Below are positions 1 to 64,000 of a DNA stretch of 64,000 nucleotides, one piece after another. The DNA is from Shimia abyssi (lineage in GTDB: Bacteria > Pseudomonadota > Alphaproteobacteria > Rhodobacterales > Rhodobacteraceae): positions 620,001 to 684,000 of the forward strand of contig NZ_PYGJ01000001.1 of the NCBI RefSeq assembly GCF_003014475.1, written 5' to 3'. The notes beneath the pieces are model-generated. The model saw nothing but the letters and a program-made list of their open reading frames with translations, ran no database searches and had not been told where the DNA came from. Made by a program: the position numbers and the translations under genes. Numbering within the stretch: position 1 is the first letter of the stretch; each line of letters opens with the position of its first letter.

Positions 1-22
1 GGCGATTTGCGCCGGTTTTTTC
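1..22 (+). terminator. probable 3' part of a terminator at the left edge
   Basis: GGCG, a five-base loop, CGCC and then GG followed by a run of six T. The stem probably continues beyond the window, so only the downstream part of a rho-independent terminator for an unseen upstream gene is visible. If so, the next gene (kpsT-like) begins a new transcription unit. Confidence 0.4.
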
Positions 23-153
23 TTGTTTCCTGCCCTAATCTTGCCTCAGAGAGTTGCTAAAGATGCGAACAATCCGACATATTGACCTTAATTCGCCGAC
101 AGAGCGTTAACGGTTTTGGGATAAGTTAAGGCAGAGCAGCCCGGGAGCAGTCT
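23..153 (+). promoter_or_regulatory. leader region of the capsule operon
   Basis: Intergenic stretch before the kpsT-like gene. A possible -35 (TTGACC, 82-87) is followed about 18 bases later by a weak GTTAAC. A GGGAG ribosome binding site lies about 8 bases before the ATG at 154. The promoter call is tentative; the ribosome binding site is clear. Confidence 0.3.
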
Positions 154-813
154 ATGCTCGAGTTTGAAAACGTCAGTAAGTCCTTTTGGACGGGTACACA
201 GCGCAAGGTGATCCTTGATCGCGTGTCTTTTCGTGTGGAATTGGGCCGCTCTATGGGTGTTTTGGCCCCCAATGGCACGGGCAAAACGACGTTGATCAAC
301 ATGATGGCCGGCCTTGAAAAACCGGATGAGGGCGTGATCCGCCGCGATTGCCGCATCTCATTCCCGCTTGGTTTTATGGGCGGGGTTGTCAGCAAACACA
401 CGGCAATGGAAAACTGTCGCTACATCGCGCGCCTTTACGGCTTGGACCCGGACTATGTGGAATCCTTCTGCCGATGGCTTTGTGATCTTGGCGAATACTT
501 TGACCAGCCGCTGGGCACCTACTCGTCTGGTATGCGGTCCCGGTTCACATTTGCGCTGTTGCTGGCACTGGATTTCGATATGTACCTCATCGACGAGGGT
601 ATGCCATCTTCGACCGATGTGAACTTTAACAAGAAGGCGGGCGATGTTCTTCGCGAACGCCTGCGTACAACCACTATCATCATTGTATCCCACCAGCCAA
701 AGACGCTTGAGGCATTTGCCAAGTCTGCGGCGGTTTTGCTGAACGGCAAATTGTACATGTTTGATACCTTGGAAGAGGCAAAGCAGCTCTATGACTACCA
801 AACCCAAGGCTAA
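154..813 (+). CDS. kpsT: capsular polysaccharide ABC transporter, ATP-binding protein (KpsT-like)
   Basis: A 219-aa ATPase of the polysaccharide-export (KpsT/RfbB) class, which powers movement of a finished capsule-type glycan across the inner membrane together with a KpsM permease. Visible parts are Walker A APNGTGKTT (residues 38-46), the ABC signature YSSGMRSR (123-130), Walker B with LIDE (about 141-148) and an SH switch histidine near 180. Length is normal for KpsT. It is the first gene of a tight run with a KpsE-like protein, kdsA and a phosphohexomutase, which fits Kdo-linked capsule export. No kpsM permease is in view; it may lie elsewhere. Its 3' end overlaps the next gene by 23 bases. 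Confidence 0.85.
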   Translation: MLEFENVSKSFWTGTQRKVILDRVSFRVELGRSMGVLAPNGTGKTTLINMMAGLEKPDEGVIRRDCRISFPLGFMGGVVSKHTAMENCRYIARLYGLDPDYVESFCRWLCDLGEYFDQPLGTYSSGMRSRFTFALLLALDFDMYLIDEGMPSSTDVNFNKKAGDVLRERLRTTTIIIVSHQPKTLEAFAKSAAVLLNGKLYMFDTLEEAKQLYDYQTQG

Positions 814-2470
814 AAAATTTCGCATCCGCAGATCTGTCGGCAACGGCGCGATGGCAGCAGGAGGCGCAGGCGCACCCAGCGAATCAGCAGGTGTGCCTCA
901 ACCCGGCCCCAAACCACCAACCAGCCCAGACTCACAATCTGCCGCGGCGCAACGCCCACAACCGGTCAGCGATGGTGTCGCGCGCGACCCGGCCACGGGC
1001 AAACCACCGGCGCCGGGACAGGTCAAACCGGCCGAACAGGAAATCGACGAAATCAAGCGCGAAGGGTTGACCGGGCGCCAGTTGCGCATGGCGCGCCGCA
1101 TGGCCCAGCAAAACGGGCTTGCCGCAACATCTGACTATGACGCCGTGCGCCTGTTACGCGCGTCGGGCATCGATCCGTTCCAGCGCAGCAATATGTTGGA
1201 ACTGGTCCAGCAGAAAACTGACAAGGTTCCGGCAGAGGTTGAAAAGAACAAAGTTCAGCTGCCTCAGACCATGCCAGCGGACAAGAACACGCTGCCCAGC
1301 ACCGAAACAAAATCACCAGCCGAAATGCGTGCCATTGAGATTGGCGAGATTCAGCGTGATATTGCCCGCCGCCGTCGGCGGCGCCTTTTGTTGCTGGCCG
1401 CGCGTCTGTCGGTCTTTGTTTTTCTGCCCACCCTGTTTGCCGCGTGGTATTTCTTTTCGGTGGCCACGCCAATGTATTCCACCAAGTCAGCCTTCCTTGT
1501 GCAACAGGCCGAGGGGGGAACTGGCACCGGGCTTGGGTCCCTCTTGCCTTCACAGTTGAACGTGAACAGCGACGCAATTGCCGTACAGGACTATTTGACG
1601 TCAAAAGATGCGATGATCCGTCTGGACCAGGATGCAGGCTTCAAGGCACACTTCTCCAGCCCAATGATCGACCCGATCCAACGCCTGGATCCGGATCCGT
1701 CCAACGAACAGGCCTACAAGGTCTACAAAAAGATGGTAAAAATTGGCTATGACCCCACGGAAGGGTCGATCCGCATGGAAGTTATTGCTGCTGATCCGGA
1801 GCTGGCCGCGCAATTCTCGAACGCGCTGGTAAGCTATGCCGAAACCCGCGCTGATGATCTGTCGCAGCGCAAGCGCGAAGACCACCTGAGTGATGCGCGC
1901 AACAGCCTTGATAAGGCCAAGGCAGAGCGGCGCGAAGCACAACAGGCACTGGTCAAATTGCAAACCGAAGGCGACCTGATTGACCCCGAAGGGCTGATTA
2001 CCGCCCTGCGATCCCAGATTTCCAACGTCGAAGTAAGTTTGCAGGAGAAAGAACTGCAACTCGCGGCGCTCAAAGACAACGCCCGCCCGAACCAGGCGCG
2101 TGTGCAAGGTGTCGAGGGCGATGTGCGCCGCCTGAAAAACCTGCTCGATCAGTTGGAAGCAAGAATGACGGACGCGGTTGTCGGCGAAGACTCTCTGGCA
2201 GAAAAAACAGCGCGCATTCAGATGGCGCAAGCCGATCTGGCGACCGCTGACATTATCATGCAATCCGCACTGCAAACGCTGAAACAGACCGAACTCGAGG
2301 CCAACCGGCAGGTGCGCTATCTGACAACCAGCGTCGATCCGGTGGCCAGCGAAGATCCGTCATATCCGCGCAGTTTCGAAAACACCGTCTTGGCCTTTCT
2401 CATCTTTTCAGGCATCTATCTGATGATCTCGCTTACCGCGTCGATCCTCAGAGAACAGGTGTCCTCGTAA
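791..2470 (+). CDS. kpsE: capsule polysaccharide export inner-membrane protein (KpsE-like co-polymerase)
   Basis: A 559-aa protein with the layout of polysaccharide co-polymerases (Wzz/KpsE/BexC). It has a long hydrophilic, Pro/Ala/Gln-rich N-terminal region (to about residue 190), a first membrane segment (about 196-220) preceded by RRRRRR, a large periplasmic part with an extended coiled coil rich in Glu, Lys and Gln, and a second membrane segment near the C-terminus (about 535-552). The N-terminal region is longer than in E. coli KpsE, as is common in Rhodobacterales. The ATG at 791 (MTTKPKAK) is preferred over upstream in-frame ATG codons because GAGG lies about 11 bases before it. It overlaps kpsT, indicating translational coupling. 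It is expected to bridge the ABC exporter and the outer-membrane KpsD channel. Confidence 0.8.
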   Translation: MTTKPKAKKFRIRRSVGNGAMAAGGAGAPSESAGVPQPGPKPPTSPDSQSAAAQRPQPVSDGVARDPATGKPPAPGQVKPAEQEIDEIKREGLTGRQLRMARRMAQQNGLAATSDYDAVRLLRASGIDPFQRSNMLELVQQKTDKVPAEVEKNKVQLPQTMPADKNTLPSTETKSPAEMRAIEIGEIQRDIARRRRRRLLLLAARLSVFVFLPTLFAAWYFFSVATPMYSTKSAFLVQQAEGGTGTGLGSLLPSQLNVNSDAIAVQDYLTSKDAMIRLDQDAGFKAHFSSPMIDPIQRLDPDPSNEQAYKVYKKMVKIGYDPTEGSIRMEVIAADPELAAQFSNALVSYAETRADDLSQRKREDHLSDARNSLDKAKAERREAQQALVKLQTEGDLIDPEGLITALRSQISNVEVSLQEKELQLAALKDNARPNQARVQGVEGDVRRLKNLLDQLEARMTDAVVGEDSLAEKTARIQMAQADLATADIIMQSALQTLKQTELEANRQVRYLTTSVDPVASEDPSYPRSFENTVLAFLIFSGIYLMISLTASILREQVSS

Positions 2471-3304
2471 ATGAAACACATTGATATCGCTGGTCTGACG
2501 ATTGGCAATGATCAGCCCCTGACGGTGATTGCGGGTCCATGCCAACTGGAGAGTGCGGACCACGCCCAAATGATTGCAGGCCAAATGAAAGAGGCTTGCG
2601 AAGCCGCTGGCGCGCAGTATGTTTTCAAGGCCAGCTACGACAAGGCTAACCGCACATCCATGTCAGGCAAGCGTGGTCTGGGCATGGACGCAGGGCTCAA
2701 AGTGTTGTCCGATCTGCGTGATGCGATTGGTGTTCCCGTCCTGACGGATGTACACAGTGACGCACAATGCGCCCCTGCCGCTGATGCTGTCGACATCTTG
2801 CAAATCCCTGCCTTTTTGTGCCGCCAGACTGATCTTTTGCTGGCCGCAGGCCATACCGGCGCTGTGATCAACGTGAAAAAAGGCCAATTCCTAGCCCCGT
2901 GGGACATGGACAATGTAGTGGCCAAGCTCGAAAGCACAGGCAACACCCGCATCATGCTGACCGAGCGCGGCACGTCGTTTGGCTACAATACGCTGGTGAC
3001 CGACATGCGCGCCCTGCCTCGGATGGCACAAACCGGTTATCCGGTTGTGATGGACGCCACGCATTCGGTGCAACAACCGGGCGGCCAAGGCGGCAGCACC
3101 GGAGGACAACGTGAATTTGCACCAGTCATGGCCCGTGCCGCAGTGTCCTTGGGGGTTGCATCCGTCTTTATTGAAACCCACGAAGATCCGGACAATGCGC
3201 CATCGGACGGGCCAAACATGATACATCTGCGGCACATGCCCGAGTTGATCGACACGTTGATGGCGTTTGACCGCCTTGCCAAAACGCATCCATTACAGTT
3301 TTGA
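2471..3304 (+). CDS. kdsA: 3-deoxy-8-phosphooctulonate synthase
   Basis: A 277-aa cytoplasmic enzyme that condenses phosphoenolpyruvate with arabinose 5-phosphate to give Kdo 8-phosphate, the precursor of Kdo for lipid A core and capsule linkers. Recognisable motifs are AGPCQLES near the N-terminus, FKASYDKANRTS, LTERGTSFGYN and DATHSVQ. Length and colinearity match KdsA, not the related DAHP synthases. Its ATG follows the stop codon of the KpsE-like gene directly. Placement inside an export operon suggests a capsule supply role; whether it is the only kdsA cannot be told from this window. Confidence 0.95.
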   Translation: MKHIDIAGLTIGNDQPLTVIAGPCQLESADHAQMIAGQMKEACEAAGAQYVFKASYDKANRTSMSGKRGLGMDAGLKVLSDLRDAIGVPVLTDVHSDAQCAPAADAVDILQIPAFLCRQTDLLLAAGHTGAVINVKKGQFLAPWDMDNVVAKLESTGNTRIMLTERGTSFGYNTLVTDMRALPRMAQTGYPVVMDATHSVQQPGGQGGSTGGQREFAPVMARAAVSLGVASVFIETHEDPDNAPSDGPNMIHLRHMPELIDTLMAFDRLAKTHPLQF

Positions 3305-3328
3305 ACGACGAATAAAGAGACATTCCAA

Positions 3329-4825
3329 ATGACCAAACCTATTGCCGACGTAACCCCCAATACCTGGGAATTTCTGCGCGATCCGATGATCAAACCAACG
3401 GGCTTTCGCGAGTATGATGCGCGCTGGAAGTTCCCCGACGAGATCAACCTGCCAGGCATGACCGCACTTGGCTTTGGCCTTGGAACCCAGATCCGGCGTC
3501 GGGGTATCGATCCGGTAATCGCCGTGGCCAACGACTATCGCGACTATTCTCTGTCCATCAAGAACGCCCTCATTATTGGCCTAATGCAGGCCGGGATCAA
3601 GGTCATCGACATTGGCCCAGCTGTTTCGCCCATGGCCTATTTTTCGCAATTCCATCTGGATGTGCCTGCGGTGGCCATGGTCACGGCCAGCCATAATCCC
3701 AATGGCTGGACAGGCGTCAAAATGGGCTTTGAGCGCCCTTTGACACACGGTCCAGATGAGATGGCTGAGCTGCGTGATATCGTATTGGGCGGTGACTTTG
3801 ACGCGGCACCCGGCGGATCGTATGAGTTCGCGCCCGGCGTCAAGGAAGCCTACATTGACGATCTGGTGGGCGATTTCAAAATGTCGCGCCCGCTCAAGGT
3901 GGTCTGTGCCACTGGCAATGGCACGGCCGCGGCATTTGCGCCAGAAATTTTTGAACGCATCGGCGTCGAGGTGGTGCACAGCCATACAGAGCTGGATTAC
4001 ACATTTCCGAACTACAACCCAAATCCGGAAGACATGCTGATGCTGCATGACATGTCGGACTCGGTCAAAGCATCAGGCGCAGATCTGGCGCTTGGTTTTG
4101 ATGGCGACGGCGATCGCTGCGGCGTAGTGGATGACGAGGGCGAGGAGATTTTTGCCGACAAGGTGGGCGTGATCATGGCGCGCGATCTGTGCAAAATCTA
4201 TCCCAACGCGACCTTTGTGGCAGATGTGAAATCGACGGGTTTGTACGCAGCTGACCCCGAATTGCAAGCGGCAGGTGTGAAAACCGACTATTGGAAAACC
4301 GGCCACAGCCATATGAAACGCCGCGTGAAAGAAATCAACGCGCTGGCAGGTTTCGAAAAATCCGGCCACTACTTTTTGGCCGAACCGATTGGGCGCGGCT
4401 ATGACTGCGGCATGCGCGTGGCCGTGGAAATATGCAAGCTGATGGATCGCAACCCAGACAAATCCATGTCTGACCTGCGCAAAGCCCTGCCCAAAACCTG
4501 GTCGACCCCGACCATGTCGCCTTATGCCGCTGATACCGAGAAATATGACATTCTTGAGCGCCTGGTGGCTAAACTGGTGGCCAAACACAAGGCAGGTGAC
4601 AGCTTTGCTGGTCAACCGATCAAGGAAATTGTGACTGTGAACGGCGCCCGTGTCATACTTGAGAACGGCAGCTGGGGATTGATCCGCGCGTCTTCGAACA
4701 CACCGAACCTTGTTGTGGTCTGTGAAAGTGCGCAGAGCGAGGACGAATTGCGCGCAATCTTTGACGAGTTGAACGTGGTGATCCGCACCGAACCGGGTGT
4801 CGGCGATTACGACCAGACCATTTGA
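3329..4825 (+). CDS. phosphomannomutase/phosphoglucomutase
   Basis: A 498-aa alpha-D-phosphohexomutase that interconverts 1- and 6-phosphates of mannose or glucose to supply nucleotide-sugar synthesis. The phosphoserine loop TASHNP carries the catalytic serine (about Ser121), the Mg-binding loop is DGDGDR (about 257-262), and the sugar-binding FEKSGHYF and C-terminal phosphate-binding loop RASSNTPN are present. It follows kdsA after 24 bases with AAAGAGA upstream, so it is the last gene of the polysaccharide operon. Specificity between mannose and glucose cannot be read from sequence; the family is often dual (ManB/AlgC/XanA-like). Confidence 0.9.
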   Translation: MTKPIADVTPNTWEFLRDPMIKPTGFREYDARWKFPDEINLPGMTALGFGLGTQIRRRGIDPVIAVANDYRDYSLSIKNALIIGLMQAGIKVIDIGPAVSPMAYFSQFHLDVPAVAMVTASHNPNGWTGVKMGFERPLTHGPDEMAELRDIVLGGDFDAAPGGSYEFAPGVKEAYIDDLVGDFKMSRPLKVVCATGNGTAAAFAPEIFERIGVEVVHSHTELDYTFPNYNPNPEDMLMLHDMSDSVKASGADLALGFDGDGDRCGVVDDEGEEIFADKVGVIMARDLCKIYPNATFVADVKSTGLYAADPELQAAGVKTDYWKTGHSHMKRRVKEINALAGFEKSGHYFLAEPIGRGYDCGMRVAVEICKLMDRNPDKSMSDLRKALPKTWSTPTMSPYAADTEKYDILERLVAKLVAKHKAGDSFAGQPIKEIVTVNGARVILENGSWGLIRASSNTPNLVVVCESAQSEDELRAIFDELNVVIRTEPGVGDYDQTI

Positions 4826-4833
4826 ACATCAGC

Positions 4834-4967
4834 GCGCGGGTGCTCCCGCGCCTTATGAACGCAGCTTGCTGCGTTCATAAGGCTTGGGCGTGGCTCAGCA
4901 AAGCTGAGCCTGAGGGGCGCTGCCCCTTGTCATAGCAAAAGCTATGACCACCCCGGGATATTTTTGG
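4834..4967. repeat. run of five short hairpins plus Rhodobacterales-type intergenic element
   Basis: Five perfect inverted repeats follow one another: 4834-4851 (GCGCGGG stem), 4851-4882 (CCTTATGAACGCAG, 14-bp stem, 4-base loop), 4892-4910 (GGCTCAGC, 3-base loop), 4913-4927 (AGGGGC, loop GCT) and 4931-4946 (CATAGC, loop AAAA). They end in CCCCGGGATATTTTTGG (4951-4967), a phrase that I recall as recurrent in intergenic DNA of this order. The block lies between convergent genes and probably ends transcription in both directions or protects mRNA 3' ends. Confidence 0.7.
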
Positions 4968-5011
4968 CGAAAGGAAGATGCGAGGAAAGCCTGTGACGGC
5001 TTGAGGAGCGG

Positions 5012-7024
5012 CTAGGCCGCCAACCCGCGCCCTTTGAGCAACGCCTCAACACCGGGCAGACGTCCACGGAATCTTGTGTAGAGCTGATCAGCTTCGACCG
5101 ATCCGCCAGCGGATAGGATGTGGTCTTCCAACGCTTGGGCAATGGCCGGATCAAACGCGCCGCCGGCCTCTTCAAACGCCTCAAACGCATCCGCATCCAT
5201 CACTTCGGACCACATATAGCTGTAATACCCGCTGGAATAGCCATCCCCGGCAAAGACATGGGCAAAATGCGGGGTCGCGTGGCGCATTGTGATCGCGTGC
5301 GGCATGCCCAAGCTCTCCAGCACGTCTGCCTGCTTCGACATCGGGTCAGCAGGTGCCGTGCCCTCATGAAAGGCCAGATCCACTAGCGCCGAGGCCACGT
5401 ATTCCACAGTTTGGAACCCTTGGTCGAAATTTGCGGCCCCCAGCACTTTCTCGAGCATTTCCGCAGGCATGGCCTCGCCCGTCTCCGCATGTGTTGCATA
5501 GTCGCGCAACACTTCGGGCACCTCAAGCCAATGCTCGTAGAGCTGGCTGGGCAGTTCTACAAAATCACGAGCGACCGATGTGCCAGAAATGCTCTCATAG
5601 GTCACGTTTGATAGCATCTGATGCAGCGCGTGACCAAATTCGTGGAACAGTGTGCGCGCGTCGTCATAGCTGAGCAACGCGGGCTCACCTTTTGCAAAAT
5701 TGCAGACATTGATCACCACAGGCGACTGCACTTCGGGGAATTTCGCCTGCCCTCGCATCGCAGAGCACCATGCGCCAGACCGTTTTGACCCCCGCGCAAA
5801 ATAATCTCCGATAAACACAGCCACATGCGCGCCATCGCGTGTGACCTCCCATGCGCGGCAATCCGGATGGTAAAGCGGCGCATCCAGCGGTTTGAACTGT
5901 AATCCGAACAAGCGTGTCGCACAGGCAAAGGACGCCTCGATCATGCGATCCAATTGCAAATATGGCTTCAAAGCCGCCTCATCCAGATCATGTTCCGCCT
6001 TGCGTCGTTTTTCCGCGTAATAGCGCCAGTCCCACGGCTCTAGCGGGCCGTTCACACCATCCTCTTTCATCATCGCGGTCAACACAGCGGCATCCGCCTC
6101 GGCGCGGGCCTTGGCCGGGGTCCAGACAGCAGTCAGCAAATCGCGCACTGCGCCGGGCGTTTTGGCCATCTCGGTTTCCAGCTTGTAGTCGGCAAAGCTG
6201 TCATAGCCCAAAAGTGCCGCTCGCTCGTGACGCAGCGCCAAGATCTCGGCCGCGATTGATCGGTTGTCGGTCTCGCCACCATTGGCTCCACGTGCGCCCC
6301 AAGCCGCAAACGCCTTTTCACGCAGATCCCGGCGCGGCGAGAATTGCAGGAACGGCACGATCAGCGAGCGCGAGAGTGTGACCACCGGGCCCGCCGCGCT
6401 CTTTTCTGTGCCAGCTGCGCGCGCGGTATCGATTACAAATTCGGGCAGGCCCTCAAGGTCATTTTCGCCCAATTCCATGAACCAGTCGCGCTCATCCGCC
6501 AACAGGTTTTGGGTAAACTCCGTGCCCAGAACCGCCAGGCGCGATTTGATGTCTTTCATACGTGCATCAGCTTCGCCAGTCAGCGCGGCACCGCCACGCA
6601 CGAAACCGCGATGGGTCAGCATCAACACACGTTGTTGTTCGTCGCTCAGATCAAGTGTCTCGCGCGCGGCCCAAACGGCAGCGATACGTGCAAACAGCGC
6701 CTTGTTGGCCGAAATCTCTGCACCATGCTGTGCCAATTTGGGTGAAAATTCACGCTGCAACGCTTCGCGCGCTGGGTTGCTGTCGGCCCCCGCGACGCTG
6801 AAAAACACGGACAAAACCTTGTCCAGCCCTGTGCCTGCCGCCTCCAGCGCCTCAACTGTGTTTGCAAAACTCGGCGCATCAGCGTTTTCAGCAATCGTGG
6901 CAATCTCAGCCTTGTGCGCCTCAAGCGCATCTTCAAAAGCGGGTGCAAAATCCTCGTCCGAAATCGCGTCAAACGGGGCCAGGTTGAACGGTGTGTCCCA
7001 GTTGGACAAAAGCGGGTTGGTCAT
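5012..7024 (-). CDS. dcp: M3 family oligopeptidase, probably peptidyl-dipeptidase Dcp
   Basis: A 670-aa zinc metallopeptidase of family M3 (thimet oligopeptidase group), expected to cleave short peptides. The zinc motif HEFGH is at about residues 461-465 inside LFHEFGHALHQML, with the downstream glutamate region and the substrate-binding GYSSGYYSYMWSEV near the C-terminus. The start is the ATG at 7024 because AAAGGAG lies 9 bases before it; upstream ATG codons lack this. No signal peptide is seen, so it is probably cytoplasmic. Family members are called Dcp (dipeptidyl carboxypeptidase) or oligopeptidase A/PrlC; Dcp is favoured by overall similarity, without proof. It stands alone, divergent from the next gene. 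Confidence 0.85.
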   Translation of the reverse strand: MTNPLLSNWDTPFNLAPFDAISDEDFAPAFEDALEAHKAEIATIAENADAPSFANTVEALEAAGTGLDKVLSVFFSVAGADSNPAREALQREFSPKLAQHGAEISANKALFARIAAVWAARETLDLSDEQQRVLMLTHRGFVRGGAALTGEADARMKDIKSRLAVLGTEFTQNLLADERDWFMELGENDLEGLPEFVIDTARAAGTEKSAAGPVVTLSRSLIVPFLQFSPRRDLREKAFAAWGARGANGGETDNRSIAAEILALRHERAALLGYDSFADYKLETEMAKTPGAVRDLLTAVWTPAKARAEADAAVLTAMMKEDGVNGPLEPWDWRYYAEKRRKAEHDLDEAALKPYLQLDRMIEASFACATRLFGLQFKPLDAPLYHPDCRAWEVTRDGAHVAVFIGDYFARGSKRSGAWCSAMRGQAKFPEVQSPVVINVCNFAKGEPALLSYDDARTLFHEFGHALHQMLSNVTYESISGTSVARDFVELPSQLYEHWLEVPEVLRDYATHAETGEAMPAEMLEKVLGAANFDQGFQTVEYVASALVDLAFHEGTAPADPMSKQADVLESLGMPHAITMRHATPHFAHVFAGDGYSSGYYSYMWSEVMDADAFEAFEEAGGAFDPAIAQALEDHILSAGGSVEADQLYTRFRGRLPGVEALLKGRGLAA

Positions 7025-7134
7025 GGGGGGCATCTCCTTTGAGGTCAACCTAAGGTCGGTGCTGGCTGGCTGCAATCACTCTTGCAATCATAACTGTGCG
7101 CCCCCACGCTGCGACAAAACACAGGGATCAAAAA

Positions 7135-8342
7135 ATGACATATAGAAACCGCTCGACCGGACCGATGACCACCGCAATTCACGCTGGTGAAACACCCGAT
7201 CCAACCACAGGCGCATCCGCCCCGCCGCTGCATATGTCCTCAACCTTTGTTACCGATCAGGTCGCCGGGTTTTCCGCCCATGACCTCGAAGACAATGGCG
7301 CGTTTCTGTATGCGCGATGGGGCAACCCCACGGTGCAGATGCTGGAACAGAAAATCGCGGCCCTTGAAGGCACCGAAGATTGCCTGTGCGTAGCTTCGGG
7401 AATGGCGGCAGCGACCGCGATTTTCCTGACATTCCTGTCAGCGGGCGATCATGCCGTCGTTTCGGACGTGTCCTATGCGGGTGTCGCGGAACTGGCGCGT
7501 GATACGCTGCCCCGTCTTGGAATCGCTGTTGATACAGTCAATATGTCCGATCCTGCCGCTGTTGCCGCCGCGATCCGGCCCAATACCAAACTGATCCATA
7601 CCGAAACTCCAGTGAACCCAATCGGGCGACTGACCGACCTCGCGGAAATCGCAACGCTCGCCAAACAGGCAGGCGCGCTGATGTCGTGTGATGCCACTTT
7701 TGCCTCGCCCTTGGGGCAGGATTGCAGCGCGCTTGGCGTCGACCTGATCATGCATTCCGTGACCAAATATATCGGCGGGCATGGTGATGCGGTGGGCGGC
7801 GCGGTGGCCGGTCGCAAAGAGCTGATCGCACAGATGCGCGGTGAGGCGTCAATCCACCACGGTGGAATCATGTCGCCGTTTAACGCGTGGCTGATCGCAC
7901 GCGGCCTGTCGCTTTTGCCGATGCGCATGAAGGCGCACGAGGCCGGTGCTATGGCGGTCGCCCAATGGCTCGAGGCACAGCCCTCGGTCACACGGGTGAT
8001 CTATCCCGGCCTCGCCAGTCAACCCCAACATGACCTCGCTCAGCGACAAATGACCAATATGTCCGGCATGATCGCGTTTCAGGTTGGCAGTGCGGCACAG
8101 GGCGAAGCACTGCACAGGCGATGATTGACCGCCTGCAAACCATCCACTACGCCGTGTCGCTGGGCCATCACCGCAGCCTTGTGTTCTGGATGGGCACCGA
8201 TGCGCTGATGGAAACATCTTTCCGCCTGACTGGATCACAGCTCGACAGCTACCGGGATTTTGCCGGTGACGGCATCATGCGCCTGTCGGTAGGATTGGAA
8301 GACAGTGAAGACCTGATCGCAGACCTCTCGCGCGTGATCTGA
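7135..8342 (+). pseudogene. trans-sulfuration PLP enzyme (cystathionine gamma-lyase type), frameshifted
   Basis: Two overlapping reading frames encode one Cys/Met-metabolism PLP enzyme. The first (7135-8124) carries the N-terminus and the PLP lysine in SVTKYIGGHGD; the second (about 8113-8342) carries the C-terminal 70-odd residues, including SLGHHRSLVFW and the usual end RLSVGLEDSEDLIADL. The frame breaks near 8112/8113: restoring one base there (making CTG GCA CAG GCG ATG) rejoins them smoothly, so a one-base deletion is inferred. As written, the product ends in LHRR at 8124 and lacks the C-terminal lobe. Family members act on cystathionine, homocysteine or methionine. A true mutation or a base-calling error are both possible. 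Confidence 0.75.
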
Positions 8343-8382
8343 CCCCCGCGAGAAGCGCACGATCAGGGCGCGCGGAGCTGCC

Positions 8383-9429
8383 CTAGTCCCGCCCCAAGCC
8401 CTGACCACAAATCGGGCAATTGGGGCGTGATTTCAAACCAATCTTTCGCGTTTCGCCCCAAAGCGCATCATAGATCATCATATCGCCGCGCAACGCGGCG
8501 CCGGCACCGGTGATCACCTTGATGGCTTCGACCGCCATCATTGTGCCCACCACGCCTGGCAGCGGCCCGATCACACCTGCCTCCGCACAGCTGGGTGCCA
8601 AACCTGGCGCTGGGGCCTCGGGGAAAATACATTGATAGCATGGCGCGCCAGAGGCTGGATCAAACACGCTCAACTGCCCTTCCCACTGCGACAAAGCGCC
8701 AGAAATCAGTGGCTTGCCCAGCGCCACACATTGGCGGTTCACAAGGTAGCGCGTGTCAAAATTGTCGGTCCCGTCCAGCACAAGATCGTATTCTTCGGTC
8801 AGCGCCCGTGCGTCCTCCTCACTCAGCCGGCGTTGATAGGGGCGCACAGTCACAAATGGGTTCCGCGCTTTCATCGCCGCCTCAGCCGAAAACACCTTGG
8901 GCACGCCAATGGCATCGTCACGGTGGATCACCTGCCGTTGCAGGTTTGAGTTGTCGACACTGTCGTCATCCACGACACCAATCGTACCCACACCCGCCGC
9001 CGCCAAATACAGCAGCGCGGGCGAGCCAAGGCCACCAGCCCCAATCACCAACACCTTGGCATCCTTGAGCTTTTTCTGACCCAATCCTCCCATCTCGCGC
9101 AGCACAATATGGCGCGCATAACGGTTCAGTTCAGTATCGGTAAATGGCCCGGCTTCGGCCTGTGCCTCAGGTTCCTGCGCCTTGTTGCGCAGCCCCTTCA
9201 GCACCCGCGAATACCCCAGCACAATCGCCACTGCCGCGCCCATCAGCACCCACAGCGCAAGGCTGTCACCAGTCGCCACCTTCAGCGCATGGCCACTTGG
9301 AAACGCGAGCTGCACACCCAAAACGCCCACATAAAGAACGCCAATCATGCTCCAACGCGCCGTGTGCGGCGCTTTCATCACAGCACCCACCAGCCACAGC
9401 AGAAGCGCCAGACCAAAAACCAACAGCAT
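8383..9429 (-). CDS. moeB: MoeB/ThiF-family adenylyltransferase with N-terminal membrane segments
   Basis: A 348-aa E1-like protein. About 100 N-terminal residues contain three hydrophobic segments (roughly 1-18, 27-43, 56-73). Then come the ThiF/MoeB domain with its nucleotide-binding VIGAGGLGSP, the DGTDNFDTRYLVN segment, an active-site Cys region and two zinc CxxC pairs (CYQC, CPIC). MoeB activates the C-terminal glycine of MoaD as an adenylate for molybdopterin synthesis; ThiF does the same for ThiS. The membrane anchor is absent from E. coli MoeB. The ATG overlaps the dut stop (ATGA), so the two are coupled. MoeB is favoured over ThiF, with some uncertainty. Confidence 0.8.
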   Translation of the reverse strand: MLLVFGLALLLWLVGAVMKAPHTARWSMIGVLYVGVLGVQLAFPSGHALKVATGDSLALWVLMGAAVAIVLGYSRVLKGLRNKAQEPEAQAEAGPFTDTELNRYARHIVLREMGGLGQKKLKDAKVLVIGAGGLGSPALLYLAAAGVGTIGVVDDDSVDNSNLQRQVIHRDDAIGVPKVFSAEAAMKARNPFVTVRPYQRRLSEEDARALTEEYDLVLDGTDNFDTRYLVNRQCVALGKPLISGALSQWEGQLSVFDPASGAPCYQCIFPEAPAPGLAPSCAEAGVIGPLPGVVGTMMAVEAIKVITGAGAALRGDMMIYDALWGETRKIGLKSRPNCPICGQGLGRD

Positions 9430-9890
9430 CAGCTCACCCCGGTCGAGCCGAACCCGCCCGTTCCACGAGTCGTCTCGCTCAGCGCATCCGCCACCTCGAA
9501 TACACCCTGCACCACCGGCGCCACAACAAGCTGCGCCATCCGCATACCGTGTTCGATGTGAAACGGCTCGGTGCCCGCGTTCAGCACAATCAGCCCCAAT
9601 GGCCCGCGATAATCGCTGTCAATTGTGCCCGGCGTGTTCGGCAAAGTGATCCCATGCTTTAGCGCCAGCCCGGACCGGGGCCGCACCTGCACCTCGTATC
9701 CCTCTGGGATCTCCACCGAAATCCCGGTCGGCACCAGCACGCGTGCGCCGGGGTTTAGTGTCACGCCCTCTCTCGCGCCTTCGGGAAAGTTTGCGCGCAC
9801 ATCCGCGCCCGCGGCCCCTGCGGTTTCATAGCTGGGCAACGGAACGTCCCGGTCGGCCCTGTCCAGCCAGCGTATTTTGAGTATAACCAT
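9429..9890 (-). CDS. dut: dUTP diphosphatase
   Basis: A 153-aa trimeric dUTPase that hydrolyses dUTP to dUMP and keeps uracil out of DNA. All five family motifs are visible, including AGAAGADVRA, the RPRSGLALKHGI box, GTIDSDYRG with the catalytic Asp, and the C-terminal RGTGGFGSTG loop. The ATG at 9890 (MVILKIRW) is chosen because upstream starts would run into coaBC and add residues foreign to the family. It sits between coaBC (31-base gap) and moeB (overlapping), likely one transcript. coaBC-dut adjacency is common in proteobacteria. Confidence 0.95.
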   Translation of the reverse strand: MVILKIRWLDRADRDVPLPSYETAGAAGADVRANFPEGAREGVTLNPGARVLVPTGISVEIPEGYEVQVRPRSGLALKHGITLPNTPGTIDSDYRGPLGLIVLNAGTEPFHIEHGMRMAQLVVAPVVQGVFEVADALSETTRGTGGFGSTGVS

Positions 9891-9921
9891 GTTTTCTATA
9901 CTGTTCCCCGCCTCGCCCGGA

Positions 9922-11115
9922 TCATCCAAGCGTGTCGGCAATGCGACGTGCCAGTTGAATGGCAACCTCGTCCTTGCCCATTCGTGGCCAGCTTTCCGCG
10001 CCCGCATCAGAAATCAGCGTCACCGCGTTTTCCGATCCTCCCATGATCCCGGTTTCCGGACTCACGTCATTGGCGACGATCCAATCGCATTTTTTACGCA
10101 GCCGTTTGGCTGTGGCATGGGCGATTACGTCGTCGGTTTCGGCGGCAAAGCCGACAACCAAAACAGGCCGTCCGCTCTCTAACTGGCTCACCGTGGCCAG
10201 AATATCTGGATTTTCGGCAAAGTTCAGCGCCGGGAGCTGGCCATTCTGCTTCTTGATCTTGCTGTCGGATGCGCCATCTACACGCCAGTCGGCCACCGCT
10301 GCGGCAAACACAGCCGCATCCACTGGCAACACCGATTGCACGGCGCTCATCATCTCTGCCGCGGTCTCAACTTCGACCACCTGTGCCCCTTCCGGGCGCT
10401 CAGCCTCTGCCGGGCCGGTCACAAAAACCACCTCGGCCCCCAGCGTGACCAAGGCCCGCGCAATCGCGCTGCCCTGCGCCCCGGACGAGCGGTTCGCGAT
10501 ATAGCGCACCGGGTCAATCGGCTCGTGTGTGGGACCAGACGTTACCAAAACCCGCCGCCCCGTCAGCGGCCCCTCAGCCATCGCTGTCTCAATTGCCGCA
10601 ACAATCTCTAGCGGTTCAGACATGCGCCCCGGCCCATATTCGCCGCAGGCCATATCGCCCTCGTTCGGGCCGACAAAACTCACCCCATCGCGCCGCAACG
10701 TCGCAACATTGCGCTGTGTCGCAGGATGGTCCCACATGCGTACGTTCATCGCAGGCGCCACCAGAACCGGTGTGTCTGTGGCCAACAACAATGTTGAGGC
10801 CAGATCATTGGCTGCGCCTTGCGCCATCTTGGCCATCAGATCCGCCGTCGCCGGGGCAACCACAATCAAATCCGCCGAACGAGACAATTGAATATGTCCC
10901 ATCTCGGCCTCATCCATCAGATCAAAAAGATCGCGATAAACCTTCTCTCCAGCCAGCGCCGACACCGAAAGAGGTGTCACAAACTCTTCGCCCGCCTTGG
11001 TCAGTACAGGTGTCACCCAAGCTCCACGCTCGCGCAGCCGCCGGATCAGGTCGAGTGATTTAAACGCGGCGATTCCACCCGCGATGATCAGCAAAATCCG
11101 CTTGTCTGTCAGCAA
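9922..11115 (-). CDS. coaBC: bifunctional phosphopantothenoylcysteine decarboxylase/phosphopantothenate-cysteine ligase
   Basis: A 397-aa coenzyme A biosynthesis enzyme. The N-terminal flavodoxin-like CoaC half (about 1-185) decarboxylates phosphopantothenoylcysteine and shows GGIAAFKSLDLIR, the PAMNVRMWDHPATQ segment and MACGEYGPGRM. The C-terminal CoaB half (about 186-397) forms the cysteine amide and shows TSGPTHEPIDPVRYIANRSSG and a KK pair. The start codon is TTG (11113-11115); MLTDKRILL is the expected N-terminus. Followed by dut and moeB on the same strand. Confidence 0.95.
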   Translation of the reverse strand: MLTDKRILLIIAGGIAAFKSLDLIRRLRERGAWVTPVLTKAGEEFVTPLSVSALAGEKVYRDLFDLMDEAEMGHIQLSRSADLIVVAPATADLMAKMAQGAANDLASTLLLATDTPVLVAPAMNVRMWDHPATQRNVATLRRDGVSFVGPNEGDMACGEYGPGRMSEPLEIVAAIETAMAEGPLTGRRVLVTSGPTHEPIDPVRYIANRSSGAQGSAIARALVTLGAEVVFVTGPAEAERPEGAQVVEVETAAEMMSAVQSVLPVDAAVFAAAVADWRVDGASDSKIKKQNGQLPALNFAENPDILATVSQLESGRPVLVVGFAAETDDVIAHATAKRLRKKCDWIVANDVSPETGIMGGSENAVTLISDAGAESWPRMGKDEVAIQLARRIADTLG

Positions 11116-11184
11116 TTTGGGCCCCTTTCGCGCCAGATCGCCCCAAACTTAGGCCCCTGCGCCGCGCGACACAAGCAAGCTTGG

Positions 11185-11976
11185 CTATTCAAACGCCTTA
11201 CACGGGTCTTCACGCTCGGCTTCTTGGGTCACGATCCAGAAATCATATGGCGCCCCCGGCTCTGGCGCGCCCTCGATCTGCGCCACCGACACCACGTCCA
11301 GCCCTTCGGGCAACAGTGCAGGCACACCCCAATCGGTGCGCGCATGGCCATTGCCGGTGATCACCACCACCGGCCCTCCGGTTGCGGCATGGGCGTCAAC
11401 AACCGCGCGTGCCAGTGTTGCATCGCGCAGCCGTTGCACCATGACCATACCGCCCAGCATGCTCTCGGGCAGCGCATTGCAATGGGCCTGCATCTGCATC
11501 GCCTCCCGTGTCGCTTGCTGTTCCTCGGGCAACGCCCCGGTCAGGCCAAACACCTCGGCATCCTCGCCAAACCGCGCGGCCACACCGTCACCAGACACAG
11601 CCGCCCGCGCACTCTCGCGCGTGACCTGCGCGCCATAAATTTCCGCCCCACCCGAGGCCGCAAATATCGGATAATACATCGAAAAATCGGGCCAGCCGCT
11701 CTGCGCCCAATCCAGTGCCTCGCCCAGCGCGGCCTCATCGCCCAACAGGTCCGGCGTCACAAACGCCGCCTTTTCAGGGGTCAGCATCTCAAACACTACC
11801 GCCTTGGGGGCCAGCACGGCCACAGCCTCGGCCTGATGGGAGTGGTGAAACGGGTTGTCGTGCAACTCCCCCAAAATCACCACGTCCCGGTCGGCAAACC
11901 CGGCCAACTGATCCGGCATTATCTCTTCGGCAGCCAAAGGCGCGGCCAGCAATATCAGGGGCAACAAATATCTCAT
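11185..11976 (-). CDS. ChaN family protein (haem-binding uptake type), exported
   Basis: A 263-aa protein beginning with a clear signal peptide (MRYLLPLILLAAPLAAEE), so probably periplasmic. The mature part matches the ChaN/DUF399 family: VVILGELHDNPFHH near the start, VVFEML, the AHCNALPESML segment and VVITGNGHARTDWGVP near the end. The family includes a Campylobacter haem-binding lipoprotein. Here the usual lipobox Cys is not evident, suggesting a soluble rather than lipid-anchored form. The ATG at 11976 is chosen to place the signal sequence at the N-terminus. Divergent from cobP across 91 bases. Confidence 0.75.
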   Translation of the reverse strand: MRYLLPLILLAAPLAAEEIMPDQLAGFADRDVVILGELHDNPFHHSHQAEAVAVLAPKAVVFEMLTPEKAAFVTPDLLGDEAALGEALDWAQSGWPDFSMYYPIFAASGGAEIYGAQVTRESARAAVSGDGVAARFGEDAEVFGLTGALPEEQQATREAMQMQAHCNALPESMLGGMVMVQRLRDATLARAVVDAHAATGGPVVVITGNGHARTDWGVPALLPEGLDVVSVAQIEGAPEPGAPYDFWIVTQEAEREDPCKAFE

Positions 11977-12067
11977 GCGTCTGACATGGCACCCCATTGC
12001 ACCGGCTTCAACCCTTGCGCTTGCCCTCGCTTTTGCGCAATTTGCCGCGCAACGCGAAAGGCCTCTC

Positions 12068-12589
12068 ATGCTGGAAAACCTCACCCTCGTGCTTGGCGGC
12101 GCCTCGTCTGGCAAATCTGCCTTTGCCGAACAGCTCGTTACACAATCCGGCGCACCACGCGTCTATATTGCCACGGCCCAAGCTTTTGACGACGAGATGC
12201 GCGCCAAAATTGCCGCCCATCTGGATCAGCGCGGCGACAACTGGCGCACCATGGAAACCCCGCTCGACGCCGCCGACGCGCTTGCAGATGTTGCACCAAA
12301 CGAGGTTGCCCTACTCGATTGCGCCACCATGTGGCTCTCAAACCACCTGCTGGCCGAGAGCAATCTTGCCGCCCAGACCGACCGCCTGCTCTCAGCGCTC
12401 GCAACCTGCAAAGGCCGCGTCGTGTTGGTGTCAAACGAGGTCGGCCTTGACGTGGTGCCCGATAACGCCCTTGCACGCCGGTTCCGCGATGCCCAAGGCA
12501 AGCTAAACCAACAGATCGCCGCCCGCGCAAACCTTGCTGTGCTGGTTGTTGCTGGCCTGCCCATGGTTCTGAAAGGCACCCTGCCATGA
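12068..12589 (+). CDS. cobP: bifunctional adenosylcobinamide kinase/adenosylcobinamide-phosphate guanylyltransferase
   Basis: A 173-aa cobalamin nucleotide-loop enzyme (CobU/CobP). It phosphorylates adenosylcobinamide and transfers GMP to it. The P-loop GGASSGKS is at residues 10-17, VYIATAQAFDDEM follows, and the C-terminal EVGLDVVPDNALARRFRDAQG motif is typical. The ATG at 12068 (MLENLTLVLGG) gives the standard family start; upstream codons are inside the divergent promoter region. It is coupled to the following phosphatase gene by an ATGA overlap. No cobalamin riboswitch was recognised upstream. Confidence 0.92.
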   Translation: MLENLTLVLGGASSGKSAFAEQLVTQSGAPRVYIATAQAFDDEMRAKIAAHLDQRGDNWRTMETPLDAADALADVAPNEVALLDCATMWLSNHLLAESNLAAQTDRLLSALATCKGRVVLVSNEVGLDVVPDNALARRFRDAQGKLNQQIAARANLAVLVVAGLPMVLKGTLP

Positions 12590-13164
12590 CCCAGCTGTTC
12601 CTTGTGCGCCATGGCCCCACCCACGCGAAGTCCATGGTCGGCTGGTCCGACCTGCCCGCCGATCTCTCTGACACCGCCGCCATCGCGCGGCTGGCCGATT
12701 TCCTGCCAGCAGACGCGCCTGTGATCAGCTCCGATCTCTCGCGCGCCAGCGCAACCGCCGACGCGATCCAGCGGGACCGCCCCCGCCTGCCCCACGATCC
12801 TACCTTGCGCGAAATCCATTTCGGCGATTGGGAGTTGCAAAAATTTGCCGACATCGAAGCCACCGATCCCATCCGCATCCGCGCCTACTGGGAAACCCCG
12901 GGCGAGGTGCGCCCCCCGAACGGGGAAAGCTGGAACGAAGTCTGCGAAAGGGTCAACTCCGCCATCGACCGTCTGATCACAGAGCATTTGGACCACAACC
13001 TGATCATCGTTGCCCATTTCGGCGTCATCCTGACCCAGATCCAGCGCGCCGAACGCCTAACCGCTTACGAAGCGTTTTTGCATCGTATCGATAACCTGTC
13101 GGTCACAACCATCTCGATCATAGAAAACAACTGGACCCTGGGCCGCATTAATCACAATCCGTGA
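12586..13164 (+). CDS. histidine phosphatase family protein, possible alpha-ribazole phosphatase (CobC-like)
   Basis: A 192-aa phosphoglycerate-mutase-like phosphatase. The N-terminal LVRHGPTH carries the phospho-accepting His, the second Arg lies in SSDLSRASATA, the acidic residue in LREIHFGDWE and the second catalytic His in IIVAHFGVI. It overlaps the cobP stop codon. That context makes CobC, which removes the phosphate from alpha-ribazole 5'-phosphate in cobalamin assembly, the best guess. Sequence alone supports only the phosphatase family. Confidence 0.75.
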   Translation: MTQLFLVRHGPTHAKSMVGWSDLPADLSDTAAIARLADFLPADAPVISSDLSRASATADAIQRDRPRLPHDPTLREIHFGDWELQKFADIEATDPIRIRAYWETPGEVRPPNGESWNEVCERVNSAIDRLITEHLDHNLIIVAHFGVILTQIQRAERLTAYEAFLHRIDNLSVTTISIIENNWTLGRINHNP

Positions 13165-13222
13165 TGACCCTGGTCAAAACCTTTCGTTTTGCCGATCCGA
13201 GTTCACTTGCTAGCCTTCGCGC

Positions 13223-14086
13223 ATGACATATCAATTGTATCTCGGCGATTACGCCTATTCCTCATGGTCGCTGCGCGGCTGGCTTTTGTTTGAAAAATTC
13301 GGGATCGAGCGCTCTGTTCGCGTGCTCGATTTTACCCAAGCGTCGGTTTCCGAGCAACTGAACCTTGCGCCTGCCAAAACCGTGCCCACCCTCGTCACCT
13401 CCGAGGGCGCGATCATCGACGACAGTCTCGCCATTGCCGAAGAGTTGGCCAGCCGACATCCAGAGAAACCCTTCTGGCCATCTGACCCGTTGGCACGCGC
13501 CACCGCCCGGACCCTTACGGCGGAAATGCATTCCAGCTTCACCGCCTTGCGCGCCGACTGCCCGATGAACCTACGCCTGTCTTACAGAGACGCCGCCCCT
13601 TCCGACAATGTGCGCGCAGATCTGAACCGCATCGAAACACTCTGGGATCACGCCCGCAAAATTTGCGGCGGAGACGGTCCATGGCTCTTCGGTGACTATT
13701 CCATCGCCGATGTGTTCTATGCCCCCGTCGCAGCGCGCATTGCAGGCTATAACCTGCCCGTCAACGATACGGCCCAAGCTTATGTTGCCACACATCTGGC
13801 TGATCCGGCGTTTCGTCGCTGGCGCGCTATGGGTCTTGTGCGCGGCGAAACTCTGACATGGTACGCCAAACCTTACGATACCCGCCGTTGGCCCGGCCCA
13901 GCGCCTCTGCCCGCCCGCGCTGTAGACGGAACCGAGGCTGAAAATGCCGCCTGCCCTTACTCCGGTGATCCAGTCACGCATGTGCTTGAACTGGACGGCC
14001 GCCGATTTGGCTTTTGCAACGCGTTTTGCCGCGACAAAACAGTGGCCGACCCTGCTGCATGGCCTGCGTTCATGGCGCTTGTTTAG
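13223..14086 (+). CDS. glutathione S-transferase family protein with C-terminal TRASH-like metal site
   Basis: A 287-aa protein. Residues 1 to about 220 form a GST fold: a thioredoxin-like start (YLGDYAYSSWSLRGWLLFEK), TVPTLV with the cis-proline, and a helical C-terminal domain containing DGPWLFGDYSIADVFYAPV. The last 50 residues are extra and hold the spacing C-x20-C-x3-C (CPYSG to FGFCNAFC), which fits the TRASH/YHS-type metal-binding pattern. The catalytic substrate is unknown. The fusion suggests a metal- or redox-sensing role added to a thiol enzyme; this is inference. It stands between the cob genes and comM, with its own gap of 58 bases upstream. Confidence 0.75.
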   Translation: MTYQLYLGDYAYSSWSLRGWLLFEKFGIERSVRVLDFTQASVSEQLNLAPAKTVPTLVTSEGAIIDDSLAIAEELASRHPEKPFWPSDPLARATARTLTAEMHSSFTALRADCPMNLRLSYRDAAPSDNVRADLNRIETLWDHARKICGGDGPWLFGDYSIADVFYAPVAARIAGYNLPVNDTAQAYVATHLADPAFRRWRAMGLVRGETLTWYAKPYDTRRWPGPAPLPARAVDGTEAENAACPYSGDPVTHVLELDGRRFGFCNAFCRDKTVADPAAWPAFMALV

Positions 14087-14093
14087 AAACGCG

Positions 14094-14110
14094 TTAACCC
14101 TTCGCTAACC
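14094..14110 (+). promoter_or_regulatory. CtrA-type box upstream of comM (one mismatch)
   Basis: TTAACCCTTCGCTAACC matches TTAA-N7-TTAAC except for one base in the second half. It lies about 50-60 bases before the comM start. A second, less regular TTTACCAATGTTAAC follows at about 14120-14134. CtrA is the cell-cycle-type response regulator of alphaproteobacteria and is known to control competence genes in Rhodobacterales; the binding here is predicted only. Confidence 0.45.
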
Positions 14111-14156
14111 ACACTTCGTTTACCAATGTTAACGGAGTGTGGTGAAAGGGTCGGTC

Positions 14157-15671
14157 ATGGTTTCGCGGGCATATACCGTGGCATTCGAAGGGGTCGAGGC
14201 GCATCAGGTCGAGGTGCAATGCGCCGTGACGCCCGGTTTGCCAGCCTTTTCAATCGTCGGTCTGCCCGACAAAGCCGTCTCCGAGGCGCGCGACCGGGTG
14301 CGCTCTGCACTGTCCTCGATGGCCATCGCGCTACCCTCTAAACGCATCACCATTAACCTTTCCCCTGCGGATTTGCCCAAAGAGGGCAGTCATTTTGACC
14401 TGCCCATCGCCGTTGCTTTGCTCGCCGCTCTTGGCATCATTCCCGACGATGCCGCCGAAGGCACGGTTTCCCTCGGCGAACTCTCGCTTGATGGCTCGCT
14501 TGTGCCCGTCACCGGCGCCCTGCCCGCGGCCATGTCCGCCGCCGAAGATGACAGGACCCTTCTCTGTCCACGCGCCAGTGGCTCCGAGGCCGCTTGGGTC
14601 GCTGCAACGCAGGTGATCGGGGCCAATTCGCTTGCCGACGTTGTGCGCCACTATACCGGTCAATCACCCCTGCCCCCGTCCGAGCCCGGCGAGGTCAACC
14701 CAGACACAAGCCCGCTCGACCTGTGCGACGTCAAAGGGCAGGAACGCGCCAAACGCGCGCTCGAAATCGCCGCCGCAGGGCGTCATCATCTCTTTATGAT
14801 TGGCGCGCCCGGATCGGGCAAATCCATGCTGGCCGCGCGCCTGCCCACAATCCTGCCGCCTCTCAGCCCCGCCGAAGCACTGGAAACCTCCATGATCCAC
14901 TCGGTCGCGGGGCTTTTGGATCAAGGCGGCATTTCCCGTGCGCGTCCGTTTCGCGAACCGCATCATACCGCATCCATGGCTGCAATTGTGGGCGGTGGAC
15001 GGCGCGCTACGCCCGGTGAAATCTCGCTCGCGCATAATGGCGTGTTGTTCATGGATGAAATTCCGGAATTCTCGCGTGCGGTGCTGGAAACCCTGCGACA
15101 GCCCATCGAGACCGGCAAAGTCATGATCGCGCGCGCCAATGCTCATGTCACTTATCCGTGCAAATTCATGCTTATCGCCGCCGCCAACCCCTGCCGCTGT
15201 GGCCAAATGTACGACCCAAATCGCGCCTGTTCACGTGCACCGATCTGTGGCGAAGACTATCTGGGCCGTCTGTCCGGCCCCTTGCTCGACCGGCTTGACT
15301 TGCGTATCGAAGTCCCGCCGGTTCAGTTCTCAGACCTCGACCTACCCGCCAATGGAGAAACCTCCGCCACCGTGCGCGAACGGGTGGTCGCAGCGCGCAT
15401 TCTGCAAGACAGCCGTTTCGCAAGCACGCCTGACATTCGCGCAAATGCCGACATGTCAGGCGCAGTGTTGGAAGAGTTGGCGACCCCGGACGCCGAGGGC
15501 CGCGCTTTCTTGGGCAAGGTCGCTGAACGTTTTGGCCTCACGGCGCGGGGCTATCACCGCGTCATGCGCGTGGCCCGCACCATCGCCGATCTTGCGGGCA
15601 GCGACACGGTGCGCAAACCCCATGTGGCCGAAGCGGTGAGCTTTCGCCTCACCGCCTCCAAAGAAGTATGA
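14157..15671 (+). CDS. comM: YifB/ComM family Mg-chelatase-like AAA+ ATPase
   Basis: A 504-aa protein made of an N-terminal Lon-like/ChlI fold (GLPAFSIVGLPDKAVSEARDRVRSAL), the AAA+ core with Walker A GAPGSGKSMLAARL and Walker B LFMDEIPEF, and a C-terminal domain with a four-Cys region (PCRCGQ to CSRAPICGEDYLGR). ComM is a hexameric helicase that promotes branch migration during natural transformation. The ATG at 14157 has AAAGGG six bases before it; a GTG at 14139 is an alternative. It ends directly against gshB on the other strand. CtrA-type sequences upstream suggest co-regulation with competence/motility. Confidence 0.9.
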   Translation: MVSRAYTVAFEGVEAHQVEVQCAVTPGLPAFSIVGLPDKAVSEARDRVRSALSSMAIALPSKRITINLSPADLPKEGSHFDLPIAVALLAALGIIPDDAAEGTVSLGELSLDGSLVPVTGALPAAMSAAEDDRTLLCPRASGSEAAWVAATQVIGANSLADVVRHYTGQSPLPPSEPGEVNPDTSPLDLCDVKGQERAKRALEIAAAGRHHLFMIGAPGSGKSMLAARLPTILPPLSPAEALETSMIHSVAGLLDQGGISRARPFREPHHTASMAAIVGGGRRATPGEISLAHNGVLFMDEIPEFSRAVLETLRQPIETGKVMIARANAHVTYPCKFMLIAAANPCRCGQMYDPNRACSRAPICGEDYLGRLSGPLLDRLDLRIEVPPVQFSDLDLPANGETSATVRERVVAARILQDSRFASTPDIRANADMSGAVLEELATPDAEGRAFLGKVAERFGLTARGYHRVMRVARTIADLAGSDTVRKPHVAEAVSFRLTASKEV

Positions 15672-16607
15672 TCAGGCGCGCTTGGCCTCAATCGCCTGCC
15701 AGATTTTTTCAGCCACATTGATCCCGTCAAATCGTTCCAGTTCCTGAATGCCAGTCGGCGAGGTCACGTTGATTTCGGTCAGGTAATCGCCAATCACGTC
15801 GATCCCAACAAACACCTGCCCCTTTTCGCGCAGCAACGGCCCAATCGCAGCGCAGATCTCAAGATCTCGCGCGCTCAGCGCAACCTTTTCAGGCCGCCCG
15901 CCCACATGCATGTTCGACCGGGTCTCGCCTGCCGCAGGTACACGGTTGATCGCGCCAACCGGTTCACCGTCCACCAAGATCACCCGTTTGTCGCCATTGC
16001 TGACATCCGGCAGGAATTTCTGCACGATCAAAGGCTCCCGGCTGAAGCCTGTGAACAACTCATGCAGCGACGTCAGGTTGCGGTCGTTCACGTCAAGACG
16101 GAACACACCTGCACCGCCATTGCCGTAAAGCGGTTTCAGAATGACATCGCCATGCTTTGCCTTGAACGCCTTGATTGTGTCCAGATCACGCGCAATCGTC
16201 GTGGGGGGTGTCAGGTCCGGGAAATCCAGCACCAAAAGTTTTTCAGGGAAATTGCGCACCCAAAACGGATCATTCACCACCAGCGTATCCGGTGCCAGCC
16301 GGTCCAACAGGTGGGTCGAAGTGATGTAATGCATGTCAAACGGTGGGTCTTGGCGTAGCCATACCACGTCGAAATCACGCAATTTAATGTGGGTTTCCGG
16401 GCTCAGATCAACATGATTGCCCTGTTCCCGCCGCACGGTCATACCATGCCCACGCGCGGTGATCTCGCCTTCTTCATAGGCCAGCTTGTCGGGTGAATAG
16501 AAAAACAGCTCATGCCGACGCGCCTGAGCCTCTTCGGCCAGCCGAAACGAGCTGTCTGCATTGATATCAACCGATTGAATCGGATCCATCTGAAAAGCGA
16601 TCTTCAT
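15672..16607 (-). CDS. gshB: glutathione synthase
   Basis: A 311-aa ATP-grasp enzyme that joins gamma-glutamylcysteine and glycine. It begins with MKIAFQMDPIQSVDINADSSF, the GshB signature start, and contains VWLRQDPPFDMHYI, LKPLYGNGGAGVFR (ATP-binding) and the C-terminal ITEINVTSPTGIQEL-like glycine loop (LTEINVTSPTGIQ). Length is normal. It lies downstream of yraN and rsmI on the same strand with a 59-base gap, and its stop codon abuts that of comM. Confidence 0.95.
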   Translation of the reverse strand: MKIAFQMDPIQSVDINADSSFRLAEEAQARRHELFFYSPDKLAYEEGEITARGHGMTVRREQGNHVDLSPETHIKLRDFDVVWLRQDPPFDMHYITSTHLLDRLAPDTLVVNDPFWVRNFPEKLLVLDFPDLTPPTTIARDLDTIKAFKAKHGDVILKPLYGNGGAGVFRLDVNDRNLTSLHELFTGFSREPLIVQKFLPDVSNGDKRVILVDGEPVGAINRVPAAGETRSNMHVGGRPEKVALSARDLEICAAIGPLLREKGQVFVGIDVIGDYLTEINVTSPTGIQELERFDGINVAEKIWQAIEAKRA

Positions 16608-16666
16608 GGGGCACCCTTTCTTGTTGCCCCTACATGGCCCAAGGGTGTCCGGCTTTCAATGGGGGC

Positions 16667-17044
16667 TCATGCCGCTTGCAACGCGTTTTCGATAATCTCA
16701 ACCTGTCCGGCATCATTCACCAAGGCGACATCGAACCGTGTATCTGTCAGCAAACCAAGCGGTTCAGTGCCAATGAATTCTTCGCCCGCGCTCAAGATGC
16801 GCTGCATCTGGGCCGGGCGTATACGTTCTGCGGCCTGCGCAAAGCTCTTGCTTTTCTTGACTTCAACAAAGACCACCTGATCATCCCGGCGCAGAACCAA
16901 ATCCAATTCCCCGCTACGCCCACGCCATCGACGATGGGCAACCGTCATCCCATGCCCTTCATAGGCGCGCGCCACGCAGTCTTCGGCGGCACAGCCAGCA
17001 TGGTAATTCACTTGTGATCGTCTTCGCTGCTGTGAAATCGCCAT
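16667..17044 (-). CDS. yraN: YraN family protein (UPF0102, endonuclease-like fold)
   Basis: A 125-aa protein of the UPF0102 family, related to Holliday-junction resolvase-type nucleases. Visible are the N-terminal AAEDCVARAYEGHGM helix, the WRGRSGELDLVLRRDDQVVFVEVKKSKS core with the E-x-D...E-V-K nuclease-like motif, and the LLTDTRFDVALVND end. Function is not established in general. It lies 16 bases after rsmI, an arrangement conserved in many proteobacteria where yraN neighbours rsmI and lpoA. Confidence 0.88.
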   Translation of the reverse strand: MAISQQRRRSQVNYHAGCAAEDCVARAYEGHGMTVAHRRWRGRSGELDLVLRRDDQVVFVEVKKSKSFAQAAERIRPAQMQRILSAGEEFIGTEPLGLLTDTRFDVALVNDAGQVEIIENALQAA

Positions 17045-17060
17045 ACCAAACCCTCGATCG

Positions 17061-17921
17061 TTACAAATCCTTTTTCACTTTTAGGGCCATTTGATAAATT
17101 TTTCGTTTATTCACCCCCATACTTTGGGCCACCGCATCAGAAGCGTCGCGCACGGACATATTTTCCAGCGCAGAGCGTAGCGCGCCTTCGATGTCGTCTT
17201 CGCTTGCGCTTTCACCACGGGCGCGATCAATCAGGACAACAATTTCTCCTTTGAAATTGCGCCCCTCGGCCGCTTCGGTCAATGATCCCAGCGACCCACG
17301 CAAGACTTCCTCGAACTTCTTGGTCAGCTCCCGACATACCGCCGCCTGACGGTCCGCCCCCAGAACAGCGGCGGCGTCCTTCAGCATCGCGCCCACGCGC
17401 TTAGGCGATTCGTAAAACACCAGCGTCCCTGGCACATCGCGCACCGCCTCAAGCCCGCTGCGCCGCGCGCTTTTTGCATTTGGCAAAAACCCAGCAAAGA
17501 AAAACGCATCCGTCGGCAACCCAGCCAATGTCAGCGCCGTGACAATCGCAGACGGCCCCGGTGCCGAAGTCACCATATGCCCGGCCTCGGATGCAGCGCG
17601 CGACAGATGATAGCCGGGATCGGCAATTAATGGCGTACCCGCCTCCGACGCATAAGCCACCGAAAGCCCCTGTTCCAGAAAGCCCATCAGCTTGTCCCGC
17701 GCACCCGAACCGGAATGATCGTGATAGGATAACAGAGGCCGATCCCCCAAAGGAACCCCATGTATTTCCAGCAATCGGCGCATCGAACGGGTGTCTTCGG
17801 CGGCGATCACATCTGCTGACGCCAGCACATCCAACGCCCTAAGCGTGATGTCGCGCGCGCTGCCGATTGGTGTGGCGACAAAGTACAAACCGCCCCGCAA
17901 TTTTTCGCTTGTGTGATTCAC
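17061..17921 (-). CDS. rsmI: 16S rRNA (cytidine(1402)-2'-O)-methyltransferase
   Basis: A 286-aa SAM-dependent tetrapyrrole-methylase-fold enzyme that methylates the ribose of C1402 in the ribosomal P site. Motifs are LYFVATPIGSARDITLRALDVL, AAEDTRSMRRLLE, YHDHSGSGARDKL, TSAPGPSAIVTALTLAGLP and FYESPKRV. The start is GTG (17919-17921), giving MNHTSEKLRGGLYF, consistent with relatives. Divergent from the LpoA-like gene with its start overlapping that upstream region; yraN follows. Confidence 0.93.
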   Translation of the reverse strand: MNHTSEKLRGGLYFVATPIGSARDITLRALDVLASADVIAAEDTRSMRRLLEIHGVPLGDRPLLSYHDHSGSGARDKLMGFLEQGLSVAYASEAGTPLIADPGYHLSRAASEAGHMVTSAPGPSAIVTALTLAGLPTDAFFFAGFLPNAKSARRSGLEAVRDVPGTLVFYESPKRVGAMLKDAAAVLGADRQAAVCRELTKKFEEVLRGSLGSLTEAAEGRNFKGEIVVLIDRARGESASEDDIEGALRSALENMSVRDASDAVAQSMGVNKRKIYQMALKVKKDL

Positions 17922-18014
17922 CTCTGGACCCGCCTTGTCGTACGTTTATTATTCACTCCAATCGGGCGGCCGGATCATCTTTGCGGACCCGACCCCATTG
18001 GGAGTGGAGATTTC

Positions 18015-19190
18015 ATGATGTTTGCTTTTCTTAAACCCGCCCGCAAGTTTCTGAAAGGGGCAGCACTCGCCCTGACCAGCATTGCTTTGGTCGCCTGCGA
18101 AACAACGGGCCTGAGCACCGGGCCGTCAATTTCGACAAACGCCCCTGTACCAGTTGCGCTGCTTGTCCCCAAAGGGTCAAGCAATTCCGGTGACGCACTC
18201 TTGGCGCAAAGCCTTGAGAACGCTGCAAAACTGGCAATCGCTGATCTGGACGGCGTGCAAGTCGACCTGCGCATTTACGCCACTGCGGGTGATGCCAACA
18301 CTGCTGGCGCAGTTGCCATTCAGGCTGTGAACGAAGGTGCAAAAATAATTCTTGGTCCGGTCTTTGCAGAATCTGCCAATGCTGCCGCTAAATCTGTATC
18401 TGCGCGCAATATCAATGTTTTGGCCTTTTCCAACAACACGACGATCGCCGGGGGCAATCTCTTTGTGCTTGGACCGACATTCGACAATACGGCGGATCGG
18501 CTGGTGGGCTATGCCAAACGCAATGCCAAAGACAACATCCTGACGGTTCATGCCGACAATGTGTCCGGCCAATTGGGCCGCAACGCGATCTTGTCGGCTA
18601 TCTCACGCCAACGCGCTTCGGATGCGGGCACTGTCGGGTATCAGTTTTCCCAAGAAGGTGTGATTGCCGCAACCTCTCAGATAAAGCTAACCGCCGACCA
18701 AAATCAGGCTAACGCGATTTTCCTGACATCCGACACATCCGGCGCACTACCGCTAATCTCGCAATTGCTGCCCGAAGCGGGCCTGAGCCCCGCTACCATT
18801 CAGTATATGGGCCTGACCCGCTGGGACATTCCCGCCCAGACACTGGAACTGCCCGGTGTTCAGGGGGGATGGTTCGCCTTGCCTGATCCGCAGTTGAATC
18901 AGCAGTTCCAATCGCGCTATGCGCAAGCATATGGCGGTCTCCCGCATCCGATTGGTGGGCTGGCCTATGATGGCATCGCGGCAATTGGCGCACTGGTCAA
19001 ATCCGGCAAGAGCGATGCATTGACCACTGGCGCCCTGACTCAGGGTGCTGGATTTCAGGGCGTGAATGGCATCTTCCGCCTGCGCGCCGACGGTACGAAT
19101 GAACGCGGGCTGGCTGTGGCCACGATCCGCGACAAGAAGGTGGTGATCATTGACCCAGCCCCAACACGCTTCGGCGGCGCCGGATTCTGA
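18015..19190 (+). CDS. penicillin-binding protein activator (LpoA-like lipoprotein)
   Basis: A 391-aa lipoprotein precursor: a positive N-terminus, a hydrophobic stretch and a lipobox ending LVAC at about residue 27, then a periplasmic-binding-protein fold (VALLVPKGSSNSGDALLAQSLENAAKLA, ILGPVFAES, ITPDPQ-like end). LpoA activates PBP1A in gammaproteobacteria; the alphaproteobacterial family is annotated the same way by homology. The neighbourhood with rsmI and yraN is the classical lpoA locus. The ATG at 18015 follows GGAG by five bases. Its 3' end overlaps glnD by 41 bases. Confidence 0.8.
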   Translation: MMFAFLKPARKFLKGAALALTSIALVACETTGLSTGPSISTNAPVPVALLVPKGSSNSGDALLAQSLENAAKLAIADLDGVQVDLRIYATAGDANTAGAVAIQAVNEGAKIILGPVFAESANAAAKSVSARNINVLAFSNNTTIAGGNLFVLGPTFDNTADRLVGYAKRNAKDNILTVHADNVSGQLGRNAILSAISRQRASDAGTVGYQFSQEGVIAATSQIKLTADQNQANAIFLTSDTSGALPLISQLLPEAGLSPATIQYMGLTRWDIPAQTLELPGVQGGWFALPDPQLNQQFQSRYAQAYGGLPHPIGGLAYDGIAAIGALVKSGKSDALTTGALTQGAGFQGVNGIFRLRADGTNERGLAVATIRDKKVVIIDPAPTRFGGAGF

Positions 19191-21960
19191 GCTTTTTAAG
19201 GCTTTCCCAGCCCTTCCCTCCAAGGAGCTTCTTTGCACACCGTCCGACATCTTTGATGTAGAGACCACACTCGCAGAGATCAGCGGACTAAGATCCGAAC
19301 TATCAGACGACCGCGAATTTCGAAGCGCGGTCGTCCAAAGGTTGATGGCGATCCGCAAGGATGGCATGGCGCTCATTGCCAAACTTTTCCAAGAAGAACC
19401 ACGCCGGTCACGACGCATGACCCGGTCCTATACCTGGCTCACCGACTGCCTTGTCGGGTGCGCCTATCACGTGGCAACACAGCACATTCACCCTTTGGCC
19501 ACGCCCACCTCTTCTGAACGCCTCGCATTGCTGGCGGTTGGTGGCTACGGGCGCGGTGAGATGGCGCCGCAATCTGACGTCGATCTGCTGTTTCTGACAC
19601 CCTACAAGATCACTGCGTGGGCCGAGAGCGTGATCGAAACCATGCTCTACATCCTCTGGGATCTGCGCCTCAAAGTCGGCCATTCCAGTCGCACAGTCAA
19701 AGACTGCCTGCGCCTGGGTCGCGAGGATTTCACGATCCGAACCGCCCTGCTGGAACAACGGTTTCTGGCCGGTGACACGTCGCTGGCCACCGAACTGGAC
19801 GAACGCTTGCTCGAAGAGCTGTTCAAAGGCACCGAGCGGGAGTTTATCGACGCCAAACTTGCCGAACGCGAAGCGCGCCACCTGAAGCAGGGTGAACGCT
19901 ATGTGGTTGAACCCAACGTAAAAGAGGGCAAAGGCGGTTTGCGAGACATGCAATCGCTCTTCTGGATCGCCAAATATGTCTACCACGTGCAAGAGGTCGC
20001 TGAGCTGGTCGATCTTGATGTATTGCAGCGCGACGAGCTGGACATGTTCAAAAACGCCGAAAAATTCTTGTGGGCAGTGCGGGGTCACTTGCACCTTTTG
20101 TCTGGCCGCCCCACCGAACAGCTCAGCTTTGACATTCAGGTCGAGGTGGCCGATCGCATGGGCTATGTCGACAAAGGCGGACGCCGCGCCGTTGAGCACT
20201 TTATGCAGGACTATTTCCGCCATGCGACCATGGTTGGCGACCTAACGCGAATCCTGCTCAGCCGCCTCGAGGCGATTCACGCCAAGGCGGCCCCATTGCT
20301 AGAGCGGATATTCCGCCGCCGTCCAAGGGTGAAACCGGCCTACAAAGTGGTGCACAACCGTCTGTCCATTGCCGACGAAGAAGCGTTTCTTGATGACAAG
20401 GTCAATCTGCTGCGTCTTTTTGAAGAAGGGCTGCGAACAGGTCTTTTGATCCATCCAGACGCCATGCGTCTGGTGCGCGCAAACCTGCATCGGATCAACG
20501 AGGACATGCGCGCGAACAAGGAAGCGCGTCGCATTTTCCTCGATTTGCTGCTCAAACACGGCAACCCCGAACGCGCCTTGCGGCGCATGAACGAACTGGG
20601 TGTTCTGTCGGCCTTTATCCCCGAATTCCAGCGGATTGTGGCGATGATGCAATTTAATATGTATCACTCCTATACCGTTGACGAACACACCATTCAGGTC
20701 ATCGCGAATCTCGACAAGATTGAGCGCGAAGAGCTGCGGGATGAGCTTCCTTTGTCTTCAGACATCCTGAAGTCCGGCATCAATCGCCGGGTGCTAATGG
20801 TGGCGTTGCTGTTGCATGACATCGGCAAGGGTTCAGACATTGACCACTCGATTCTCGGCGCGCAAATCGCACGGCGCGTGTCACGCAACCTTGGCCTGCC
20901 CAAGGCCGAATGCGAAACCGTTGAATGGTTGGTGCGGCATCACCTTTTGATGTCAGACATGGCCCAGAAACGCGACATTGCCGACCCGCGCACCGTGCGC
21001 GCCTTTGCCAAGGCGGTGTCCACTGTCGACAGGCTCAATCTTTTGACGGTCCTGACGGTTTGTGACATTCGCGGGGTTGGTCCGGACACCTGGAACAACT
21101 GGAAGGCCGTTCTGCTACGCTCGCTATACAGTCAAACCAAGCTGGTTTTGGAAGACGGTATGGAGGCGATCACCCGCGAGAACCGGGGCACCGAGGCCAA
21201 GAAACTGCTTCGTAAAGAGCTCGCCGATTGGCCTGCAAAGGATCTCAAGAAAGAGACCGGGCGCCATTATGACCCTTATTGGCAAGGTTTGCATATCACA
21301 GCCCACAAGGTCTTTGCCGAATTGCTGCGCAAAATTGAGGGTTACGAAATTTGCATTGACCTGCACCCGGACGAAGACCGAGACGCAACCCGCATTTGCT
21401 TTGCACTCGAAGACCATCCGGGCATCTTTTCACGCCTCGCTGGGGCCTTGGCACTGGTTGGGGCCAATGTGGTCGACGCACGCACGTTTACGTCCAAGGA
21501 TGGGTACGCAACGGCCGCATTCTGGGTGCAGGATGTCGAAGGCCACCCCTACGAGGCCGCACGCCTGCCCCGTCTGCGCAACATGATCGAAAAGACGCTT
21601 AAGGGAGAGGTCTTGCCAACCGAGGCCATCAAATCCCGTGATGTGATCAAGAAACGCGAACGCGCATTCAGAGTGCCGACGACCATAACCTTCGACAACG
21701 AAGGTTCCGAGATTTACACCATTATCGAGGTTGACACCCGCGATCGTCCGGGCCTGCTCTATGATCTCACACGCACGCTGGCGAATTCCAACGTCTATAT
21801 CGCCTCTGCGGTCATCGCCACGTACGGCGAACAGGTGGTCGACAGTTTCTACGTCAAGGACATGTTCGGCCTGAAATTCCACACACCGTCTAAACAGCGC
21901 ACGCTCGAAAAACGCCTGCGCAAGGCGATGGAACTTGGTGCGGAAAGGGCACGTTCTTGA
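19150..21960 (+). CDS. glnD: [protein-PII] uridylyltransferase/uridylyl-removing enzyme
   Basis: A 936-aa bifunctional nitrogen sensor. Domains in order: nucleotidyltransferase with GGYGRGEMAPQSDVDLLF (about 137-154), the GlnE-like middle region with VVEPNVKEGKGGLRDMQ, an HD phosphohydrolase domain with LLHDIGKGSDIDH, and two C-terminal ACT domains that bind glutamine (ICFALEDHPGIFSRLAGAL and VDTRDRPGLLYDLTRTL). It uridylylates PII when glutamine is low and reverses this when high. It begins inside the end of the LpoA-like gene and overlaps murJ, so the three are probably cotranscribed. Confidence 0.95.
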   Translation: MTQPQHASAAPDSELFKAFPALPSKELLCTPSDIFDVETTLAEISGLRSELSDDREFRSAVVQRLMAIRKDGMALIAKLFQEEPRRSRRMTRSYTWLTDCLVGCAYHVATQHIHPLATPTSSERLALLAVGGYGRGEMAPQSDVDLLFLTPYKITAWAESVIETMLYILWDLRLKVGHSSRTVKDCLRLGREDFTIRTALLEQRFLAGDTSLATELDERLLEELFKGTEREFIDAKLAEREARHLKQGERYVVEPNVKEGKGGLRDMQSLFWIAKYVYHVQEVAELVDLDVLQRDELDMFKNAEKFLWAVRGHLHLLSGRPTEQLSFDIQVEVADRMGYVDKGGRRAVEHFMQDYFRHATMVGDLTRILLSRLEAIHAKAAPLLERIFRRRPRVKPAYKVVHNRLSIADEEAFLDDKVNLLRLFEEGLRTGLLIHPDAMRLVRANLHRINEDMRANKEARRIFLDLLLKHGNPERALRRMNELGVLSAFIPEFQRIVAMMQFNMYHSYTVDEHTIQVIANLDKIEREELRDELPLSSDILKSGINRRVLMVALLLHDIGKGSDIDHSILGAQIARRVSRNLGLPKAECETVEWLVRHHLLMSDMAQKRDIADPRTVRAFAKAVSTVDRLNLLTVLTVCDIRGVGPDTWNNWKAVLLRSLYSQTKLVLEDGMEAITRENRGTEAKKLLRKELADWPAKDLKKETGRHYDPYWQGLHITAHKVFAELLRKIEGYEICIDLHPDEDRDATRICFALEDHPGIFSRLAGALALVGANVVDARTFTSKDGYATAAFWVQDVEGHPYEAARLPRLRNMIEKTLKGEVLPTEAIKSRDVIKKRERAFRVPTTITFDNEGSEIYTIIEVDTRDRPGLLYDLTRTLANSNVYIASAVIATYGEQVVDSFYVKDMFGLKFHTPSKQRTLEKRLRKAMELGAERARS

Positions 21961-23501
21961 AACCCATCCGCCTGATAAGCGGCTTTCTCACCGTTGGTTT
22001 CTGGACCCTTATGAGCCGCATTCTGGGTTTTGCGCGCGAAATCCTGATCCTCAGCTATATCGGGCCGGGCAGCGCACTCGACAGCTTTGTCGTGGCCTTT
22101 CGCCTGCCCAACATGTTCCGCCGCTTCTTTGCCGAGGGTGCGTTCAACGCGGCATTTGTGCCGATGTTTTCGCGCAAATACGAGGCCGACGAAGACGCCG
22201 TCGCCTTTGCCCGCGATGCGTTTAATCTGTTGGCCACTGCGGTTCTTTTCCTCACTGCACTCGGGATGGTGTTTATGCCGGTGCTGGTCTGGGCCACGGC
22301 CAAAGGTCTCTACGGGGACGAGCGGTTTGATATGGCCGTCGGTTTTGGCCACATCGTGTTTCCCTACATCCTCTTCATGTCGCTGGCCGCGCTGTTTTCC
22401 GGCGTGCTGAATGCCACCGGGCGCTTTGCCGCCGCAGCCGCCGCGCCAGTCCTGCTCAATATACTTGTGGTGCCCGCCCTTTTGATCGGGGCCGCAGTGG
22501 GCGGGGATGTGGTCATGTGGCTGGTCTGGACCATCCCTGTGGCTGGTGTGGCCCAACTGGCACTGGTCTGGATAGCGGCGGCACACGCTGGCGTATCATT
22601 CCGCCCTGGCCTGCCCAAATGGACGCCTGACATGTCCAAAATGGTGCGTGTTGCGGTGCCTGCTGCGCTTGCCTCGGGCGTGATGCAAATCAACCTCGTG
22701 GTGGGTCAGATCGTGGCCTCCTCCACCCCCGGTGCGGTCAGCTGGCTCTTTGCGGCGGATCGGCTCTATCAATTGCCGCTGGGCGTGGTGGGCATTGCCG
22801 TCGGTATTGTTCTGTTGCCTGACCTGTCACGCCGTCTTGCCGCTGGCGATGATGATGGCGCGCGCCATGCATTTTCCCGCGCCGGTGAGTTTGCGCTGTT
22901 CCTCACCATCCCCTGTGCGGTGGCGTTTCTGGTAATCCCCTTGCCTTTGGTGTCGGTGATGTACGAACGCGGCGCCACCACCGCCGACGACAGTGCCGCA
23001 ATCGCGGTGGCCGTGGCCATTTACGGGCTTGGCCTGCCTGCCTTTGTGCTGCAAAAATTGCTACAACCGCTGTTCTTTGCCCGCTCTGACACCAAACGCC
23101 CGCTAAACTACGCGCTGTGGGCCATGTTTGTGAACGCAGCGCTCGCTTTTGGCTTATCGCCATTTCTGGGCTGGATGGCCCCGGCCATCGCGGCCTCTGC
23201 CTCTGCATGGATCATGGTTCTGCAACTCAGCATCGGCGCGCGCCGTTTTGGCCCTGTCGCCCGGTTCGACGCCCGGCTGCGTGACCGCTTGTGGCGCATT
23301 TGCCTATGCTCAGCCATCATGGCCGCCGCGCTCTGGGGCGGCACCCTGATCCTCAGCCCATGGCTCGGCATGGCCGGTTGGCGCTATCTTGCCTTGCTCA
23401 TCCTCATCGCTTTCGGCAGCGCGACGTACTTCCTCAGCAGCCATATCCTGCGCGCGTTCCGGTTTTCCGAATTGCGCAGCGCCGCCAAGAGGTCAGGATA
23501 A
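21957..23501 (+). CDS. murJ: lipid II flippase
   Basis: A 514-aa polytopic membrane protein of the MviN/MurJ group that flips lipid-linked peptidoglycan precursor to the periplasmic face. About 14 membrane segments are visible. The N-terminal SRILGFAREILILSYIGPGSALDSFVVAFRLPN run and the RRFFAEGAFNAAFVPMF signature with essential Arg residues are present. The start is TTG overlapping the glnD stop (TTGA), indicating coupled translation. Adjacent glnD-murJ is a common alphaproteobacterial order. Confidence 0.93.
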   Translation: MKPIRLISGFLTVGFWTLMSRILGFAREILILSYIGPGSALDSFVVAFRLPNMFRRFFAEGAFNAAFVPMFSRKYEADEDAVAFARDAFNLLATAVLFLTALGMVFMPVLVWATAKGLYGDERFDMAVGFGHIVFPYILFMSLAALFSGVLNATGRFAAAAAAPVLLNILVVPALLIGAAVGGDVVMWLVWTIPVAGVAQLALVWIAAAHAGVSFRPGLPKWTPDMSKMVRVAVPAALASGVMQINLVVGQIVASSTPGAVSWLFAADRLYQLPLGVVGIAVGIVLLPDLSRRLAAGDDDGARHAFSRAGEFALFLTIPCAVAFLVIPLPLVSVMYERGATTADDSAAIAVAVAIYGLGLPAFVLQKLLQPLFFARSDTKRPLNYALWAMFVNAALAFGLSPFLGWMAPAIAASASAWIMVLQLSIGARRFGPVARFDARLRDRLWRICLCSAIMAAALWGGTLILSPWLGMAGWRYLALLILIAFGSATYFLSSHILRAFRFSELRSAAKRSG

Positions 23502-23505
23502 CTCG

Positions 23506-23533
23506 CTGTTTTCACTATAATTTCAGAAAACAG
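23506..23533 (+). terminator. inverted repeat after murJ, possible terminator
   Basis: CTGTTTTC (23506-23513) pairs with GAAAACAG (23526-23533) across a 12-base AT-rich loop. Only TTGCCC follows, so termination is uncertain. Confidence 0.35.
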
Positions 23534-23599
23534 TTGCCCTTGCACAGGATTGTGACATTACATCTCTACATTCACCCCAAAAGGGGAAGGAGAGGGATT

Positions 23600-24118
23600 A
23601 TGACGAACTGGATTATCATGCTGATTGTCGGCATTCTATCATTGGTGGCCGGGATTGTGGCCCTGCTCAACCCATTTGCCGCCTCTGTGACGGCAACCCT
23701 GATCACTGGATGGAGCTTTTTCATCCTTGGGTTTCTTCAGATCATCGCAGGTCTGCGCGCCGAAGGTGTCGGGGCCAAGATATTTGGCGCGCTGCTGGGA
23801 TTTGTGGCGCTTGTCATCGGGATCAACCTTGTGGCCGAACCGCTGCGTGGCCTGATCACCCTGACCATGATCGCAGGTATCCTGTTTCTGGTGTCGGGCA
23901 TCTTCAAGGCGTGGATCGGCTTTTCCGACGCCCAAGGCGCAATGCGCGGCGCATTGATCGTGTCCGGTTTGGTCTCGATTGTGCTGGGCGTCATGGTGCT
24001 GTCCAACTTCCCGCAATCGGCCACCGTTGTGCTTGGTGTGCTGCTTGGGATCGAGCTCTTGTCTAACGGCATCAGCGCCATCGCGCTGGCGATCGTTGGC
24101 AAAAACGCCGAAAGCTGA
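23600..24118 (+). CDS. HdeD-like (DUF308) membrane protein
   Basis: A 172-aa membrane protein with about six hydrophobic segments in three repeated pairs, each with the pattern of HdeD/DUF308 (IVGILSLVAGIVALLNPFAA, FILGFLQIIAGL, LIVSGLVSIVLGVMVLSNFP). E. coli HdeD belongs to the acid-resistance region; the role elsewhere is unknown. The ATG at 23600 has AAGGAGAGG 6-12 bases upstream, overlapping a small CCCCAAAAGGGG hairpin. It is convergent with the rhomboid-like gene, with only three bases between stops. Confidence 0.8.
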   Translation: MTNWIIMLIVGILSLVAGIVALLNPFAASVTATLITGWSFFILGFLQIIAGLRAEGVGAKIFGALLGFVALVIGINLVAEPLRGLITLTMIAGILFLVSGIFKAWIGFSDAQGAMRGALIVSGLVSIVLGVMVLSNFPQSATVVLGVLLGIELLSNGISAIALAIVGKNAES

Positions 24119-24121
24119 AAT

Positions 24122-24808
24122 TCACTCGCGGCGGATATGGTCTCGTATCCGCCGCCACCCACCAGGCACCAGCACGAATGACAGCAGGAACCCGGTGATA
24201 AAGCCAAACACATCCGCCACCCAATCGGGTGTGCCGCCAAAGATCAGGCTGAACACCAGCTGGATCGCCACCAGCATCCCAATCAGCGAAAACGCCCGCG
24301 CCTGCGGTGCGCCTACCACGCCCAGCCGTATCCACAGCAGAAACGTGAATGACCCGATCAACCCGTAAATTCCAGGGTACGAACCCAGCAACGGCACCGG
24401 GCTCCCAGTGATCAACGCATAGCTCAGCGCGCCCACGATCCCTGACATCAGAAAAATCGCCAGCGTTGAAAGGGCAGAGAACACCTCGCCCACCATCTTG
24501 CCCATGGCCAGCATCAACACCCCGCCAAACAGCGCGTGGGTAAAGTTGGCATGAACAAACAGATAGCTCACAAACCGCCACAAATGTTCCAACGGCCAGC
24601 GGTTGTTGGTCATCATCCAGTCGAAAATCTCCGTCGAAAACGCATATTTCTGGATCGCCGCCAGCCGCCAGCCAATCGCCTGCGGCCCACCAACAACGCC
24701 CTGCCCTCCCAGCCAGAACGCGGCCTCCAGCCCGACCATCACGAGAAACAGCGCCGCCACCACAGGCGGCAAAGGGTTCACGGGGCTCGGGTTTGGGTCA
24801 TTGCTCAT
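24122..24808 (-). CDS. rhomboid-family membrane protein lacking catalytic residues
   Basis: A 228-aa protein with six or seven membrane segments and the rhomboid layout: [11 protein letters not shown] (85-94, the conserved HxxxxH stretch of TM2) and a glycine-rich TM4 and TM6. In the TM4 motif, where active enzymes have G-x-S-G, it reads GSYPGIYG (142-149), placing Tyr144 at the serine position. In TM6, where the catalytic His precedes GF, it has Asp199 (VADVFGF). It is therefore probably a non-proteolytic rhomboid that binds or chaperones membrane proteins; this is inference. The ATG at 24808 removes a spurious 99-residue extension. Divergent from trpS. Confidence 0.75.
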
Positions 24809-24898
24809 ACGTCTCGTTCCTTTGACTGGCACTTCTTGACGGCCATTTGCCTCATGGGTAAGGCAGGAACACTGATAAATCCAGACGGAGTATTCCTT

Positions 24899-25936
24899 AT
24901 GACCGAGGCGGTCCAAACGTCCTCCCCCTTTACCCCACGCGTCTTCTCGGGGATCCAACCCTCGGGCGGCCTGACGCTGGGCAATTATCTTGGCGCGATG
25001 AAGCGCTTTGTCGACATGCAAGACGAAGGGTCTTTTCAGACCGTCTATTGCATGGTCGACCAGCACGCGATCACCGTCTGGCAAGACCCCGAAAAGCTGC
25101 GCCATGCCACCCGCGAACTGTGCGCCGGGTTCATCGCCGCTGGGATCGATCCGGATCGTTCAATCCTTTTCAATCAGTCCCAGGTGCCCGAACACGCGCA
25201 ACTGGCATGGATTTTCAACTGCGTCGCCCGCATGGGCTGGATGCAACGCATGACTCAGTGGAAGGACAAAGCCGGCAAGAACCAGCAGAACGCCTCATTG
25301 GGCCTATTCGCCTACCCAGCGCTGATGGCGGCGGACATTCTGATCTATCACGCCACCCACGTCCCCGTGGGCGAGGATCAGAAACAGCATCTGGAACTGA
25401 CCCGCGACGTGGCGATCAAGTTCAACCACGACTATGGCGTCGATTTCTTCCCCATCACAGAACCGGTGATCGAAGGTGCGGCGACGCGCGTTATGTCTTT
25501 GCGCGATGGCTCCAAGAAAATGTCGAAATCCGATCCCTCTGATGCATCCCGCATCAACATGACGGATGATGCCGACACCATCGCCAAAAAGATCCGCAAG
25601 GCGAAAACCGACCCCGACGCCCTGCCGTCCGAGGCCAAAGGCCTTGAGGATCGCCCCGAGGCACGCAATCTCGTGAACATCTATGCAGCCCTCGCCGACA
25701 GCTCTGTCGACGCCGTGCTGGCCGAAATGGGCGGCAAACAGTTTTCGGAATTCAAGCCGATCCTGTCCGAGCTTGCGGTGGAAAAACTCGCACCAATCTC
25801 AACGGAAATGGCCCGCCTGATGCAGGACCCTGCCGAGATTGATCGGATTCTGGGTCACGGTGCCACGCAGGCCCGCGAATTGGCGACGCCGATTCTCAAA
25901 AAGACATACGACATTGTCGGAATGATCTCGTCCTGA
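24899..25936 (+). CDS. trpS: tryptophan-tRNA ligase
   Basis: A 345-aa class I aminoacyl-tRNA synthetase. [20 protein letters not shown] holds the HIGH-like TLGN motif, [21 protein letters not shown] binds ATP and tryptophan, and KKMSKS is the second signature. The ATG at 24899 (MTEAVQTSS) is preceded by GGAG; longer in-frame extensions run through the divergent promoter and are rejected. It is followed by a strong terminator. Confidence 0.96.
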
Positions 25937-25968
25937 CCCGCCGGTCCTGATCGCGAATTTGCCAACAG

Positions 25969-25999
25969 ATGGCACGGTTCATGCCGTGCCATTTTTTTT
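25969..25999 (+). terminator. rho-independent terminator of trpS
   Basis: ATGGCACGG (25969-25977) and CCGTGCCAT (25984-25992) form a perfect 9-bp stem with a 6-base loop, followed by an unbroken T run. Confidence 0.9.
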
Positions 26000-26319
26000 A
26001 TGCACAGTCCTGCGGCGGATTTCTTTCCAACGCACAAAAATTCACATCTCGCACCACGTTTTCTGCGGTGCGGCTGAAATCTTCGCGAAACTGTCACATC
26101 TCAACGTTATCTTAAGCTCAGAACGCAGCCGCTCATTCCAGCGTCTGAACTGCGACAACGACAGATTTAACAGTCCCCTTTTTCTTTTCATTACAGATTT
26201 CAGTAGGAATATATTGACCCTCGGTCTCCCCCAGGACCGGGGGTCATTTCCTTGATTATTTAAGTGGACCTCTCCTCGCACCGCGCCTAACCTCGCGCCG
26301 GGCAGCAAGGGAGAATGAC
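26000..26319 (+). promoter_or_regulatory. gene-free leader of ilvE with a strong hairpin
   Basis: Between the trpS terminator and ilvE no convincing gene is seen; reading frames here have no ribosome binding sites and no family resemblance. The stretch is AT-richer than its surroundings. TGACCCTCGGTC (26215-26226) pairs with GACCGGGGGTCA (26235-26246), a 12-bp stem with one G-T pair and an 8-base loop, about 74 bases before the ilvE ATG. It could be an attenuator, an mRNA 5' stabiliser or an operator. GGGAG precedes ilvE. Confidence 0.5.
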
Positions 26320-27183
26320 ATGGCCGTCGGCACCAATATCCGCACCTTTTTCAACAACAGCTGGCATGACGGCGATATCTCGGTGATGCGCGCAGCAGAT
26401 CATGGTTCATGGCTCGGCACCACTGTGTTTGACGGCGCGCGCTTTTTTGACGGCGTTATGCCCGACCTTGATCGCCATTGCGCGCGCGTCAATCGCTCGG
26501 CCGAAGCATTGATGCTCGCGCCGACCGTTTCGACCGACGATATGGTCGATATCATCCGCGAGGGCCTAAAGACATTTGACAAAGACGCCGCCGTTTATAT
26601 CCGACCCATGTATTGGGGCATTGGTGGGGATATCACTGCGATCATCCCCAGCCAGGAAGAAACCGGTTTTGCGATCTGCCTTGAACAGATCCCTATGGCC
26701 CCGCCCGAGGCATCCGCCACGCTGACCCGAACCCGGTTCCGGCGCCCCGTGCTTGAGGACGCCGTCGTAAATGCCAAGGCCGGATGTCTTTATCCCAACA
26801 ACGCGCGCATGTTGGCCGAAGCGCGCCAAAAGGGGTTCTCCAACGCCCTTGTCACCGATGCCTTGGGCAACGTTGCCGAAACCGCTACCGCCAACATCTT
26901 TATGGTGCGCGACGGAGAGGTTTTCACCCCAATCCCCAATGGCACCTTCCTTGCCGGGATCACCCGCGCGCGCCACATCGAAAACATGCGTGCAGACGGG
27001 CTAAAGGTGCATGAAACCGTTCTGTCATTTGCCGATTTTGAGGCCGCGGACGAGGTGTTCATGTCCGGCAACATGAACAAGGTGACGCCAATCAAAGCCT
27101 TTGATGACCGCCAATATCAGCACGGGCCAGTCACAAGGCGCGCACGCGAAATGTACTGGGACTGGGCACATTCAAGGGTTTGA
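26320..27183 (+). CDS. ilvE: branched-chain amino acid aminotransferase
   Basis: A 287-aa fold-type IV PLP enzyme that transfers the amino group between glutamate and the keto acids of valine, leucine and isoleucine. The PLP lysine lies in AVVNAKAGCLYPNNARM, the cofactor glutamate in NVAETATANIFMV, and the phosphate-binding GTFLAGITRARHIE and SGNMNKVTPI loops are present. Length and start (MAVGTNIRTFFNNSWHDG) match Rhodobacterales relatives. A D-amino acid or 4-amino-4-deoxychorismate lyase role is less likely. It is preceded by a 320-base leader with a strong hairpin. Confidence 0.88.
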   Translation: MAVGTNIRTFFNNSWHDGDISVMRAADHGSWLGTTVFDGARFFDGVMPDLDRHCARVNRSAEALMLAPTVSTDDMVDIIREGLKTFDKDAAVYIRPMYWGIGGDITAIIPSQEETGFAICLEQIPMAPPEASATLTRTRFRRPVLEDAVVNAKAGCLYPNNARMLAEARQKGFSNALVTDALGNVAETATANIFMVRDGEVFTPIPNGTFLAGITRARHIENMRADGLKVHETVLSFADFEAADEVFMSGNMNKVTPIKAFDDRQYQHGPVTRRAREMYWDWAHSRV

Positions 27184-27250
27184 ATTTCCGCAATGATCTG
27201 TTGCACGACCCGTCCCAAACCGGCATGATCCGCCAAAATGGAGTGGAACG

Positions 27251-27706
27251 ATGCGTAAATTCCTTGTGGTGCTGGACGAAAGTCGCGAATGCCTGAACGC
27301 CATGCGTTTTGCAGCCATGCGCGCAGCCAGCACAGGCGGCGGCGTCAAGATCCTCTCGGTTATTCCACCGGAAGAGTTCAACCACTGGATCGGTGTGGGT
27401 GACATTATGCGCGAAGAGGCCCGCGAACGGATCGAAGTTCATTTTGAGGTCTTTGCCAAATGGATGCGCGACCGTCAAAAGGTTGATCCCGTTCTGGTCA
27501 TTCGCGAGGGCGAAGCCGTCAATGAAATTCTCGCGGAGATTCGCGAAGACCGCGAAATTGGCGTGCTTGTGCTGGGCGCAGGCACCGATCGCAAGGGCCC
27601 CGGCCCGCTTGTGTCGCAACTGACCCGCAACTCGGGTGTTTTGCCGGTGCCAATCACCATTGTGCCCGGCGATCTCTCCAAGGATCAGCTCGAAGCCGTG
27701 ACCTGA
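27251..27706 (+). CDS. universal stress protein family protein
   Basis: A 151-aa single-domain UspA-type protein, beginning KFLVVLDESRECLNAMRFAAMRAA and ending with the nucleotide-binding phosphate loop region LVLGAGTDRKGPGPLVSQL followed by PVPITIVPG. The G-2x-G-9x-G(S/T) pattern is roughly kept, so ATP binding is possible. Cytoplasmic, function in stress physiology unspecified. TGGAG lies just before the ATG. It is followed after three bases by the isomerase-like gene, so they may be cotranscribed. Confidence 0.85.
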   Translation: MRKFLVVLDESRECLNAMRFAAMRAASTGGGVKILSVIPPEEFNHWIGVGDIMREEARERIEVHFEVFAKWMRDRQKVDPVLVIREGEAVNEILAEIREDREIGVLVLGAGTDRKGPGPLVSQLTRNSGVLPVPITIVPGDLSKDQLEAVT

Positions 27707-27709
27707 CCC

Positions 27710-28309
27710 ATGCGCCCGACGCTACAATTCTGGTTCGAACTCGCGTCCACATATTCCTACCTTTCTGCCATGCGCATCGAGGCAGCGGCCGCGGTGCGCG
27801 GCGTCACTGTACAATGGCGCCCGTTCCTCTTGGGGCCAATCTTTGCCGCCCAAGGCTGGAGCACCTCGCCTTTCCTCGTCTACCCCGCCAAGGGGCGCTA
27901 TATGTGGCGCGACATGGAGCGACTTTGCGCAGATCGCAATTTGCCCTTTGTGCGCCCTGATCCCTTCCCGCAAAATGGCCTGCTGGCGGCGCGCATTGCG
28001 CTGGCCGCTGGTGCTGCCGGGGTCGACATGCCTGCCTTTTGCCGCACGGTCTATCAGGCACAATTCGCCCAAGGGTATGACATCTCCGACCCTTCCGTAC
28101 TCGCCACCTGTCTTCATGCCGCTGGCCTGCCCGCGCAATTGCTCGAACACGCGACCACCCCAGAAATCAAACAATCCCTTCGCATCCAGAACGACACTGC
28201 CGTCGCCCTCGGCCTGTTCGGTGCTCCAAGCTTTACCGTGGAGTCCGAAATTTTCTGGGGCGATGACCGCCTTGATCAGGCGCTGGAATGGGCTGCGGCC
28301 ACAACTTAG
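27710..28309 (+). CDS. 2-hydroxychromene-2-carboxylate isomerase-like protein (DsbA fold)
   Basis: A 199-aa kappa-class GST/DsbA-like protein. The start LQFWFELASTYSYLSAMRIE replaces the CxxC of thioredoxins with the SxYS type found in HCCA isomerases. WRPFLLGPIF, YMWRDMERLCADRNLPF and the C-terminal FGAPSFTVESEIFWGDDRL with the cis-proline are family hallmarks. HCCA isomerase acts in naphthalene breakdown, but no other catabolic gene is here, so the natural substrate is unknown. Its stop codon lies inside the Irr-type palindrome of the next gene. Confidence 0.8.
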   Translation: MRPTLQFWFELASTYSYLSAMRIEAAAAVRGVTVQWRPFLLGPIFAAQGWSTSPFLVYPAKGRYMWRDMERLCADRNLPFVRPDPFPQNGLLAARIALAAGAAGVDMPAFCRTVYQAQFAQGYDISDPSVLATCLHAAGLPAQLLEHATTPEIKQSLRIQNDTAVALGLFGAPSFTVESEIFWGDDRLDQALEWAAATT

Positions 28310-28320
28310 AATTATTCTAA
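28306..28320 (+). promoter_or_regulatory. Irr-type iron control element (ICE-like palindrome)
   Basis: TTAGAATTATTCTAA is a perfect 15-bp palindrome of the form TTAGAA-N3-TTCTAA and matches the known Irr control element of alphaproteobacteria. It sits just before a TTGACA -35 candidate (28324-28329), a position fit for repression. It overlaps the stop codon of the preceding gene. Under iron shortage Irr would be expected to shut down the Fe-S assembly gene that follows. Confidence 0.65.
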
Positions 28321-28323
28321 AAC

Positions 28324-28353
28324 TTGACACCGCCCGCCCCAAGGCGCATATCT
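28324..28353 (+). promoter_or_regulatory. candidate promoter of the nfuA-like gene
   Basis: TTGACA at 28324-28329 is a perfect -35; the -10 is weak (CATATC at 28347-28352, 17-base spacing). Transcription would begin about 25 bases before the ATG at 28382. Confidence 0.45.
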
Positions 28354-28381
28354 CAACCGAGATAGAAAAGGTGCCTGCACG

Positions 28382-28945
28382 ATGTTCATTCAGACCGAAT
28401 CCACCCCGAACCCGGCAACGCTGAAATTTCTGCCCGGCCAGACCGTGCTGGAAATGGGCACTGCCGACTTCCCATCTGCCGATGGTGCCGGGGCCTCGCC
28501 TCTGGCCACACGCCTTTTTGCGGTCAACGGTGTGGGTGGTGTGTTTTTCGGGTCGGACTTTGTGACCGTCACCAAATCCGAAGAGGCCGAGTGGGATCAC
28601 ATCAAGCCCGCCATTCTTGGTGCCATCATGGAACATTTCCAGTCCGGCCAACCGGTTCTGGCCAATGGTGCGGAACAGGCCCCGGCCCACGCCGAACACA
28701 CCGGCCCGGATGGCGAGATCGTCGGCCAGATCAAAGAACTGCTCGACACCCGTGTGCGCCCCGCCGTGGCGCAGGACGGTGGCGACATCACTTTCCACGG
28801 TTTTGATCGCGGCGTAGTTTACCTGCACATGCAAGGCGCCTGCGCCGGATGCCCTTCGTCAACCCTGACACTGAAAATGGGCATCGAAAATCTGCTGCGC
28901 CACTACATCCCGGAAGTGACCGAGGTGCGCCCGGTTGCCGTCTGA
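28382..28945 (+). CDS. nfuA: NifU family Fe-S cluster carrier (NfuA-like)
   Basis: A 187-aa protein with the eukaryotic/alphaproteobacterial Nfu layout: an N-terminal Nfu_N domain (MFIQTESTPNPATLKFLPGQ to about residue 90) and a C-terminal NifU domain with the cluster-binding CAGCPSS motif (about 148-154). It carries [4Fe-4S] clusters from assembly scaffolds to client enzymes. GATAGAAAAGG lies upstream of the ATG. The Irr-type palindrome upstream suggests iron-dependent control separate from the preceding genes. A GFA-family gene overlaps its end. Confidence 0.92.
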   Translation: MFIQTESTPNPATLKFLPGQTVLEMGTADFPSADGAGASPLATRLFAVNGVGGVFFGSDFVTVTKSEEAEWDHIKPAILGAIMEHFQSGQPVLANGAEQAPAHAEHTGPDGEIVGQIKELLDTRVRPAVAQDGGDITFHGFDRGVVYLHMQGACAGCPSSTLTLKMGIENLLRHYIPEVTEVRPVAV

Positions 28946-29384
28946 CACAACCCAAAATCAGAACGACATTACGGGACGGTGCTATTGCGGCACCGTCTCT
29001 TTGCGTTTTAGCGCACCACCCCAGATCGTTGCCTACTGCCACTGCTCTGATTGTCGCCGCTGGACAGGGGCACCCGCCCCGGCCTTTGCCGCCTTTGCGC
29101 CCGACACGCTGACACTGTCACCAGACCTTGGCCCCGGCACATCACACACACCGGGTGTGACCCGCTGGAACTGTCCTGATTGCGGTTCTCCCATTGCGGC
29201 CCAGTTTGATTATCTGCCGGATCAAACCTACGTCCCCATCGGCCTTCTGGATCAGGCCGCCGACTTTCCCCCGGCCATGCATTGCCATTCCGGCAGCACC
29301 CTGCCATGGCTGCACATGAACGACACCCTGCCCCGGGCGAACGATTCCGGGCGCGACGCACTGACCGCATCACATGACATCTGA
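28935..29384 (+). CDS. GFA family protein (glutathione-dependent formaldehyde-activating enzyme/CENP-V fold)
   Basis: A 149-aa zinc protein. The pattern GRCYCGTVSLRF, then CHCSDCRRWTGAP, then WNCPDCGSPI gives the seven to eight cysteines expected of the family, and PWLHMNDTLPR ends the domain. Some members speed the reaction of glutathione with formaldehyde; most are uncharacterised. The start is taken as a TTG at 28935, overlapping nfuA by 11 bases; no in-frame ATG exists before the first cysteine, so the start is uncertain. It overlaps tsaB at its 3' end. Confidence 0.8.
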   Translation: MPSDTTQNQNDITGRCYCGTVSLRFSAPPQIVAYCHCSDCRRWTGAPAPAFAAFAPDTLTLSPDLGPGTSHTPGVTRWNCPDCGSPIAAQFDYLPDQTYVPIGLLDQAADFPPAMHCHSGSTLPWLHMNDTLPRANDSGRDALTASHDI

Positions 29385-30030
29385 AACCCCGCTGATCCTT
29401 GGCTTTGACACATCCGGCCCCTACATTTCCGCCCTGCTGTTGCACGGCGACGCTGTGCTGGGTGACGCGCATAATGATATGGCGCGCGGTCAGGCCGAAC
29501 ACCTGTTCCCCCTGCTCCAAGACATGCTTAACGCCGCCAATGTTACTTGGCGCGACCTGTCTGCGATTGGCGTTGGCGTTGGCCCCGGCAACTTTACCGG
29601 TATCCGCATTTCCGTCTCTGCGGCGCGCGGTCTCGGCCTCTCGCTGAACATACCCACCGTGGGCGTCAGCCTGCTCGACGCGGTCGCACTGGATCAGCCC
29701 GGCCCGACCCTGTCGTGCCTCTCCGCCCCGCGCGGCTCGATCTATATGCAGGGCAACGCAACCGCCCAGAACATTCCCGCACAGTTTCTATCGCTTGACG
29801 ACCTACCCGCCTTGCTCGAGCCCGGCCTCACCTGTATCGGGTCCGCCGCCGCCGATGTGGCCCCGCGCCTGAACGCTGTGCAGGCCCCCGCCCGCTATGC
29901 CCCAGGCAGCGCCATTGCCCGTCTCACCGCCCAACGCTGGCAATCGCCTCAGCCGCGCCCCGCGCCGCTCTATCTCAAAACCGCCGACGCCGCCCCGCCG
30001 CGTGACCCGGCCCCGATCATCCTCGATTGA
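29374..30030 (+). CDS. tsaB: tRNA threonylcarbamoyladenosine biosynthesis protein TsaB
   Basis: A 218-aa ASKHA-fold protein, partner of TsaD in making t6A at position 37 of ANN-decoding tRNAs. LILGFDTSGPYISALLL, the RGQAEHLFPLLQDML helix and the VGVGPGNFTGIRISVSAARGLGLSL signature are clear. It begins inside the end of the GFA gene and ends in TGATG with rimI, a tsaB-rimI order widely conserved in bacteria. Confidence 0.93.
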   Translation: MTSETPLILGFDTSGPYISALLLHGDAVLGDAHNDMARGQAEHLFPLLQDMLNAANVTWRDLSAIGVGVGPGNFTGIRISVSAARGLGLSLNIPTVGVSLLDAVALDQPGPTLSCLSAPRGSIYMQGNATAQNIPAQFLSLDDLPALLEPGLTCIGSAAADVAPRLNAVQAPARYAPGSAIARLTAQRWQSPQPRPAPLYLKTADAAPPRDPAPIILD

Positions 30031-30449
30031 TGCAGCCCGCAATTCTCGCCTCGCTGCACGCCGCCGCATTCACCGAAAGCCGCCCTTGGGGCGCGGATGA
30101 ATTTGCCAACTTGCTCGCCTCGGATCTCGTGCTTGTTGTTGGTGATGACACAGGCTTTGCGCTCGGGCGCGTCATTGTCGATGAATGCGAATTGCTGACC
30201 ATCGCCGTGCACCCCGCTGCCCAGCGAACCGGCCGGGGACGCACGCTATTGGCTACATTCGAATCCACTGCCCAAACGAAAGGCGCCGAGCGTGTCTTCC
30301 TCGAAGTGGCCGCGGACAACACCGCAGCCCGCGCACTCTACGAATCATCCGGTTATATCCAGCACGGTATGCGGCCTGCTTATTATCGCCGCGCAATGGG
30401 CGCAGATGTGGCCGCGCACCTGATGGAAAAGCGCCTGCAACCGCTCTAG
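30030..30449 (+). CDS. rimI: ribosomal-protein-alanine N-acetyltransferase (RimI-like GNAT)
   Basis: A 139-aa GNAT acetyltransferase. The acetyl-CoA loop is AVHPAAQRTGRGRTLLATF (Q/R-x-x-G-x-G/A type) and the conserved FLEVAADNTAARALYESSGY follows. RimI acetylates the N-terminal alanine of ribosomal protein S18. The ATG at 30030 overlaps the tsaB stop (TGATG); a TTG one codon earlier is possible. The call rests on family match plus position next to tsaB. Confidence 0.85.
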   Translation: MQPAILASLHAAAFTESRPWGADEFANLLASDLVLVVGDDTGFALGRVIVDECELLTIAVHPAAQRTGRGRTLLATFESTAQTKGAERVFLEVAADNTAARALYESSGYIQHGMRPAYYRRAMGADVAAHLMEKRLQPL

Positions 30450-30617
30450 CGCGCCTGTCGCCACGGAAAGCTGACCAAATGGACAGTTTTTCCACCAAAA
30501 ACAGGTTGACCCCCCGCCTTACAGCCGTCTTACTTGCAAGATGATCGATTAATTTCGATGAATTTTCAGGGTACGGCACTTCGAACGACCGACCCGCTCA
30601 ACACTTGGGAGACATCC

Positions 30618-31622
30618 ATGACCCTAATGCAAAAATTTCTGGGGGCCGCTGCCGGCATCGCTCTGTCCGCGGGCGCCGTGATGGCCGAACCGGCCCTGAT
30701 CTTCGATCTTGGTGGCAAGTTCGACAAATCCTTCAACGAAGCTGCCTTTAACGGCGCTCAGCGTTGGGCCGAAGAAACCGGCGGAAAGTTCCTCGAAATT
30801 GAACTTCAGTCCGAAGCACAGCGTGAACAGGCCCTGCGCCGCTTTGCCGAAGCAGGCGCTAACCCCGTGATCACCACCGGTTTCGCCTTTGCAACCCCGG
30901 TTGAAACTGTGGCCCCTGACTATCCTGACACGAAATTCGTCAACATTGACGGCTGGATGCCCGAAGTACCCGGCAACGTGCAGCTGATCGGCTTCCAAGA
31001 GCATCAGGGCTCCTACCTTGTGGGCATGATGGCGGCGATGGCCTCAAAAACCGGCACTGTCGGCTTTATCGGTGGCATGGATATTCCGCTGATCCGCCAC
31101 TTTGGCTGTGGCTACGCTCAGGGCGCCAAGGCGGTGAACCCTGACATCAAGATCGTTGCAAACATGACCGGCACAACACCAGCCGCTTGGAACGACCCGG
31201 TAAAAGGCTCTGAGCTGACCAAAGCACAGATTTCCCAAGGCGCTGACGTGGTTTACGCCGCAGCAGGCGGTACCGGCGTGGGAGTTCTGCAAACCGCAGC
31301 GGATGAGAACATCCTCTCGATTGGTGTTGACAGCAACCAGAACCACCTGCACCCCGGCAAGGTTCTGACTTCGATGCTGAAACGCGTTGACGTCGCCGTC
31401 TACAACTCGATGAAAGCGGGCGACGCCATGGAAACCGGCGGTTTCACTATCCTCGGCTTGGCCGAAGAGGGTGTCGGCGTTGCTTATGATGACAACAACG
31501 CGCCATTGGTCTCTGACGACATGCGCGCCGCAGTGGCCGCAGCCCGCGAACAGATCATCTCGGGTGACCTCGAAGTGGTGGCCTATTACGCCAACGACAG
31601 CTGCCCTGCGCACGACTTCTAA
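30618..31622 (+). CDS. BMP family ABC transporter substrate-binding protein
   Basis: A 334-aa exported protein: signal peptide MTLMQKFLGAAAGIALSAGAVMA, then the BMP (PnrA/Med) fold starting PALIFDLGGKFDKSFNEAAFNGAQR, with FVNIDGWMPEVPGNVQLIGFQEHQGSYLVG and SIGVDSNQNHLHPGKVLTSMLKR. BMP proteins bind nucleosides. It is the first gene of an importer operon and is followed by a hairpin that may raise its level above the membrane parts. The ATG at 30618 follows GGGAG and puts the signal sequence at the N-terminus. Confidence 0.9.
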   Translation: MTLMQKFLGAAAGIALSAGAVMAEPALIFDLGGKFDKSFNEAAFNGAQRWAEETGGKFLEIELQSEAQREQALRRFAEAGANPVITTGFAFATPVETVAPDYPDTKFVNIDGWMPEVPGNVQLIGFQEHQGSYLVGMMAAMASKTGTVGFIGGMDIPLIRHFGCGYAQGAKAVNPDIKIVANMTGTTPAAWNDPVKGSELTKAQISQGADVVYAAAGGTGVGVLQTAADENILSIGVDSNQNHLHPGKVLTSMLKRVDVAVYNSMKAGDAMETGGFTILGLAEEGVGVAYDDNNAPLVSDDMRAAVAAAREQIISGDLEVVAYYANDSCPAHDF

Positions 31623-31647
31623 GTCGCGACAGTTTCAAACAATAGAC

Positions 31648-31672
31648 GGGCCGTGCCATTCCGGCATGGCCC
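31648..31672 (+). terminator. intercistronic hairpin after the substrate-binding protein gene
   Basis: GGGCCGTGCC (31648-31657) pairs with GGCATGGCCC (31663-31672), a 10-bp stem with one G-T pair and a 5-base loop, followed by TCTTCTTT. It is a partial terminator or 3' stabiliser, an arrangement often seen after binding-protein genes. Confidence 0.7.
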
Positions 31673-31697
31673 TCTTCTTTCCGAGAAAGGACTTCCA

Positions 31698-32054
31698 ATG
31701 TCAGAGCATATCACAGCCTTTTTTGCCGCATGGGGCGAAACCGACGCAGACAAACGCGCCGCCACCCTCGCAAACTGCGTCTCACCTGATATCAGCTATC
31801 TCGACCCGCGCACGCCCGAACCAATCACCGGTTTAGCCGCGCTTAACGACTATGTGGCGATGTATTCACAGATGGCCCCCGGCGCGACCGCGCGCGTGGC
31901 GAACCTCAGCGAAACAGGCCCAATGGCGCGCGCAACCGTCGAATTTGCCATGTCTGACGGCATGAAACAAAACGGCCAGTATTTTGTCGAAACCGATGAC
32001 CAGTCGCGCCCGACCCGCATGGTGGGCTTTGTCGGCATGGGAGAGCCTGAATGA
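31698..32054 (+). CDS. small NTF2-like (SnoaL-type) protein
   Basis: A 118-aa protein with the NTF2-like/SnoaL fold signature: an N-terminal helix (ITAFFAAWGETDADKRAATLANCVSPDISYLDPR), then PITGLAALNDYVAMYSQMAPGA and beta-rich RATVEFAMSDGMKQNGQYFVE. No catalytic assignment is possible. It starts at an ATG with AAAGGA upstream and overlaps the transporter ATPase gene by four bases, so it is made from the importer transcript. Such a gene between a binding protein and its ATPase is unusual; a role in handling the imported compound is speculation. Confidence 0.7.
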   Translation: MSEHITAFFAAWGETDADKRAATLANCVSPDISYLDPRTPEPITGLAALNDYVAMYSQMAPGATARVANLSETGPMARATVEFAMSDGMKQNGQYFVETDDQSRPTRMVGFVGMGEPE

Positions 32055-33604
32055 CAACAGCCCCCGCCATTGAACTAAAAGGCATTTCCAAGGCCTTTGG
32101 CCCGGTCCAAGCCAACAAGGACATCTCGATATCCGTTCAGCCGGGCACTATCCACGGCATCATTGGCGAAAACGGCGCTGGAAAATCCACTTTAATGTCA
32201 ATACTTTACGGTTTTTACAAAGCTGATAAGGGCGAGATTTTCATTAAAGGTCAAAAGACCGCCATCCCTGACAGTCAGGCCGCGATTGCGGCGGGTATCG
32301 GCATGGTGTTCCAGCACTTTAAACTGGTCGAGAATTTCACCGTTCTGGAAAACATCATCCTTGGTGCCGAGGATGGCGGCCTCTTGCGTCCGTCGCTCGC
32401 CAAAGCCCGCAAAGAGCTGGCACATCTGGCCGCCGAATACGAACTTAACGTCGATCCTGACGCACTAATTGAAAACCTGTCTGTCGGGCACCAACAACGC
32501 GTCGAAATCCTCAAGGCGCTCTATCGTCAGGCCGAAATCCTGATCCTGGATGAACCCACCGGCGTGCTCACCCCCGCCGAGGCGGACCAGCTGTTTCGCA
32601 TCCTCGACCGCCTGCGCGAAGAGGGCAAAACCATTATCCTGATCACGCACAAGCTGCGCGAAATCATGGACATCACCAACACCGTCTCCGTCATGCGGCG
32701 CGGCGAAATGACCGCCACCGTTAAGACGTCCGAGACCAGCCCCGAACACCTTGCCGAACTCATGGTGGGTCGCAAAGTCCTGCTGCGCGTCGACAAAAAA
32801 CCCGCCACCCCCGGCGAGACCGTGCTTGAGGTCGAAAAGCTGCGCGTCATCGACGACAAGGGCGTCGAACGTGTCAAAGGTATCGACCTTCATGTTCGCA
32901 AGGGCGAAATCCTCGGCATCGCCGGGGTTGCCGGCAATGGCCAATCCGAACTGCTCGAGGTGCTCGGCGGTATCACCGATGCCACCGGCACCATTCGAAT
33001 GAATGGCACAAACCTGCCCCTCTCTGGAAAAGGTGCGCATGGCCAGTCCCGTCGCCACGCCGGCATCGCCCACGTCCCCGAAGACCGCCAGCGTGAAGGT
33101 CTGATCATGGAATATACCGCGTGGGAAAACGTCGTCTTTGGCTATCACCTTGATCCCGAATACCAAAAGGGCATGTTGATGGACAACGCCGGTATTCAGG
33201 CGACTGCCCAGGAAAAAATGGACCGCTTTGACGTGCGCCCGCCGCATCCGAAACTGGCCGCCAAGAACTTTTCGGGCGGCAACCAGCAAAAAATCGTCCT
33301 CGCCCGCGAGATCGAACGCAACCCCGACCTCCTGTTGATCGGCCAGCCCACCCGCGGTGTCGACATCGGGGCCATTGAATTCATCCACCAGCAAATCGTG
33401 CAACTGCGCGATCAGGGCAAAGCCATCCTCTTGGTCAGCGTCGAACTCGACGAAATCCTGTCCCTGTCAGACCGAATTGCAGTGATGTTTGACGGGCACA
33501 TGATGGGCGAACGCGATCCCGCAAAGACCGACGAGAAAGAGCTCGGACTGATGATGGCCGGTATCTCGGACACCAAAGCCACACAGGAGCAAGCACATGG
33601 GTAA
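32051..33604 (+). CDS. nucleoside-type ABC transporter, ATP-binding protein (two ABC domains)
   Basis: A 517-aa fused ATPase. Domain one has Walker A GENGAGKST, Q-loop VFQHFKLVENFTVLEN, signature LSVGHQQRVEI and Walker B LILDEPTGVLTP. Domain two has a degenerate Walker A (GVAGNGQSELLEVL), HVPEDRQREGLIMEY, the signature FSGGNQQKIVLARE and QPTRGVDIGAIE. This matches the YufO/NupA and sugar-type (CUT2) ATPases in which the second site is inactive. Together with two permeases and the BMP protein it forms an inner-membrane importer, probably for purine or pyrimidine nucleosides. It overlaps the NTF2-like gene and the first permease. Confidence 0.9.
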   Translation: MTTAPAIELKGISKAFGPVQANKDISISVQPGTIHGIIGENGAGKSTLMSILYGFYKADKGEIFIKGQKTAIPDSQAAIAAGIGMVFQHFKLVENFTVLENIILGAEDGGLLRPSLAKARKELAHLAAEYELNVDPDALIENLSVGHQQRVEILKALYRQAEILILDEPTGVLTPAEADQLFRILDRLREEGKTIILITHKLREIMDITNTVSVMRRGEMTATVKTSETSPEHLAELMVGRKVLLRVDKKPATPGETVLEVEKLRVIDDKGVERVKGIDLHVRKGEILGIAGVAGNGQSELLEVLGGITDATGTIRMNGTNLPLSGKGAHGQSRRHAGIAHVPEDRQREGLIMEYTAWENVVFGYHLDPEYQKGMLMDNAGIQATAQEKMDRFDVRPPHPKLAAKNFSGGNQQKIVLAREIERNPDLLLIGQPTRGVDIGAIEFIHQQIVQLRDQGKAILLVSVELDEILSLSDRIAVMFDGHMMGERDPAKTDEKELGLMMAGISDTKATQEQAHG

Positions 33605-34691
33605 GATGCCACATTGGGCCGACATCGTCCTGATCCCCCTGATCTCGCTGCTGCTCGCAGCCGTGCTATCCTCATTGGTGATCCTCGCCATTGGAGAAAA
33701 CCCGATTGCCGCCTTCAAACTGATGGTTGACGGCGCGCTGATGCGCTCGGCGGGCTGGGGTTATACGCTCTATTACGCCACCAACTTCATGTTCACCGGC
33801 CTCGCTGTGGCCGTCGCCTTTCACGCACGCATGTTCAACATCGGCGGCGAAGGTCAGGCGATGCTGGGCGGGCTGGGCGTGGCCTTTGCCTGTCTCTACA
33901 TCCCTTGGCCCCACTGGAGCATCGCAATCTTGGGTGCCAGCACCGCAGCGGCCCTCTTTGGTGCGTTCTGGGCGCTGATCCCGGCCTATCTTCAGGCCAA
34001 ACGCGGCAGCCATATCGTGATCACCACCATCATGTTCAACTTCATCGCCGCCGCGTTGCTGAACTACTTCCTCGTCAACGTGCTGCGCCCGCCGCGCTCA
34101 ATGGACCCGGCCACCGCCAAATTCCCCGAGCCGACGCACCTGCCCTCCTTCCAAGACATGTTCTCGACCGCCGAGAACCCACTCTTTCGTGGGGCACCGG
34201 CCAACGTAACCTTCTTTATCGCCGTCGCTGCTTGTTTCCTCGTGTGGTTCCTGATCTGGCGCACCAAACTCGGCTATGAAATCCGCGCCTTTGGCTTTTC
34301 CGAATCCGGTGCCAAATACGCGGGCATCTCGCCGGTACGCATAACCGTGATCGCTATGCTGATCTCAGGTGCGCTGGCGGGTTTGATGTCGGTCAACACC
34401 ACCATGGGCGAGAGCGAACGTCTTGTGCTCAACTCGACCGAAGGCGCGGGCTTTATCGGCATCGCCGTCGCTCTCATGGGGCGATCCCACCCGTTTGGCG
34501 TGTTCCTTGCCGCGATCCTGTTTGGCTTTCTTTATCAGGGGGGCGCGGAACTCGCCCTCTGGACAGATATCCCGCGCGAACTGATCGTCGTGATCCAGGC
34601 CCTTGTGATCCTATTCACAGGCGCGCTCGACAATATGGTGCGCATGCCGCTTGAAAAACTGTTCCTGGCTCTGCGCAAGGGAGACGCGTGA
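33597..34691 (+). CDS. nucleoside-type ABC transporter permease (YufP/NupB-like)
   Basis: A 364-aa integral membrane protein with about ten hydrophobic segments and the BPD_transp_2 signature (FHARMFNIGGEGQAMLGGLGVAF, GAFWALIPAYLQAKRGSHIVITTIMFNFIAAALL, GFSESGAKYAGISPVRI). It overlaps the ATPase gene by eight bases and the next permease in TGATG. First of two permeases forming the transmembrane channel of the BMP importer. Confidence 0.9.
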   Translation: MGKMPHWADIVLIPLISLLLAAVLSSLVILAIGENPIAAFKLMVDGALMRSAGWGYTLYYATNFMFTGLAVAVAFHARMFNIGGEGQAMLGGLGVAFACLYIPWPHWSIAILGASTAAALFGAFWALIPAYLQAKRGSHIVITTIMFNFIAAALLNYFLVNVLRPPRSMDPATAKFPEPTHLPSFQDMFSTAENPLFRGAPANVTFFIAVAACFLVWFLIWRTKLGYEIRAFGFSESGAKYAGISPVRITVIAMLISGALAGLMSVNTTMGESERLVLNSTEGAGFIGIAVALMGRSHPFGVFLAAILFGFLYQGGAELALWTDIPRELIVVIQALVILFTGALDNMVRMPLEKLFLALRKGDA

Positions 34692-35659
34692 TGGATTTCA
34701 TGACCCTTCTGCAACTGCTGGACACCACCGTCCGCCTTGCCACGCCGCTTCTCCTTGCTTGCCTCGCCGGTCTGTACTCAGAGCGCGCCGGTATCTTCGA
34801 TATCGGACTCGAGGGCAAAATGCTTGCTGCGGCGTTCTTCTCAGCCGCCTTTGCCTATTCCACCGGCTCTGTCTGGCTTGGCCTTTTAGCGGGTATTGGC
34901 ATATCGTTGGTGCTCTCAGCGATCCATGGCCTTGCCTCAATCACCTTTCGCGGCAACCAGTTGATCTCGGGCCTTGCCATCACCATGCTGGCAGGCGGGA
35001 TGACGGTTCTTATTGCGCAGGATTGGTTCAGCCAGGGCGGCCGCACACCCCAGCTTGAAGGGGCGGCCCGTTTTAACCCGATAACCCTGCCCTTTGCCGA
35101 GGCTCTGCGCGATGTACCCTTTATCGGCCCGCTCTATTACGAGCTGATCTCGGGCCACCCGATCCTTGTCTATATCGCGCTCGCACTGGTGCCGATCACG
35201 TGGTGGGTGCTATTCCGCACCCGCTTTGGCCTGCGCCTGCGCGCGGTGGGCGAAAACCCGGCCTCGGTTGATACCGCTGGTGTGTCGGTTGTAACCCTGC
35301 GCTATTCAGCAGTGATGATCTGCGGTGTGCTCTGTGGCCTTGCCGGGGCTTACCTTGCCACCGCGCTTCAGGCGGGCTTTGTCAAAGACATGACAGCCGG
35401 GCGCGGTTATATCGCGCTTGCCGCACTGATTTTTGCCAAATGGCGTCCATGGTACGCGCTCTGGGCCACACTGCTGTTTGGGCTGTTTCAGGCGCTCGAA
35501 CTACGCCCTGACCTGATCGAATCAGCGCTGGGTGTCAAAGTGCAGGTTCAGCTGCTCGGCGCACTGCCTTATATCCTCACCGTGGTCATTCTTGCCGGTT
35601 TTGTGGGCAAAGCGATCCCGCCGCGCGCCGGTGGTGAGCCGTATGTCAAGGAACGCTAA
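34691..35659 (+). CDS. nucleoside-type ABC transporter permease (YufQ/NupC-like)
   Basis: A 322-aa membrane protein of the same permease family: LYSERAGIFDIGLEGKMLAAAFFSAAFAY near the start, FRGNQLISGLAITMLAGG and RAVGENPASVDTAGVSVVTLRY in the cytoplasmic loop that contacts the ATPase. Start ATG at 34691 overlaps the preceding stop; a GTG one codon earlier is possible. Last gene of the importer operon, followed by a terminator. Confidence 0.9.
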   Translation: MDFMTLLQLLDTTVRLATPLLLACLAGLYSERAGIFDIGLEGKMLAAAFFSAAFAYSTGSVWLGLLAGIGISLVLSAIHGLASITFRGNQLISGLAITMLAGGMTVLIAQDWFSQGGRTPQLEGAARFNPITLPFAEALRDVPFIGPLYYELISGHPILVYIALALVPITWWVLFRTRFGLRLRAVGENPASVDTAGVSVVTLRYSAVMICGVLCGLAGAYLATALQAGFVKDMTAGRGYIALAALIFAKWRPWYALWATLLFGLFQALELRPDLIESALGVKVQVQLLGALPYILTVVILAGFVGKAIPPRAGGEPYVKER

Positions 35660-35705
35660 GGCCAAAGTGTGAATCTATAGGTCCAGTTCACACAAAGGTT
35701 TCAGG

Positions 35706-35741
35706 CCTGCCAGCATTTGTGAGTGCTGGCAGGTTGCTTTT
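35706..35741 (+). terminator. terminator of the BMP importer operon
   Basis: CCTGCCAGCA (35706-35715) and TGCTGGCAGG (35724-35733) form a perfect 10-bp stem with an 8-base loop, followed by TTGCTTTT. A weaker inverted repeat (GTGTGAA/TTCACAC) lies just upstream at 35667-35693. Confidence 0.85.
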
Positions 35742-35768
35742 CTGCACATGCTAACTGTATCAATTGTT

Positions 35769-36686
35769 ATGCAGATCTATCTCCCAATTGCCGAAGTTTC
35801 CGTGAACGCATTTTTGCTGCTTGGCTTGGGCGGCATGGTTGGGATTTTGTCCGGAATGTTCGGGGTTGGCGGCGGCTTTTTGATGACGCCACTGCTCTTT
35901 TTTATCGGCATTCCCCCCGCGGTCGCTGTTGCGACCGAGGCGAACCAGATCGTTGCATCGTCCTTTTCGGGAGTGCTCGCGCATTTCAAACGAAAAACTG
36001 TCGATCTCAAGATGGGCTGCGTGTTGCTTGTCGGCGGCCTTATCGGTGCGGCCCTTGGGGTGGTTGTGTTCAACTACTTGAAATCACAGGGACAAGTCGA
36101 CCTGCTTGTGCGTCTGTGTTACGTGGTGTTCCTCGGGATCATTGGCTCTCTGATGTTTATCGAGAGCCTGAACGCCATCCGCAAATCCCGCAAAAACACC
36201 GGCCCGGTCAAACGCAAGAAGCATAACTGGATCCACGGCCTGCCCTTCAAAATGCGCTTTCGCGTCTCCGGCCTGTATATCTCTGTAATCCCACCGGTGA
36301 TTGTCGGCGTTTGTGTCGGTATCCTTGCCGCGATCATGGGTGTGGGCGGTGGATTTATCATGGTTCCAGCCATGATCTACCTCTTGGGTATGCCCACTAA
36401 AGTGGTCGTCGGAACCTCGCTGTTCCAGATCATCTTTGTGACCGGCTTTACCACTCTTTTGCACGCCACAACCAACTATACAGTCGACATTGCGCTGGCA
36501 GTTCTTTTGCTGGTCGGCGGGGTGATCGGGGCACAGATCGGCACTCGCATCGGCACCCGCCTCAAGGCGGAACAGCTCCGCATCCTGTTGGCCCTCATGG
36601 TCATTCTGGTCTGCGCCAAACTGGCGCTGGACCTCCTCCTGCAACCGACCGAGCTTTACTCGCTCGGCGCAGCCGGAGGGCACTGA
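35769..36686 (+). CDS. TauE/SafE family sulfite/anion exporter
   Basis: A 305-aa membrane protein with eight or so segments in two repeats, each with the family glycine motif: GMFGVGGGFLMTPLL in the first half and AIMGVGGGFIMVPAM in the second. TauE/SafE proteins move small organic or inorganic sulfur anions such as sulfite, sulfoacetate or sulfide-derived species. The start is set at the ATG of MQIYLPIAEVSVN, which I recall as the family N-terminus; an ATG seven codons upstream is possible, and neither has a good ribosome binding site. It is followed after three bases by a TIGR02186 protein. Confidence 0.85.
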   Translation: MQIYLPIAEVSVNAFLLLGLGGMVGILSGMFGVGGGFLMTPLLFFIGIPPAVAVATEANQIVASSFSGVLAHFKRKTVDLKMGCVLLVGGLIGAALGVVVFNYLKSQGQVDLLVRLCYVVFLGIIGSLMFIESLNAIRKSRKNTGPVKRKKHNWIHGLPFKMRFRVSGLYISVIPPVIVGVCVGILAAIMGVGGGFIMVPAMIYLLGMPTKVVVGTSLFQIIFVTGFTTLLHATTNYTVDIALAVLLLVGGVIGAQIGTRIGTRLKAEQLRILLALMVILVCAKLALDLLLQPTELYSLGAAGGH

Positions 36687-36689
36687 TCC

Positions 36690-37451
36690 ATGTGGCGCTC
36701 TTTGCTCCTATTCCTGACATTGGCCGCATCACCGCTTTCCGCAGAAGAGGTTGTGCTTGGCCTCTCACAGGACAAGGTCGCCATCACCGCCACATTTGAC
36801 GGTTCGGAAATCCTCATTTTCGGCGCTGTCAAACGCGAAGTGCCAATTCCGTCTAATCCACCGCTTGAAGTTGTCATCACCGTTTCGGGCCCGTCAGAGC
36901 CCGTGACCGTGCGGCGCAAAGAGCGCAAATTCGGCATCTGGATCAACACCGATACAGTTGAGGTTGACGCAGCCCCCACCTTTTATGCCGTCGCCACCTC
37001 TGCGCCATTCAATGACGCCATTAGCAATGTCGAAGATCAGCGCCACAAGGTCTCGATTCCCAAGGCGATCCGCTCTGTCGGCGCGCCCATGACCATCACC
37101 GATTCCCAGAGTTTTTCCGAGGCTATCATTCGCATACGCAAAAGCCAGGGCCTCTACCAGCTGCTTGAAAACGCTGTCCAGGTTGACGAACAGACCCTGT
37201 TCCGCACGTCGCTCAAAATGCCCGCCAATCTGGCCGAGGGCGACTATCCCGCGCGCATTTTCCTCACACGTGGTGGTGACGTCATCTCTCAGTATCAAAC
37301 CGTGATCAACGTCGACAAAGTGGGCCTTGAACGCTGGCTCTACGACATGTCACGCCAAAAGCCGTTGCTCTATGGTCTGATGTCACTGGCCATCGCCATT
37401 GCCGCAGGCTGGGGCGCGTCCGCCGCATTCAGGCTCATACGCCAAGGGTAA
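36690..37451 (+). CDS. TIGR02186 family periplasmic/membrane protein
   Basis: A 253-aa protein with an N-terminal signal (MWRSLLLFLTLAASPLSAEE), a mainly beta-rich periplasmic domain (about 20-220) and one C-terminal membrane segment (about 225-245). The start EEVVLGLSQDKVAITATFDGSEILIFGAVKR and PARIFLTRGGDVISQYQTVI match the TIGR02186 family, which has no known function and typically sits next to a TauE/SafE permease. That conserved pairing suggests a periplasmic partner of the exporter. Convergent with the SDR gene. Confidence 0.8.
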   Translation: MWRSLLLFLTLAASPLSAEEVVLGLSQDKVAITATFDGSEILIFGAVKREVPIPSNPPLEVVITVSGPSEPVTVRRKERKFGIWINTDTVEVDAAPTFYAVATSAPFNDAISNVEDQRHKVSIPKAIRSVGAPMTITDSQSFSEAIIRIRKSQGLYQLLENAVQVDEQTLFRTSLKMPANLAEGDYPARIFLTRGGDVISQYQTVINVDKVGLERWLYDMSRQKPLLYGLMSLAIAIAAGWGASAAFRLIRQG

Positions 37452-37462
37452 CACCCGTTGGC

Positions 37463-38191
37463 TCAGCCACGCCCGATATAAGGCATCTTGGTCGCCATTA
37501 CCGTCATGAACTGCACGTTTGCCTCTGCTGGCATATTGGCCATGTGCAACACCGACGTCGCCGCATCGCGCACAGCCATTGTATCCAGCGCAGGCTTGCC
37601 AGAGGCCTCTAACGCCGCGTTCAATCCCGTCACCATGTCTGTTTCCGCGTTGCCAATGTCGATCTGTCCACAGGCAATATCAAATGGCCGCCCGTCCAGC
37701 GACAAAGTCCGCGTCATGCCCGTAATCGCGTGTTTGCTGGTGGTGTAACAGATTGATCCGTCACGCGGCGAATAGGCCGAGATCGACCCGTTATTGATGA
37801 TCCGCCCACCCTGCGGATCTTGGGCGCGCATCTGCTTAAACGCCAGTCTTGCAGCAATGAACATGCCGCGCACATTCACATTCATCACCTGATCAAACTC
37901 TGCCACGTCCAGCGCATCAATTGTGCCCGCACGGCCAAACATCCCCGCATTGTTGAACAACACGTCCAACCGACCAGTTTCCTCGGAAAACGCGTCAAAC
38001 GCCGACGCCATAGCCTCCGGATCCGTCACATCTGCTGGCAATGGCACGGCCGTGTCATAGCGATCAGCCAAATGTTCCAGCTTGTCACCACTGCGCGCGA
38101 TCAGCCCCACACGCCAGCCCGCCTCCAGAAACATTTCTGCCGTCGCTCGCCCAATGCCTTGACTTGCACCAGTCACAATCGCCGTTTTCAT
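37463..38191 (-). CDS. SDR family oxidoreductase
   Basis: A 242-aa classical short-chain dehydrogenase: cofactor loop TGASQGIGRATAE, NNAG, then the catalytic Ser (NNGSISAYS) and YTTSK (Tyr and Lys intact). The residues after the second beta strand (ARSGDK) favour NADP(H). The substrate cannot be inferred. It overlaps the helicase gene upstream by four bases, so it may ride on that transcript. Confidence 0.85.
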   Translation of the reverse strand: MKTAIVTGASQGIGRATAEMFLEAGWRVGLIARSGDKLEHLADRYDTAVPLPADVTDPEAMASAFDAFSEETGRLDVLFNNAGMFGRAGTIDALDVAEFDQVMNVNVRGMFIAARLAFKQMRAQDPQGGRIINNGSISAYSPRDGSICYTTSKHAITGMTRTLSLDGRPFDIACGQIDIGNAETDMVTGLNAALEASGKPALDTMAVRDAATSVLHMANMPAEANVQFMTVMATKMPYIGRG

Positions 38192-39717
38192 ATCGCATCC
38201 TCCTGCTCCAGCGCCAGCGGTACCGGTGCCGCGCGCAAATCATCCACCACGAGTGGCCCTGTCGGCTTGGCCAACCGGTTGCGCACCACCCAATAAAGCC
38301 GATCTGACGCCCGCGTAATCGCGACATAAGCCAACCGTTTCCACAACGGTTGCCCGGCCTCAACCCGACCCATACGCGCCGCAACAAACAGATCTGGCGC
38401 AAACACCTGCACGTTTTCCCACTGCGAACCTTGCGCCTTGTGAATGGTCACCGCCGCGCCATGCAGAAACGTCGCCCCCATGCGCGCGGCAAAGGGGATA
38501 AACGGTTCTTCTTCGTCTGGCATTTCGATTTTCACGATTGAGGCTGCCGAAACGCGTGGGTCTTCGGCCCCCATCACATGCAGACGGGAAAACCCCGGTT
38601 TACGACCCGGCCCCAAGTAAATCACCTGCGCACCTTTGATCAGGCCACGCGCCTCCAGATCCAACCGTTTCTTGCGATGCTTAAGCGGCAACTCAAGCCC
38701 GTCACAAATCAGCGGCTCCCCTTCCAACAGCTCATCGTCCGGTGCCCCATGCACCTGCCGGAACGCATTGATCAGCCGCACCCGTGTCGCATTGCGCCAA
38801 ACCAAAACGGGTGAACGCGCCATCAGATCGACCTCGACCCGCTGCGCCAACACGACCCGATCATCCTTTTTCGCGCTCTCCTCGACCATACGCTCAAAAT
38901 CATGAAACTGCAGGTCAGGATCCGCCAGCGCATGGGCCAGATCCAGGATCGGGTTATCAGCTTCTTGTCGGTGAATGCGCTGCAATTCATGCCGTGACTC
39001 GATCGGTAATTTGTCAAACACCATCGCGCCCGACTGGTTCACCGGAGCCAACTGCGCCGGGTCGCCGAACAACAACAGCGTGTCAAAGATTTCCCGCAGA
39101 TCCTCATATTGTTTGTCGTCCAGCATCGAACTTTCATCAACAAAACCGATATCCAGCGGGTCGTCCCGCCGCTTCCAGCCAGTGATAAAATCTGATCCGC
39201 GCAATCCCGCCGCCGCCAATGCGCCAGGGATGGACTTGTGCAATTTATAGAACTCAGCCGCCCGGTCCAGCGCCTCATCGGTCAGCCCCTCTACCTCGGG
39301 GCGCTCGCCATTTCCGGCCAGCCATTCGGCAATGCGTTCGTATTCCGGGTCATAAACCGGCGTGTAAATGATCCGGTGAATGGTGGTCGCTGGCACGCCG
39401 CGCATCCGCAGTACACTTGCTGCCTTGTTGGTTGGTGCCAGCACCGCCAGCGTGCGGCCATCTTTGCGCTTTTTGCCCTCGTAATCGCCCGACACAATGT
39501 CGACCCCGGCCTCCTCAAGCGCTTTGACCAGCTCGGCCAGCAACAGCGTTTTGCCGGATCCCGCCTTGCCCATCACCGCTGCCACGGTTTGTTTGCCATT
39601 GCGCGGCGGGGTTAGCAGGTTGTCTTCCAGATCCACCCCGACGCTACGCAGCATCTCGGCAATTGCGTCAAAGGCATCCGCCTGATCATGGCTAAGTGTA
39701 AGGGCTGTCTGATCCAT
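38188..39717 (-). CDS. RecD-like superfamily 1B DNA helicase
   Basis: A 509-aa ATP-dependent helicase. Motif I AVMGKAGSGKTLLLAEL, motif Ia VLAPTNKAASVLR, motif II FVDESSMLDD, motif III LLFGDPAQLAP, motif IV region RIHRQEADNPI, and the UvrD C-terminal motifs TIHKAQGSQW and AITRASDRLY. It lacks the long N-terminal region of RecD2, so it is a short RecD/Pif1-like helicase, as found in many Rhodobacterales. A role in DNA repair or recombination is likely but unassigned. It follows luxI on the same strand by 42 bases, so read-through from the quorum-sensing locus is possible. Confidence 0.88.
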   Translation of the reverse strand: MDQTALTLSHDQADAFDAIAEMLRSVGVDLEDNLLTPPRNGKQTVAAVMGKAGSGKTLLLAELVKALEEAGVDIVSGDYEGKKRKDGRTLAVLAPTNKAASVLRMRGVPATTIHRIIYTPVYDPEYERIAEWLAGNGERPEVEGLTDEALDRAAEFYKLHKSIPGALAAAGLRGSDFITGWKRRDDPLDIGFVDESSMLDDKQYEDLREIFDTLLLFGDPAQLAPVNQSGAMVFDKLPIESRHELQRIHRQEADNPILDLAHALADPDLQFHDFERMVEESAKKDDRVVLAQRVEVDLMARSPVLVWRNATRVRLINAFRQVHGAPDDELLEGEPLICDGLELPLKHRKKRLDLEARGLIKGAQVIYLGPGRKPGFSRLHVMGAEDPRVSAASIVKIEMPDEEEPFIPFAARMGATFLHGAAVTIHKAQGSQWENVQVFAPDLFVAARMGRVEAGQPLWKRLAYVAITRASDRLYWVVRNRLAKPTGPLVVDDLRAAPVPLALEQEDAI

Positions 39718-39759
39718 GGCGCGACCCTACAGCCGCGCCAATGGACGTACCAGCGCAGA

Positions 39760-40407
39760 TCACGCCGATTGCGCGAATTCCACCAAAGCTGCGCCTGCAT
39801 CACTGCCAAATGCGGCCTCGAACCATGCCCGCGATTGCGCCGGGTCCAGACCTGCGCGTTCGGCCACCTTGGCGCGCGCCTCTTCGGTAAAACTCCACAG
39901 ACCAACACTGATCTGTTCGCGCCCTTTGCCTTCTGATCCCAACACCTCGGGCGATGATCCGATCAGGCGGTAAATCCGCACCATGCGCGCGTCAAACACA
40001 CCGACGTAGTGTTCCACACCAAATCCGGTCATTACCTCGCCACCCGCCAGCATCAGCGCAGCCGCCGTACGCGGTTCTGCGTCACGCGCCAGACAGAACC
40101 GGGTGCATTCCCAGATCAGCGGGCTTTCGATCCGCACACCATCCGTCAGGTTCAAGAAATGATCGTTGACCATGCATGGCCCCGTCGTCGGCAATAACCG
40201 CATCGAGCCGCCATGGCTTCCGTCCGGCTTTTCCCAGATCACATAGAGCGGGTTCAGCGCGTCGTATTCGTCGCGCTCCTCACCGTTCTCATCCACGTTC
40301 ACGTCCCAGTTCAGACGCGTCTTGAACTGATCGGAACGATCCAGGAACATCGTACGCTTCAGTTTTGGAAAATTGTCGAGTTGATCCGCATAAATATAAT
40401 GGAGCAT
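39760..40407 (-). CDS. luxI: acyl-homoserine-lactone synthase
   Basis: A 215-aa LuxI-family autoinducer synthase that makes N-acyl homoserine lactones from SAM and acyl-ACP. Conserved residues are visible: Arg and Trp in FKTRLNWDVNV, the acidic DEYD, SMRLLPT, and the IWECTRFCL motif with Glu and Arg. Threonine or serine at the acyl-pocket position cannot be assigned safely, so chain length is not predicted. It lies 81 bases downstream of luxR on the same strand, with a CtrA-type sequence in between. I saw no clear classical lux box. Confidence 0.92.
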   Translation of the reverse strand: MLHYIYADQLDNFPKLKRTMFLDRSDQFKTRLNWDVNVDENGEERDEYDALNPLYVIWEKPDGSHGGSMRLLPTTGPCMVNDHFLNLTDGVRIESPLIWECTRFCLARDAEPRTAAALMLAGGEVMTGFGVEHYVGVFDARMVRIYRLIGSSPEVLGSEGKGREQISVGLWSFTEEARAKVAERAGLDPAQSRAWFEAAFGSDAGAALVEFAQSA

Positions 40408-40457
40408 TCTGGCTTCCCTTCCCGTTTCGAGCAGGAAAAGAGTTACCTTTCAGCACC

Positions 40458-40473
40458 TTAACACCGAGCTAAC
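40458..40473. promoter_or_regulatory. CtrA-type box upstream of luxI (one mismatch)
   Basis: TTAACACCGAGCTAAC fits TTAA-N7-TTAAC with one mismatch, 51-66 bases before the luxI start, in the luxR-luxI gap. A perfect half-site word TTAACCAT lies nearby at 40489-40496, inside the luxR 3' end. Binding is predicted only. Confidence 0.4.
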
Positions 40474-40488
40474 GACCGCCCCGGTGCG

Positions 40489-41211
40489 TTAACCATTTGA
40501 GACAACAATCAAACCGCGACTCATCGCCTGAGCAACCGCATGGGTTGTATTTAGAGCGCCCAGCTTGAACCGCGCACTCTCAATATAGACCCGCAAAGTA
40601 TGCTCAGAGATCGACAGAGTCTCTGCCACCTGCGCGCGCGAATACCCCATCGCGATCAATGTCATCGCGTCCACTTCTCGCGGAGACAGGGCACGCTGCT
40701 GATCCGGCGTGCGCCCGGGTTCCAGCTCCAGCGCCTTTTGATTGAACTCGTGTGCGATCAAGATGAGATCCCGCCGATTGGCGTCCGTGAATGTGGCCCA
40801 GGTGTCATCGTCACAGTGGTGGCTGACCGAAAAAAGGGCGAACTGACCATTGGGGCCACGGATCGGAATCGAAAAGCCCTGATTGCCGATCCCATGGTCA
40901 ATGGCTTCTTTTTGAAACTCTCTCGCGGCCTTGCTGGACCAGTCGAGACGCTTCCAATCAACCGGATGAAACCTTTGATAACACCCGATAATTACCGGAT
41001 CGACCCGAATATAGTTCCGATCCAGATAGCGCTGCACCCAAATGGGCGAGTATGTTCCGCACCCATATTGTTCGCCAGAGCTGCTGACCCAGTGATAGAC
41101 CATATGGTCCACACTGAAATGCTCGCGCAGCTCTTCTATCGCGCCTTGTAGAGCCTCAAGCCCTTGCGCGCTCTCTAACTCCTCTAATAACGTTTCCCGT
41201 TTTTGCGTCAT
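40489..41211 (-). CDS. luxR: LuxR family autoinducer-binding transcriptional regulator
   Basis: A 240-aa regulator. The N-terminal autoinducer-binding domain (about 10-160) has the conserved YIRVDPVI (Asp-Pro) and later Trp residues; the C-terminal GerE-type helix-turn-helix is LSPREVDAMTLIAMGYSRAQVAETLSIS with EHTLRVYIESARFKLGA. Paired with luxI, it should respond to the AHL made by that enzyme. The start is ATG at 41211 (MTQKRET); ATG at 41217 is an alternative. Either start lies inside the 71-aa gene upstream, overlapping it by about 56 bases in another frame. Confidence 0.9.
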   Translation of the reverse strand: MTQKRETLLEELESAQGLEALQGAIEELREHFSVDHMVYHWVSSSGEQYGCGTYSPIWVQRYLDRNYIRVDPVIIGCYQRFHPVDWKRLDWSSKAAREFQKEAIDHGIGNQGFSIPIRGPNGQFALFSVSHHCDDDTWATFTDANRRDLILIAHEFNQKALELEPGRTPDQQRALSPREVDAMTLIAMGYSRAQVAETLSISEHTLRVYIESARFKLGALNTTHAVAQAMSRGLIVVSNG

Positions 41212-41371
41212 CCCCATGTCGCGCCGTTCCCACCTTTTCAGCCATCGAAACGATCTCGCATGCGGCGACCATCCGGGTGTCATCCAGCTGGTCAGCCAAA
41301 TCCTCCAGACCATTCGCCAAAGCAAAAGTCCGCAGATCAGCAAGAACGTCGAGTATCCAGTCGTTTTTCAT
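41156..41371 (-). CDS. small protein overlapping the luxR start
   Basis: A 71-aa frame starting MKNDWILDVLADLRTFALANGLEDLADQL, followed by DDTRMVAACEIVS. It is not a recognised family with known function, but I recall similar short proteins upstream of luxR genes in Roseobacter-type genomes, which supports it being real. The first 35 residues look like a helical, acidic domain; the last 20 are Arg/Gly/Asp-rich and may be shaped by the overlap with luxR. Its ATG is 25-40 bases downstream of a perfect CtrA-type box, so it is probably the first gene of the luxR transcript and may couple or tune luxR translation. Confidence 0.6.
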   Translation of the reverse strand: MKNDWILDVLADLRTFALANGLEDLADQLDDTRMVAACEIVSMAEKVGTARHGDDAKTGNVIRGVRERARA

Positions 41372-41393
41372 AATTGACTCTCGTTTTCAGTGG

Positions 41394-41408
41394 TTAATGA
41401 AAGGTTAA
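41394..41408 (-). promoter_or_regulatory. perfect CtrA-type box upstream of the luxR unit
   Basis: On the minus strand TTAACCTTTCATTAACC gives TTAA-N7-TTAAC with no mismatch, 23-37 bases before the ATG of the 71-aa gene. The spacing suits a site overlapping the promoter. In Rhodobacterales the CtrA phosphorelay and quorum sensing are known to be linked. Confidence 0.6.
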
Positions 41409-41524
41409 TACAAGCATAGCACGAACGCTTCTTGTTAAGATATTCGCTGATTTTCTCTCCCCAGAAATAGTGAGGGGGCGTTCTGCAAGGCTTTGAATTA
41501 CCTAAAAGCCCTTTCCAAAACGTA

Positions 41525-41561
41525 AATCACCCCCGAACCGGCATGGGTTTCGGGGGTGATT
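41525..41561. terminator. terminator downstream of ccrA (possibly bidirectional)
   Basis: AATCACCCCCGAA (41525-41537) and TTCGGGGGTGATT (41549-41561) form a perfect 13-bp stem with an 11-base loop. On the minus strand TTTACGTTTTGG follows, fitting the end of the ccrA transcript. Confidence 0.85.
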
Positions 41562-41597
41562 CGTTTCTGTCGACACGCGCCCAAAGGCGCGAATTTC

Positions 41598-42884
41598 TTA
41601 TTTTCCGGCGTCCAGAACGTCTTCGACTGTACGCAGGCCCGTCTTGGGCGACTGCACCAGCACCGCCATATTGCCCGGCTTGTGCTCGTTATTCATCATC
41701 TTGGTGTGCGCAGCCGGGATCTCTTCCCACGCAAACACTTCTGACATGCACGGGTCCAGACGGCGATCGATCATCAAACGGTTCGCCGATGCTGCCTGCT
41801 TCAAGTTGGCAAAGTGCGATCCCTGAAGACGCTTCTGGTGCATCCACATGTAACGCACGTCAAACGTGGTGTTGAACCCGCTGGTCCCGGCACAGATCAC
41901 AACGATCCCGCCTTTCTTCACAACCAGCGTCGAAACAGGGAATGTCGCCTCACCTGGATGTTCGAACACCATATCCACGCTCACACCCTTGCCGGTGATG
42001 TCCCAGATCGCTTTACCGAACTTGCGCGCCTCCTTGAGCCACTCATTATACTCAGGTGAGTTCACGGTGGGCAGTTGCCCCCAACACTTGAACTCTTTGC
42101 GATTGATCACGCCCTTGGCGCCCTGATCCATCACGAACTGTCGCTTGCTCTCGTCCGAGATCACGCCGATCGCATTGGCACCCGCCGTGTTGGCCAACTG
42201 GATCGCATACGACCCCAATCCGCCCGACGCGCCCCAGACCAGAACGTTCTGACCGGGCTTCAGTTCGTGCGGGTGGTGGCCAAACAGCATCCGGTATGCC
42301 GTCGCCAGCGTCAGCGTGTAACACGCCGCCTCTTCCCAGGTCAGATGCTTGGGGCGCGGCATCAGCTGTTGCGCCTGAACCCTTGTGAACTGGGCAAATG
42401 ACCCGTCACCCGTCTCATAGCCCCAGATCCGCTGCGTCGGAGAAAACATCGGATCGCCACCGTTGCATTCTTCGTCGTCGCCATCATCCTGGTTACAGTG
42501 AATGACAACCTCGTCGCCCACTTTCCACGTCTTGACCTTGTCACCAACGGCCCAAACGATGCCCGACGCGTCCGACCCGGCAATGTGGTAATCCTGACCG
42601 TGCACATCAAACGGGCTGATCGGAACACCTTTGCCCGCCCAGACACCATTATAGTTCACGCCCGCGGCCATCACGAGCACCAGAACTTCGTGGCTGTCGA
42701 TTTCCCAGGTGTCTACAACTTCCTTCTGGAATGAGACCTCCGGGTCGCCATGGCGTTCGCGACGGATCGCCCACGCATACATCTGTTTGGGTACATGTCC
42801 CAGCGGAGGCATCTCCCCTACTTCATAAAGGTCCTTCTTGGGAGCCTCATACGCTGCAATTGCGCTCTCGGTGTCCAAAGCCAT
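41598..42884 (-). CDS. ccrA: crotonyl-CoA carboxylase/reductase
   Basis: A 428-aa enzyme that reductively carboxylates crotonyl-CoA to ethylmalonyl-CoA with NADPH, the key step of the ethylmalonyl-CoA pathway for acetyl-CoA assimilation. It is a medium-chain dehydrogenase-like protein: GVPISPFDVHGQDYHIAGSDASG near the start, the cofactor loop VWGASGGLGSYAIQLA, and GTSGFNTTFDVRYMWMHQKRLQGSHFAN near the end, distinctive of Ccr. The ATG at 42884 (MALDTESAIA) has CAGGAGG upstream. The partner gene ecm is 2.3 kb away. Confidence 0.97.
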   Translation of the reverse strand: MALDTESAIAAYEAPKKDLYEVGEMPPLGHVPKQMYAWAIRRERHGDPEVSFQKEVVDTWEIDSHEVLVLVMAAGVNYNGVWAGKGVPISPFDVHGQDYHIAGSDASGIVWAVGDKVKTWKVGDEVVIHCNQDDGDDEECNGGDPMFSPTQRIWGYETGDGSFAQFTRVQAQQLMPRPKHLTWEEAACYTLTLATAYRMLFGHHPHELKPGQNVLVWGASGGLGSYAIQLANTAGANAIGVISDESKRQFVMDQGAKGVINRKEFKCWGQLPTVNSPEYNEWLKEARKFGKAIWDITGKGVSVDMVFEHPGEATFPVSTLVVKKGGIVVICAGTSGFNTTFDVRYMWMHQKRLQGSHFANLKQAASANRLMIDRRLDPCMSEVFAWEEIPAAHTKMMNNEHKPGNMAVLVQSPKTGLRTVEDVLDAGK

Positions 42885-43008
42885 AGTCGCCTCCTGTGTC
42901 AAACATGTTGCCGCGATGCAGAATCGCGCTGTCTGAAGATGAAATATCGACGCTAACGCAACATTGCAACCACATTTGGGTTCATTTTGAAATTTTATAA
43001 CCCAGCAG

Positions 43009-43033
43009 TTGCAGAAATTTCCGCTGCACTTGC
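43009..43033 (-). promoter_or_regulatory. promoter word shared with ecm (ccrA copy)
   Basis: On the minus strand, in the ccrA leader, GCAA is followed two bases later by GCAGCGGAA, then ATTT and CTGCAA. The ecm leader has GCAA, one base, GCAGCGAATT and CTTGCA in the same order (45075-45097). A common regulator is possible; short length makes chance likely enough to test. Confidence 0.3.
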
Positions 43034-43037
43034 GAAA

Positions 43038-44405
43038 TCAGCTTACCAAGTGTCGTATTGAGTTGGCATAAAAGGCCAGCGCATCCGCTTCGTCCGGATT
43101 GGCTTCAAAAGTTCCATCAACACTGCGGATCATGCGCCGCTTGGTCAATGTGGCCAAAGCCTCTTCTATCGCCCGGTTCTGATCACCTTCGGGCAAGACA
43201 ACCTGCGCTGTCGCGCCGGGCCGATCCAGCCTTTGCACCCGGTCGGCAAATAAGCTGTCGACTGCTGCCCGAGACAGAGGAGCCTTAGCGTCTTCAACAA
43301 TGGCCGCCACCAATGGGACCGGCAAAACCGGTACAATCGCGTTGATCCGCCCCATCAGCTCCCCAGCCAGCGCTTCTGCCGCCGCGTCGCCATCTGGCGC
43401 ATACTCACGCAAGGACAATGGCTGGCCGATACTGACCGCAGCCGTGCCAAACCGATTGCCCCGGCCTAACAGCCGCTGCCACATGTGTTTCAGAAAGAAC
43501 CCGGCGACCACGCTGATACGCGCGTGAAACCCTTTGCCACCGCGCGCCTTGGCCGCCAGCAAAATACGATCTTCCAGAACCCGGTCATAATTTATGGCCA
43601 CAGGTACAAACACAACGTCGCGCGACGCCGGATCGACCCCTTCGGTGATATACTTTAACAATCCCCGCTTAGGATCCTGCGGCCCGCCCGACAGGCTCAG
43701 CCGCCCCTCCGGGAACATCGCCTGCGTGACACCGCCTTGTGTGGCCAAGCGCACATACGCCGCCAAAACCTTGCGGTAGAGCGCGTTGCCCCGATCACGC
43801 CGGATAAAATAAGCGCCCATCGCACGGATCAACCGGCTTAGCGGCCACACCCGCGCCCATTCGCCCACGGCATAGGACAATGCCGACCGTTCTGCCGCCA
43901 GATAGGTCACCAGAACATAGTCCATGTTGCTGCGGTGGTTCATCACAAACACCACGGTCGCGTCCTTGGGAATATCTCGCAGCACCGACTGGCGCGTCTG
44001 CAACAGACGCACCTCAAACAGCGACGTACTCAGCAACCGTGCCACCCGAATGGCAAAGCCGAAATAGGCCGTGGCCGAAAACGATGGCACAATCTCGCGT
44101 GCATAGCGCCGTGCCTCTTCAAAGGCGACGTTTTCGGGCACGCCATTTTCGGCGGCGCGATCTGTCACCGCCTTTGCGACGTCGGGCTGATAAATCAGAC
44201 GCTGGATCATGTCATAGCGCCGCGCCAGCTTAAATGGCTCAATCGGACGCTCCAATCGCGTGTTCAGCTGCGACACTGCGCGCTCCATCCGGCGGCGGAA
44301 AAACCAGCGCACCGACGGGAATAACAAATGGCTGGCTGCTGTGACCGCTGCAAACAGCAGGATCAGGATGAATAGCCAAAGGGGGATTTCGACAACCGAA
44401 GTCAT
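43038..44405 (-). CDS. glycerol-3-phosphate/1-acylglycerol-3-phosphate acyltransferase (PlsB/PlsC type)
   Basis: A 455-aa membrane-bound acyltransferase. One N-terminal membrane segment (about 6-27) is followed by an Arg-rich stretch. The four acyltransferase blocks are visible: NHRSNMDYVLVTYL (catalytic His and Asp with HxxxxD spacing), GAYFIRRDRGN, MFPEGRLSLSGGP and VPVAINYDRVLED. Block spacing and FIRRD/FPEG resemble PlsB-like GPATs more than small PlsC proteins. It would acylate glycerol 3-phosphate or the lyso form in phospholipid synthesis. The ATG at 44405 (MTSVVEIP) is preferred over a TTG five codons earlier. Confidence 0.82.
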   Translation of the reverse strand: MTSVVEIPLWLFILILLFAAVTAASHLLFPSVRWFFRRRMERAVSQLNTRLERPIEPFKLARRYDMIQRLIYQPDVAKAVTDRAAENGVPENVAFEEARRYAREIVPSFSATAYFGFAIRVARLLSTSLFEVRLLQTRQSVLRDIPKDATVVFVMNHRSNMDYVLVTYLAAERSALSYAVGEWARVWPLSRLIRAMGAYFIRRDRGNALYRKVLAAYVRLATQGGVTQAMFPEGRLSLSGGPQDPKRGLLKYITEGVDPASRDVVFVPVAINYDRVLEDRILLAAKARGGKGFHARISVVAGFFLKHMWQRLLGRGNRFGTAAVSIGQPLSLREYAPDGDAAAEALAGELMGRINAIVPVLPVPLVAAIVEDAKAPLSRAAVDSLFADRVQRLDRPGATAQVVLPEGDQNRAIEEALATLTKRRMIRSVDGTFEANPDEADALAFYANSIRHLVS

Positions 44406-44474
44406 GACCAACTCTTGCAATGCACGGCGCTCAGGTAAATATCAAATGCACAAACCGCAACAATAGAAACGTAT

Positions 44475-45068
44475 ATGCGCGACATCACGGTCACTCCCGG
44501 CTTTACTGATTCCGAACGCCCTCAGGTGGTCGATCTCTATTGGCAGGCTTTTTCCGGCAAACTTGGCCTGGTCATGCGCCCGACCAAGAAGGCCCTGGCT
44601 TTTTTTAACGCCGCCCTCAACCCGGACTTTGCGCTGGTGGCCCGCGATCACAACGGCCTTCTTCTGGGAGTCGTCGGCTTCAAAACCGCAAAGGGCGCTC
44701 TGGTTGACGCAGGATATAGTGAGATGGCCCGACATTACGGCCATTTTGGCACACTGTGGCGTGTCGCTCTGCTGGCGCTTCTTGAACGCGACACCGTATC
44801 GGACACCTTACTAATGGATGGCATTTTTGTCGCTGCGTCTGCCCGTGGTCGCGGCGTTGGCACAATTCTACTGAACGCAATCAAGGCAGAAGCTGTCCAC
44901 CGATCTGTCTCCTTCGTTCGATTGGACGTTATCGACACAAACCCTCGCGCCCGCGCTTTATATGAGCGTGAAGGCTTTAAACCGACCGGCGTCGAGCATC
45001 TCGGCCCTCTGCGGCTCGTATTTGGGTTTAAAAGCTCGACAAAGATGGTCTGGCGGGTAGAAACTTAA
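44475..45068 (+). CDS. GNAT family N-acetyltransferase
   Basis: A 197-aa acetyltransferase. The acetyl-CoA motif is GIFVAASARGRGVGTILLNAI (R-G-x-G-x-G), followed by FVRLDVIDTNPRARALYEREGFKPTG. The N-terminal half has a longer helical insert typical of GNATs acting on small molecules or protein N-termini. The substrate is unknown. It is divergent from the acyltransferase gene across 69 bases and stands alone before ecm. Confidence 0.85.
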   Translation: MRDITVTPGFTDSERPQVVDLYWQAFSGKLGLVMRPTKKALAFFNAALNPDFALVARDHNGLLLGVVGFKTAKGALVDAGYSEMARHYGHFGTLWRVALLALLERDTVSDTLLMDGIFVAASARGRGVGTILLNAIKAEAVHRSVSFVRLDVIDTNPRARALYEREGFKPTGVEHLGPLRLVFGFKSSTKMVWRVET

Positions 45069-45074
45069 ATTGCC

Positions 45075-45118
45075 GCAACGCAGCGAATTGACTTGCACAT
45101 GATATTTCGCATATCTAA
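45075..45118 (+). promoter_or_regulatory. candidate ecm promoter and shared word
   Basis: GCAACGCAGCGAATTGACTT (45075-45094) contains the word shared with the ccrA leader and ends in a TTGACT -35 candidate (45088-45093). An 18-base spacer leads to TATCTA (45112-45117) as a possible -10. Confidence 0.35.
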
Positions 45119-45164
45119 CCTCTGACGCAAGAATATTACGCACACGATTCACGAGGACCGCCAA

Positions 45165-47168
45165 ATGTCGCAACCGCAGAAAGATCGCCCCTGGCTGATC
45201 CGCACATACGCAGGCCACTCTACCGCGCAAGCGTCCAACGCGCTTTACCGCTCCAACCTGGCCAAAGGGCAAACCGGCTTGTCTGTCGCCTTCGACCTGC
45301 CCACCCAAACCGGCTATGACAGCGACCATGTGTTGTCACGCGGCGAAGTTGGCAAAGTTGGCGTACCTGTCTGTCATCTCGGTGATATGCGCACCCTGTT
45401 TGACGAAATCCCGCTCGAACAGATGAACACCTCTATGACCATCAATGCCACGGCACCGTGGTTGCTAGCGCTCTATATTGCCGCAGCCGAGGAACAGGGC
45501 GCGGACGTGTCCAAGCTTCAAGGCACCGTGCAAAACGACCTGATCAAAGAATACCTGTCGCGCGGCACATATATCTGCCCGCCCGCCCCGTCGCTCAAAA
45601 TGATCGCGGACGTGGCCGAGTATTGTTATACGAACGTGCCCAAATGGAACCCGATGAATGTGTGTTCCTATCACCTGCAAGAGGCTGGCGCGACACCAGA
45701 ACAGGAGCTTGCCTTTGCGCTGGCCACCGCCATTGCCGTGCTCGACGCGCTCAAACCCCGCGTTCCGGCCGAAGATTTCCCGGCACTGGCCGGTCGCATC
45801 TCGTTCTTCGTGAACGCAGGCATTCGCTTTGTCACCGAAATGTGCAAGATGCGCGCCTTTGTCGATCTCTGGGACGAAATCCTCGAAACCCGCTATGGCG
45901 TTGAGAACCCCAAATACCGCCGCTTCCGCTATGGGGTTCAGGTCAACTCTCTGGGCCTGACCGAACAGCAACCCGAAAACAACGTCTACCGCATCCTGAT
46001 CGAAATGCTCGCCGTGACACTCTCGAAAAAGGCTCGTGCCCGCGCTGTGCAGTTGCCCGCCTGGAACGAAGCCCTTGGCCTGCCACGCCCCTGGGATCAG
46101 CAATGGTCAATGCGGATGCAACAGATCATGGCCTATGAAACCGACCTTCTGGAGTTTGACGATCTGTTTGACGGCAACCCGGCGGTTGATGCCAAGGTCG
46201 AAGCGCTGAAAGACGGCGCGCGCCACGAGCTGGCCAATCTCGACAGCATGGGCGGCGCGATTGACGCCATTGACTACATGAAATCCCGCCTCGTCGATTC
46301 CAACGCTGCCCGTCTCAACCGGATCGAGGCTGGCGAAACCGTGGTTGTGGGCGTGAACAAATTCACAAAGGGCGAACCTTCGCCTCTGATGACCGGCGAT
46401 GGTGGCATTATGGTGGTGGACCCGGCCGTCGAACAGGAACAGATTAACCGCCTTAACGAATGGCGCGATGGTCGCGACGCGAAAGCCGTCGAAACGGCGC
46501 TCGCCGCCCTGCGCGCCGCTGCGAAATCCGGTGAAAACGTCATGCCCGCCTCGATTGCAGCCGCCAAGGCTGGTGTTACAACCGGCGAATGGGCTGCGCA
46601 AATGCGGGTTGTACATGGCGAATACCGTGGCCCCACTGGCGTATCCGGCGCGCCGTCCAATAAAACCGAAGGGTTGGATGATATTCGCGATGCGGTCGAC
46701 GCAGTGTCGGATCGTTTGGGACGTCGCCTGAAATTTGTCATTGGAAAACCCGGCCTTGATGGCCACTCAAACGGAGCTGAACAAATCGCTTTCCGCGCGC
46801 GTGACTGCGGAATGGATATCACATATGATGGCATCCGCCTCACACCCGAGGAAATAGTTGCGAAAGCAATTGAAGATAAAGCCCATGTTGTAGGTCTTTC
46901 AATCTTGTCAGGAAGCCACATCCCACTGATTGAAGACTTGATGGCGCGCATGCGTGACCAGGGGCTTTCCGACACACCGGTAATCGTTGGCGGCATAATT
47001 CCAGACGAAGATGCCGACCGATTGCGCGCAATGGGTGTGGCGCGTGTTTACACGCCAAAGGACTTTGAGTTGAATACAATTATGCACGACATCGTCACTT
47101 TGGCTGACCCCAAGGCCGTCGCCGCGGAATTACGACGCCAAATAGCGTCAAAGGTATCAACGATTTAA
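45165..47168 (+). CDS. ecm: ethylmalonyl-CoA mutase
   Basis: A 667-aa coenzyme-B12-dependent mutase that turns (2R)-ethylmalonyl-CoA into (2S)-methylsuccinyl-CoA. The N-terminal mutase barrel starts RPWLIRTYAGHSTAQASNALYR and contains LSVAFDLPTQTGYDSDH and NTSMTINATAPW. The C-terminal B12-binding domain has GKPGLDGHSNGAEQ (the DxHxxG cobalt ligand) and LSILSGSHIPL. Length and the AGHSTAQASN start match Ecm/MeaA rather than methylmalonyl-CoA mutase. CGAGGACCG precedes the ATG. Confidence 0.96.
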   Translation: MSQPQKDRPWLIRTYAGHSTAQASNALYRSNLAKGQTGLSVAFDLPTQTGYDSDHVLSRGEVGKVGVPVCHLGDMRTLFDEIPLEQMNTSMTINATAPWLLALYIAAAEEQGADVSKLQGTVQNDLIKEYLSRGTYICPPAPSLKMIADVAEYCYTNVPKWNPMNVCSYHLQEAGATPEQELAFALATAIAVLDALKPRVPAEDFPALAGRISFFVNAGIRFVTEMCKMRAFVDLWDEILETRYGVENPKYRRFRYGVQVNSLGLTEQQPENNVYRILIEMLAVTLSKKARARAVQLPAWNEALGLPRPWDQQWSMRMQQIMAYETDLLEFDDLFDGNPAVDAKVEALKDGARHELANLDSMGGAIDAIDYMKSRLVDSNAARLNRIEAGETVVVGVNKFTKGEPSPLMTGDGGIMVVDPAVEQEQINRLNEWRDGRDAKAVETALAALRAAAKSGENVMPASIAAAKAGVTTGEWAAQMRVVHGEYRGPTGVSGAPSNKTEGLDDIRDAVDAVSDRLGRRLKFVIGKPGLDGHSNGAEQIAFRARDCGMDITYDGIRLTPEEIVAKAIEDKAHVVGLSILSGSHIPLIEDLMARMRDQGLSDTPVIVGGIIPDEDADRLRAMGVARVYTPKDFELNTIMHDIVTLADPKAVAAELRRQIASKVSTI

Positions 47169-47198
47169 CCCGTTTAGCATGAAAAGCGGGTTAAATCG
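47161..47198 (+). terminator. hairpin overlapping the ecm stop codon
   Basis: CGATTTAACCCG (47161-47172) and CGGGTTAAATCG (47187-47198) form a perfect 12-bp stem; the 14-base loop can add TTT/AAA pairs. The stem includes the stop codon. There is no T tract, so it may stabilise the mRNA end rather than terminate. Confidence 0.6.
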
Positions 47199-47323
47199 AT
47201 CATCCTGAATTTGCAAGTTGCATCGTTTTTTTCGATTCCACGCAACATGACACAATATCACCCCTATTTTTCACCCGCTGCTTAATTAGAAAATCGCTAG
47301 GATAAAAAGCGAAGGGGAGCGCC

Positions 47324-47638
47324 ATGAAATTAGATGGCATGACAAGCGAAGAATTGCTGGAATTAAAGGCGAATATTGAAATTCAATTGGTCAAGCTGGA
47401 AACCGAGCGTCGTGAAAATGCGCTCAAGGCGGTTCAAAGCGCCGCAGAACAATACGGGTTTTCGCTTGACGAAATCGCCTCCGTTGCGGGTAAACGCAAA
47501 GGTGGACTGACAAAGGGTGTTCCGAAATATGCGCACCCGGATGACAAATCTAAGACTTGGACCGGAAAAGGGCGCAAACCAAAATGGTTTGACGAAGCGC
47601 TCGCCGCAGGAATTGCGCCCGATCAGATGGAAATCTGA
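47324..47638 (+). CDS. H-NS family nucleoid-associated protein (HvrA/Spb type)
   Basis: A 104-aa DNA-binding protein with an N-terminal coiled-coil oligomerisation helix (SEELLELKANIEIQLVKLETERRENALKAVQSAAE) and a C-terminal H-NS domain (PKYAHPDDKSKTWTGKGRKPKWFDEAL) whose TWTGKGRKP is the minor-groove AT-hook-like loop. Rhodobacter HvrA and Spb of this size regulate photosynthesis and nitrogen genes. AAGGGGAG lies 9 bases before the ATG. The 155-base leader is AT-rich, in keeping with autoregulation, which is inferred. Confidence 0.9.
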   Translation: MKLDGMTSEELLELKANIEIQLVKLETERRENALKAVQSAAEQYGFSLDEIASVAGKRKGGLTKGVPKYAHPDDKSKTWTGKGRKPKWFDEALAAGIAPDQMEI

Positions 47639-47722
47639 ATTCGACCTACCCTAAGAACACGCAATAACGTTATTTGCAACGACTCGGGGTACAGGTCACA
47701 CTGGGGGACAGAGGAGGACATC

Positions 47723-48013
47723 ATGTCTCAAACTGTCCCCGACTATGCGAAATCCGTAAAGATTACAGGCCGCGTCCAAAGCGTTGCATTTCGGGCGTGG
47801 ACACGGTCGCGCGCGACTACTCTCGGCCTCACCGGATGGGTACGTAACGATCCAACCGGATCCGTGTCCGCCTTTGTCCAAGGCGATCGCGCCAGCGTTG
47901 ACACTCTGGTCGAAGAGTTCTGGTCAGGTCCCGGCGTGGCTGCGGTGCGCGATGTGCAATCGCAATTCAGCCCGCCCGATCCATCCCTGAACACGTTTGA
48001 AATCCAGCGCTGA
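47723..48013 (+). CDS. acyP: acylphosphatase
   Basis: A 96-aa enzyme hydrolysing acyl phosphates. The signature GRVQSVAFRAWTRSRA carries the catalytic Arg, and GWVRNDPTGSVSAFVQG carries the catalytic Asn. The usual glycine in VQGV is Ser here (VQSV), a mild change. GGAGGA lies 5-10 bases before the ATG. It stands between the hns-like gene and deoD. Confidence 0.92.
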   Translation: MSQTVPDYAKSVKITGRVQSVAFRAWTRSRATTLGLTGWVRNDPTGSVSAFVQGDRASVDTLVEEFWSGPGVAAVRDVQSQFSPPDPSLNTFEIQR

Positions 48014-48092
48014 CCCCGCGTAGCCCTTGCACGCGCGCGGCAGATCGCGTCATCTGGGGCTATATTAAACGCTACGAGGACAGGAACATTTC

Positions 48093-48803
48093 ATGACGAT
48101 TCATATTGGCGCCGAACCCGAGCAGATTGCGCAAACTGTGCTTCTCCCCGGTGATCCGTACCGGGCAAAATGGGCGGCTGAGACTTTTCTTTCCGACGTT
48201 GAATGCATCAATCAGGTGCGCGGTATGCTGGGGTTCACGGGAACGTGGAATGGCCATCGCGTCACCATTCAGGGGTCCGGCATGGGAATGCCATCACTGT
48301 CGATCTACGTCAACGAACTGATCACCAGCTACGACGCGCAAACCCTGATCCGCATTGGTTCGTGCGGCGGAATGCAGGACAAGGTCAAGGTGCGTGACGT
48401 GGTGATCGCTCAGGCGGCCAGCTCGATCTCAACCCCCTCGCGCGGTATTTTCCGCGAGCTTAACTTTGCCCCATGTGCCGATTATGGCCTGCTACGCGCC
48501 GCCGCAGATGCTGCAACGTCGCGCGGAACGCCAACCCATGTGGGCAATATTTATTCTGCCGATGTGTTCTATGACGAACGTCCAGACCTTAACGAACAGA
48601 TGGTGCGCCACGGGATCCTTGGGGTCGAAATGGAAGCCGCCGAGCTATATAATCTTGCCGCGCGCCACGGCCGCAAGGCTCTCGCGGTACTGACCGTGTC
48701 GGATCACCTGCTCACCCATGAATCGCTGCCATCCGAGGATCGGGAAAAGACCTTTGGCGACATGGTCGAGATCGCGCTAGAGGCGGCTTTCGCTGATCAG
48801 TAG
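48093..48803 (+). CDS. deoD: purine-nucleoside phosphorylase
   Basis: A 236-aa hexameric PNP of the DeoD type that splits purine nucleosides with phosphate. It begins [26 protein letters not shown], contains [25 protein letters not shown] and [30 protein letters not shown] with the catalytic Asp. It may use nucleosides brought in by the BMP importer 13 kb upstream. Its last 27 bases overlap the end of the LysR gene on the other strand. Confidence 0.95.
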
Positions 48804-49658
48804 GTTCACCAACGCTGTCAGGGGCGGCGACATCTCGCCGCCTCGCACCCCCAAGACCAACCCGCGCGGCAGGGTCACACGCCGCGAAAACGGCGCCACT
48901 AGTGCACCGCTCTCCAAGTGCCGCGCCACCAACGCGCTATGCCCTATCAGCACGCCGGCCCCATTCACCGCCTCTTCAACCGCCAGCGCATAAAGCGAAT
49001 AAACCGGTCCCCGCACCGGCGCTGGTAATGGCACCTGCGTCGCACAACCACTGAGCCACGTCTCCCAATCCTGCGTCCAGACCGCATCGGCTAAACACGG
49101 CACATTTGCCAGATCCTCTATGCTCTGCAATTGTCGCGCCACTTCTGGCGCGCAAACCGGAAAAATCTCATCCCGCGCGATCAGCCGCCCGTCACCCTCC
49201 CCGTAAAAAACTGATAAATCAAATGGTTCTCGCGCAAGGTTGGGCGGGGCCTCCAACGCTGTGACCGAGATTTCCACATCCGCCAAGGCTGCACGGATCG
49301 CGGGCAACCGGGGCGAAAGCCAAAGCTGTGCCACCGCTGGCAGTGCCGAAATGTGAACGCGCCCCGGTGCCGTTGCACGGCGCAAAACGCTAACCGCCTC
49401 GCCCATTGCATCAAACGCAGCACTTAAACTCGGCAGCACCTCAACCCCGACACGGCTCAGCCGAACGCCCTGTGCATGTCGTTCGAACAAATCGACCCCG
49501 CACCACGCCTCAAGCGCTTTGACTTGCTGAGCAACTGCGCCGGGAGTGACACACAGCTCATCCGCCGCACGGGTGAATCCCCCCAAACGCGCGGCCGCTT
49601 CAAAGGCGCGCAACGACGTAATGGGTGGCCCTTTGGGGCGTGGTGGCAGTACGGACAT
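48777..49658 (-). CDS. LysR family transcriptional regulator (GcvA-like)
   Basis: A 293-aa regulator. The N-terminal winged helix ([39 protein letters not shown]) is of the GcvA type, followed by the substrate-binding domain ([21 protein letters not shown]). Start ATG at 49658 has AGAG six bases before it; ATG at 49664 is possible. It is divergent from an SHMT-like gene across 109 bases and probably controls it. The long in-frame extension upstream is rejected because it reads back through that gene. Confidence 0.88.
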
Positions 49659-49767
49659 GATCATCTCTAGGCTCAGATTTACTATGCCTAGCTTACATGA
49701 TTTCTGATTTGCGCCCAACGCATTCTTTGCGCTCCAATGCAGGCAGATCCTTCGCATTGGAGCAGAT

Positions 49768-51108
49768 ATGCATAGCCTTCGTCCCCGCCCCTGGGTGCCC
49801 GCCGCAACCGAAACCCTCGTCAAACGCGTCGCCGCCGAAACTGTCGGTGCCACAAGCCAGACCATCTCGTCCCACATCGCCAGCCTTGCCCAGCAAAACC
49901 GCGATATCCACGAGCGTGACTGCTTCAACCTCAACCCGGCCACCAACGTCATGAACCCCGCCGCCGAAGAACTGTTATCCTCAGGAATCGGCACGCGCCC
50001 GTCTCTGGGTTATCCCGGCGACAAATATGAAATGGGGCTGGAGGCCATTGAGGAAATCGAAATCATCGCCGCAGAACTCTGTGCCGAGGTGTTTGATGCG
50101 CGGTTTGCAGAAATCCGCGTGCCCTCTGGTGCGCTGGCCAATCTCTATGGGTTTATGGCATTGGCCAAACCCGGCGATGCCATCATTACGCCCCCGGCAC
50201 AAATTGGCGGGCATGTTACGCATCACGCCGCCGGATGTGCTGGTCTATATGGGTTGCACAGTCACCCGGCCCCGGTGAATGCAGATGGCTATACCATCGA
50301 CCTTGAAGGGCTTGCCGATTTGGTCAAACAGGTGAAGCCCGCTCTCATCACGGTAGGAGGGTCGCTCAACCTTCTGGAACACCCTGTGCGCGAAGTGCGT
50401 GAAATTGCTGACACTGTTGGTGCATACGTGTTGTTTGATGCCGCGCATCAATGCGGGATGATAGCCGGGCGGGCATGGCGCAATCCACTAAAAGAGGGCG
50501 CGCATATGATGACCATGTCCACCTACAAGAGCCTTGGTGGCCCACCCTCTGGCCTGATTGTCACAGACGAAGTCGAGATTGCCCAGCGCCTCGACGCCAT
50601 CGCCTTTCCCGGCATGACGGCAAATTTTGACGCGGCCAAATCTGCGGCGCTGGCAGTCTCCATGCTTGATTGGCGCGATCACGGCACGGCCTATGCCCGT
50701 GCGATGATCGACATGGCGCAAGCCCTGGCCGACGCTTTCAAATCCAACGGTATCCCGGTATTTGAAACAGAAGGCGGACCAACGCAGTCGCATCAATTTG
50801 CAATAATCGCCGACCCGTTTGGCGGAGGACAGACTGCGTCCCGACATTTGCGCAAAGCTGGCTATCTGGCCTGCGGCACCGGCCTTCCAGTGGCAGAGGT
50901 CGCAAACGACATGAACGGATTACGCATCGGCACCCCAGAACTGGTGCGTTGGGGGATGACCGCAGGCGAAGCGCCCGAACTGGCCATGCGTATCGCAACC
51001 GCCCTAAAGAGCTCCTCCCCTGAAAAACAGGCGGCGGACACATCAGAATGGCGCGCCTCATTTAACAGGCTGCATTTTATTCACGACGCGAGCACTCCCG
51101 CCCAATGA
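49768..51108 (+). CDS. serine hydroxymethyltransferase-like PLP enzyme
   Basis: A 446-aa fold-type I PLP enzyme resembling SHMT: LGYPGDKYEMGLEAIEEIE (like YPGxRYYGG), FDAAHQCGMIAG with the PLP-binding Asp224 and His227, and the PLP lysine Lys254 in MSTYKSLGGPPSG. It differs from GlyA in the lysine motif (THKTLRGPRGG in SHMT) and has an extended N-terminus starting MHSLRPRPWVPAATETL. It is therefore probably not the housekeeping SHMT; an aldolase or hydroxymethyltransferase on a substituted serine or related beta-hydroxy amino acid is plausible. The divergent LysR gene supports inducible catabolism. Function not proven. Confidence 0.7.
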   Translation: MHSLRPRPWVPAATETLVKRVAAETVGATSQTISSHIASLAQQNRDIHERDCFNLNPATNVMNPAAEELLSSGIGTRPSLGYPGDKYEMGLEAIEEIEIIAAELCAEVFDARFAEIRVPSGALANLYGFMALAKPGDAIITPPAQIGGHVTHHAAGCAGLYGLHSHPAPVNADGYTIDLEGLADLVKQVKPALITVGGSLNLLEHPVREVREIADTVGAYVLFDAAHQCGMIAGRAWRNPLKEGAHMMTMSTYKSLGGPPSGLIVTDEVEIAQRLDAIAFPGMTANFDAAKSAALAVSMLDWRDHGTAYARAMIDMAQALADAFKSNGIPVFETEGGPTQSHQFAIIADPFGGGQTASRHLRKAGYLACGTGLPVAEVANDMNGLRIGTPELVRWGMTAGEAPELAMRIATALKSSSPEKQAADTSEWRASFNRLHFIHDASTPAQ

Positions 51109-51144
51109 TCAGATCAGCAAGCTGACCCGCCATTGGTTGGGCAT

Positions 51145-51173
51145 GGCTCTTCGCCCCCAAGGGGCGATGAGCC
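51145..51173. repeat. intergenic hairpin
   Basis: GGCTC, T, TCGCCCC pairs with GGGGCGA, T, GAGCC across a CAA loop: 12 paired positions with one T-T mismatch. It lies after the SHMT-like gene and may act as a transcript end; no T run follows. Confidence 0.55.
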
Positions 51174-51262
51174 TGCTACGGGCAAGGCCCGCCGGGTCCA
51201 AGTGGTCACGGAAGGGATAACTCAACGCGCGATGGGTTAAGCCGCCTGTGCCTGAAAACCGC

Positions 51263-51300
51263 ACCGACGCGATACCGACAAAATACCGACGTCGGTTTTT
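51263..51300. repeat. three ACCGAC repeats at 11-bp spacing plus inverted copy and T run
   Basis: ACCGAC occurs at 51263, 51274 and 51285, exactly 11 bases apart, and its inverse GTCGGT follows at once (51291-51296), then TTTTT. The last repeat and inverse form a 12-bp palindrome. It lies just after the hemE stop (minus strand) and after the SHMT-like gene (plus strand). Either a terminator or a phased protein-binding site. Confidence 0.5.
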
Positions 51301-51316
51301 GCAGTGTCACCGCCTG

Positions 51317-52351
51317 TTAACCATTGCGTACAGTGTCAATCATCAGCTGCACATTTTCAGGGTCTGCATCGGGTGTAATCCCATGCCCGAGGTTGAAAAT
51401 ATGTGGTCCCTTGCCAAAGGCTTTGACAATGTGCCGGGTTTCATCCTCCAGCGCCTGACCACCGGTAACCATATGAGATGATTTGAGATTCCCCTGAACA
51501 CAGATGCTCTTTTGCACATGTTCCGCAGCCCATTCCGGGCTGACACCATCATCCAGCGCCACGCAATCCGCACCCGTCGCCTCGGCAAATCCGACATAAC
51601 GTTCGCCCGCGCCGCGTGGGAACGCAATGATTGGTATATCCGGGTGTCGGTCTTTCAGCGCAGAGATGATTTTCTGTGTTGGTTCAACGGCATACCGGTC
51701 GAAGTCAACCCCCTTGAGCGATCCAGCCCAGCTGTCAAACAACTTAACAACTTCGGCCCCCGCATCGATTTGCTTAGAGAGGTAATCAATTGTGCCCTCA
51801 ACCAGCCGGTCGATAATCTGTTGAAACAGCGCCGGATTCTCATCTTTGAGCGCGTGAGCAGGCCCCTGATCCGGCGTGCCACGCCCGGCCACCATATAGG
51901 TCGCAACAGTCCACGGTGCGCCCGCAAACCCAATGAGCGTTGTGTCTTCGGGCAATTCACGGCGCAAAATACGCACGGTTTCATAGATCGGATTCAGCAC
52001 GTCGTGGATCTCTGACGCAGGCTTAATCTTTTCGAAGTCACTTTCTATTTGAATGGTCGACAAGCGCGGGCCTTCACCCGTGACAAACCACAAATCCGCG
52101 CCCAACGCCTGGGGCAACAGCAAAATGTCGGCAAACAGGATCGACGCGTCAAAGCCATAGCGACGGATAGGTTGCAATGTGACCTCCGCTGCCAGCTCGC
52201 TGTTATAGCAGAGCGAGAGGAAATCCCCCGCCTGAGCGCGCGTTGCGCGATATTCAGGCAGATACCGTCCGGCCTGACGCATCATCCAGATCGGCGGCGT
52301 CTCTAGGGTTTCACCGGCCAGCGCCGCGAGGATTTTCTTTTTCTGTGTCAT
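51317..52351 (-). CDS. hemE: uroporphyrinogen decarboxylase
   Basis: A 344-aa haem-pathway enzyme that decarboxylates the four acetate side chains of uroporphyrinogen [20 protein letters not shown] near the start is the HemE signature, followed by [12 protein letters not shown] and [16 protein letters not shown]. Length is normal. It is divergent from hemC across 213 bases that contain an FNR-type box 52-65 bases before its start, suggesting oxygen control. Confidence 0.96.
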
Positions 52352-52402
52352 GCGTCACCTTTTCGTTCCGCTCAGTCCTAGGCGCCACAAGGCATCCCAG
52401 CG

Positions 52403-52416
52403 TTGACCTGCATCAA
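52403..52416 (-). promoter_or_regulatory. FNR/FnrL-type box upstream of hemE
   Basis: TTGACCTGCATCAA matches TTGAT-N4-ATCAA with one base changed, a variant seen among FnrL sites of Rhodobacter. It is centred about 58 bases before the hemE ATG and about 155 before hemC. FnrL is known to regulate haem genes in Rhodobacter; binding here is predicted. Confidence 0.5.
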
Positions 52417-52499
52417 TGTCGCCCATTCGCAATTCGTGCCATTTCAGTCGCATGAAACACGCCTCTTTTCGCGGGGCTTTACACTGTGCTTGGTCACGC

Positions 52500-52529
52500 G
52501 CGCGGACAAGGTTGTCAACCCTTCCGCGC
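52500..52529. repeat. imperfect hairpin in the hemE-hemC intergenic region
   Basis: GCGCGG (52500-52505) with CCGCGC (52524-52529) encloses AAGGTTG and CAACC, C, TT, giving a 13-bp bulged stem about 36 bases before hemC. It could lie in the hemC leader or act as an operator. Confidence 0.45.
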
Positions 52530-52564
52530 TTGTCAGACCGTCCTAGCAGGATTAGACCGACACC

Positions 52565-53524
52565 ATGACTTTGACGCTTCCCTCTCCCGACTCGCACCTT
52601 AAAATCGGCACCCGCGGGTCTCCGCTGGCTCTGGCTCAGGCCTATGAGACACGCCGTCGCATGATGGCCGCCTTTGACCTGCCCGACGCGGCGTTTGAGA
52701 TCGTTGTGATCAAAACAACCGGCGATGATGCCGCGTTGATCGCCAAGGACAAACCGCTCAAGGAATTGGGCGGCAAGGGATTGTTTACAAAGGAAATTGA
52801 GGAAGACTTACTGTCTGGCGCCATCGACATTGCCGTACATTCCATGAAGGACATGCCAGTCCTCCAGCCCGACGGCCTGGTGCTCGACACCTATCTCCCG
52901 CGCGAAGATACGCGGGATGCGTTTGTCTCTTCTGACGTAAAAACTCTTGCTGATTTGCCCAGCGGCGCGGTGGTAGGCACGTCCTCTCTGCGCCGCCGGG
53001 CACAGTTGTTGAACTATCGCCCTGACCTGCAAGTTGTCGAGTTTCGCGGCAATGTGCAAACCCGCCTCAAGAAATTGTCAGAAGGCATCGCCGATTGCAC
53101 GTTCCTTGCGATGGCGGGACTGAACCGCCTTGAGATGTCGCATGTCGCCGCATCTGCAATCCAACCAGAAGAAATGCTGCCCGCCGTCGCCCAAGGCGCC
53201 ATAGGCATTGAACGGCGCGCAAATGATACCAACACCGCCGACTTGTTGTCGGCCATACATGACACCCCCACTGGACAACGTCTGGCTGCCGAGCGCGCGT
53301 TTCTGGCCGCGCTGGATGGGTCTTGCGAAACCCCTATTGCGGGCCTGTGCGAGCTGGATGGTGCCACTTTGCGCTTGCGTGGCGAAGTGTTGCGCCCAGA
53401 TGGTTCAGAAAGTCTCAAGGACGCTCGCTCAGCTCCGATCGAGGACGGCGCGGCCCTAGGACGCGAGATGGCAGAACATTTGCTGGCACAAGCGGGCCCC
53501 GGCTTTTTTGACTGGCGATCCTAA
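52565..53524 (+). CDS. hemC: hydroxymethylbilane synthase (porphobilinogen deaminase)
   Basis: A 319-aa enzyme that polymerises four porphobilinogens. KIGTRGSPLALAQAYETRR is the family start, LFTKEIEEDLLSGAIDIAVHSMKDMP the active-site region with the catalytic Asp, GTSSLRRRAQLL the substrate-binding loop, and LDGSCETPIAGL contains the cysteine that holds the dipyrromethane cofactor. It is divergent from hemE and precedes an orphan gene and hemF. Confidence 0.96.
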   Translation: MTLTLPSPDSHLKIGTRGSPLALAQAYETRRRMMAAFDLPDAAFEIVVIKTTGDDAALIAKDKPLKELGGKGLFTKEIEEDLLSGAIDIAVHSMKDMPVLQPDGLVLDTYLPREDTRDAFVSSDVKTLADLPSGAVVGTSSLRRRAQLLNYRPDLQVVEFRGNVQTRLKKLSEGIADCTFLAMAGLNRLEMSHVAASAIQPEEMLPAVAQGAIGIERRANDTNTADLLSAIHDTPTGQRLAAERAFLAALDGSCETPIAGLCELDGATLRLRGEVLRPDGSESLKDARSAPIEDGAALGREMAEHLLAQAGPGFFDWRS

Positions 53525-53635
53525 TCCGGATTTCCGTCAACATAGTTAATTCCTTCAATACGGACCAAATGCTCCACGATTTGGCCACGTTTCCCGACGA
53601 TTCTGCCTCTGATTGATTGAACAGAGGACGATCTC

Positions 53636-54205
53636 ATGAACGCTTTGGTCCGTTTTGGTGCCGTGGGGGCAGAAAACTGGAACTCGCTCATCGCAGCGCC
53701 CGCTGAAGGCGGCTACGCAGTCAGCGAAACCACAGGCAAGTTCCGCCACACGTCGCGCAACGAGGCTATCTTGCGCTTTTTCGGAATTGTCACCGTGCTG
53801 GGCGCGCTGGTTCAGTGGACGTTCCCGGATACAAATTTTGCGGGCGACCCCGCTGTAAGTAAGGGCTTACTTTCTATCACTTTTGCTCTGGTCGGCCTTG
53901 CCGTTTACAGCTTTGCCATTCGCGGACATCGCAGCGAAATCCGCTTTGACCCACGCAAAAACGAGCTGGTGGTGTGCGCCCTTAACCGTCAGGACCGCAC
54001 AAAGGCGCGCAAACGCATTCCATTGCGAAATGTCAAAAGCATCTATGTGCGCCGCTCTGACATGCCCGTTGGCATGGCTGCGTTGCGCATTCGCTTTATG
54101 AACACACCCAACGAGCTGACCGCCATCCGCGGTACGGATACTGAGATCGAGATGTTGCACAGCCTGTTGTGCCGCGACATCCGTATGGCGCGTAAAGCGT
54201 CATAA
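53636..54205 (+). CDS. hypothetical membrane protein between hemC and hemF
   Basis: A 189-aa protein not assigned to a family. After about 45 polar residues come two membrane segments (about 46-64 and 81-98), then a hydrophilic domain of about 90 residues (SEIRFDPRKNELVVCALNR, RIPLRNVKSIYVRR, MAALRIRFMNTPNELTAIRGTDTEIEMLHSLLCRDIR) with a beta-rich pattern like PH-like or bPH domains of small bacterial membrane proteins. GAGGA lies about 8 bases before the ATG, and a strong terminator follows, so it is a real gene. Its position among haem genes may be chance. Confidence 0.7.
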   Translation: MNALVRFGAVGAENWNSLIAAPAEGGYAVSETTGKFRHTSRNEAILRFFGIVTVLGALVQWTFPDTNFAGDPAVSKGLLSITFALVGLAVYSFAIRGHRSEIRFDPRKNELVVCALNRQDRTKARKRIPLRNVKSIYVRRSDMPVGMAALRIRFMNTPNELTAIRGTDTEIEMLHSLLCRDIRMARKAS

Positions 54206-54223
54206 ATCAGCGGCTTACGCAAT

Positions 54224-54251
54224 AAAACGGCGTGCCCAGGCGCGCCGTTTT
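54224..54251. terminator. bidirectional terminator between the orphan gene and hemF
   Basis: AAAACGGCG (54224-54232) and CGCCGTTTT (54243-54251) form a perfect 9-bp stem with A and T tracts on either side, as expected between convergent genes. Confidence 0.88.
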
Positions 54252-54255
54252 GTCT

Positions 54256-55146
54256 TTAGACCCACTTGGCCATCGGTGGCAGGCTCATCAAAACCGCATT
54301 GGCATCATGCCCTGTTTCCAAGCCAAACTTGGTGCCGCGATCATAGACCAGATTATATTCGGCATAGAGCCCGCGATGCACCAGCTGCGCGTCTTTCTCG
54401 GCATCTCCAAAAGTTGCGCCGCGACGTTTCTCGATCAAGGGCACAAAGGCGGGCAAAAATGCTCGGCCGATATCCTGAATAAAAGCGAAATCTGCTTCCC
54501 AATCACCGGTGTTATGGTCGTCAAGGAAAATGCCGCCCACCCCACGTGCACGGTTGCGATGGGGAATATAGAAATACTCGTCCGCCCACGCCTTTAGCCG
54601 TGGATAATGGTCACCATGTCGGTCGCAATGGTCTTTCTGAACACCATGAAAATGCGTCGTGTCCTCATCATATTCCAAACAAGGGTTCAGATCAGAACCG
54701 CCGCCAAACCACCATGCGTGGGGTGTCCAAAACATGCGCGTATTCATATGCACCGCTGGGCAGTGCGGATTCTGCATATGCGCGACAAGACTGATACCGC
54801 TGGCCCAGAACCGTGGATCGTCTTTCATGCCGGGAATGCCTTTGCGCGCCGCCATTGCCGCCTGCGCCCGCTCTCCGAGCTGACCATAGACGGTTGAGAT
54901 ATTGACGCCAACCTTTTCAAAAACCCGTCCGCCACGCATAACAGACATCAGCCCACCACCCGCGTCTGATCCATCCTGACTGGCACGCTTGGTCGCGCTG
55001 ACCTCAAAACGCGCTGCGGGTTGATCAGCCAATGGCCCAGATGAATGACTGTCTTCAAGCCCCTCAAAAGCCGCGACAATATCGTTACGAAGCGTCCGGA
55101 ACCAAGCGCTTGCCCGGTCTTTTTGGCTGTCCATTTGATCCGACAT
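54256..55146 (-). CDS. hemF: oxygen-dependent coproporphyrinogen-III oxidase
   Basis: A 296-aa enzyme that oxidatively decarboxylates coproporphyrinogen III to protoporphyrinogen IX with O2. GVNISTVYGQLGERAQ, VHMNTRMFWTPHAWWFGGGSDLNP, FYIPHRNRARGVGGIFLDD and RRGATFGDAEKDAQLVHRGLYAEYNLVYDRGTKFGL are family signatures. The ATG at 55146 (MSDQMDSQ) has AGAGGGA upstream. Follows an SDR gene region on the same strand with a 73-base gap. Confidence 0.96.
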   Translation of the reverse strand: MSDQMDSQKDRASAWFRTLRNDIVAAFEGLEDSHSSGPLADQPAARFEVSATKRASQDGSDAGGGLMSVMRGGRVFEKVGVNISTVYGQLGERAQAAMAARKGIPGMKDDPRFWASGISLVAHMQNPHCPAVHMNTRMFWTPHAWWFGGGSDLNPCLEYDEDTTHFHGVQKDHCDRHGDHYPRLKAWADEYFYIPHRNRARGVGGIFLDDHNTGDWEADFAFIQDIGRAFLPAFVPLIEKRRGATFGDAEKDAQLVHRGLYAEYNLVYDRGTKFGLETGHDANAVLMSLPPMAKWV

Positions 55147-55219
55147 TGGGTCCCTCTCTGGCTGGCGCGTCCTGATTATCAGCGCCCCACCCAAGAGACC
55201 ATAGACGCATCGTCACACA

Positions 55220-56020
55220 TTAGTGCGCAGGTGCAGTTACCGGATCCAACAAAGTGCGCCCACCATCCACCGTCAGGATTTGTCCGGTGGTAAAGGCCGA
55301 CCCTTCCGAAGCCAGAAATTGCACGGCATCCGCCAGCTCACCCGGGGCTGCGATGCGCCCCAACGGCGTGTGATGCTCGATCTCGCTACGATATTCGCGG
55401 TTCTCCTTGAGGGTGCCTTGCAGACTGGCGGACATCACTGAGCCAAACGAAACGGCGTTTACTCGGATTCGATGCGGCGCGAGGGCAACAGCCATGGATC
55501 GTGTCATCTGATCAAGCGCCGCGGTCGAAACAGAATAAGCTAGTAAATCAGGATGTGTGCGACGCGCTGCAATTGAGCTGAGATTAACAATGGCCCCCGC
55601 TTGTCCCTCTTGGCGATCTTCGCTCTGCTTGATCATGCGCTTGGCCACCATCTGAGAAAGCTGTAGTGCGGTCATCAAGTTCTGTTCCAGCATCAGTGCA
55701 ACAGAATTATCATCTGGATTCAACGGGTCAGTACGTAACACCTGCCGACATCCGTTAATCAGAATATCGACCTGATCAAAGGCATCAATTGTCGCTGAAA
55801 TCAGGTTCTTGATCGTCAGCTTTTCACGCAAATCCCCCGCAAAATAACGGATATTGCCCTCTTCGCGCTTTTCACCCAACTCTTCGACGAGGCGCTTTTC
55901 GTCCATGTCGGCAAACATCACATTTGCACCATGATCGACAAAATGCCGCCCCAGCGCCAGACCGATACCATTAGCGGCCCCGGTCACAATTACGGTTTTA
56001 CCCGCGACTGAATAAGACAT
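55220..56020 (-). CDS. atypical SDR protein lacking the catalytic lysine
   Basis: A 266-aa short-chain dehydrogenase-fold protein. The cofactor loop TGAANGIGLALG (14-25) is intact, and the catalytic Ser (LSS, 147-149) and Tyr162 are present. However the Y-x-x-x-K motif reads YSVST (Thr166 in place of Lys), and the NNAG motif is NGCR (89-92). It may bind NAD(P) without normal dehydrogenase activity, or use another residue. It is on the same strand as hemF and the rsmC-like gene, with gaps of 73 and 47 bases. Confidence 0.8.
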   Translation of the reverse strand: MSYSVAGKTVIVTGAANGIGLALGRHFVDHGANVMFADMDEKRLVEELGEKREEGNIRYFAGDLREKLTIKNLISATIDAFDQVDILINGCRQVLRTDPLNPDDNSVALMLEQNLMTALQLSQMVAKRMIKQSEDRQEGQAGAIVNLSSIAARRTHPDLLAYSVSTAALDQMTRSMAVALAPHRIRVNAVSFGSVMSASLQGTLKENREYRSEIEHHTPLGRIAAPGELADAVQFLASEGSAFTTGQILTVDGGRTLLDPVTAPAH

Positions 56021-56067
56021 GAGCGATCCCCATCACGCTGTCACGATTCCAAACAGATTACGCGCTT

Positions 56068-57051
56068 TCATCGCCGCTTACGAGACGGTCTTTGCGCGTG
56101 AAGCACCTTGAAACGATTGTCCCCGGCCACTTCTTCGACTTTTGCAAAACACGCTTCTAGCGTAGTTTCGTACGGCAGATGTCGATTAGCCACCATCCAC
56201 AAATGTCCGCTGGGTGTCAAAACTCGCGCTGCCGTTTGAATAAACGCGATTCCTAGCCCTGGCTCGGCCTTGCGGCCTGTGTGAAATGGCGGATTCATAA
56301 CAACTGTGTTGATTGGCGTCTTTAGCACCCAATTGGTGGCATCGGCCCAGTGAAACTGTGCGCGAGAGTCCGCCACGTTACGCCGTGCGCACTCCAACGC
56401 AACATGATCCGCCTCAACCAGATGCAGCTCGTCAACGCCCTCGCGTGCCAGAATATTCGCTGAAAGATACCCCCAACCGGCCCCCAGATCGGCCACCACC
56501 CGGCCCAGTTTCTTGGGCAACGCATCAGCCAATGCCTCGGACGCTGGGTCAATTCCGTCGGCCGAAAACACGCCAGCTTTCGTTATGAAGCCGCTGTCAA
56601 GCGTCGTCGCCGCAGGAGCGCGCCAATCAGACAGATCCGCATCGCGAAACCAAAACAGTTTGCCATGCGCCTTGGAGACAACCGTTTCAACTTCGGCCTC
56701 CTTGCGACACGCCTTGAGAATACTGTCTATTCCATCGGTTTTCTGACCATCAACCACAACCAGTTCCGCCATCTGAGCCGCCTGCGCCAACATATCCCTC
56801 GCCTGCGCCTTCGCACGAGGAAGCACCACAACCGCCATGGCAAACGGTCCTTCGGCTGCGACGTCACAGGTATATCCGGACTGGGCAAACGCCTCATGAT
56901 CCGGCTTTAGCGGCTGAATGATCTGGCATCGATCTTTGGGCAAAGCGGACAGGTCGTATTCGGCTCGGGGTCCAAAAACGGCAATTCTACCGTCACCTGA
57001 AACGGGCAAGCCGTGTTCGTCAGCGGCAAGGGTCAGTCGGGAATGAGACAT
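56068..57051 (-). CDS. rsmC: class I SAM methyltransferase, RsmC-like (16S rRNA G1207)
   Basis: A 327-aa protein with a degenerate N-terminal methyltransferase-like domain and an active C-terminal domain. VVADLGAGWGYLSANILA binds SAM, LVEADHVALECARRNV is the acidic loop, and VVMNPPFHTGRKAEPGLGIAFIQTAARVL carries the NPPF motif of guanine-N2 methyltransferases. This two-domain form is shared by RsmC and RlmG; RsmC is favoured. The ATG at 57051 (MSHSRLTLAADEHGLP) is chosen since upstream codons overlap clpS. clpS lies 25 bases upstream. Confidence 0.82.
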   Translation of the reverse strand: MSHSRLTLAADEHGLPVSGDGRIAVFGPRAEYDLSALPKDRCQIIQPLKPDHEAFAQSGYTCDVAAEGPFAMAVVVLPRAKAQARDMLAQAAQMAELVVVDGQKTDGIDSILKACRKEAEVETVVSKAHGKLFWFRDADLSDWRAPAATTLDSGFITKAGVFSADGIDPASEALADALPKKLGRVVADLGAGWGYLSANILAREGVDELHLVEADHVALECARRNVADSRAQFHWADATNWVLKTPINTVVMNPPFHTGRKAEPGLGIAFIQTAARVLTPSGHLWMVANRHLPYETTLEACFAKVEEVAGDNRFKVLHAQRPSRKRR

Positions 57052-57076
57052 ATATGTTGGTGCGCCGAAAGCCGGC

Positions 57077-57418
57077 TCACTCTTTCTCCATCGTGCATTG
57101 CAACGGATGCTGGTGGCGGCGCGCAAAATCCATCACCTGTGTGACCTTCGTTTCGGCAATCTCGTGGCTGAAAACACCAACAACTGCCAAACCTTTTTTG
57201 TGCACAGTCAGCATGATTTCAAAGGCCTGCGCGTGGTTCAGTCCAAAGAACCGTTCCAATATATGAACAACAAACTCCATCGGCGTGTAGTCGTCGTTCA
57301 ACAGCAGCACCTTATAAAGTGGCGGACGCTTGGTTTTGGCACGTGTTTGAACAGCGACACCCACGTCGCCGTCATCATCTTTGGGTCCGTTAGACATCAG
57401 CATGGGCTGCAATGACAT
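57077..57418 (-). CDS. clpS: ATP-dependent Clp protease adaptor
   Basis: A 113-aa adaptor that delivers N-degron proteins to Clp[24 protein letters not shown] is the core with the substrate-binding Asn/Asp and Met, followed by [24 protein letters not shown]. Start is uncertain: ATG at 57418 is used, with GTG at 57430 (better ribosome binding spacing) and ATG at 57397 as alternatives. The N-terminal 35 residues are a flexible acidic tail. Divergent from the HAD gene. Confidence 0.93.
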
Positions 57419-57509
57419 ATGAGCGTCCACTCTGGGGGTTACACGTTGAATGTTTATATAACCTCAGCACCGGGATAGAAAAGGGGCAGTACCCCTATTG
57501 AGCAGGCCC

Positions 57510-58211
57510 ATGCGCAGAAATCTTACGACAATTGGCTTTGATGCAGATGATACGCTTTGGCACAACGAGCGGTTTTTCCGCATTACTCAAGATCGATTCG
57601 CGGAATTGTTGGCAGATTTTGCCCCCGCAGATCACTTGCATGACAGATTGCTCGAGGCCGAACGGCGCAATATCGGGCATTATGGTTTCGGGATAAAGGG
57701 GTTCGTGTTGTCCATGATCGAAACCGCGATTGACGTTACCCAAGAGCGCGTTCCTGCATCGGTCATCGCCGAATTGATGGCGGCTGGGCGCGATATGCTG
57801 CGCCACCCGATAGAGCTTTTGCCGCACGTTCAGGAAACTGTCGAAGCACTGGCGCAGAGCCATCGAATTGTCGTGATCACCAAGGGCGATCTCTTGGACC
57901 AGGAACGCAAACTCGCTCAATCCGGGTTGGGTGAGATGTTTGACTGGATCGAAATTGTATCAGACAAAACTGCCGACGTTTACACACGAGTGTTTGCGCA
58001 AAACGGCGACGGCGCCCACCGCGCAATGATGGTTGGGGATTCAATGCGATCTGACATCGCACCCGCGATCAAAGCTGGATGTTGGGCCGTCCACATCCCC
58101 CAGGGCCCCGCTTGGGAATTGGAAAAAGCGGACATACCTGCACAAAATTCACGCTTTTTTGAGCTGACCACTGTAGAGGGCCTTAACGAGATAATTGCTA
58201 AAATTGGCTGA
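57510..58211 (+). CDS. HAD family hydrolase
   Basis: A 233-aa haloacid-dehalogenase-type phosphatase. Motif I is IGFDADDTLWHNERFF (DxDxT), motif II ends VVITKGD, and motif III/IV is the Lys region QSGLGEMF with MMVGDSMRSDIAPAIKAG. A helical cap follows motif I (type C1). Small-molecule phosphatase activity is likely; the substrate is unknown. The ATG at 57510 is preferred to a TTG four codons earlier; a tiny hairpin (AGGGG/CCCCT, 57482-57496) sits in the leader. Confidence 0.82.
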   Translation: MRRNLTTIGFDADDTLWHNERFFRITQDRFAELLADFAPADHLHDRLLEAERRNIGHYGFGIKGFVLSMIETAIDVTQERVPASVIAELMAAGRDMLRHPIELLPHVQETVEALAQSHRIVVITKGDLLDQERKLAQSGLGEMFDWIEIVSDKTADVYTRVFAQNGDGAHRAMMVGDSMRSDIAPAIKAGCWAVHIPQGPAWELEKADIPAQNSRFFELTTVEGLNEIIAKIG

Positions 58212-58230
58212 AACAAAATTGTGACCTGTC

Positions 58231-58285
58231 CAAAATGGCAGGGATAGCATCTTTTTTGCCAGGACCCCCTACATCTGCCATTTTG
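58231..58285 (+). repeat. long inverted repeat after the HAD gene
   Basis: CAAAATGGCAG (58231-58241) is matched perfectly by CTGCCATTTTG (58275-58285) around a 33-base loop that contains a TTTTTT run. A shorter alternative stem (TGGCA/TGCCA) within it would place the T run in its loop. It may be the HAD transcript end; 130 bases of AT-rich leader then precede dacA. Confidence 0.5.
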
Positions 58286-58416
58286 CATCAGAGTCGCCGA
58301 ACAAATCGCCAAAAACAAACACTTTATTCAGTTTTAGCTCTGTGCTAGCCTAAAGCCAAATAAAAGGTCAGCCACCAAAAAACCGGCGGCCAGAGGCAGA
58401 GCAAAGGACAGTTCAA

Positions 58417-59772
58417 GTGAAGGTTCGGCACACATCGCCGGCCCGCATGGGGCTATTCGTATTAACCTTGCTGTGGATTTCGATTGGCGCGCCAGTCGTT
58501 TCTTTCGCGGCACCTTATGCGGCTATGGTGATCGACTCGCGATCGGGAGAAGTCCTGCATTCGCGCAATGCAGACACGCGTTTGCATCCAGCATCATTGA
58601 CCAAGATGATGACGCTTTATATTGCGTTTGAGGCGGTAAAAAACGGCGAGATTTCGCTTGATACAAAAGTACGCATCTCGAAGAACGCCGCCGCCGAGCC
58701 GCCTTCCAAACTTGGGTTGCGGTCTGGGCAGCGTATCAAGTTCCGCTTCTTGATACGCGCGGCCGCAGTAAAATCCGCCAATGATGCAGCGACCGCAATT
58801 GGCGAAGCGTTGGAAGGGTCGGAGGCCGCATTTGCGCGCCGAATGAATCGCACGGCCAAGGCCCTTGGGATGAGTAACACGACGTTTAAGAACGCCCATG
58901 GCCTCACGGAATCGGGTCACTTGTCGACCGCACGCGACATGACAACGTTAGGTCGGCACCTGCTTTATGATTACCCGGATTATTACAACCTGTTCTCGCG
59001 CCGCTCGACCCACGCAGGGATCAAGGAAGTGGCCAATACCAACCGGCGCCTGCTGAACGCCTATCGCGGTGCAGATGGGATCAAGACCGGATATACCCGA
59101 GCTGCGGGTTTCAATCTTGTGGCCTCCGCCGAACGTGGGAACGAGCGTATCATTGCCACTGTGTTTGGCGGCCGTTCTACCGCATCGCGCAATGCAAAAG
59201 TCGCTGAATTGCTCGACCTTGGGTTTAAACGTGCACCCAGCAACGTTGCGCTGCGCAAGCCAAATACACCGAGCTACAAGGGTGGCGGTGTTCCAGCGGG
59301 CAAAACTGTGCGCGTCGCAACGGCGGTCAAGAAATCACTGCGCCCCAAGCTGCGGCCAGTGACAAACGAGCCAGAGAACCAAGCTGTGGTCATTGCGGCG
59401 GCCAAGATAATTGAGCACGATATCCAATCTGCATTGCTACAGGCGCAAGAGGAAACCGGCCAAGCAGTCGTCAGCGCCGAAGCGCCGGTACAACCGCCGC
59501 AACCGCGTGTTGTAACGCGCATTTCCACCTCTGGCGGGCGCCATTGGGGCATCAACGTCGGTCGGTTTAACAGCCGATATGCAGCCGAGAAAAAACTTCT
59601 CAAAACGGCGCTGGCCGAAATGTCGACACTGGATGGCACCTTGCGCAAAGTCACCAAGAGCAAGCGCGGGTTCGAAGCGAACTTTATGGGAATGTCAGAG
59701 GAAAGCGCGGATCTGGCCTGTCGTCGACTGCAAGCCCGCCAGATCACTTGTTACACAATCGGGCCAGGTTGA
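58417..59772 (+). CDS. dacA: D-alanyl-D-alanine carboxypeptidase with SPOR domain
   Basis: A 451-aa exported penicillin-binding protein (family S11) that trims the terminal D-Ala from peptidoglycan stems. A signal segment (about 12-31) precedes the active-site motifs: SLTK (Ser60, Lys63), SAN (120-122) and KTG (223-225, in GIKTGYTRAAG). A Pro/Lys-rich linker (about 260-365) leads to a C-terminal SPOR domain (about 370-451, RHWGINVGRFNSRYAAEKKL), which binds denuded glycan at the septum. The start is GTG at 58417 with AAAGGA nine bases before it. It is followed by a strong terminator. Confidence 0.93.
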   Translation: MKVRHTSPARMGLFVLTLLWISIGAPVVSFAAPYAAMVIDSRSGEVLHSRNADTRLHPASLTKMMTLYIAFEAVKNGEISLDTKVRISKNAAAEPPSKLGLRSGQRIKFRFLIRAAAVKSANDAATAIGEALEGSEAAFARRMNRTAKALGMSNTTFKNAHGLTESGHLSTARDMTTLGRHLLYDYPDYYNLFSRRSTHAGIKEVANTNRRLLNAYRGADGIKTGYTRAAGFNLVASAERGNERIIATVFGGRSTASRNAKVAELLDLGFKRAPSNVALRKPNTPSYKGGGVPAGKTVRVATAVKKSLRPKLRPVTNEPENQAVVIAAAKIIEHDIQSALLQAQEETGQAVVSAEAPVQPPQPRVVTRISTSGGRHWGINVGRFNSRYAAEKKLLKTALAEMSTLDGTLRKVTKSKRGFEANFMGMSEESADLACRRLQARQITCYTIGPG

Positions 59773-59802
59773 CGGTCTGAGTTAATCGAATCGATCAAAA
59801 CT

Positions 59803-59827
59803 AAAGGCGCCAATCGGCGCCTTTTTT
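59803..59827 (+). terminator. rho-independent terminator of dacA
   Basis: AAAGGCGCC (59803-59811) and GGCGCCTTT (59816-59824) form a 9-bp stem with a 4-base loop and a T run, lying between the convergent dacA and ccoS genes. Confidence 0.92.
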
Positions 59828-59836
59828 GATGAGCGA

Positions 59837-59995
59837 TCAACCTTTGGGCTTGTCGTCATATTGCCCAGATAGGATACGCTGCGCGTCCCCTTCGGGGTCA
59901 TCATACTGGTTCGACTTAACCGTATAGACAAATGCCAACAGGCCAACGCCGCCCAGGATCAGCGAAATCGGGATAAGGTAGGCAAGGATCTGCAT
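59837..59995 (-). CDS. ccoS: cbb3-type cytochrome oxidase assembly protein CcoS
   Basis: A 52-aa single-pass membrane protein: MQILAYLIPISLILGGVGLL forms the membrane segment, followed by the typical FVYTVKSNQYDDPEGDAQRIL motif. CcoS is needed to insert haem b and Cu(B) into the CcoN subunit of cbb3 oxidase. GAGGTAAC lies about 6 bases upstream and overlaps the ccoI end; ccoI's stop is three bases before the ATG. Found by reading the minus strand, since it is short. Confidence 0.93.
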   Translation of the reverse strand: MQILAYLIPISLILGGVGLLAFVYTVKSNQYDDPEGDAQRILSGQYDDKPKG

Positions 59996-59998
59996 GTG

Positions 59999-62185
59999 TT
60001 ACCTCAGGCGCAAAGCGTTCAGTGATACGGTTATCGACGACAAGGACATTGCCAAGGCCGCTATGAGCGGAGTGGCAAGCCCAGCCACCGCCAGCGGTAC
60101 GGCAATGATATTGTAAACTGTCGCAATGCGAAAGTTCTCTCGGATGCGGCGAATGGCCGACCTGGAGGTTGCTAGCGCATCGGCGATTGGGCTGAGGTCA
60201 CCCCCCAACAGGACGATATCCGACGCCACCCGCGCCGCATCCAGCGCCGAGGCCGGAGAAATCGACACATGGGCTGCGGCCAATGCGGCGGTATCGTTTA
60301 GTCCGTCGCCCACCATCAACACGTGCCGCCCGTCAGACGCCAGCGATTGAATGCGCTTCGCCTTGTCTTCTGGCAGTGCGTCGGCCACCCATCGTTCGAT
60401 CCCAAGCCGCTGAGCCAGTGCTTCAACCACGCCGGCGGTGTCGCCGGAGAGCAGAATAACGTCTTTGCCGTCTTCCTTGAGTGCGCTCACTGCTTCCTCG
60501 GCGCCGTCCCTGAGGGTGTCAGCGAACAAGAACTTAATTGGCGCGCCATCACCAACTACCAAAAAGGCCGCGGTCTGTGTCGGAGTCTCTGCCCCCACCC
60601 AAGACGCGCGCCCAAGCCGCACCAACTGCCCGTCTAGGCGACCCTGGGTCCCAAAACCGGGCACTTCTTCAATATCGCTCACCCGCGCCGGGCGCAATTG
60701 GTCGGCGTTTCCGGCGGCAACGATTGCTCGGCTGAGCGGGTGCGATGACCCCATGGCCAAAGCCAGTGCTATGGATATGTTATTTGGTGCGATATCATCC
60801 GCATTGGTCAATTCCGGAGTGCCCGCAGTCAGCGTTCCGGTCTTGTCAAAAACGACCGTGTCAACCTGTGCCAAGCGCTCGAGAGCCGTCGAATGCTTGA
60901 TCAGCATACCTTTGCGGAAAAGCCGACCCGAAGCTGCGGTGGTTACGGCAGGCACCGCCAAACCCAGCGCACAGGGGCACGTAATGATTAACACCGCAGC
61001 TGCGATATTGAGCGCGGTGCGCACGTCAAACGTATAAAGATACCAGCCCAGAAAGCTGAGCGCTGATAAGATATGCACTCCCGGTGCATAGAGTTTCGCA
61101 GCCTTGTCAGCCAGCGACGTGTAATTCGAGCGCCCCGACTCGGCCACGGCGACAAGATCAGCCATACGATGCAGGCTGGTCTCCTGCCCCACCGCTGTTG
61201 CTCGGATCACTAACGGCCCGGTCAGGTTCACTTCTCCGGCGCTGACACCCAGACCCGGTTCGGCAAAGACAGGCAGTGTTTCGCCGGTCAGCAGTGAACG
61301 GTCCAGCTCGGATTGACCTTCGACAATGTCGCCGTCAACTGGCATCCGACCGCCGGGTCGCACAAGCACCCAATCGCCCACAGCAAGATCGCTGACCTGA
61401 ACGGTTCCTTCGACGCCGTCGCGCACACGCACCGCGCGCGGCACTTCCAATGCGGCGAGCTCTTCGGCGGCAGAGCGCGCCACTGCGCGCGTGCGGTGAT
61501 CAAGATATCGCCCCGCCAAAAGGAAGAAGACCAAGGCAAGCGCCGCATCAAAATAGGCATGCTCTCCGCTCAGCGATGTTTCCCAAAGCGACGTCACAAC
61601 AGCAAGAAGGATGGCCAGCACAATCGGCACATCCATATTCAACCTGTGATGCTTCAATGCCGACCACGCGCTGACGTAAAACGGATGACCCGAGAAGACG
61701 ATCGTGGGCAATGCGATTGCCGCAGAGATCCAATGGAACATGTCACGCGTCGCGGCTTCGGCCCCGGACCAGACTGAAATGGATAGCAGCATAACGTTCA
61801 TCGATGCGAAGCCAGCCACCGCCAGCCGCATCAACAAATCACGTCCTGCCTTATCCGATTGCGTCGCACTTAATGTGCCCGCATCAAGCTCATGCGCCTC
61901 ATAGCCAACACGCTCAAGCACATTGATAAGATCACCTGCCGTCAGGTCAGGCTCTGCCTCAACCGTGGCACGTTTTAACGTCAAATTGACACGAGCTGAC
62001 ACGACCCCCGGATGCGCCAAAAGGGCTTCTTCTACGGTTGAAATACACGCACCGCAATGCACCGTTGGCACCGACAATGCCAGCCGCGCGTCGTCTTGCG
62101 CCGCACGCCCGGCCAGAGCCTGCGCAGCCGGTGCGGCGTCACAGGCGGGACAGGCTGACAGGTTTGGGCGCATCGCGGCGGTCAT
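59999..62185 (-). CDS. ccoI: copper-translocating P1B-type ATPase for cbb3 oxidase assembly
   Basis: A 728-aa copper pump that supplies copper for Cu(B) of cbb3 oxidase. The N-terminus has CPACD and one heavy-metal-associated domain (VPTVHCGACISTVEEAL). The membrane CPC motif lies in ITCPCALGLAVP, the phosphorylation site is DKTGTLTAGTPEL, and ATP-binding GSSHPLSRAI and hinge MVGDGLNDTAALAAA follow. It is FixI-type rather than CopA because it lies between ccoH and ccoS. Spacing to both neighbours is three bases. Confidence 0.95.
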   Translation of the reverse strand: MTAAMRPNLSACPACDAAPAAQALAGRAAQDDARLALSVPTVHCGACISTVEEALLAHPGVVSARVNLTLKRATVEAEPDLTAGDLINVLERVGYEAHELDAGTLSATQSDKAGRDLLMRLAVAGFASMNVMLLSISVWSGAEAATRDMFHWISAAIALPTIVFSGHPFYVSAWSALKHHRLNMDVPIVLAILLAVVTSLWETSLSGEHAYFDAALALVFFLLAGRYLDHRTRAVARSAAEELAALEVPRAVRVRDGVEGTVQVSDLAVGDWVLVRPGGRMPVDGDIVEGQSELDRSLLTGETLPVFAEPGLGVSAGEVNLTGPLVIRATAVGQETSLHRMADLVAVAESGRSNYTSLADKAAKLYAPGVHILSALSFLGWYLYTFDVRTALNIAAAVLIITCPCALGLAVPAVTTAASGRLFRKGMLIKHSTALERLAQVDTVVFDKTGTLTAGTPELTNADDIAPNNISIALALAMGSSHPLSRAIVAAGNADQLRPARVSDIEEVPGFGTQGRLDGQLVRLGRASWVGAETPTQTAAFLVVGDGAPIKFLFADTLRDGAEEAVSALKEDGKDVILLSGDTAGVVEALAQRLGIERWVADALPEDKAKRIQSLASDGRHVLMVGDGLNDTAALAAAHVSISPASALDAARVASDIVLLGGDLSPIADALATSRSAIRRIRENFRIATVYNIIAVPLAVAGLATPLIAALAMSLSSITVSLNALRLR

Positions 62186-62188
62186 GTA

Positions 62189-62650
62189 TTACCCATTGAT
62201 CACGCGCAGAATGACACGTTGTTGAAACGCAGTGCCATCCTGAGCAGTCGCCGTCATTCGAATGTTCCAGTTGCCCGGAGCCAGTTCGGCTGGCGCAATG
62301 TAGGCGGTTCCGTCAAAGGAGAAATCTGGTTCAATGTCATCTTTGACATGCGTCGCCCGCCCCAAAACGGCGTGCAAATTCTCGACTTCGACGGCCTGTC
62401 CGGTTTCGTCAGTGATCATCAGGATCAGCAATCCGCCTTGTGCCTTGGCCATCACCTGCCAACCAAGCCCCTCCTGCGCGGCACGGCGTTCGTCAAACTC
62501 CTGGCTGGCGACATAAGAGTTCTTAACCTCCAGCCCCGGAAATGTTTTGACCGCGTTCCAGGCCAGCGCCAGATTTACCGTGATGATCACACCAAACGCG
62601 CCGACAAAAACCATGAGGGCATGTCGCCCGGTAAATTCCCGCTCAGCCAT
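62189..62650 (-). CDS. ccoH: FixH/CcoH family cbb3 oxidase assembly protein
   Basis: A 153-aa protein with one N-terminal membrane segment (ALMVFVGAFGVIITVNLALAWNAV) and a periplasmic beta domain (VEVENLHAVLGRATH, GTAYIAPAELAPGNWNIRMTATAQDGTAFQQRV). FixH/CcoH binds the oxidase subunits during assembly. It overlaps ccoG (ATGA) and is followed three bases later by ccoI, forming the conserved GHIS order. Confidence 0.92.
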   Translation of the reverse strand: MAEREFTGRHALMVFVGAFGVIITVNLALAWNAVKTFPGLEVKNSYVASQEFDERRAAQEGLGWQVMAKAQGGLLILMITDETGQAVEVENLHAVLGRATHVKDDIEPDFSFDGTAYIAPAELAPGNWNIRMTATAQDGTAFQQRVILRVING

Positions 62651-64000
62651 CAGTTACCCTTTCCGTTAAAGACCGTATCTTTGTATACGCGATCACCATT
62701 GCTTGCATCCTCGACCCACACACGAACATCGCTCAGTGCACCTTCGGCAGGATTCGAGCCATTCGGGGCGATCACATAGACACGCTGAAGTTTTGTCGCA
62801 TCAGCAGGCACGTCAACCACTTCGCCAGTTACCCCCTCCAGTTCGACCATTAACGAAGGATCGCCCTTGACCGAAATGCTAAAGGGGCGCTTTTCGCCGT
62901 GTTTATTGAGCAACCGTACCTCATAGGTGTTGCGGATGGACCCATCCGACAAGGTCACAAAAGTCGGGTTTCGCACCGGTGCAACGGTGACTTCGATGTC
63001 GGTTCTCATGAACAACGCGACCACAAGCGCAACGCCAACCAGCGACCACAGTGCAGTATACATAATTGTACGAGGGCGCAAAAAATGGTGTTTCCAGATG
63101 CTGCGTGGCGGATTACCTGCGCGTTCATGCGCTTCGTCACCGACAGCCAAATAGTCAATCAAACCGCGCGGCTTGCCGATCTTGGTCATCATGTCATCGC
63201 ACGCGTCGATGCAAAGGGCGCAGGTAATACACTCCAGTTGCTGGCCATCGCGAATGTCGATGCCCACCGGACAAACGTTCACACACGCCATACAATCAAT
63301 GCAATCGCCCAGATCGGTATTGGAATCTTCTGTGCGCTTTCCTTTGCCGCGCGGTTCGCCACGCCACTCGCGATAGCCCACAGTAAGCGTTTCTTCGTCC
63401 ATCATCGCAGCCTGAATGCGCGGCCATGGACAGGCGTAGATACAAATCTGTTCGCGCGCGAACGCCCCAAAGAACACAGTGGTAAATGTCATGACTGCCA
63501 TGGTGGTATACGCAATCGAATGCGCCGTACCGTTGACCAAATCCATGGCGAGTGTGGGGGCATCTGTGAAGTAAAAAACCCACGCACCACCGGTCGCCAG
63601 GCCGATCAGAATCCAGACAACCAGTTTAGTCATCCGTAGCCGTAACTTGCGAAGATCCCATTTCTTTTGGCGATGCAGGCGCAGACGCGCGTTTCGATCA
63701 CCTTCGATCCAACGCTCAACAAGGATAAACAGATCGGTCCAAACCGTCTGCGGACAGGCATAGCCACACCAAACACGCCCCAGCGCAGAGGTGAAAAGAA
63801 ACAGACCTAATCCCGCCATGATCAGCAACCCGGCGACAAAGTAAAACTCGTGCGGCCAGATCTCGATCATGAAAAAGAAAAATCGGCGATCGGCCAGATC
63901 CAACAGGACCGCCTGATCCGGAAGGTTTGGCCCTCTATCCCAGCGAATCCAGGGCGTGAGGTAGTAAATCCCCAGCGTTACCGCCATGATTATCCATTTG
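62650..64000 (-). CDS. ccoG: cbb3 oxidase accessory protein CcoG, cut by the right edge
   Basis: About 450 residues of a membrane-bound ferredoxin-like protein. Several membrane segments surround GRVWCGYACPQTVWTDLFILVERWIEG, with two cluster motifs CIDCMACVNVCPVGIDIRDG and CITCALCIDACDDMM, and a C-terminal periplasmic immunoglobulin-like domain (VTVAPVRNPTFVTLSDGSIRNTYEVRLLNK). CcoG reduces Cu(II) for cbb3 oxidase assembly. The frame stays open through the edge (residues KWII before the first visible Met at 63987), so the true start lies outside. ccoNOQP is expected beyond. Confidence 0.95.
   Translation of the reverse strand, partial: KWIIMAVTLGIYYLTPWIRWDRGPNLPDQAVLLDLADRRFFFFMIEIWPHEFYFVAGLLIMAGLGLFLFTSALGRVWCGYACPQTVWTDLFILVERWIEGDRNARLRLHRQKKWDLRKLRLRMTKLVVWILIGLATGGAWVFYFTDAPTLAMDLVNGTAHSIAYTTMAVMTFTTVFFGAFAREQICIYACPWPRIQAAMMDEETLTVGYREWRGEPRGKGKRTEDSNTDLGDCIDCMACVNVCPVGIDIRDGQQLECITCALCIDACDDMMTKIGKPRGLIDYLAVGDEAHERAGNPPRSIWKHHFLRPRTIMYTALWSLVGVALVVALFMRTDIEVTVAPVRNPTFVTLSDGSIRNTYEVRLLNKHGEKRPFSISVKGDPSLMVELEGVTGEVVDVPADATKLQRVYVIAPNGSNPAEGALSDVRVWVEDASNGDRVYKDTVFNGKGN

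Follow-up and report, generated by a model that had tools for sequence, protein, structure and literature searches.

The quorum-sensing genes luxR2I2 of Dinoroseobacter shibae (DSHI_2852/2851) belong to the gene arrangement that Cude and Buchan defined as topology B1, and luxR1I1 (DSHI_0311/0312) is placed in the same table under topology C, according to the available text of their paper (PMC3824088). In the accessible part of Wang et al. 2014 (PMC4046655), the luxR2 promoter of D. shibae is described as carrying CtrA sites and luxR2I2 as standing under CtrA influence. Mutants in ctrA, cckA and chpT contain less luxR2I2 mRNA, strongly so without ctrA, from which the authors conclude activation. 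After the addition of AHL, luxR2 and luxI2 rise later than ctrA. The sites for CtrA in quorum-sensing promoters of Rhodobacterales are called scattered and independently evolved in the same text (PMC4046655). The CtrA link at the promoter of luxR2I2, to which the locus considered here is orthologous, has thus already been published, and the basic idea is not new. The initial annotation of this DNA had named the cross-wiring of CtrA and AHL signalling in Rhodobacterales such as Dinoroseobacter as known.

In Caulobacter, activation is associated with full CtrA sites near -35, and repression with half sites that overlie the -10, as stated in the available part of PMC4287350; a paper on R. sphaeroides restates the -35/-10 rule in the text accessible (PMC6180460). 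For the ctrA gene of Caulobacter itself, one full site has been inferred to activate P2 from -39 and to repress P3 from -14 (PMC4287350).

The ccr-luxR-luxI locus and its CtrA-type box

The locus lies in the window, i.e., the whole 64-kb stretch of DNA that was analyzed. The following features are referred to below:

37463..38191, minus strand: short-chain dehydrogenase after the helicase (SDR families, none above the cut-off; expected in topology B1)
38188..39717, minus strand: RecD2-like helicase 3' of luxI (TIGR01448, E 9.4e-17, far under the cut-off; such a gene belongs to topology B)
39760..40407, minus strand: luxI, AHL synthase of 215 aa (PF00765, E 1.2e-22)
40489..41211, minus strand: luxR, 240 aa, autoinducer-binding domain and GerE HTH (PF03472, E 5.6e-35; PF00196, E 7.5e-11; domain search run on 40489-41226)
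41156..41371, minus strand: small ORF, conserved protein of 71 aa between ccr and luxR
41378..41382, minus strand: Shine-Dalgarno-like GAGAG of the small ORF, read from the sequence
41394..41408, minus strand: CtrA-type full site TTAACCTTTCATTAA, the next base being C at 41393
41413..41421, minus strand: extended -10-like element TGCTATGCT, placing the predicted +1 near 41406, within the box
41457..41474, minus strand: imperfect palindrome CTCACTATTTCTGGGGAG, a candidate lux box, centred near -59
41598..42902, minus strand: crotonyl-CoA reductase type gene (ccr), 5' of the quorum-sensing unit (PF00107, PF08240; named from the synteny of topology B)
14093..14110, plus strand: second-best CtrA-type site of the window, GTTAACCCTTCGCTAACC, with one core mismatch, before comM (ORF 14139-15671, named by eye from its translation)

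The order of ccr, small ORF, luxR, luxI, helicase and short-chain dehydrogenase is that of the Roseobacter topology B1, and the locus is orthologous to luxR2I2 of Dinoroseobacter shibae. Shimia aestuarii and Thiosulfatihalobacter marinus, each with 83% LuxR identity, are the nearest named relatives found.

The small gene that had been described as overlapping luxR is present as a 71-aa ORF sharing 56 nt with luxR (ATG at 41211). It stands 5' of luxR in all 80 named loci and in 106 of 109 further loci, and one copy was found in the genome. Differences at third codon positions are 1.7 and 2.3 times as frequent as those at first and second ones, respectively. The protein has the consensus DWILDVLxDLKxFAxxNGLxxLAEQLxDT and a predicted fold of two helices (mean pLDDT 78). 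It has no match in Pfam or NCBIfam, and a structure search returned nothing at E <= 0.001. As a candidate role, it could act on the product of the overlapping luxR.

The TTAA-N7-TTAAC box on the minus strand was likewise found as the initial annotation had it, positioned 23-37 nt 5' of the ATG at 41371; from 41408 to 41392 this strand reads TTAACCTTTCATTAACC. Both TTAA-N7-TTAA (41394-41408) and the extended TTAA-N7-TTAAC (41393-41408, minus strand) occur once in the window. Shuffled windows contained them 0.14 and 0.11 times on average, and at least once in 12 and 10 of 100 shuffles, respectively. With 19 full sites in 4.73 Mb, the genome holds about one per 250 kb, so that a lone site in 64 kb is unremarkable by itself. 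A reversed-pattern control is commoner genome-wide (66 per strand), and full sites are not enriched by that measure, which is rough because the background frequency may differ between TTAA and AATT. What stands above chance for this box is its position-specific conservation and not the number of sites. Other perfect TTAA-N7-TTAAC sites of the same genome (L102, L089 and L086) lie near MotB-like, ClpP-like and ribonucleotide-reductase-like genes, all named by eye. A GANTC at 41376-41380 on the minus strand, which we take to be a possible CcrM methylation site, overlaps the Shine-Dalgarno sequence of the small ORF and by eye is missing in many relatives.

Conservation of the box and the CtrA motif

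Orthologous loci were sought in 198 genomes, of which 179 gave a match; among the matches listed down to E ~5e-40 there were 121 genomes other than that of the window. Twelve of the 121 were left out (G139, G118, G069, G095, G061, G083, G013, G160, G177, G008, G054 and G098), several being near contig ends, split, partial or less than 40% identical, while G069 and G139 were simply omitted. The resulting 109 loci each represent a different genus of the same family and have LuxR identities of 40-78%. Exclusion of three without the small ORF left 106. The named set shares species with these 106 loci and is not independent of them.

The N7 spacing, on whose conservation in relatives the initial annotation had made its claim depend, is kept upstream of orthologous luxR genes. 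An exact TTAA-N7-TTAA is present 5' of the small ORF in 84 of the 106 loci, compared with 0 or 1 occurrence for each of the spacings 0-6 and 8-15 in the same stretch. With the start of the small ORF as placed here, the distance from box to small ORF is 34-39 nt in 83 of these 84 loci, and the remaining one has a box solely at 47 nt; 68 of 85 full-site occurrences lie 36-37 nt before the small-ORF start. The remainder of the same loci contains TTAA-N7-TTAA six times in 284,170 bp. Eight of the 22 loci where the exact box is absent have a box with one core mismatch. Among the 84 boxes, the seven spacer bases occur in 70 distinct versions; thus, the cores are held while the remainder drifts, core conservation inside this set being true by definition, as it was picked for exact cores. 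The named set has the exact box within 150 nt 5' of the small ORF in 68 of 81 loci (window included). With one mismatch tolerated, 74 of 81 loci could be anchored; in these the core positions hold 1.8-2.0 bits, to some extent as a result of this selection, and the stretch 18-29 nt upstream about 0.1.

That 84 of 106 genera have the exact box speaks for an old origin of the site, apparently common to most sampled genera of the family, as opposed to the published view of scattered, independently evolved sites. Before luxI, a full CtrA site was found in exact form in 1 of 73 loci, a number that rises to 15 when one mismatch is tolerated; a site upstream of luxI is therefore not a conserved feature.

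A CtrA equivalog is encoded in the genome (NF045991, 429 bits at a cut-off of 350). Co-loss of ctrA and box was considered as a test and found powerless: CtrA is present in 182 of 198 genomes at E <= 1e-60, and being near universal, its loss cannot be set against box loss. In genome G006, which has the box (L166), no protein reaches the family cut-off for CtrA. All that was found is a C-terminal part of CtrA (residues 119-224) on contig C58 (L235), beside a transposase-like gene recognized by eye.

In D. shibae, the genes comM, comEC and comF are regarded as CtrA-regulated from predicted sites and AHL response, according to the text available of PMC6473078. Promoters of comM were collected here from 30 of the 95 matching genomes among 100 searched. 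A matrix derived from the luxR boxes places the comM site second in the window. It gave the 30 promoters a median score of 16.3 (minimum 7.2), and the in-gene control a median of -14.8 (maximum -2.9). This matrix is biased towards luxR, its independent version being the matrix built on comM promoters from 29 other genera. With the latter, the luxR box ranks first in the window (24.3) and the comM site second (19.1), and 93 of the 106 luxR promoters score above the highest control. All 30 comM boxes deviate from the eight-base core, the best-matching position having one mismatch in 23 promoters and two in the other 7; the consensus is GTTAACCATTCGTTAACC at luxR and GTTAACCATTCTTAAACC at comM. 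The luxR-derived matrix also gives 24.1 to the site 5' of the ClpP-like gene (named by eye), and clpP of D. shibae is reported with a CtrA site in the accessible part of PMC4046655.

The comparison with flagellar promoters that the initial annotation had proposed covered one contig with one rod-protein match; the luxR-derived matrix gives this contig 12.6 and the luxR box 28.0. The upstream region of the genome's own ctrA scores 6.3. The strength of the motif therefore varies among the targets expected for CtrA. Work on Ruegeria KLH11 cautions, with cckA as its case, that a site resembling the CtrA motif does not by itself establish control. Judged from these sequence comparisons, the luxR box is very probably a direct site of CtrA. 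The direct CtrA input into luxR that was proposed at the outset is well supported in silico; as an idea it had been published before, and it does not imply activation.

Promoter layout and the sign of control

Shortly 5' of the box, TGnTAnnnT occurs in 73 of 84 loci, at the identical distance in 58; control upstream sequence contains it twice in 8,400 bp. We take this element to be a putative -10 from its likeness to the sigma-70 class. With the first base of the -10 hexamer set to -12, the 5' end of the box falls at predicted -2 in 58 of 73 loci, and the predicted leader of the small ORF is 32-37 nt long in 72 of 73. The luxR box thus spans predicted -2 to +13 and overlaps the predicted start point. 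A purine run resembling a Shine-Dalgarno sequence stands before the small ORF in 71 of 84 loci. When the searched stretch was displaced by 40, 60, 80 and 120 nt, this pattern turned up in 3, 25, 81 and 7 of 106 loci, respectively, the 81 matches at 80 nt being the GGGGAG of the upstream palindrome.

A CtrA-activated promoter is expected to have a full site near -39 and a -10 about 27 nt after the site start, and luxR promoters are built differently. The extended -10 stands directly 5' of the box in 73 of 84 luxR promoters and in 0 of 30 comM promoters. Since the luxR box lies 3' of the -10-like element and not at -35, it does not follow that a CtrA box means a CtrA-activated gene. Its geometry suggests an operator for repression or a roadblock, and, given a direct CtrA site, repression or gating is slightly favoured as its function. 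An antisense promoter reading of the region was considered by eye only.

Direct activation of the luxRI operon by CtrA, as published for luxR2I2 of D. shibae, would agree with the lowered luxR2I2 expression in the ctrA, cckA and chpT mutants, with the promoter sites and with the order of induction after AHL, as far as given in the available text. However, a TA placed as activation would require (+26 to +29, counted from the start of the box) was found in 3 of 84 luxR promoters as against 24 of 30 for comM, and the luxR box is 3' of a conserved -10-like element. Furthermore, a start spaced for a site at -39 would land on the ATG of the small ORF, which yet has Shine-Dalgarno-like purines in most loci. 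Direct activation is held to be unlikely, although it is the most serious of the alternatives. The D. shibae data are opposite in sign to simple repression unless the effect is indirect, and for this reason repression has only about an even chance. Either the effect in D. shibae is indirect (e.g., through the AHL loop), or there is a second start, or the start point is wrongly placed.

A second start is what a two-promoter switch would involve: CtrA would repress the start at 41406 and activate another near the small-ORF ATG, giving luxR mRNA without the small protein. This would reconcile the D. shibae data, and one site has been inferred to do both at P3/P2 of Caulobacter ctrA (PMC4287350, part of the text). 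The tightly kept distance from box to ATG, 36-37 nt in 68 of 85 occurrences, fits as well. Against it, a second -10 at the activation spacing was sought in the luxR promoters and none is conserved (3 of 84), and such a switch is considered improbable.

A lux box is a palindrome of about 18-20 bp that is bound by LuxR. The 18-bp consensus CTCCCCATTTNTGGGGAG, drawn from the same loci in which the palindrome was counted, specifies 17 bases; 96 of 106 loci match it at 12 or more of these, as against 0 of 106 equal stretches inside ccr. The palindrome starts 63-68 nt 5' of the box, or of its usual place, in 93 of 96 loci. Its symmetry is modest, as just 4-6 of 9 pairs are complementary in 75 of 96. 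Of the 22 loci lacking the exact box, 18 retain this palindrome, suggesting that it has a regulator of its own. With LuxR as the obvious candidate regulator, the palindrome may be LuxR's own site.

The box itself might instead be the autoregulatory operator of LuxR and not a CtrA site. The regulator gene adjoins it, sites of the GTTAAC-N5-GTTAAC kind are near-palindromic, and TTAA-N7-TTAAC is found on both strands in 48 of 106 loci. But the same motif stands 5' of comM and of the ClpP-like gene, and box-less loci retain luxR and mostly the other palindrome, so that this reading must be rated very unlikely. A chance match in an AT-rich intergenic stretch, for which the 19 full sites of the genome and the 12 of 100 shuffles with one could be cited, is already refuted by the recurrence of the box at the same position in 84 of 106 loci and can be neglected.

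In the preferred reading, RNA polymerase would initiate around 41406, within the box, AHL-bound LuxR would activate from the palindrome near -59, and phosphorylated CtrA, lying across -2 to +13, would block the polymerase. CtrA would then directly gate or repress the quorum-sensing operon, closing a loop with the known arm from quorum sensing to CtrA. The proposal as a whole, a CtrA operator in the promoter of small ORF, luxR and luxI with CtrA gating or repressing and LuxR activating near -59, is evenly balanced between right and wrong on the sequence evidence. Its extension to an ancestral CtrA repression of ccr-linked luxRI by start-point occupancy, with AHL-LuxR activating from -59 across Rhodobacteraceae, is put forward tentatively and with somewhat less confidence; it would amount to a negative feedback of the cell-cycle phosphorelay on quorum sensing, with the sign reversed relative to the D. 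shibae model in print.

If CtrA gates quorum sensing, loss of the box would raise luxRI expression, whereas the published activation model would have it lowered. The sign decides whether the loop of quorum sensing and CtrA in marine roseobacters is positive or negative, which in turn bears on the timing of population heterogeneity, motility and gene transfer agents. One predicted site has become a widely conserved putative operator.

Comparison with known systems

The luxR2I2 genes of D. shibae (PMC4046655; Koppenhoefer et al. 2019, PMC6473078) likewise show topology B1. A locus that is probably that of D. shibae (L136, G035:C1) has the layout of -10 and box, and a copy of the palindrome, as in the window. 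In the available text, two perfect CtrA sites are published for luxR2; the ccr-luxR stretch of L136 has one 17-bp palindrome, GTTAATGTTTCGTTAAC, which matches on both strands. The two published sites may thus be one palindrome counted twice. Published as CtrA-activated, as far as the accessible text goes, luxR2I2 differs in sign from the repression that the layout here suggests.

The small ORF was considered as the reason why earlier surveys would have missed the box; this was dropped, since the 400 bp 5' of the start that the surveys searched include it. In the open-licence full texts searched, no report was found of family-wide conservation, of the start-point position or of the palindrome. 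The predicted placement of a full CtrA site at -2 to +13 and the palindrome centred near -59 are apparently new relative to that literature.

In the same family, the comM promoters have the CtrA motif in common with the luxR box. They differ in that the comM box starts near predicted -39, 5' of the -10, and the luxR box is 3' of the -10. Quorum sensing and CtrA are wired together also in the SsaRI-CtrA circuit of Ruegeria KLH11, whose authors suggest a feedback on ssaRI; unlike for the luxR box here, no CtrA site is reported there in the accessible part of the paper (PMC3692519). A likeness in position is offered by the CtrA-repressed promoters P1 and P3 of Caulobacter ctrA, where the site lies over the core promoter and not at -35 (available text of PMC4287350), as is predicted for the luxR box. 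Those sites start at -14, and the luxR box at predicted -2.
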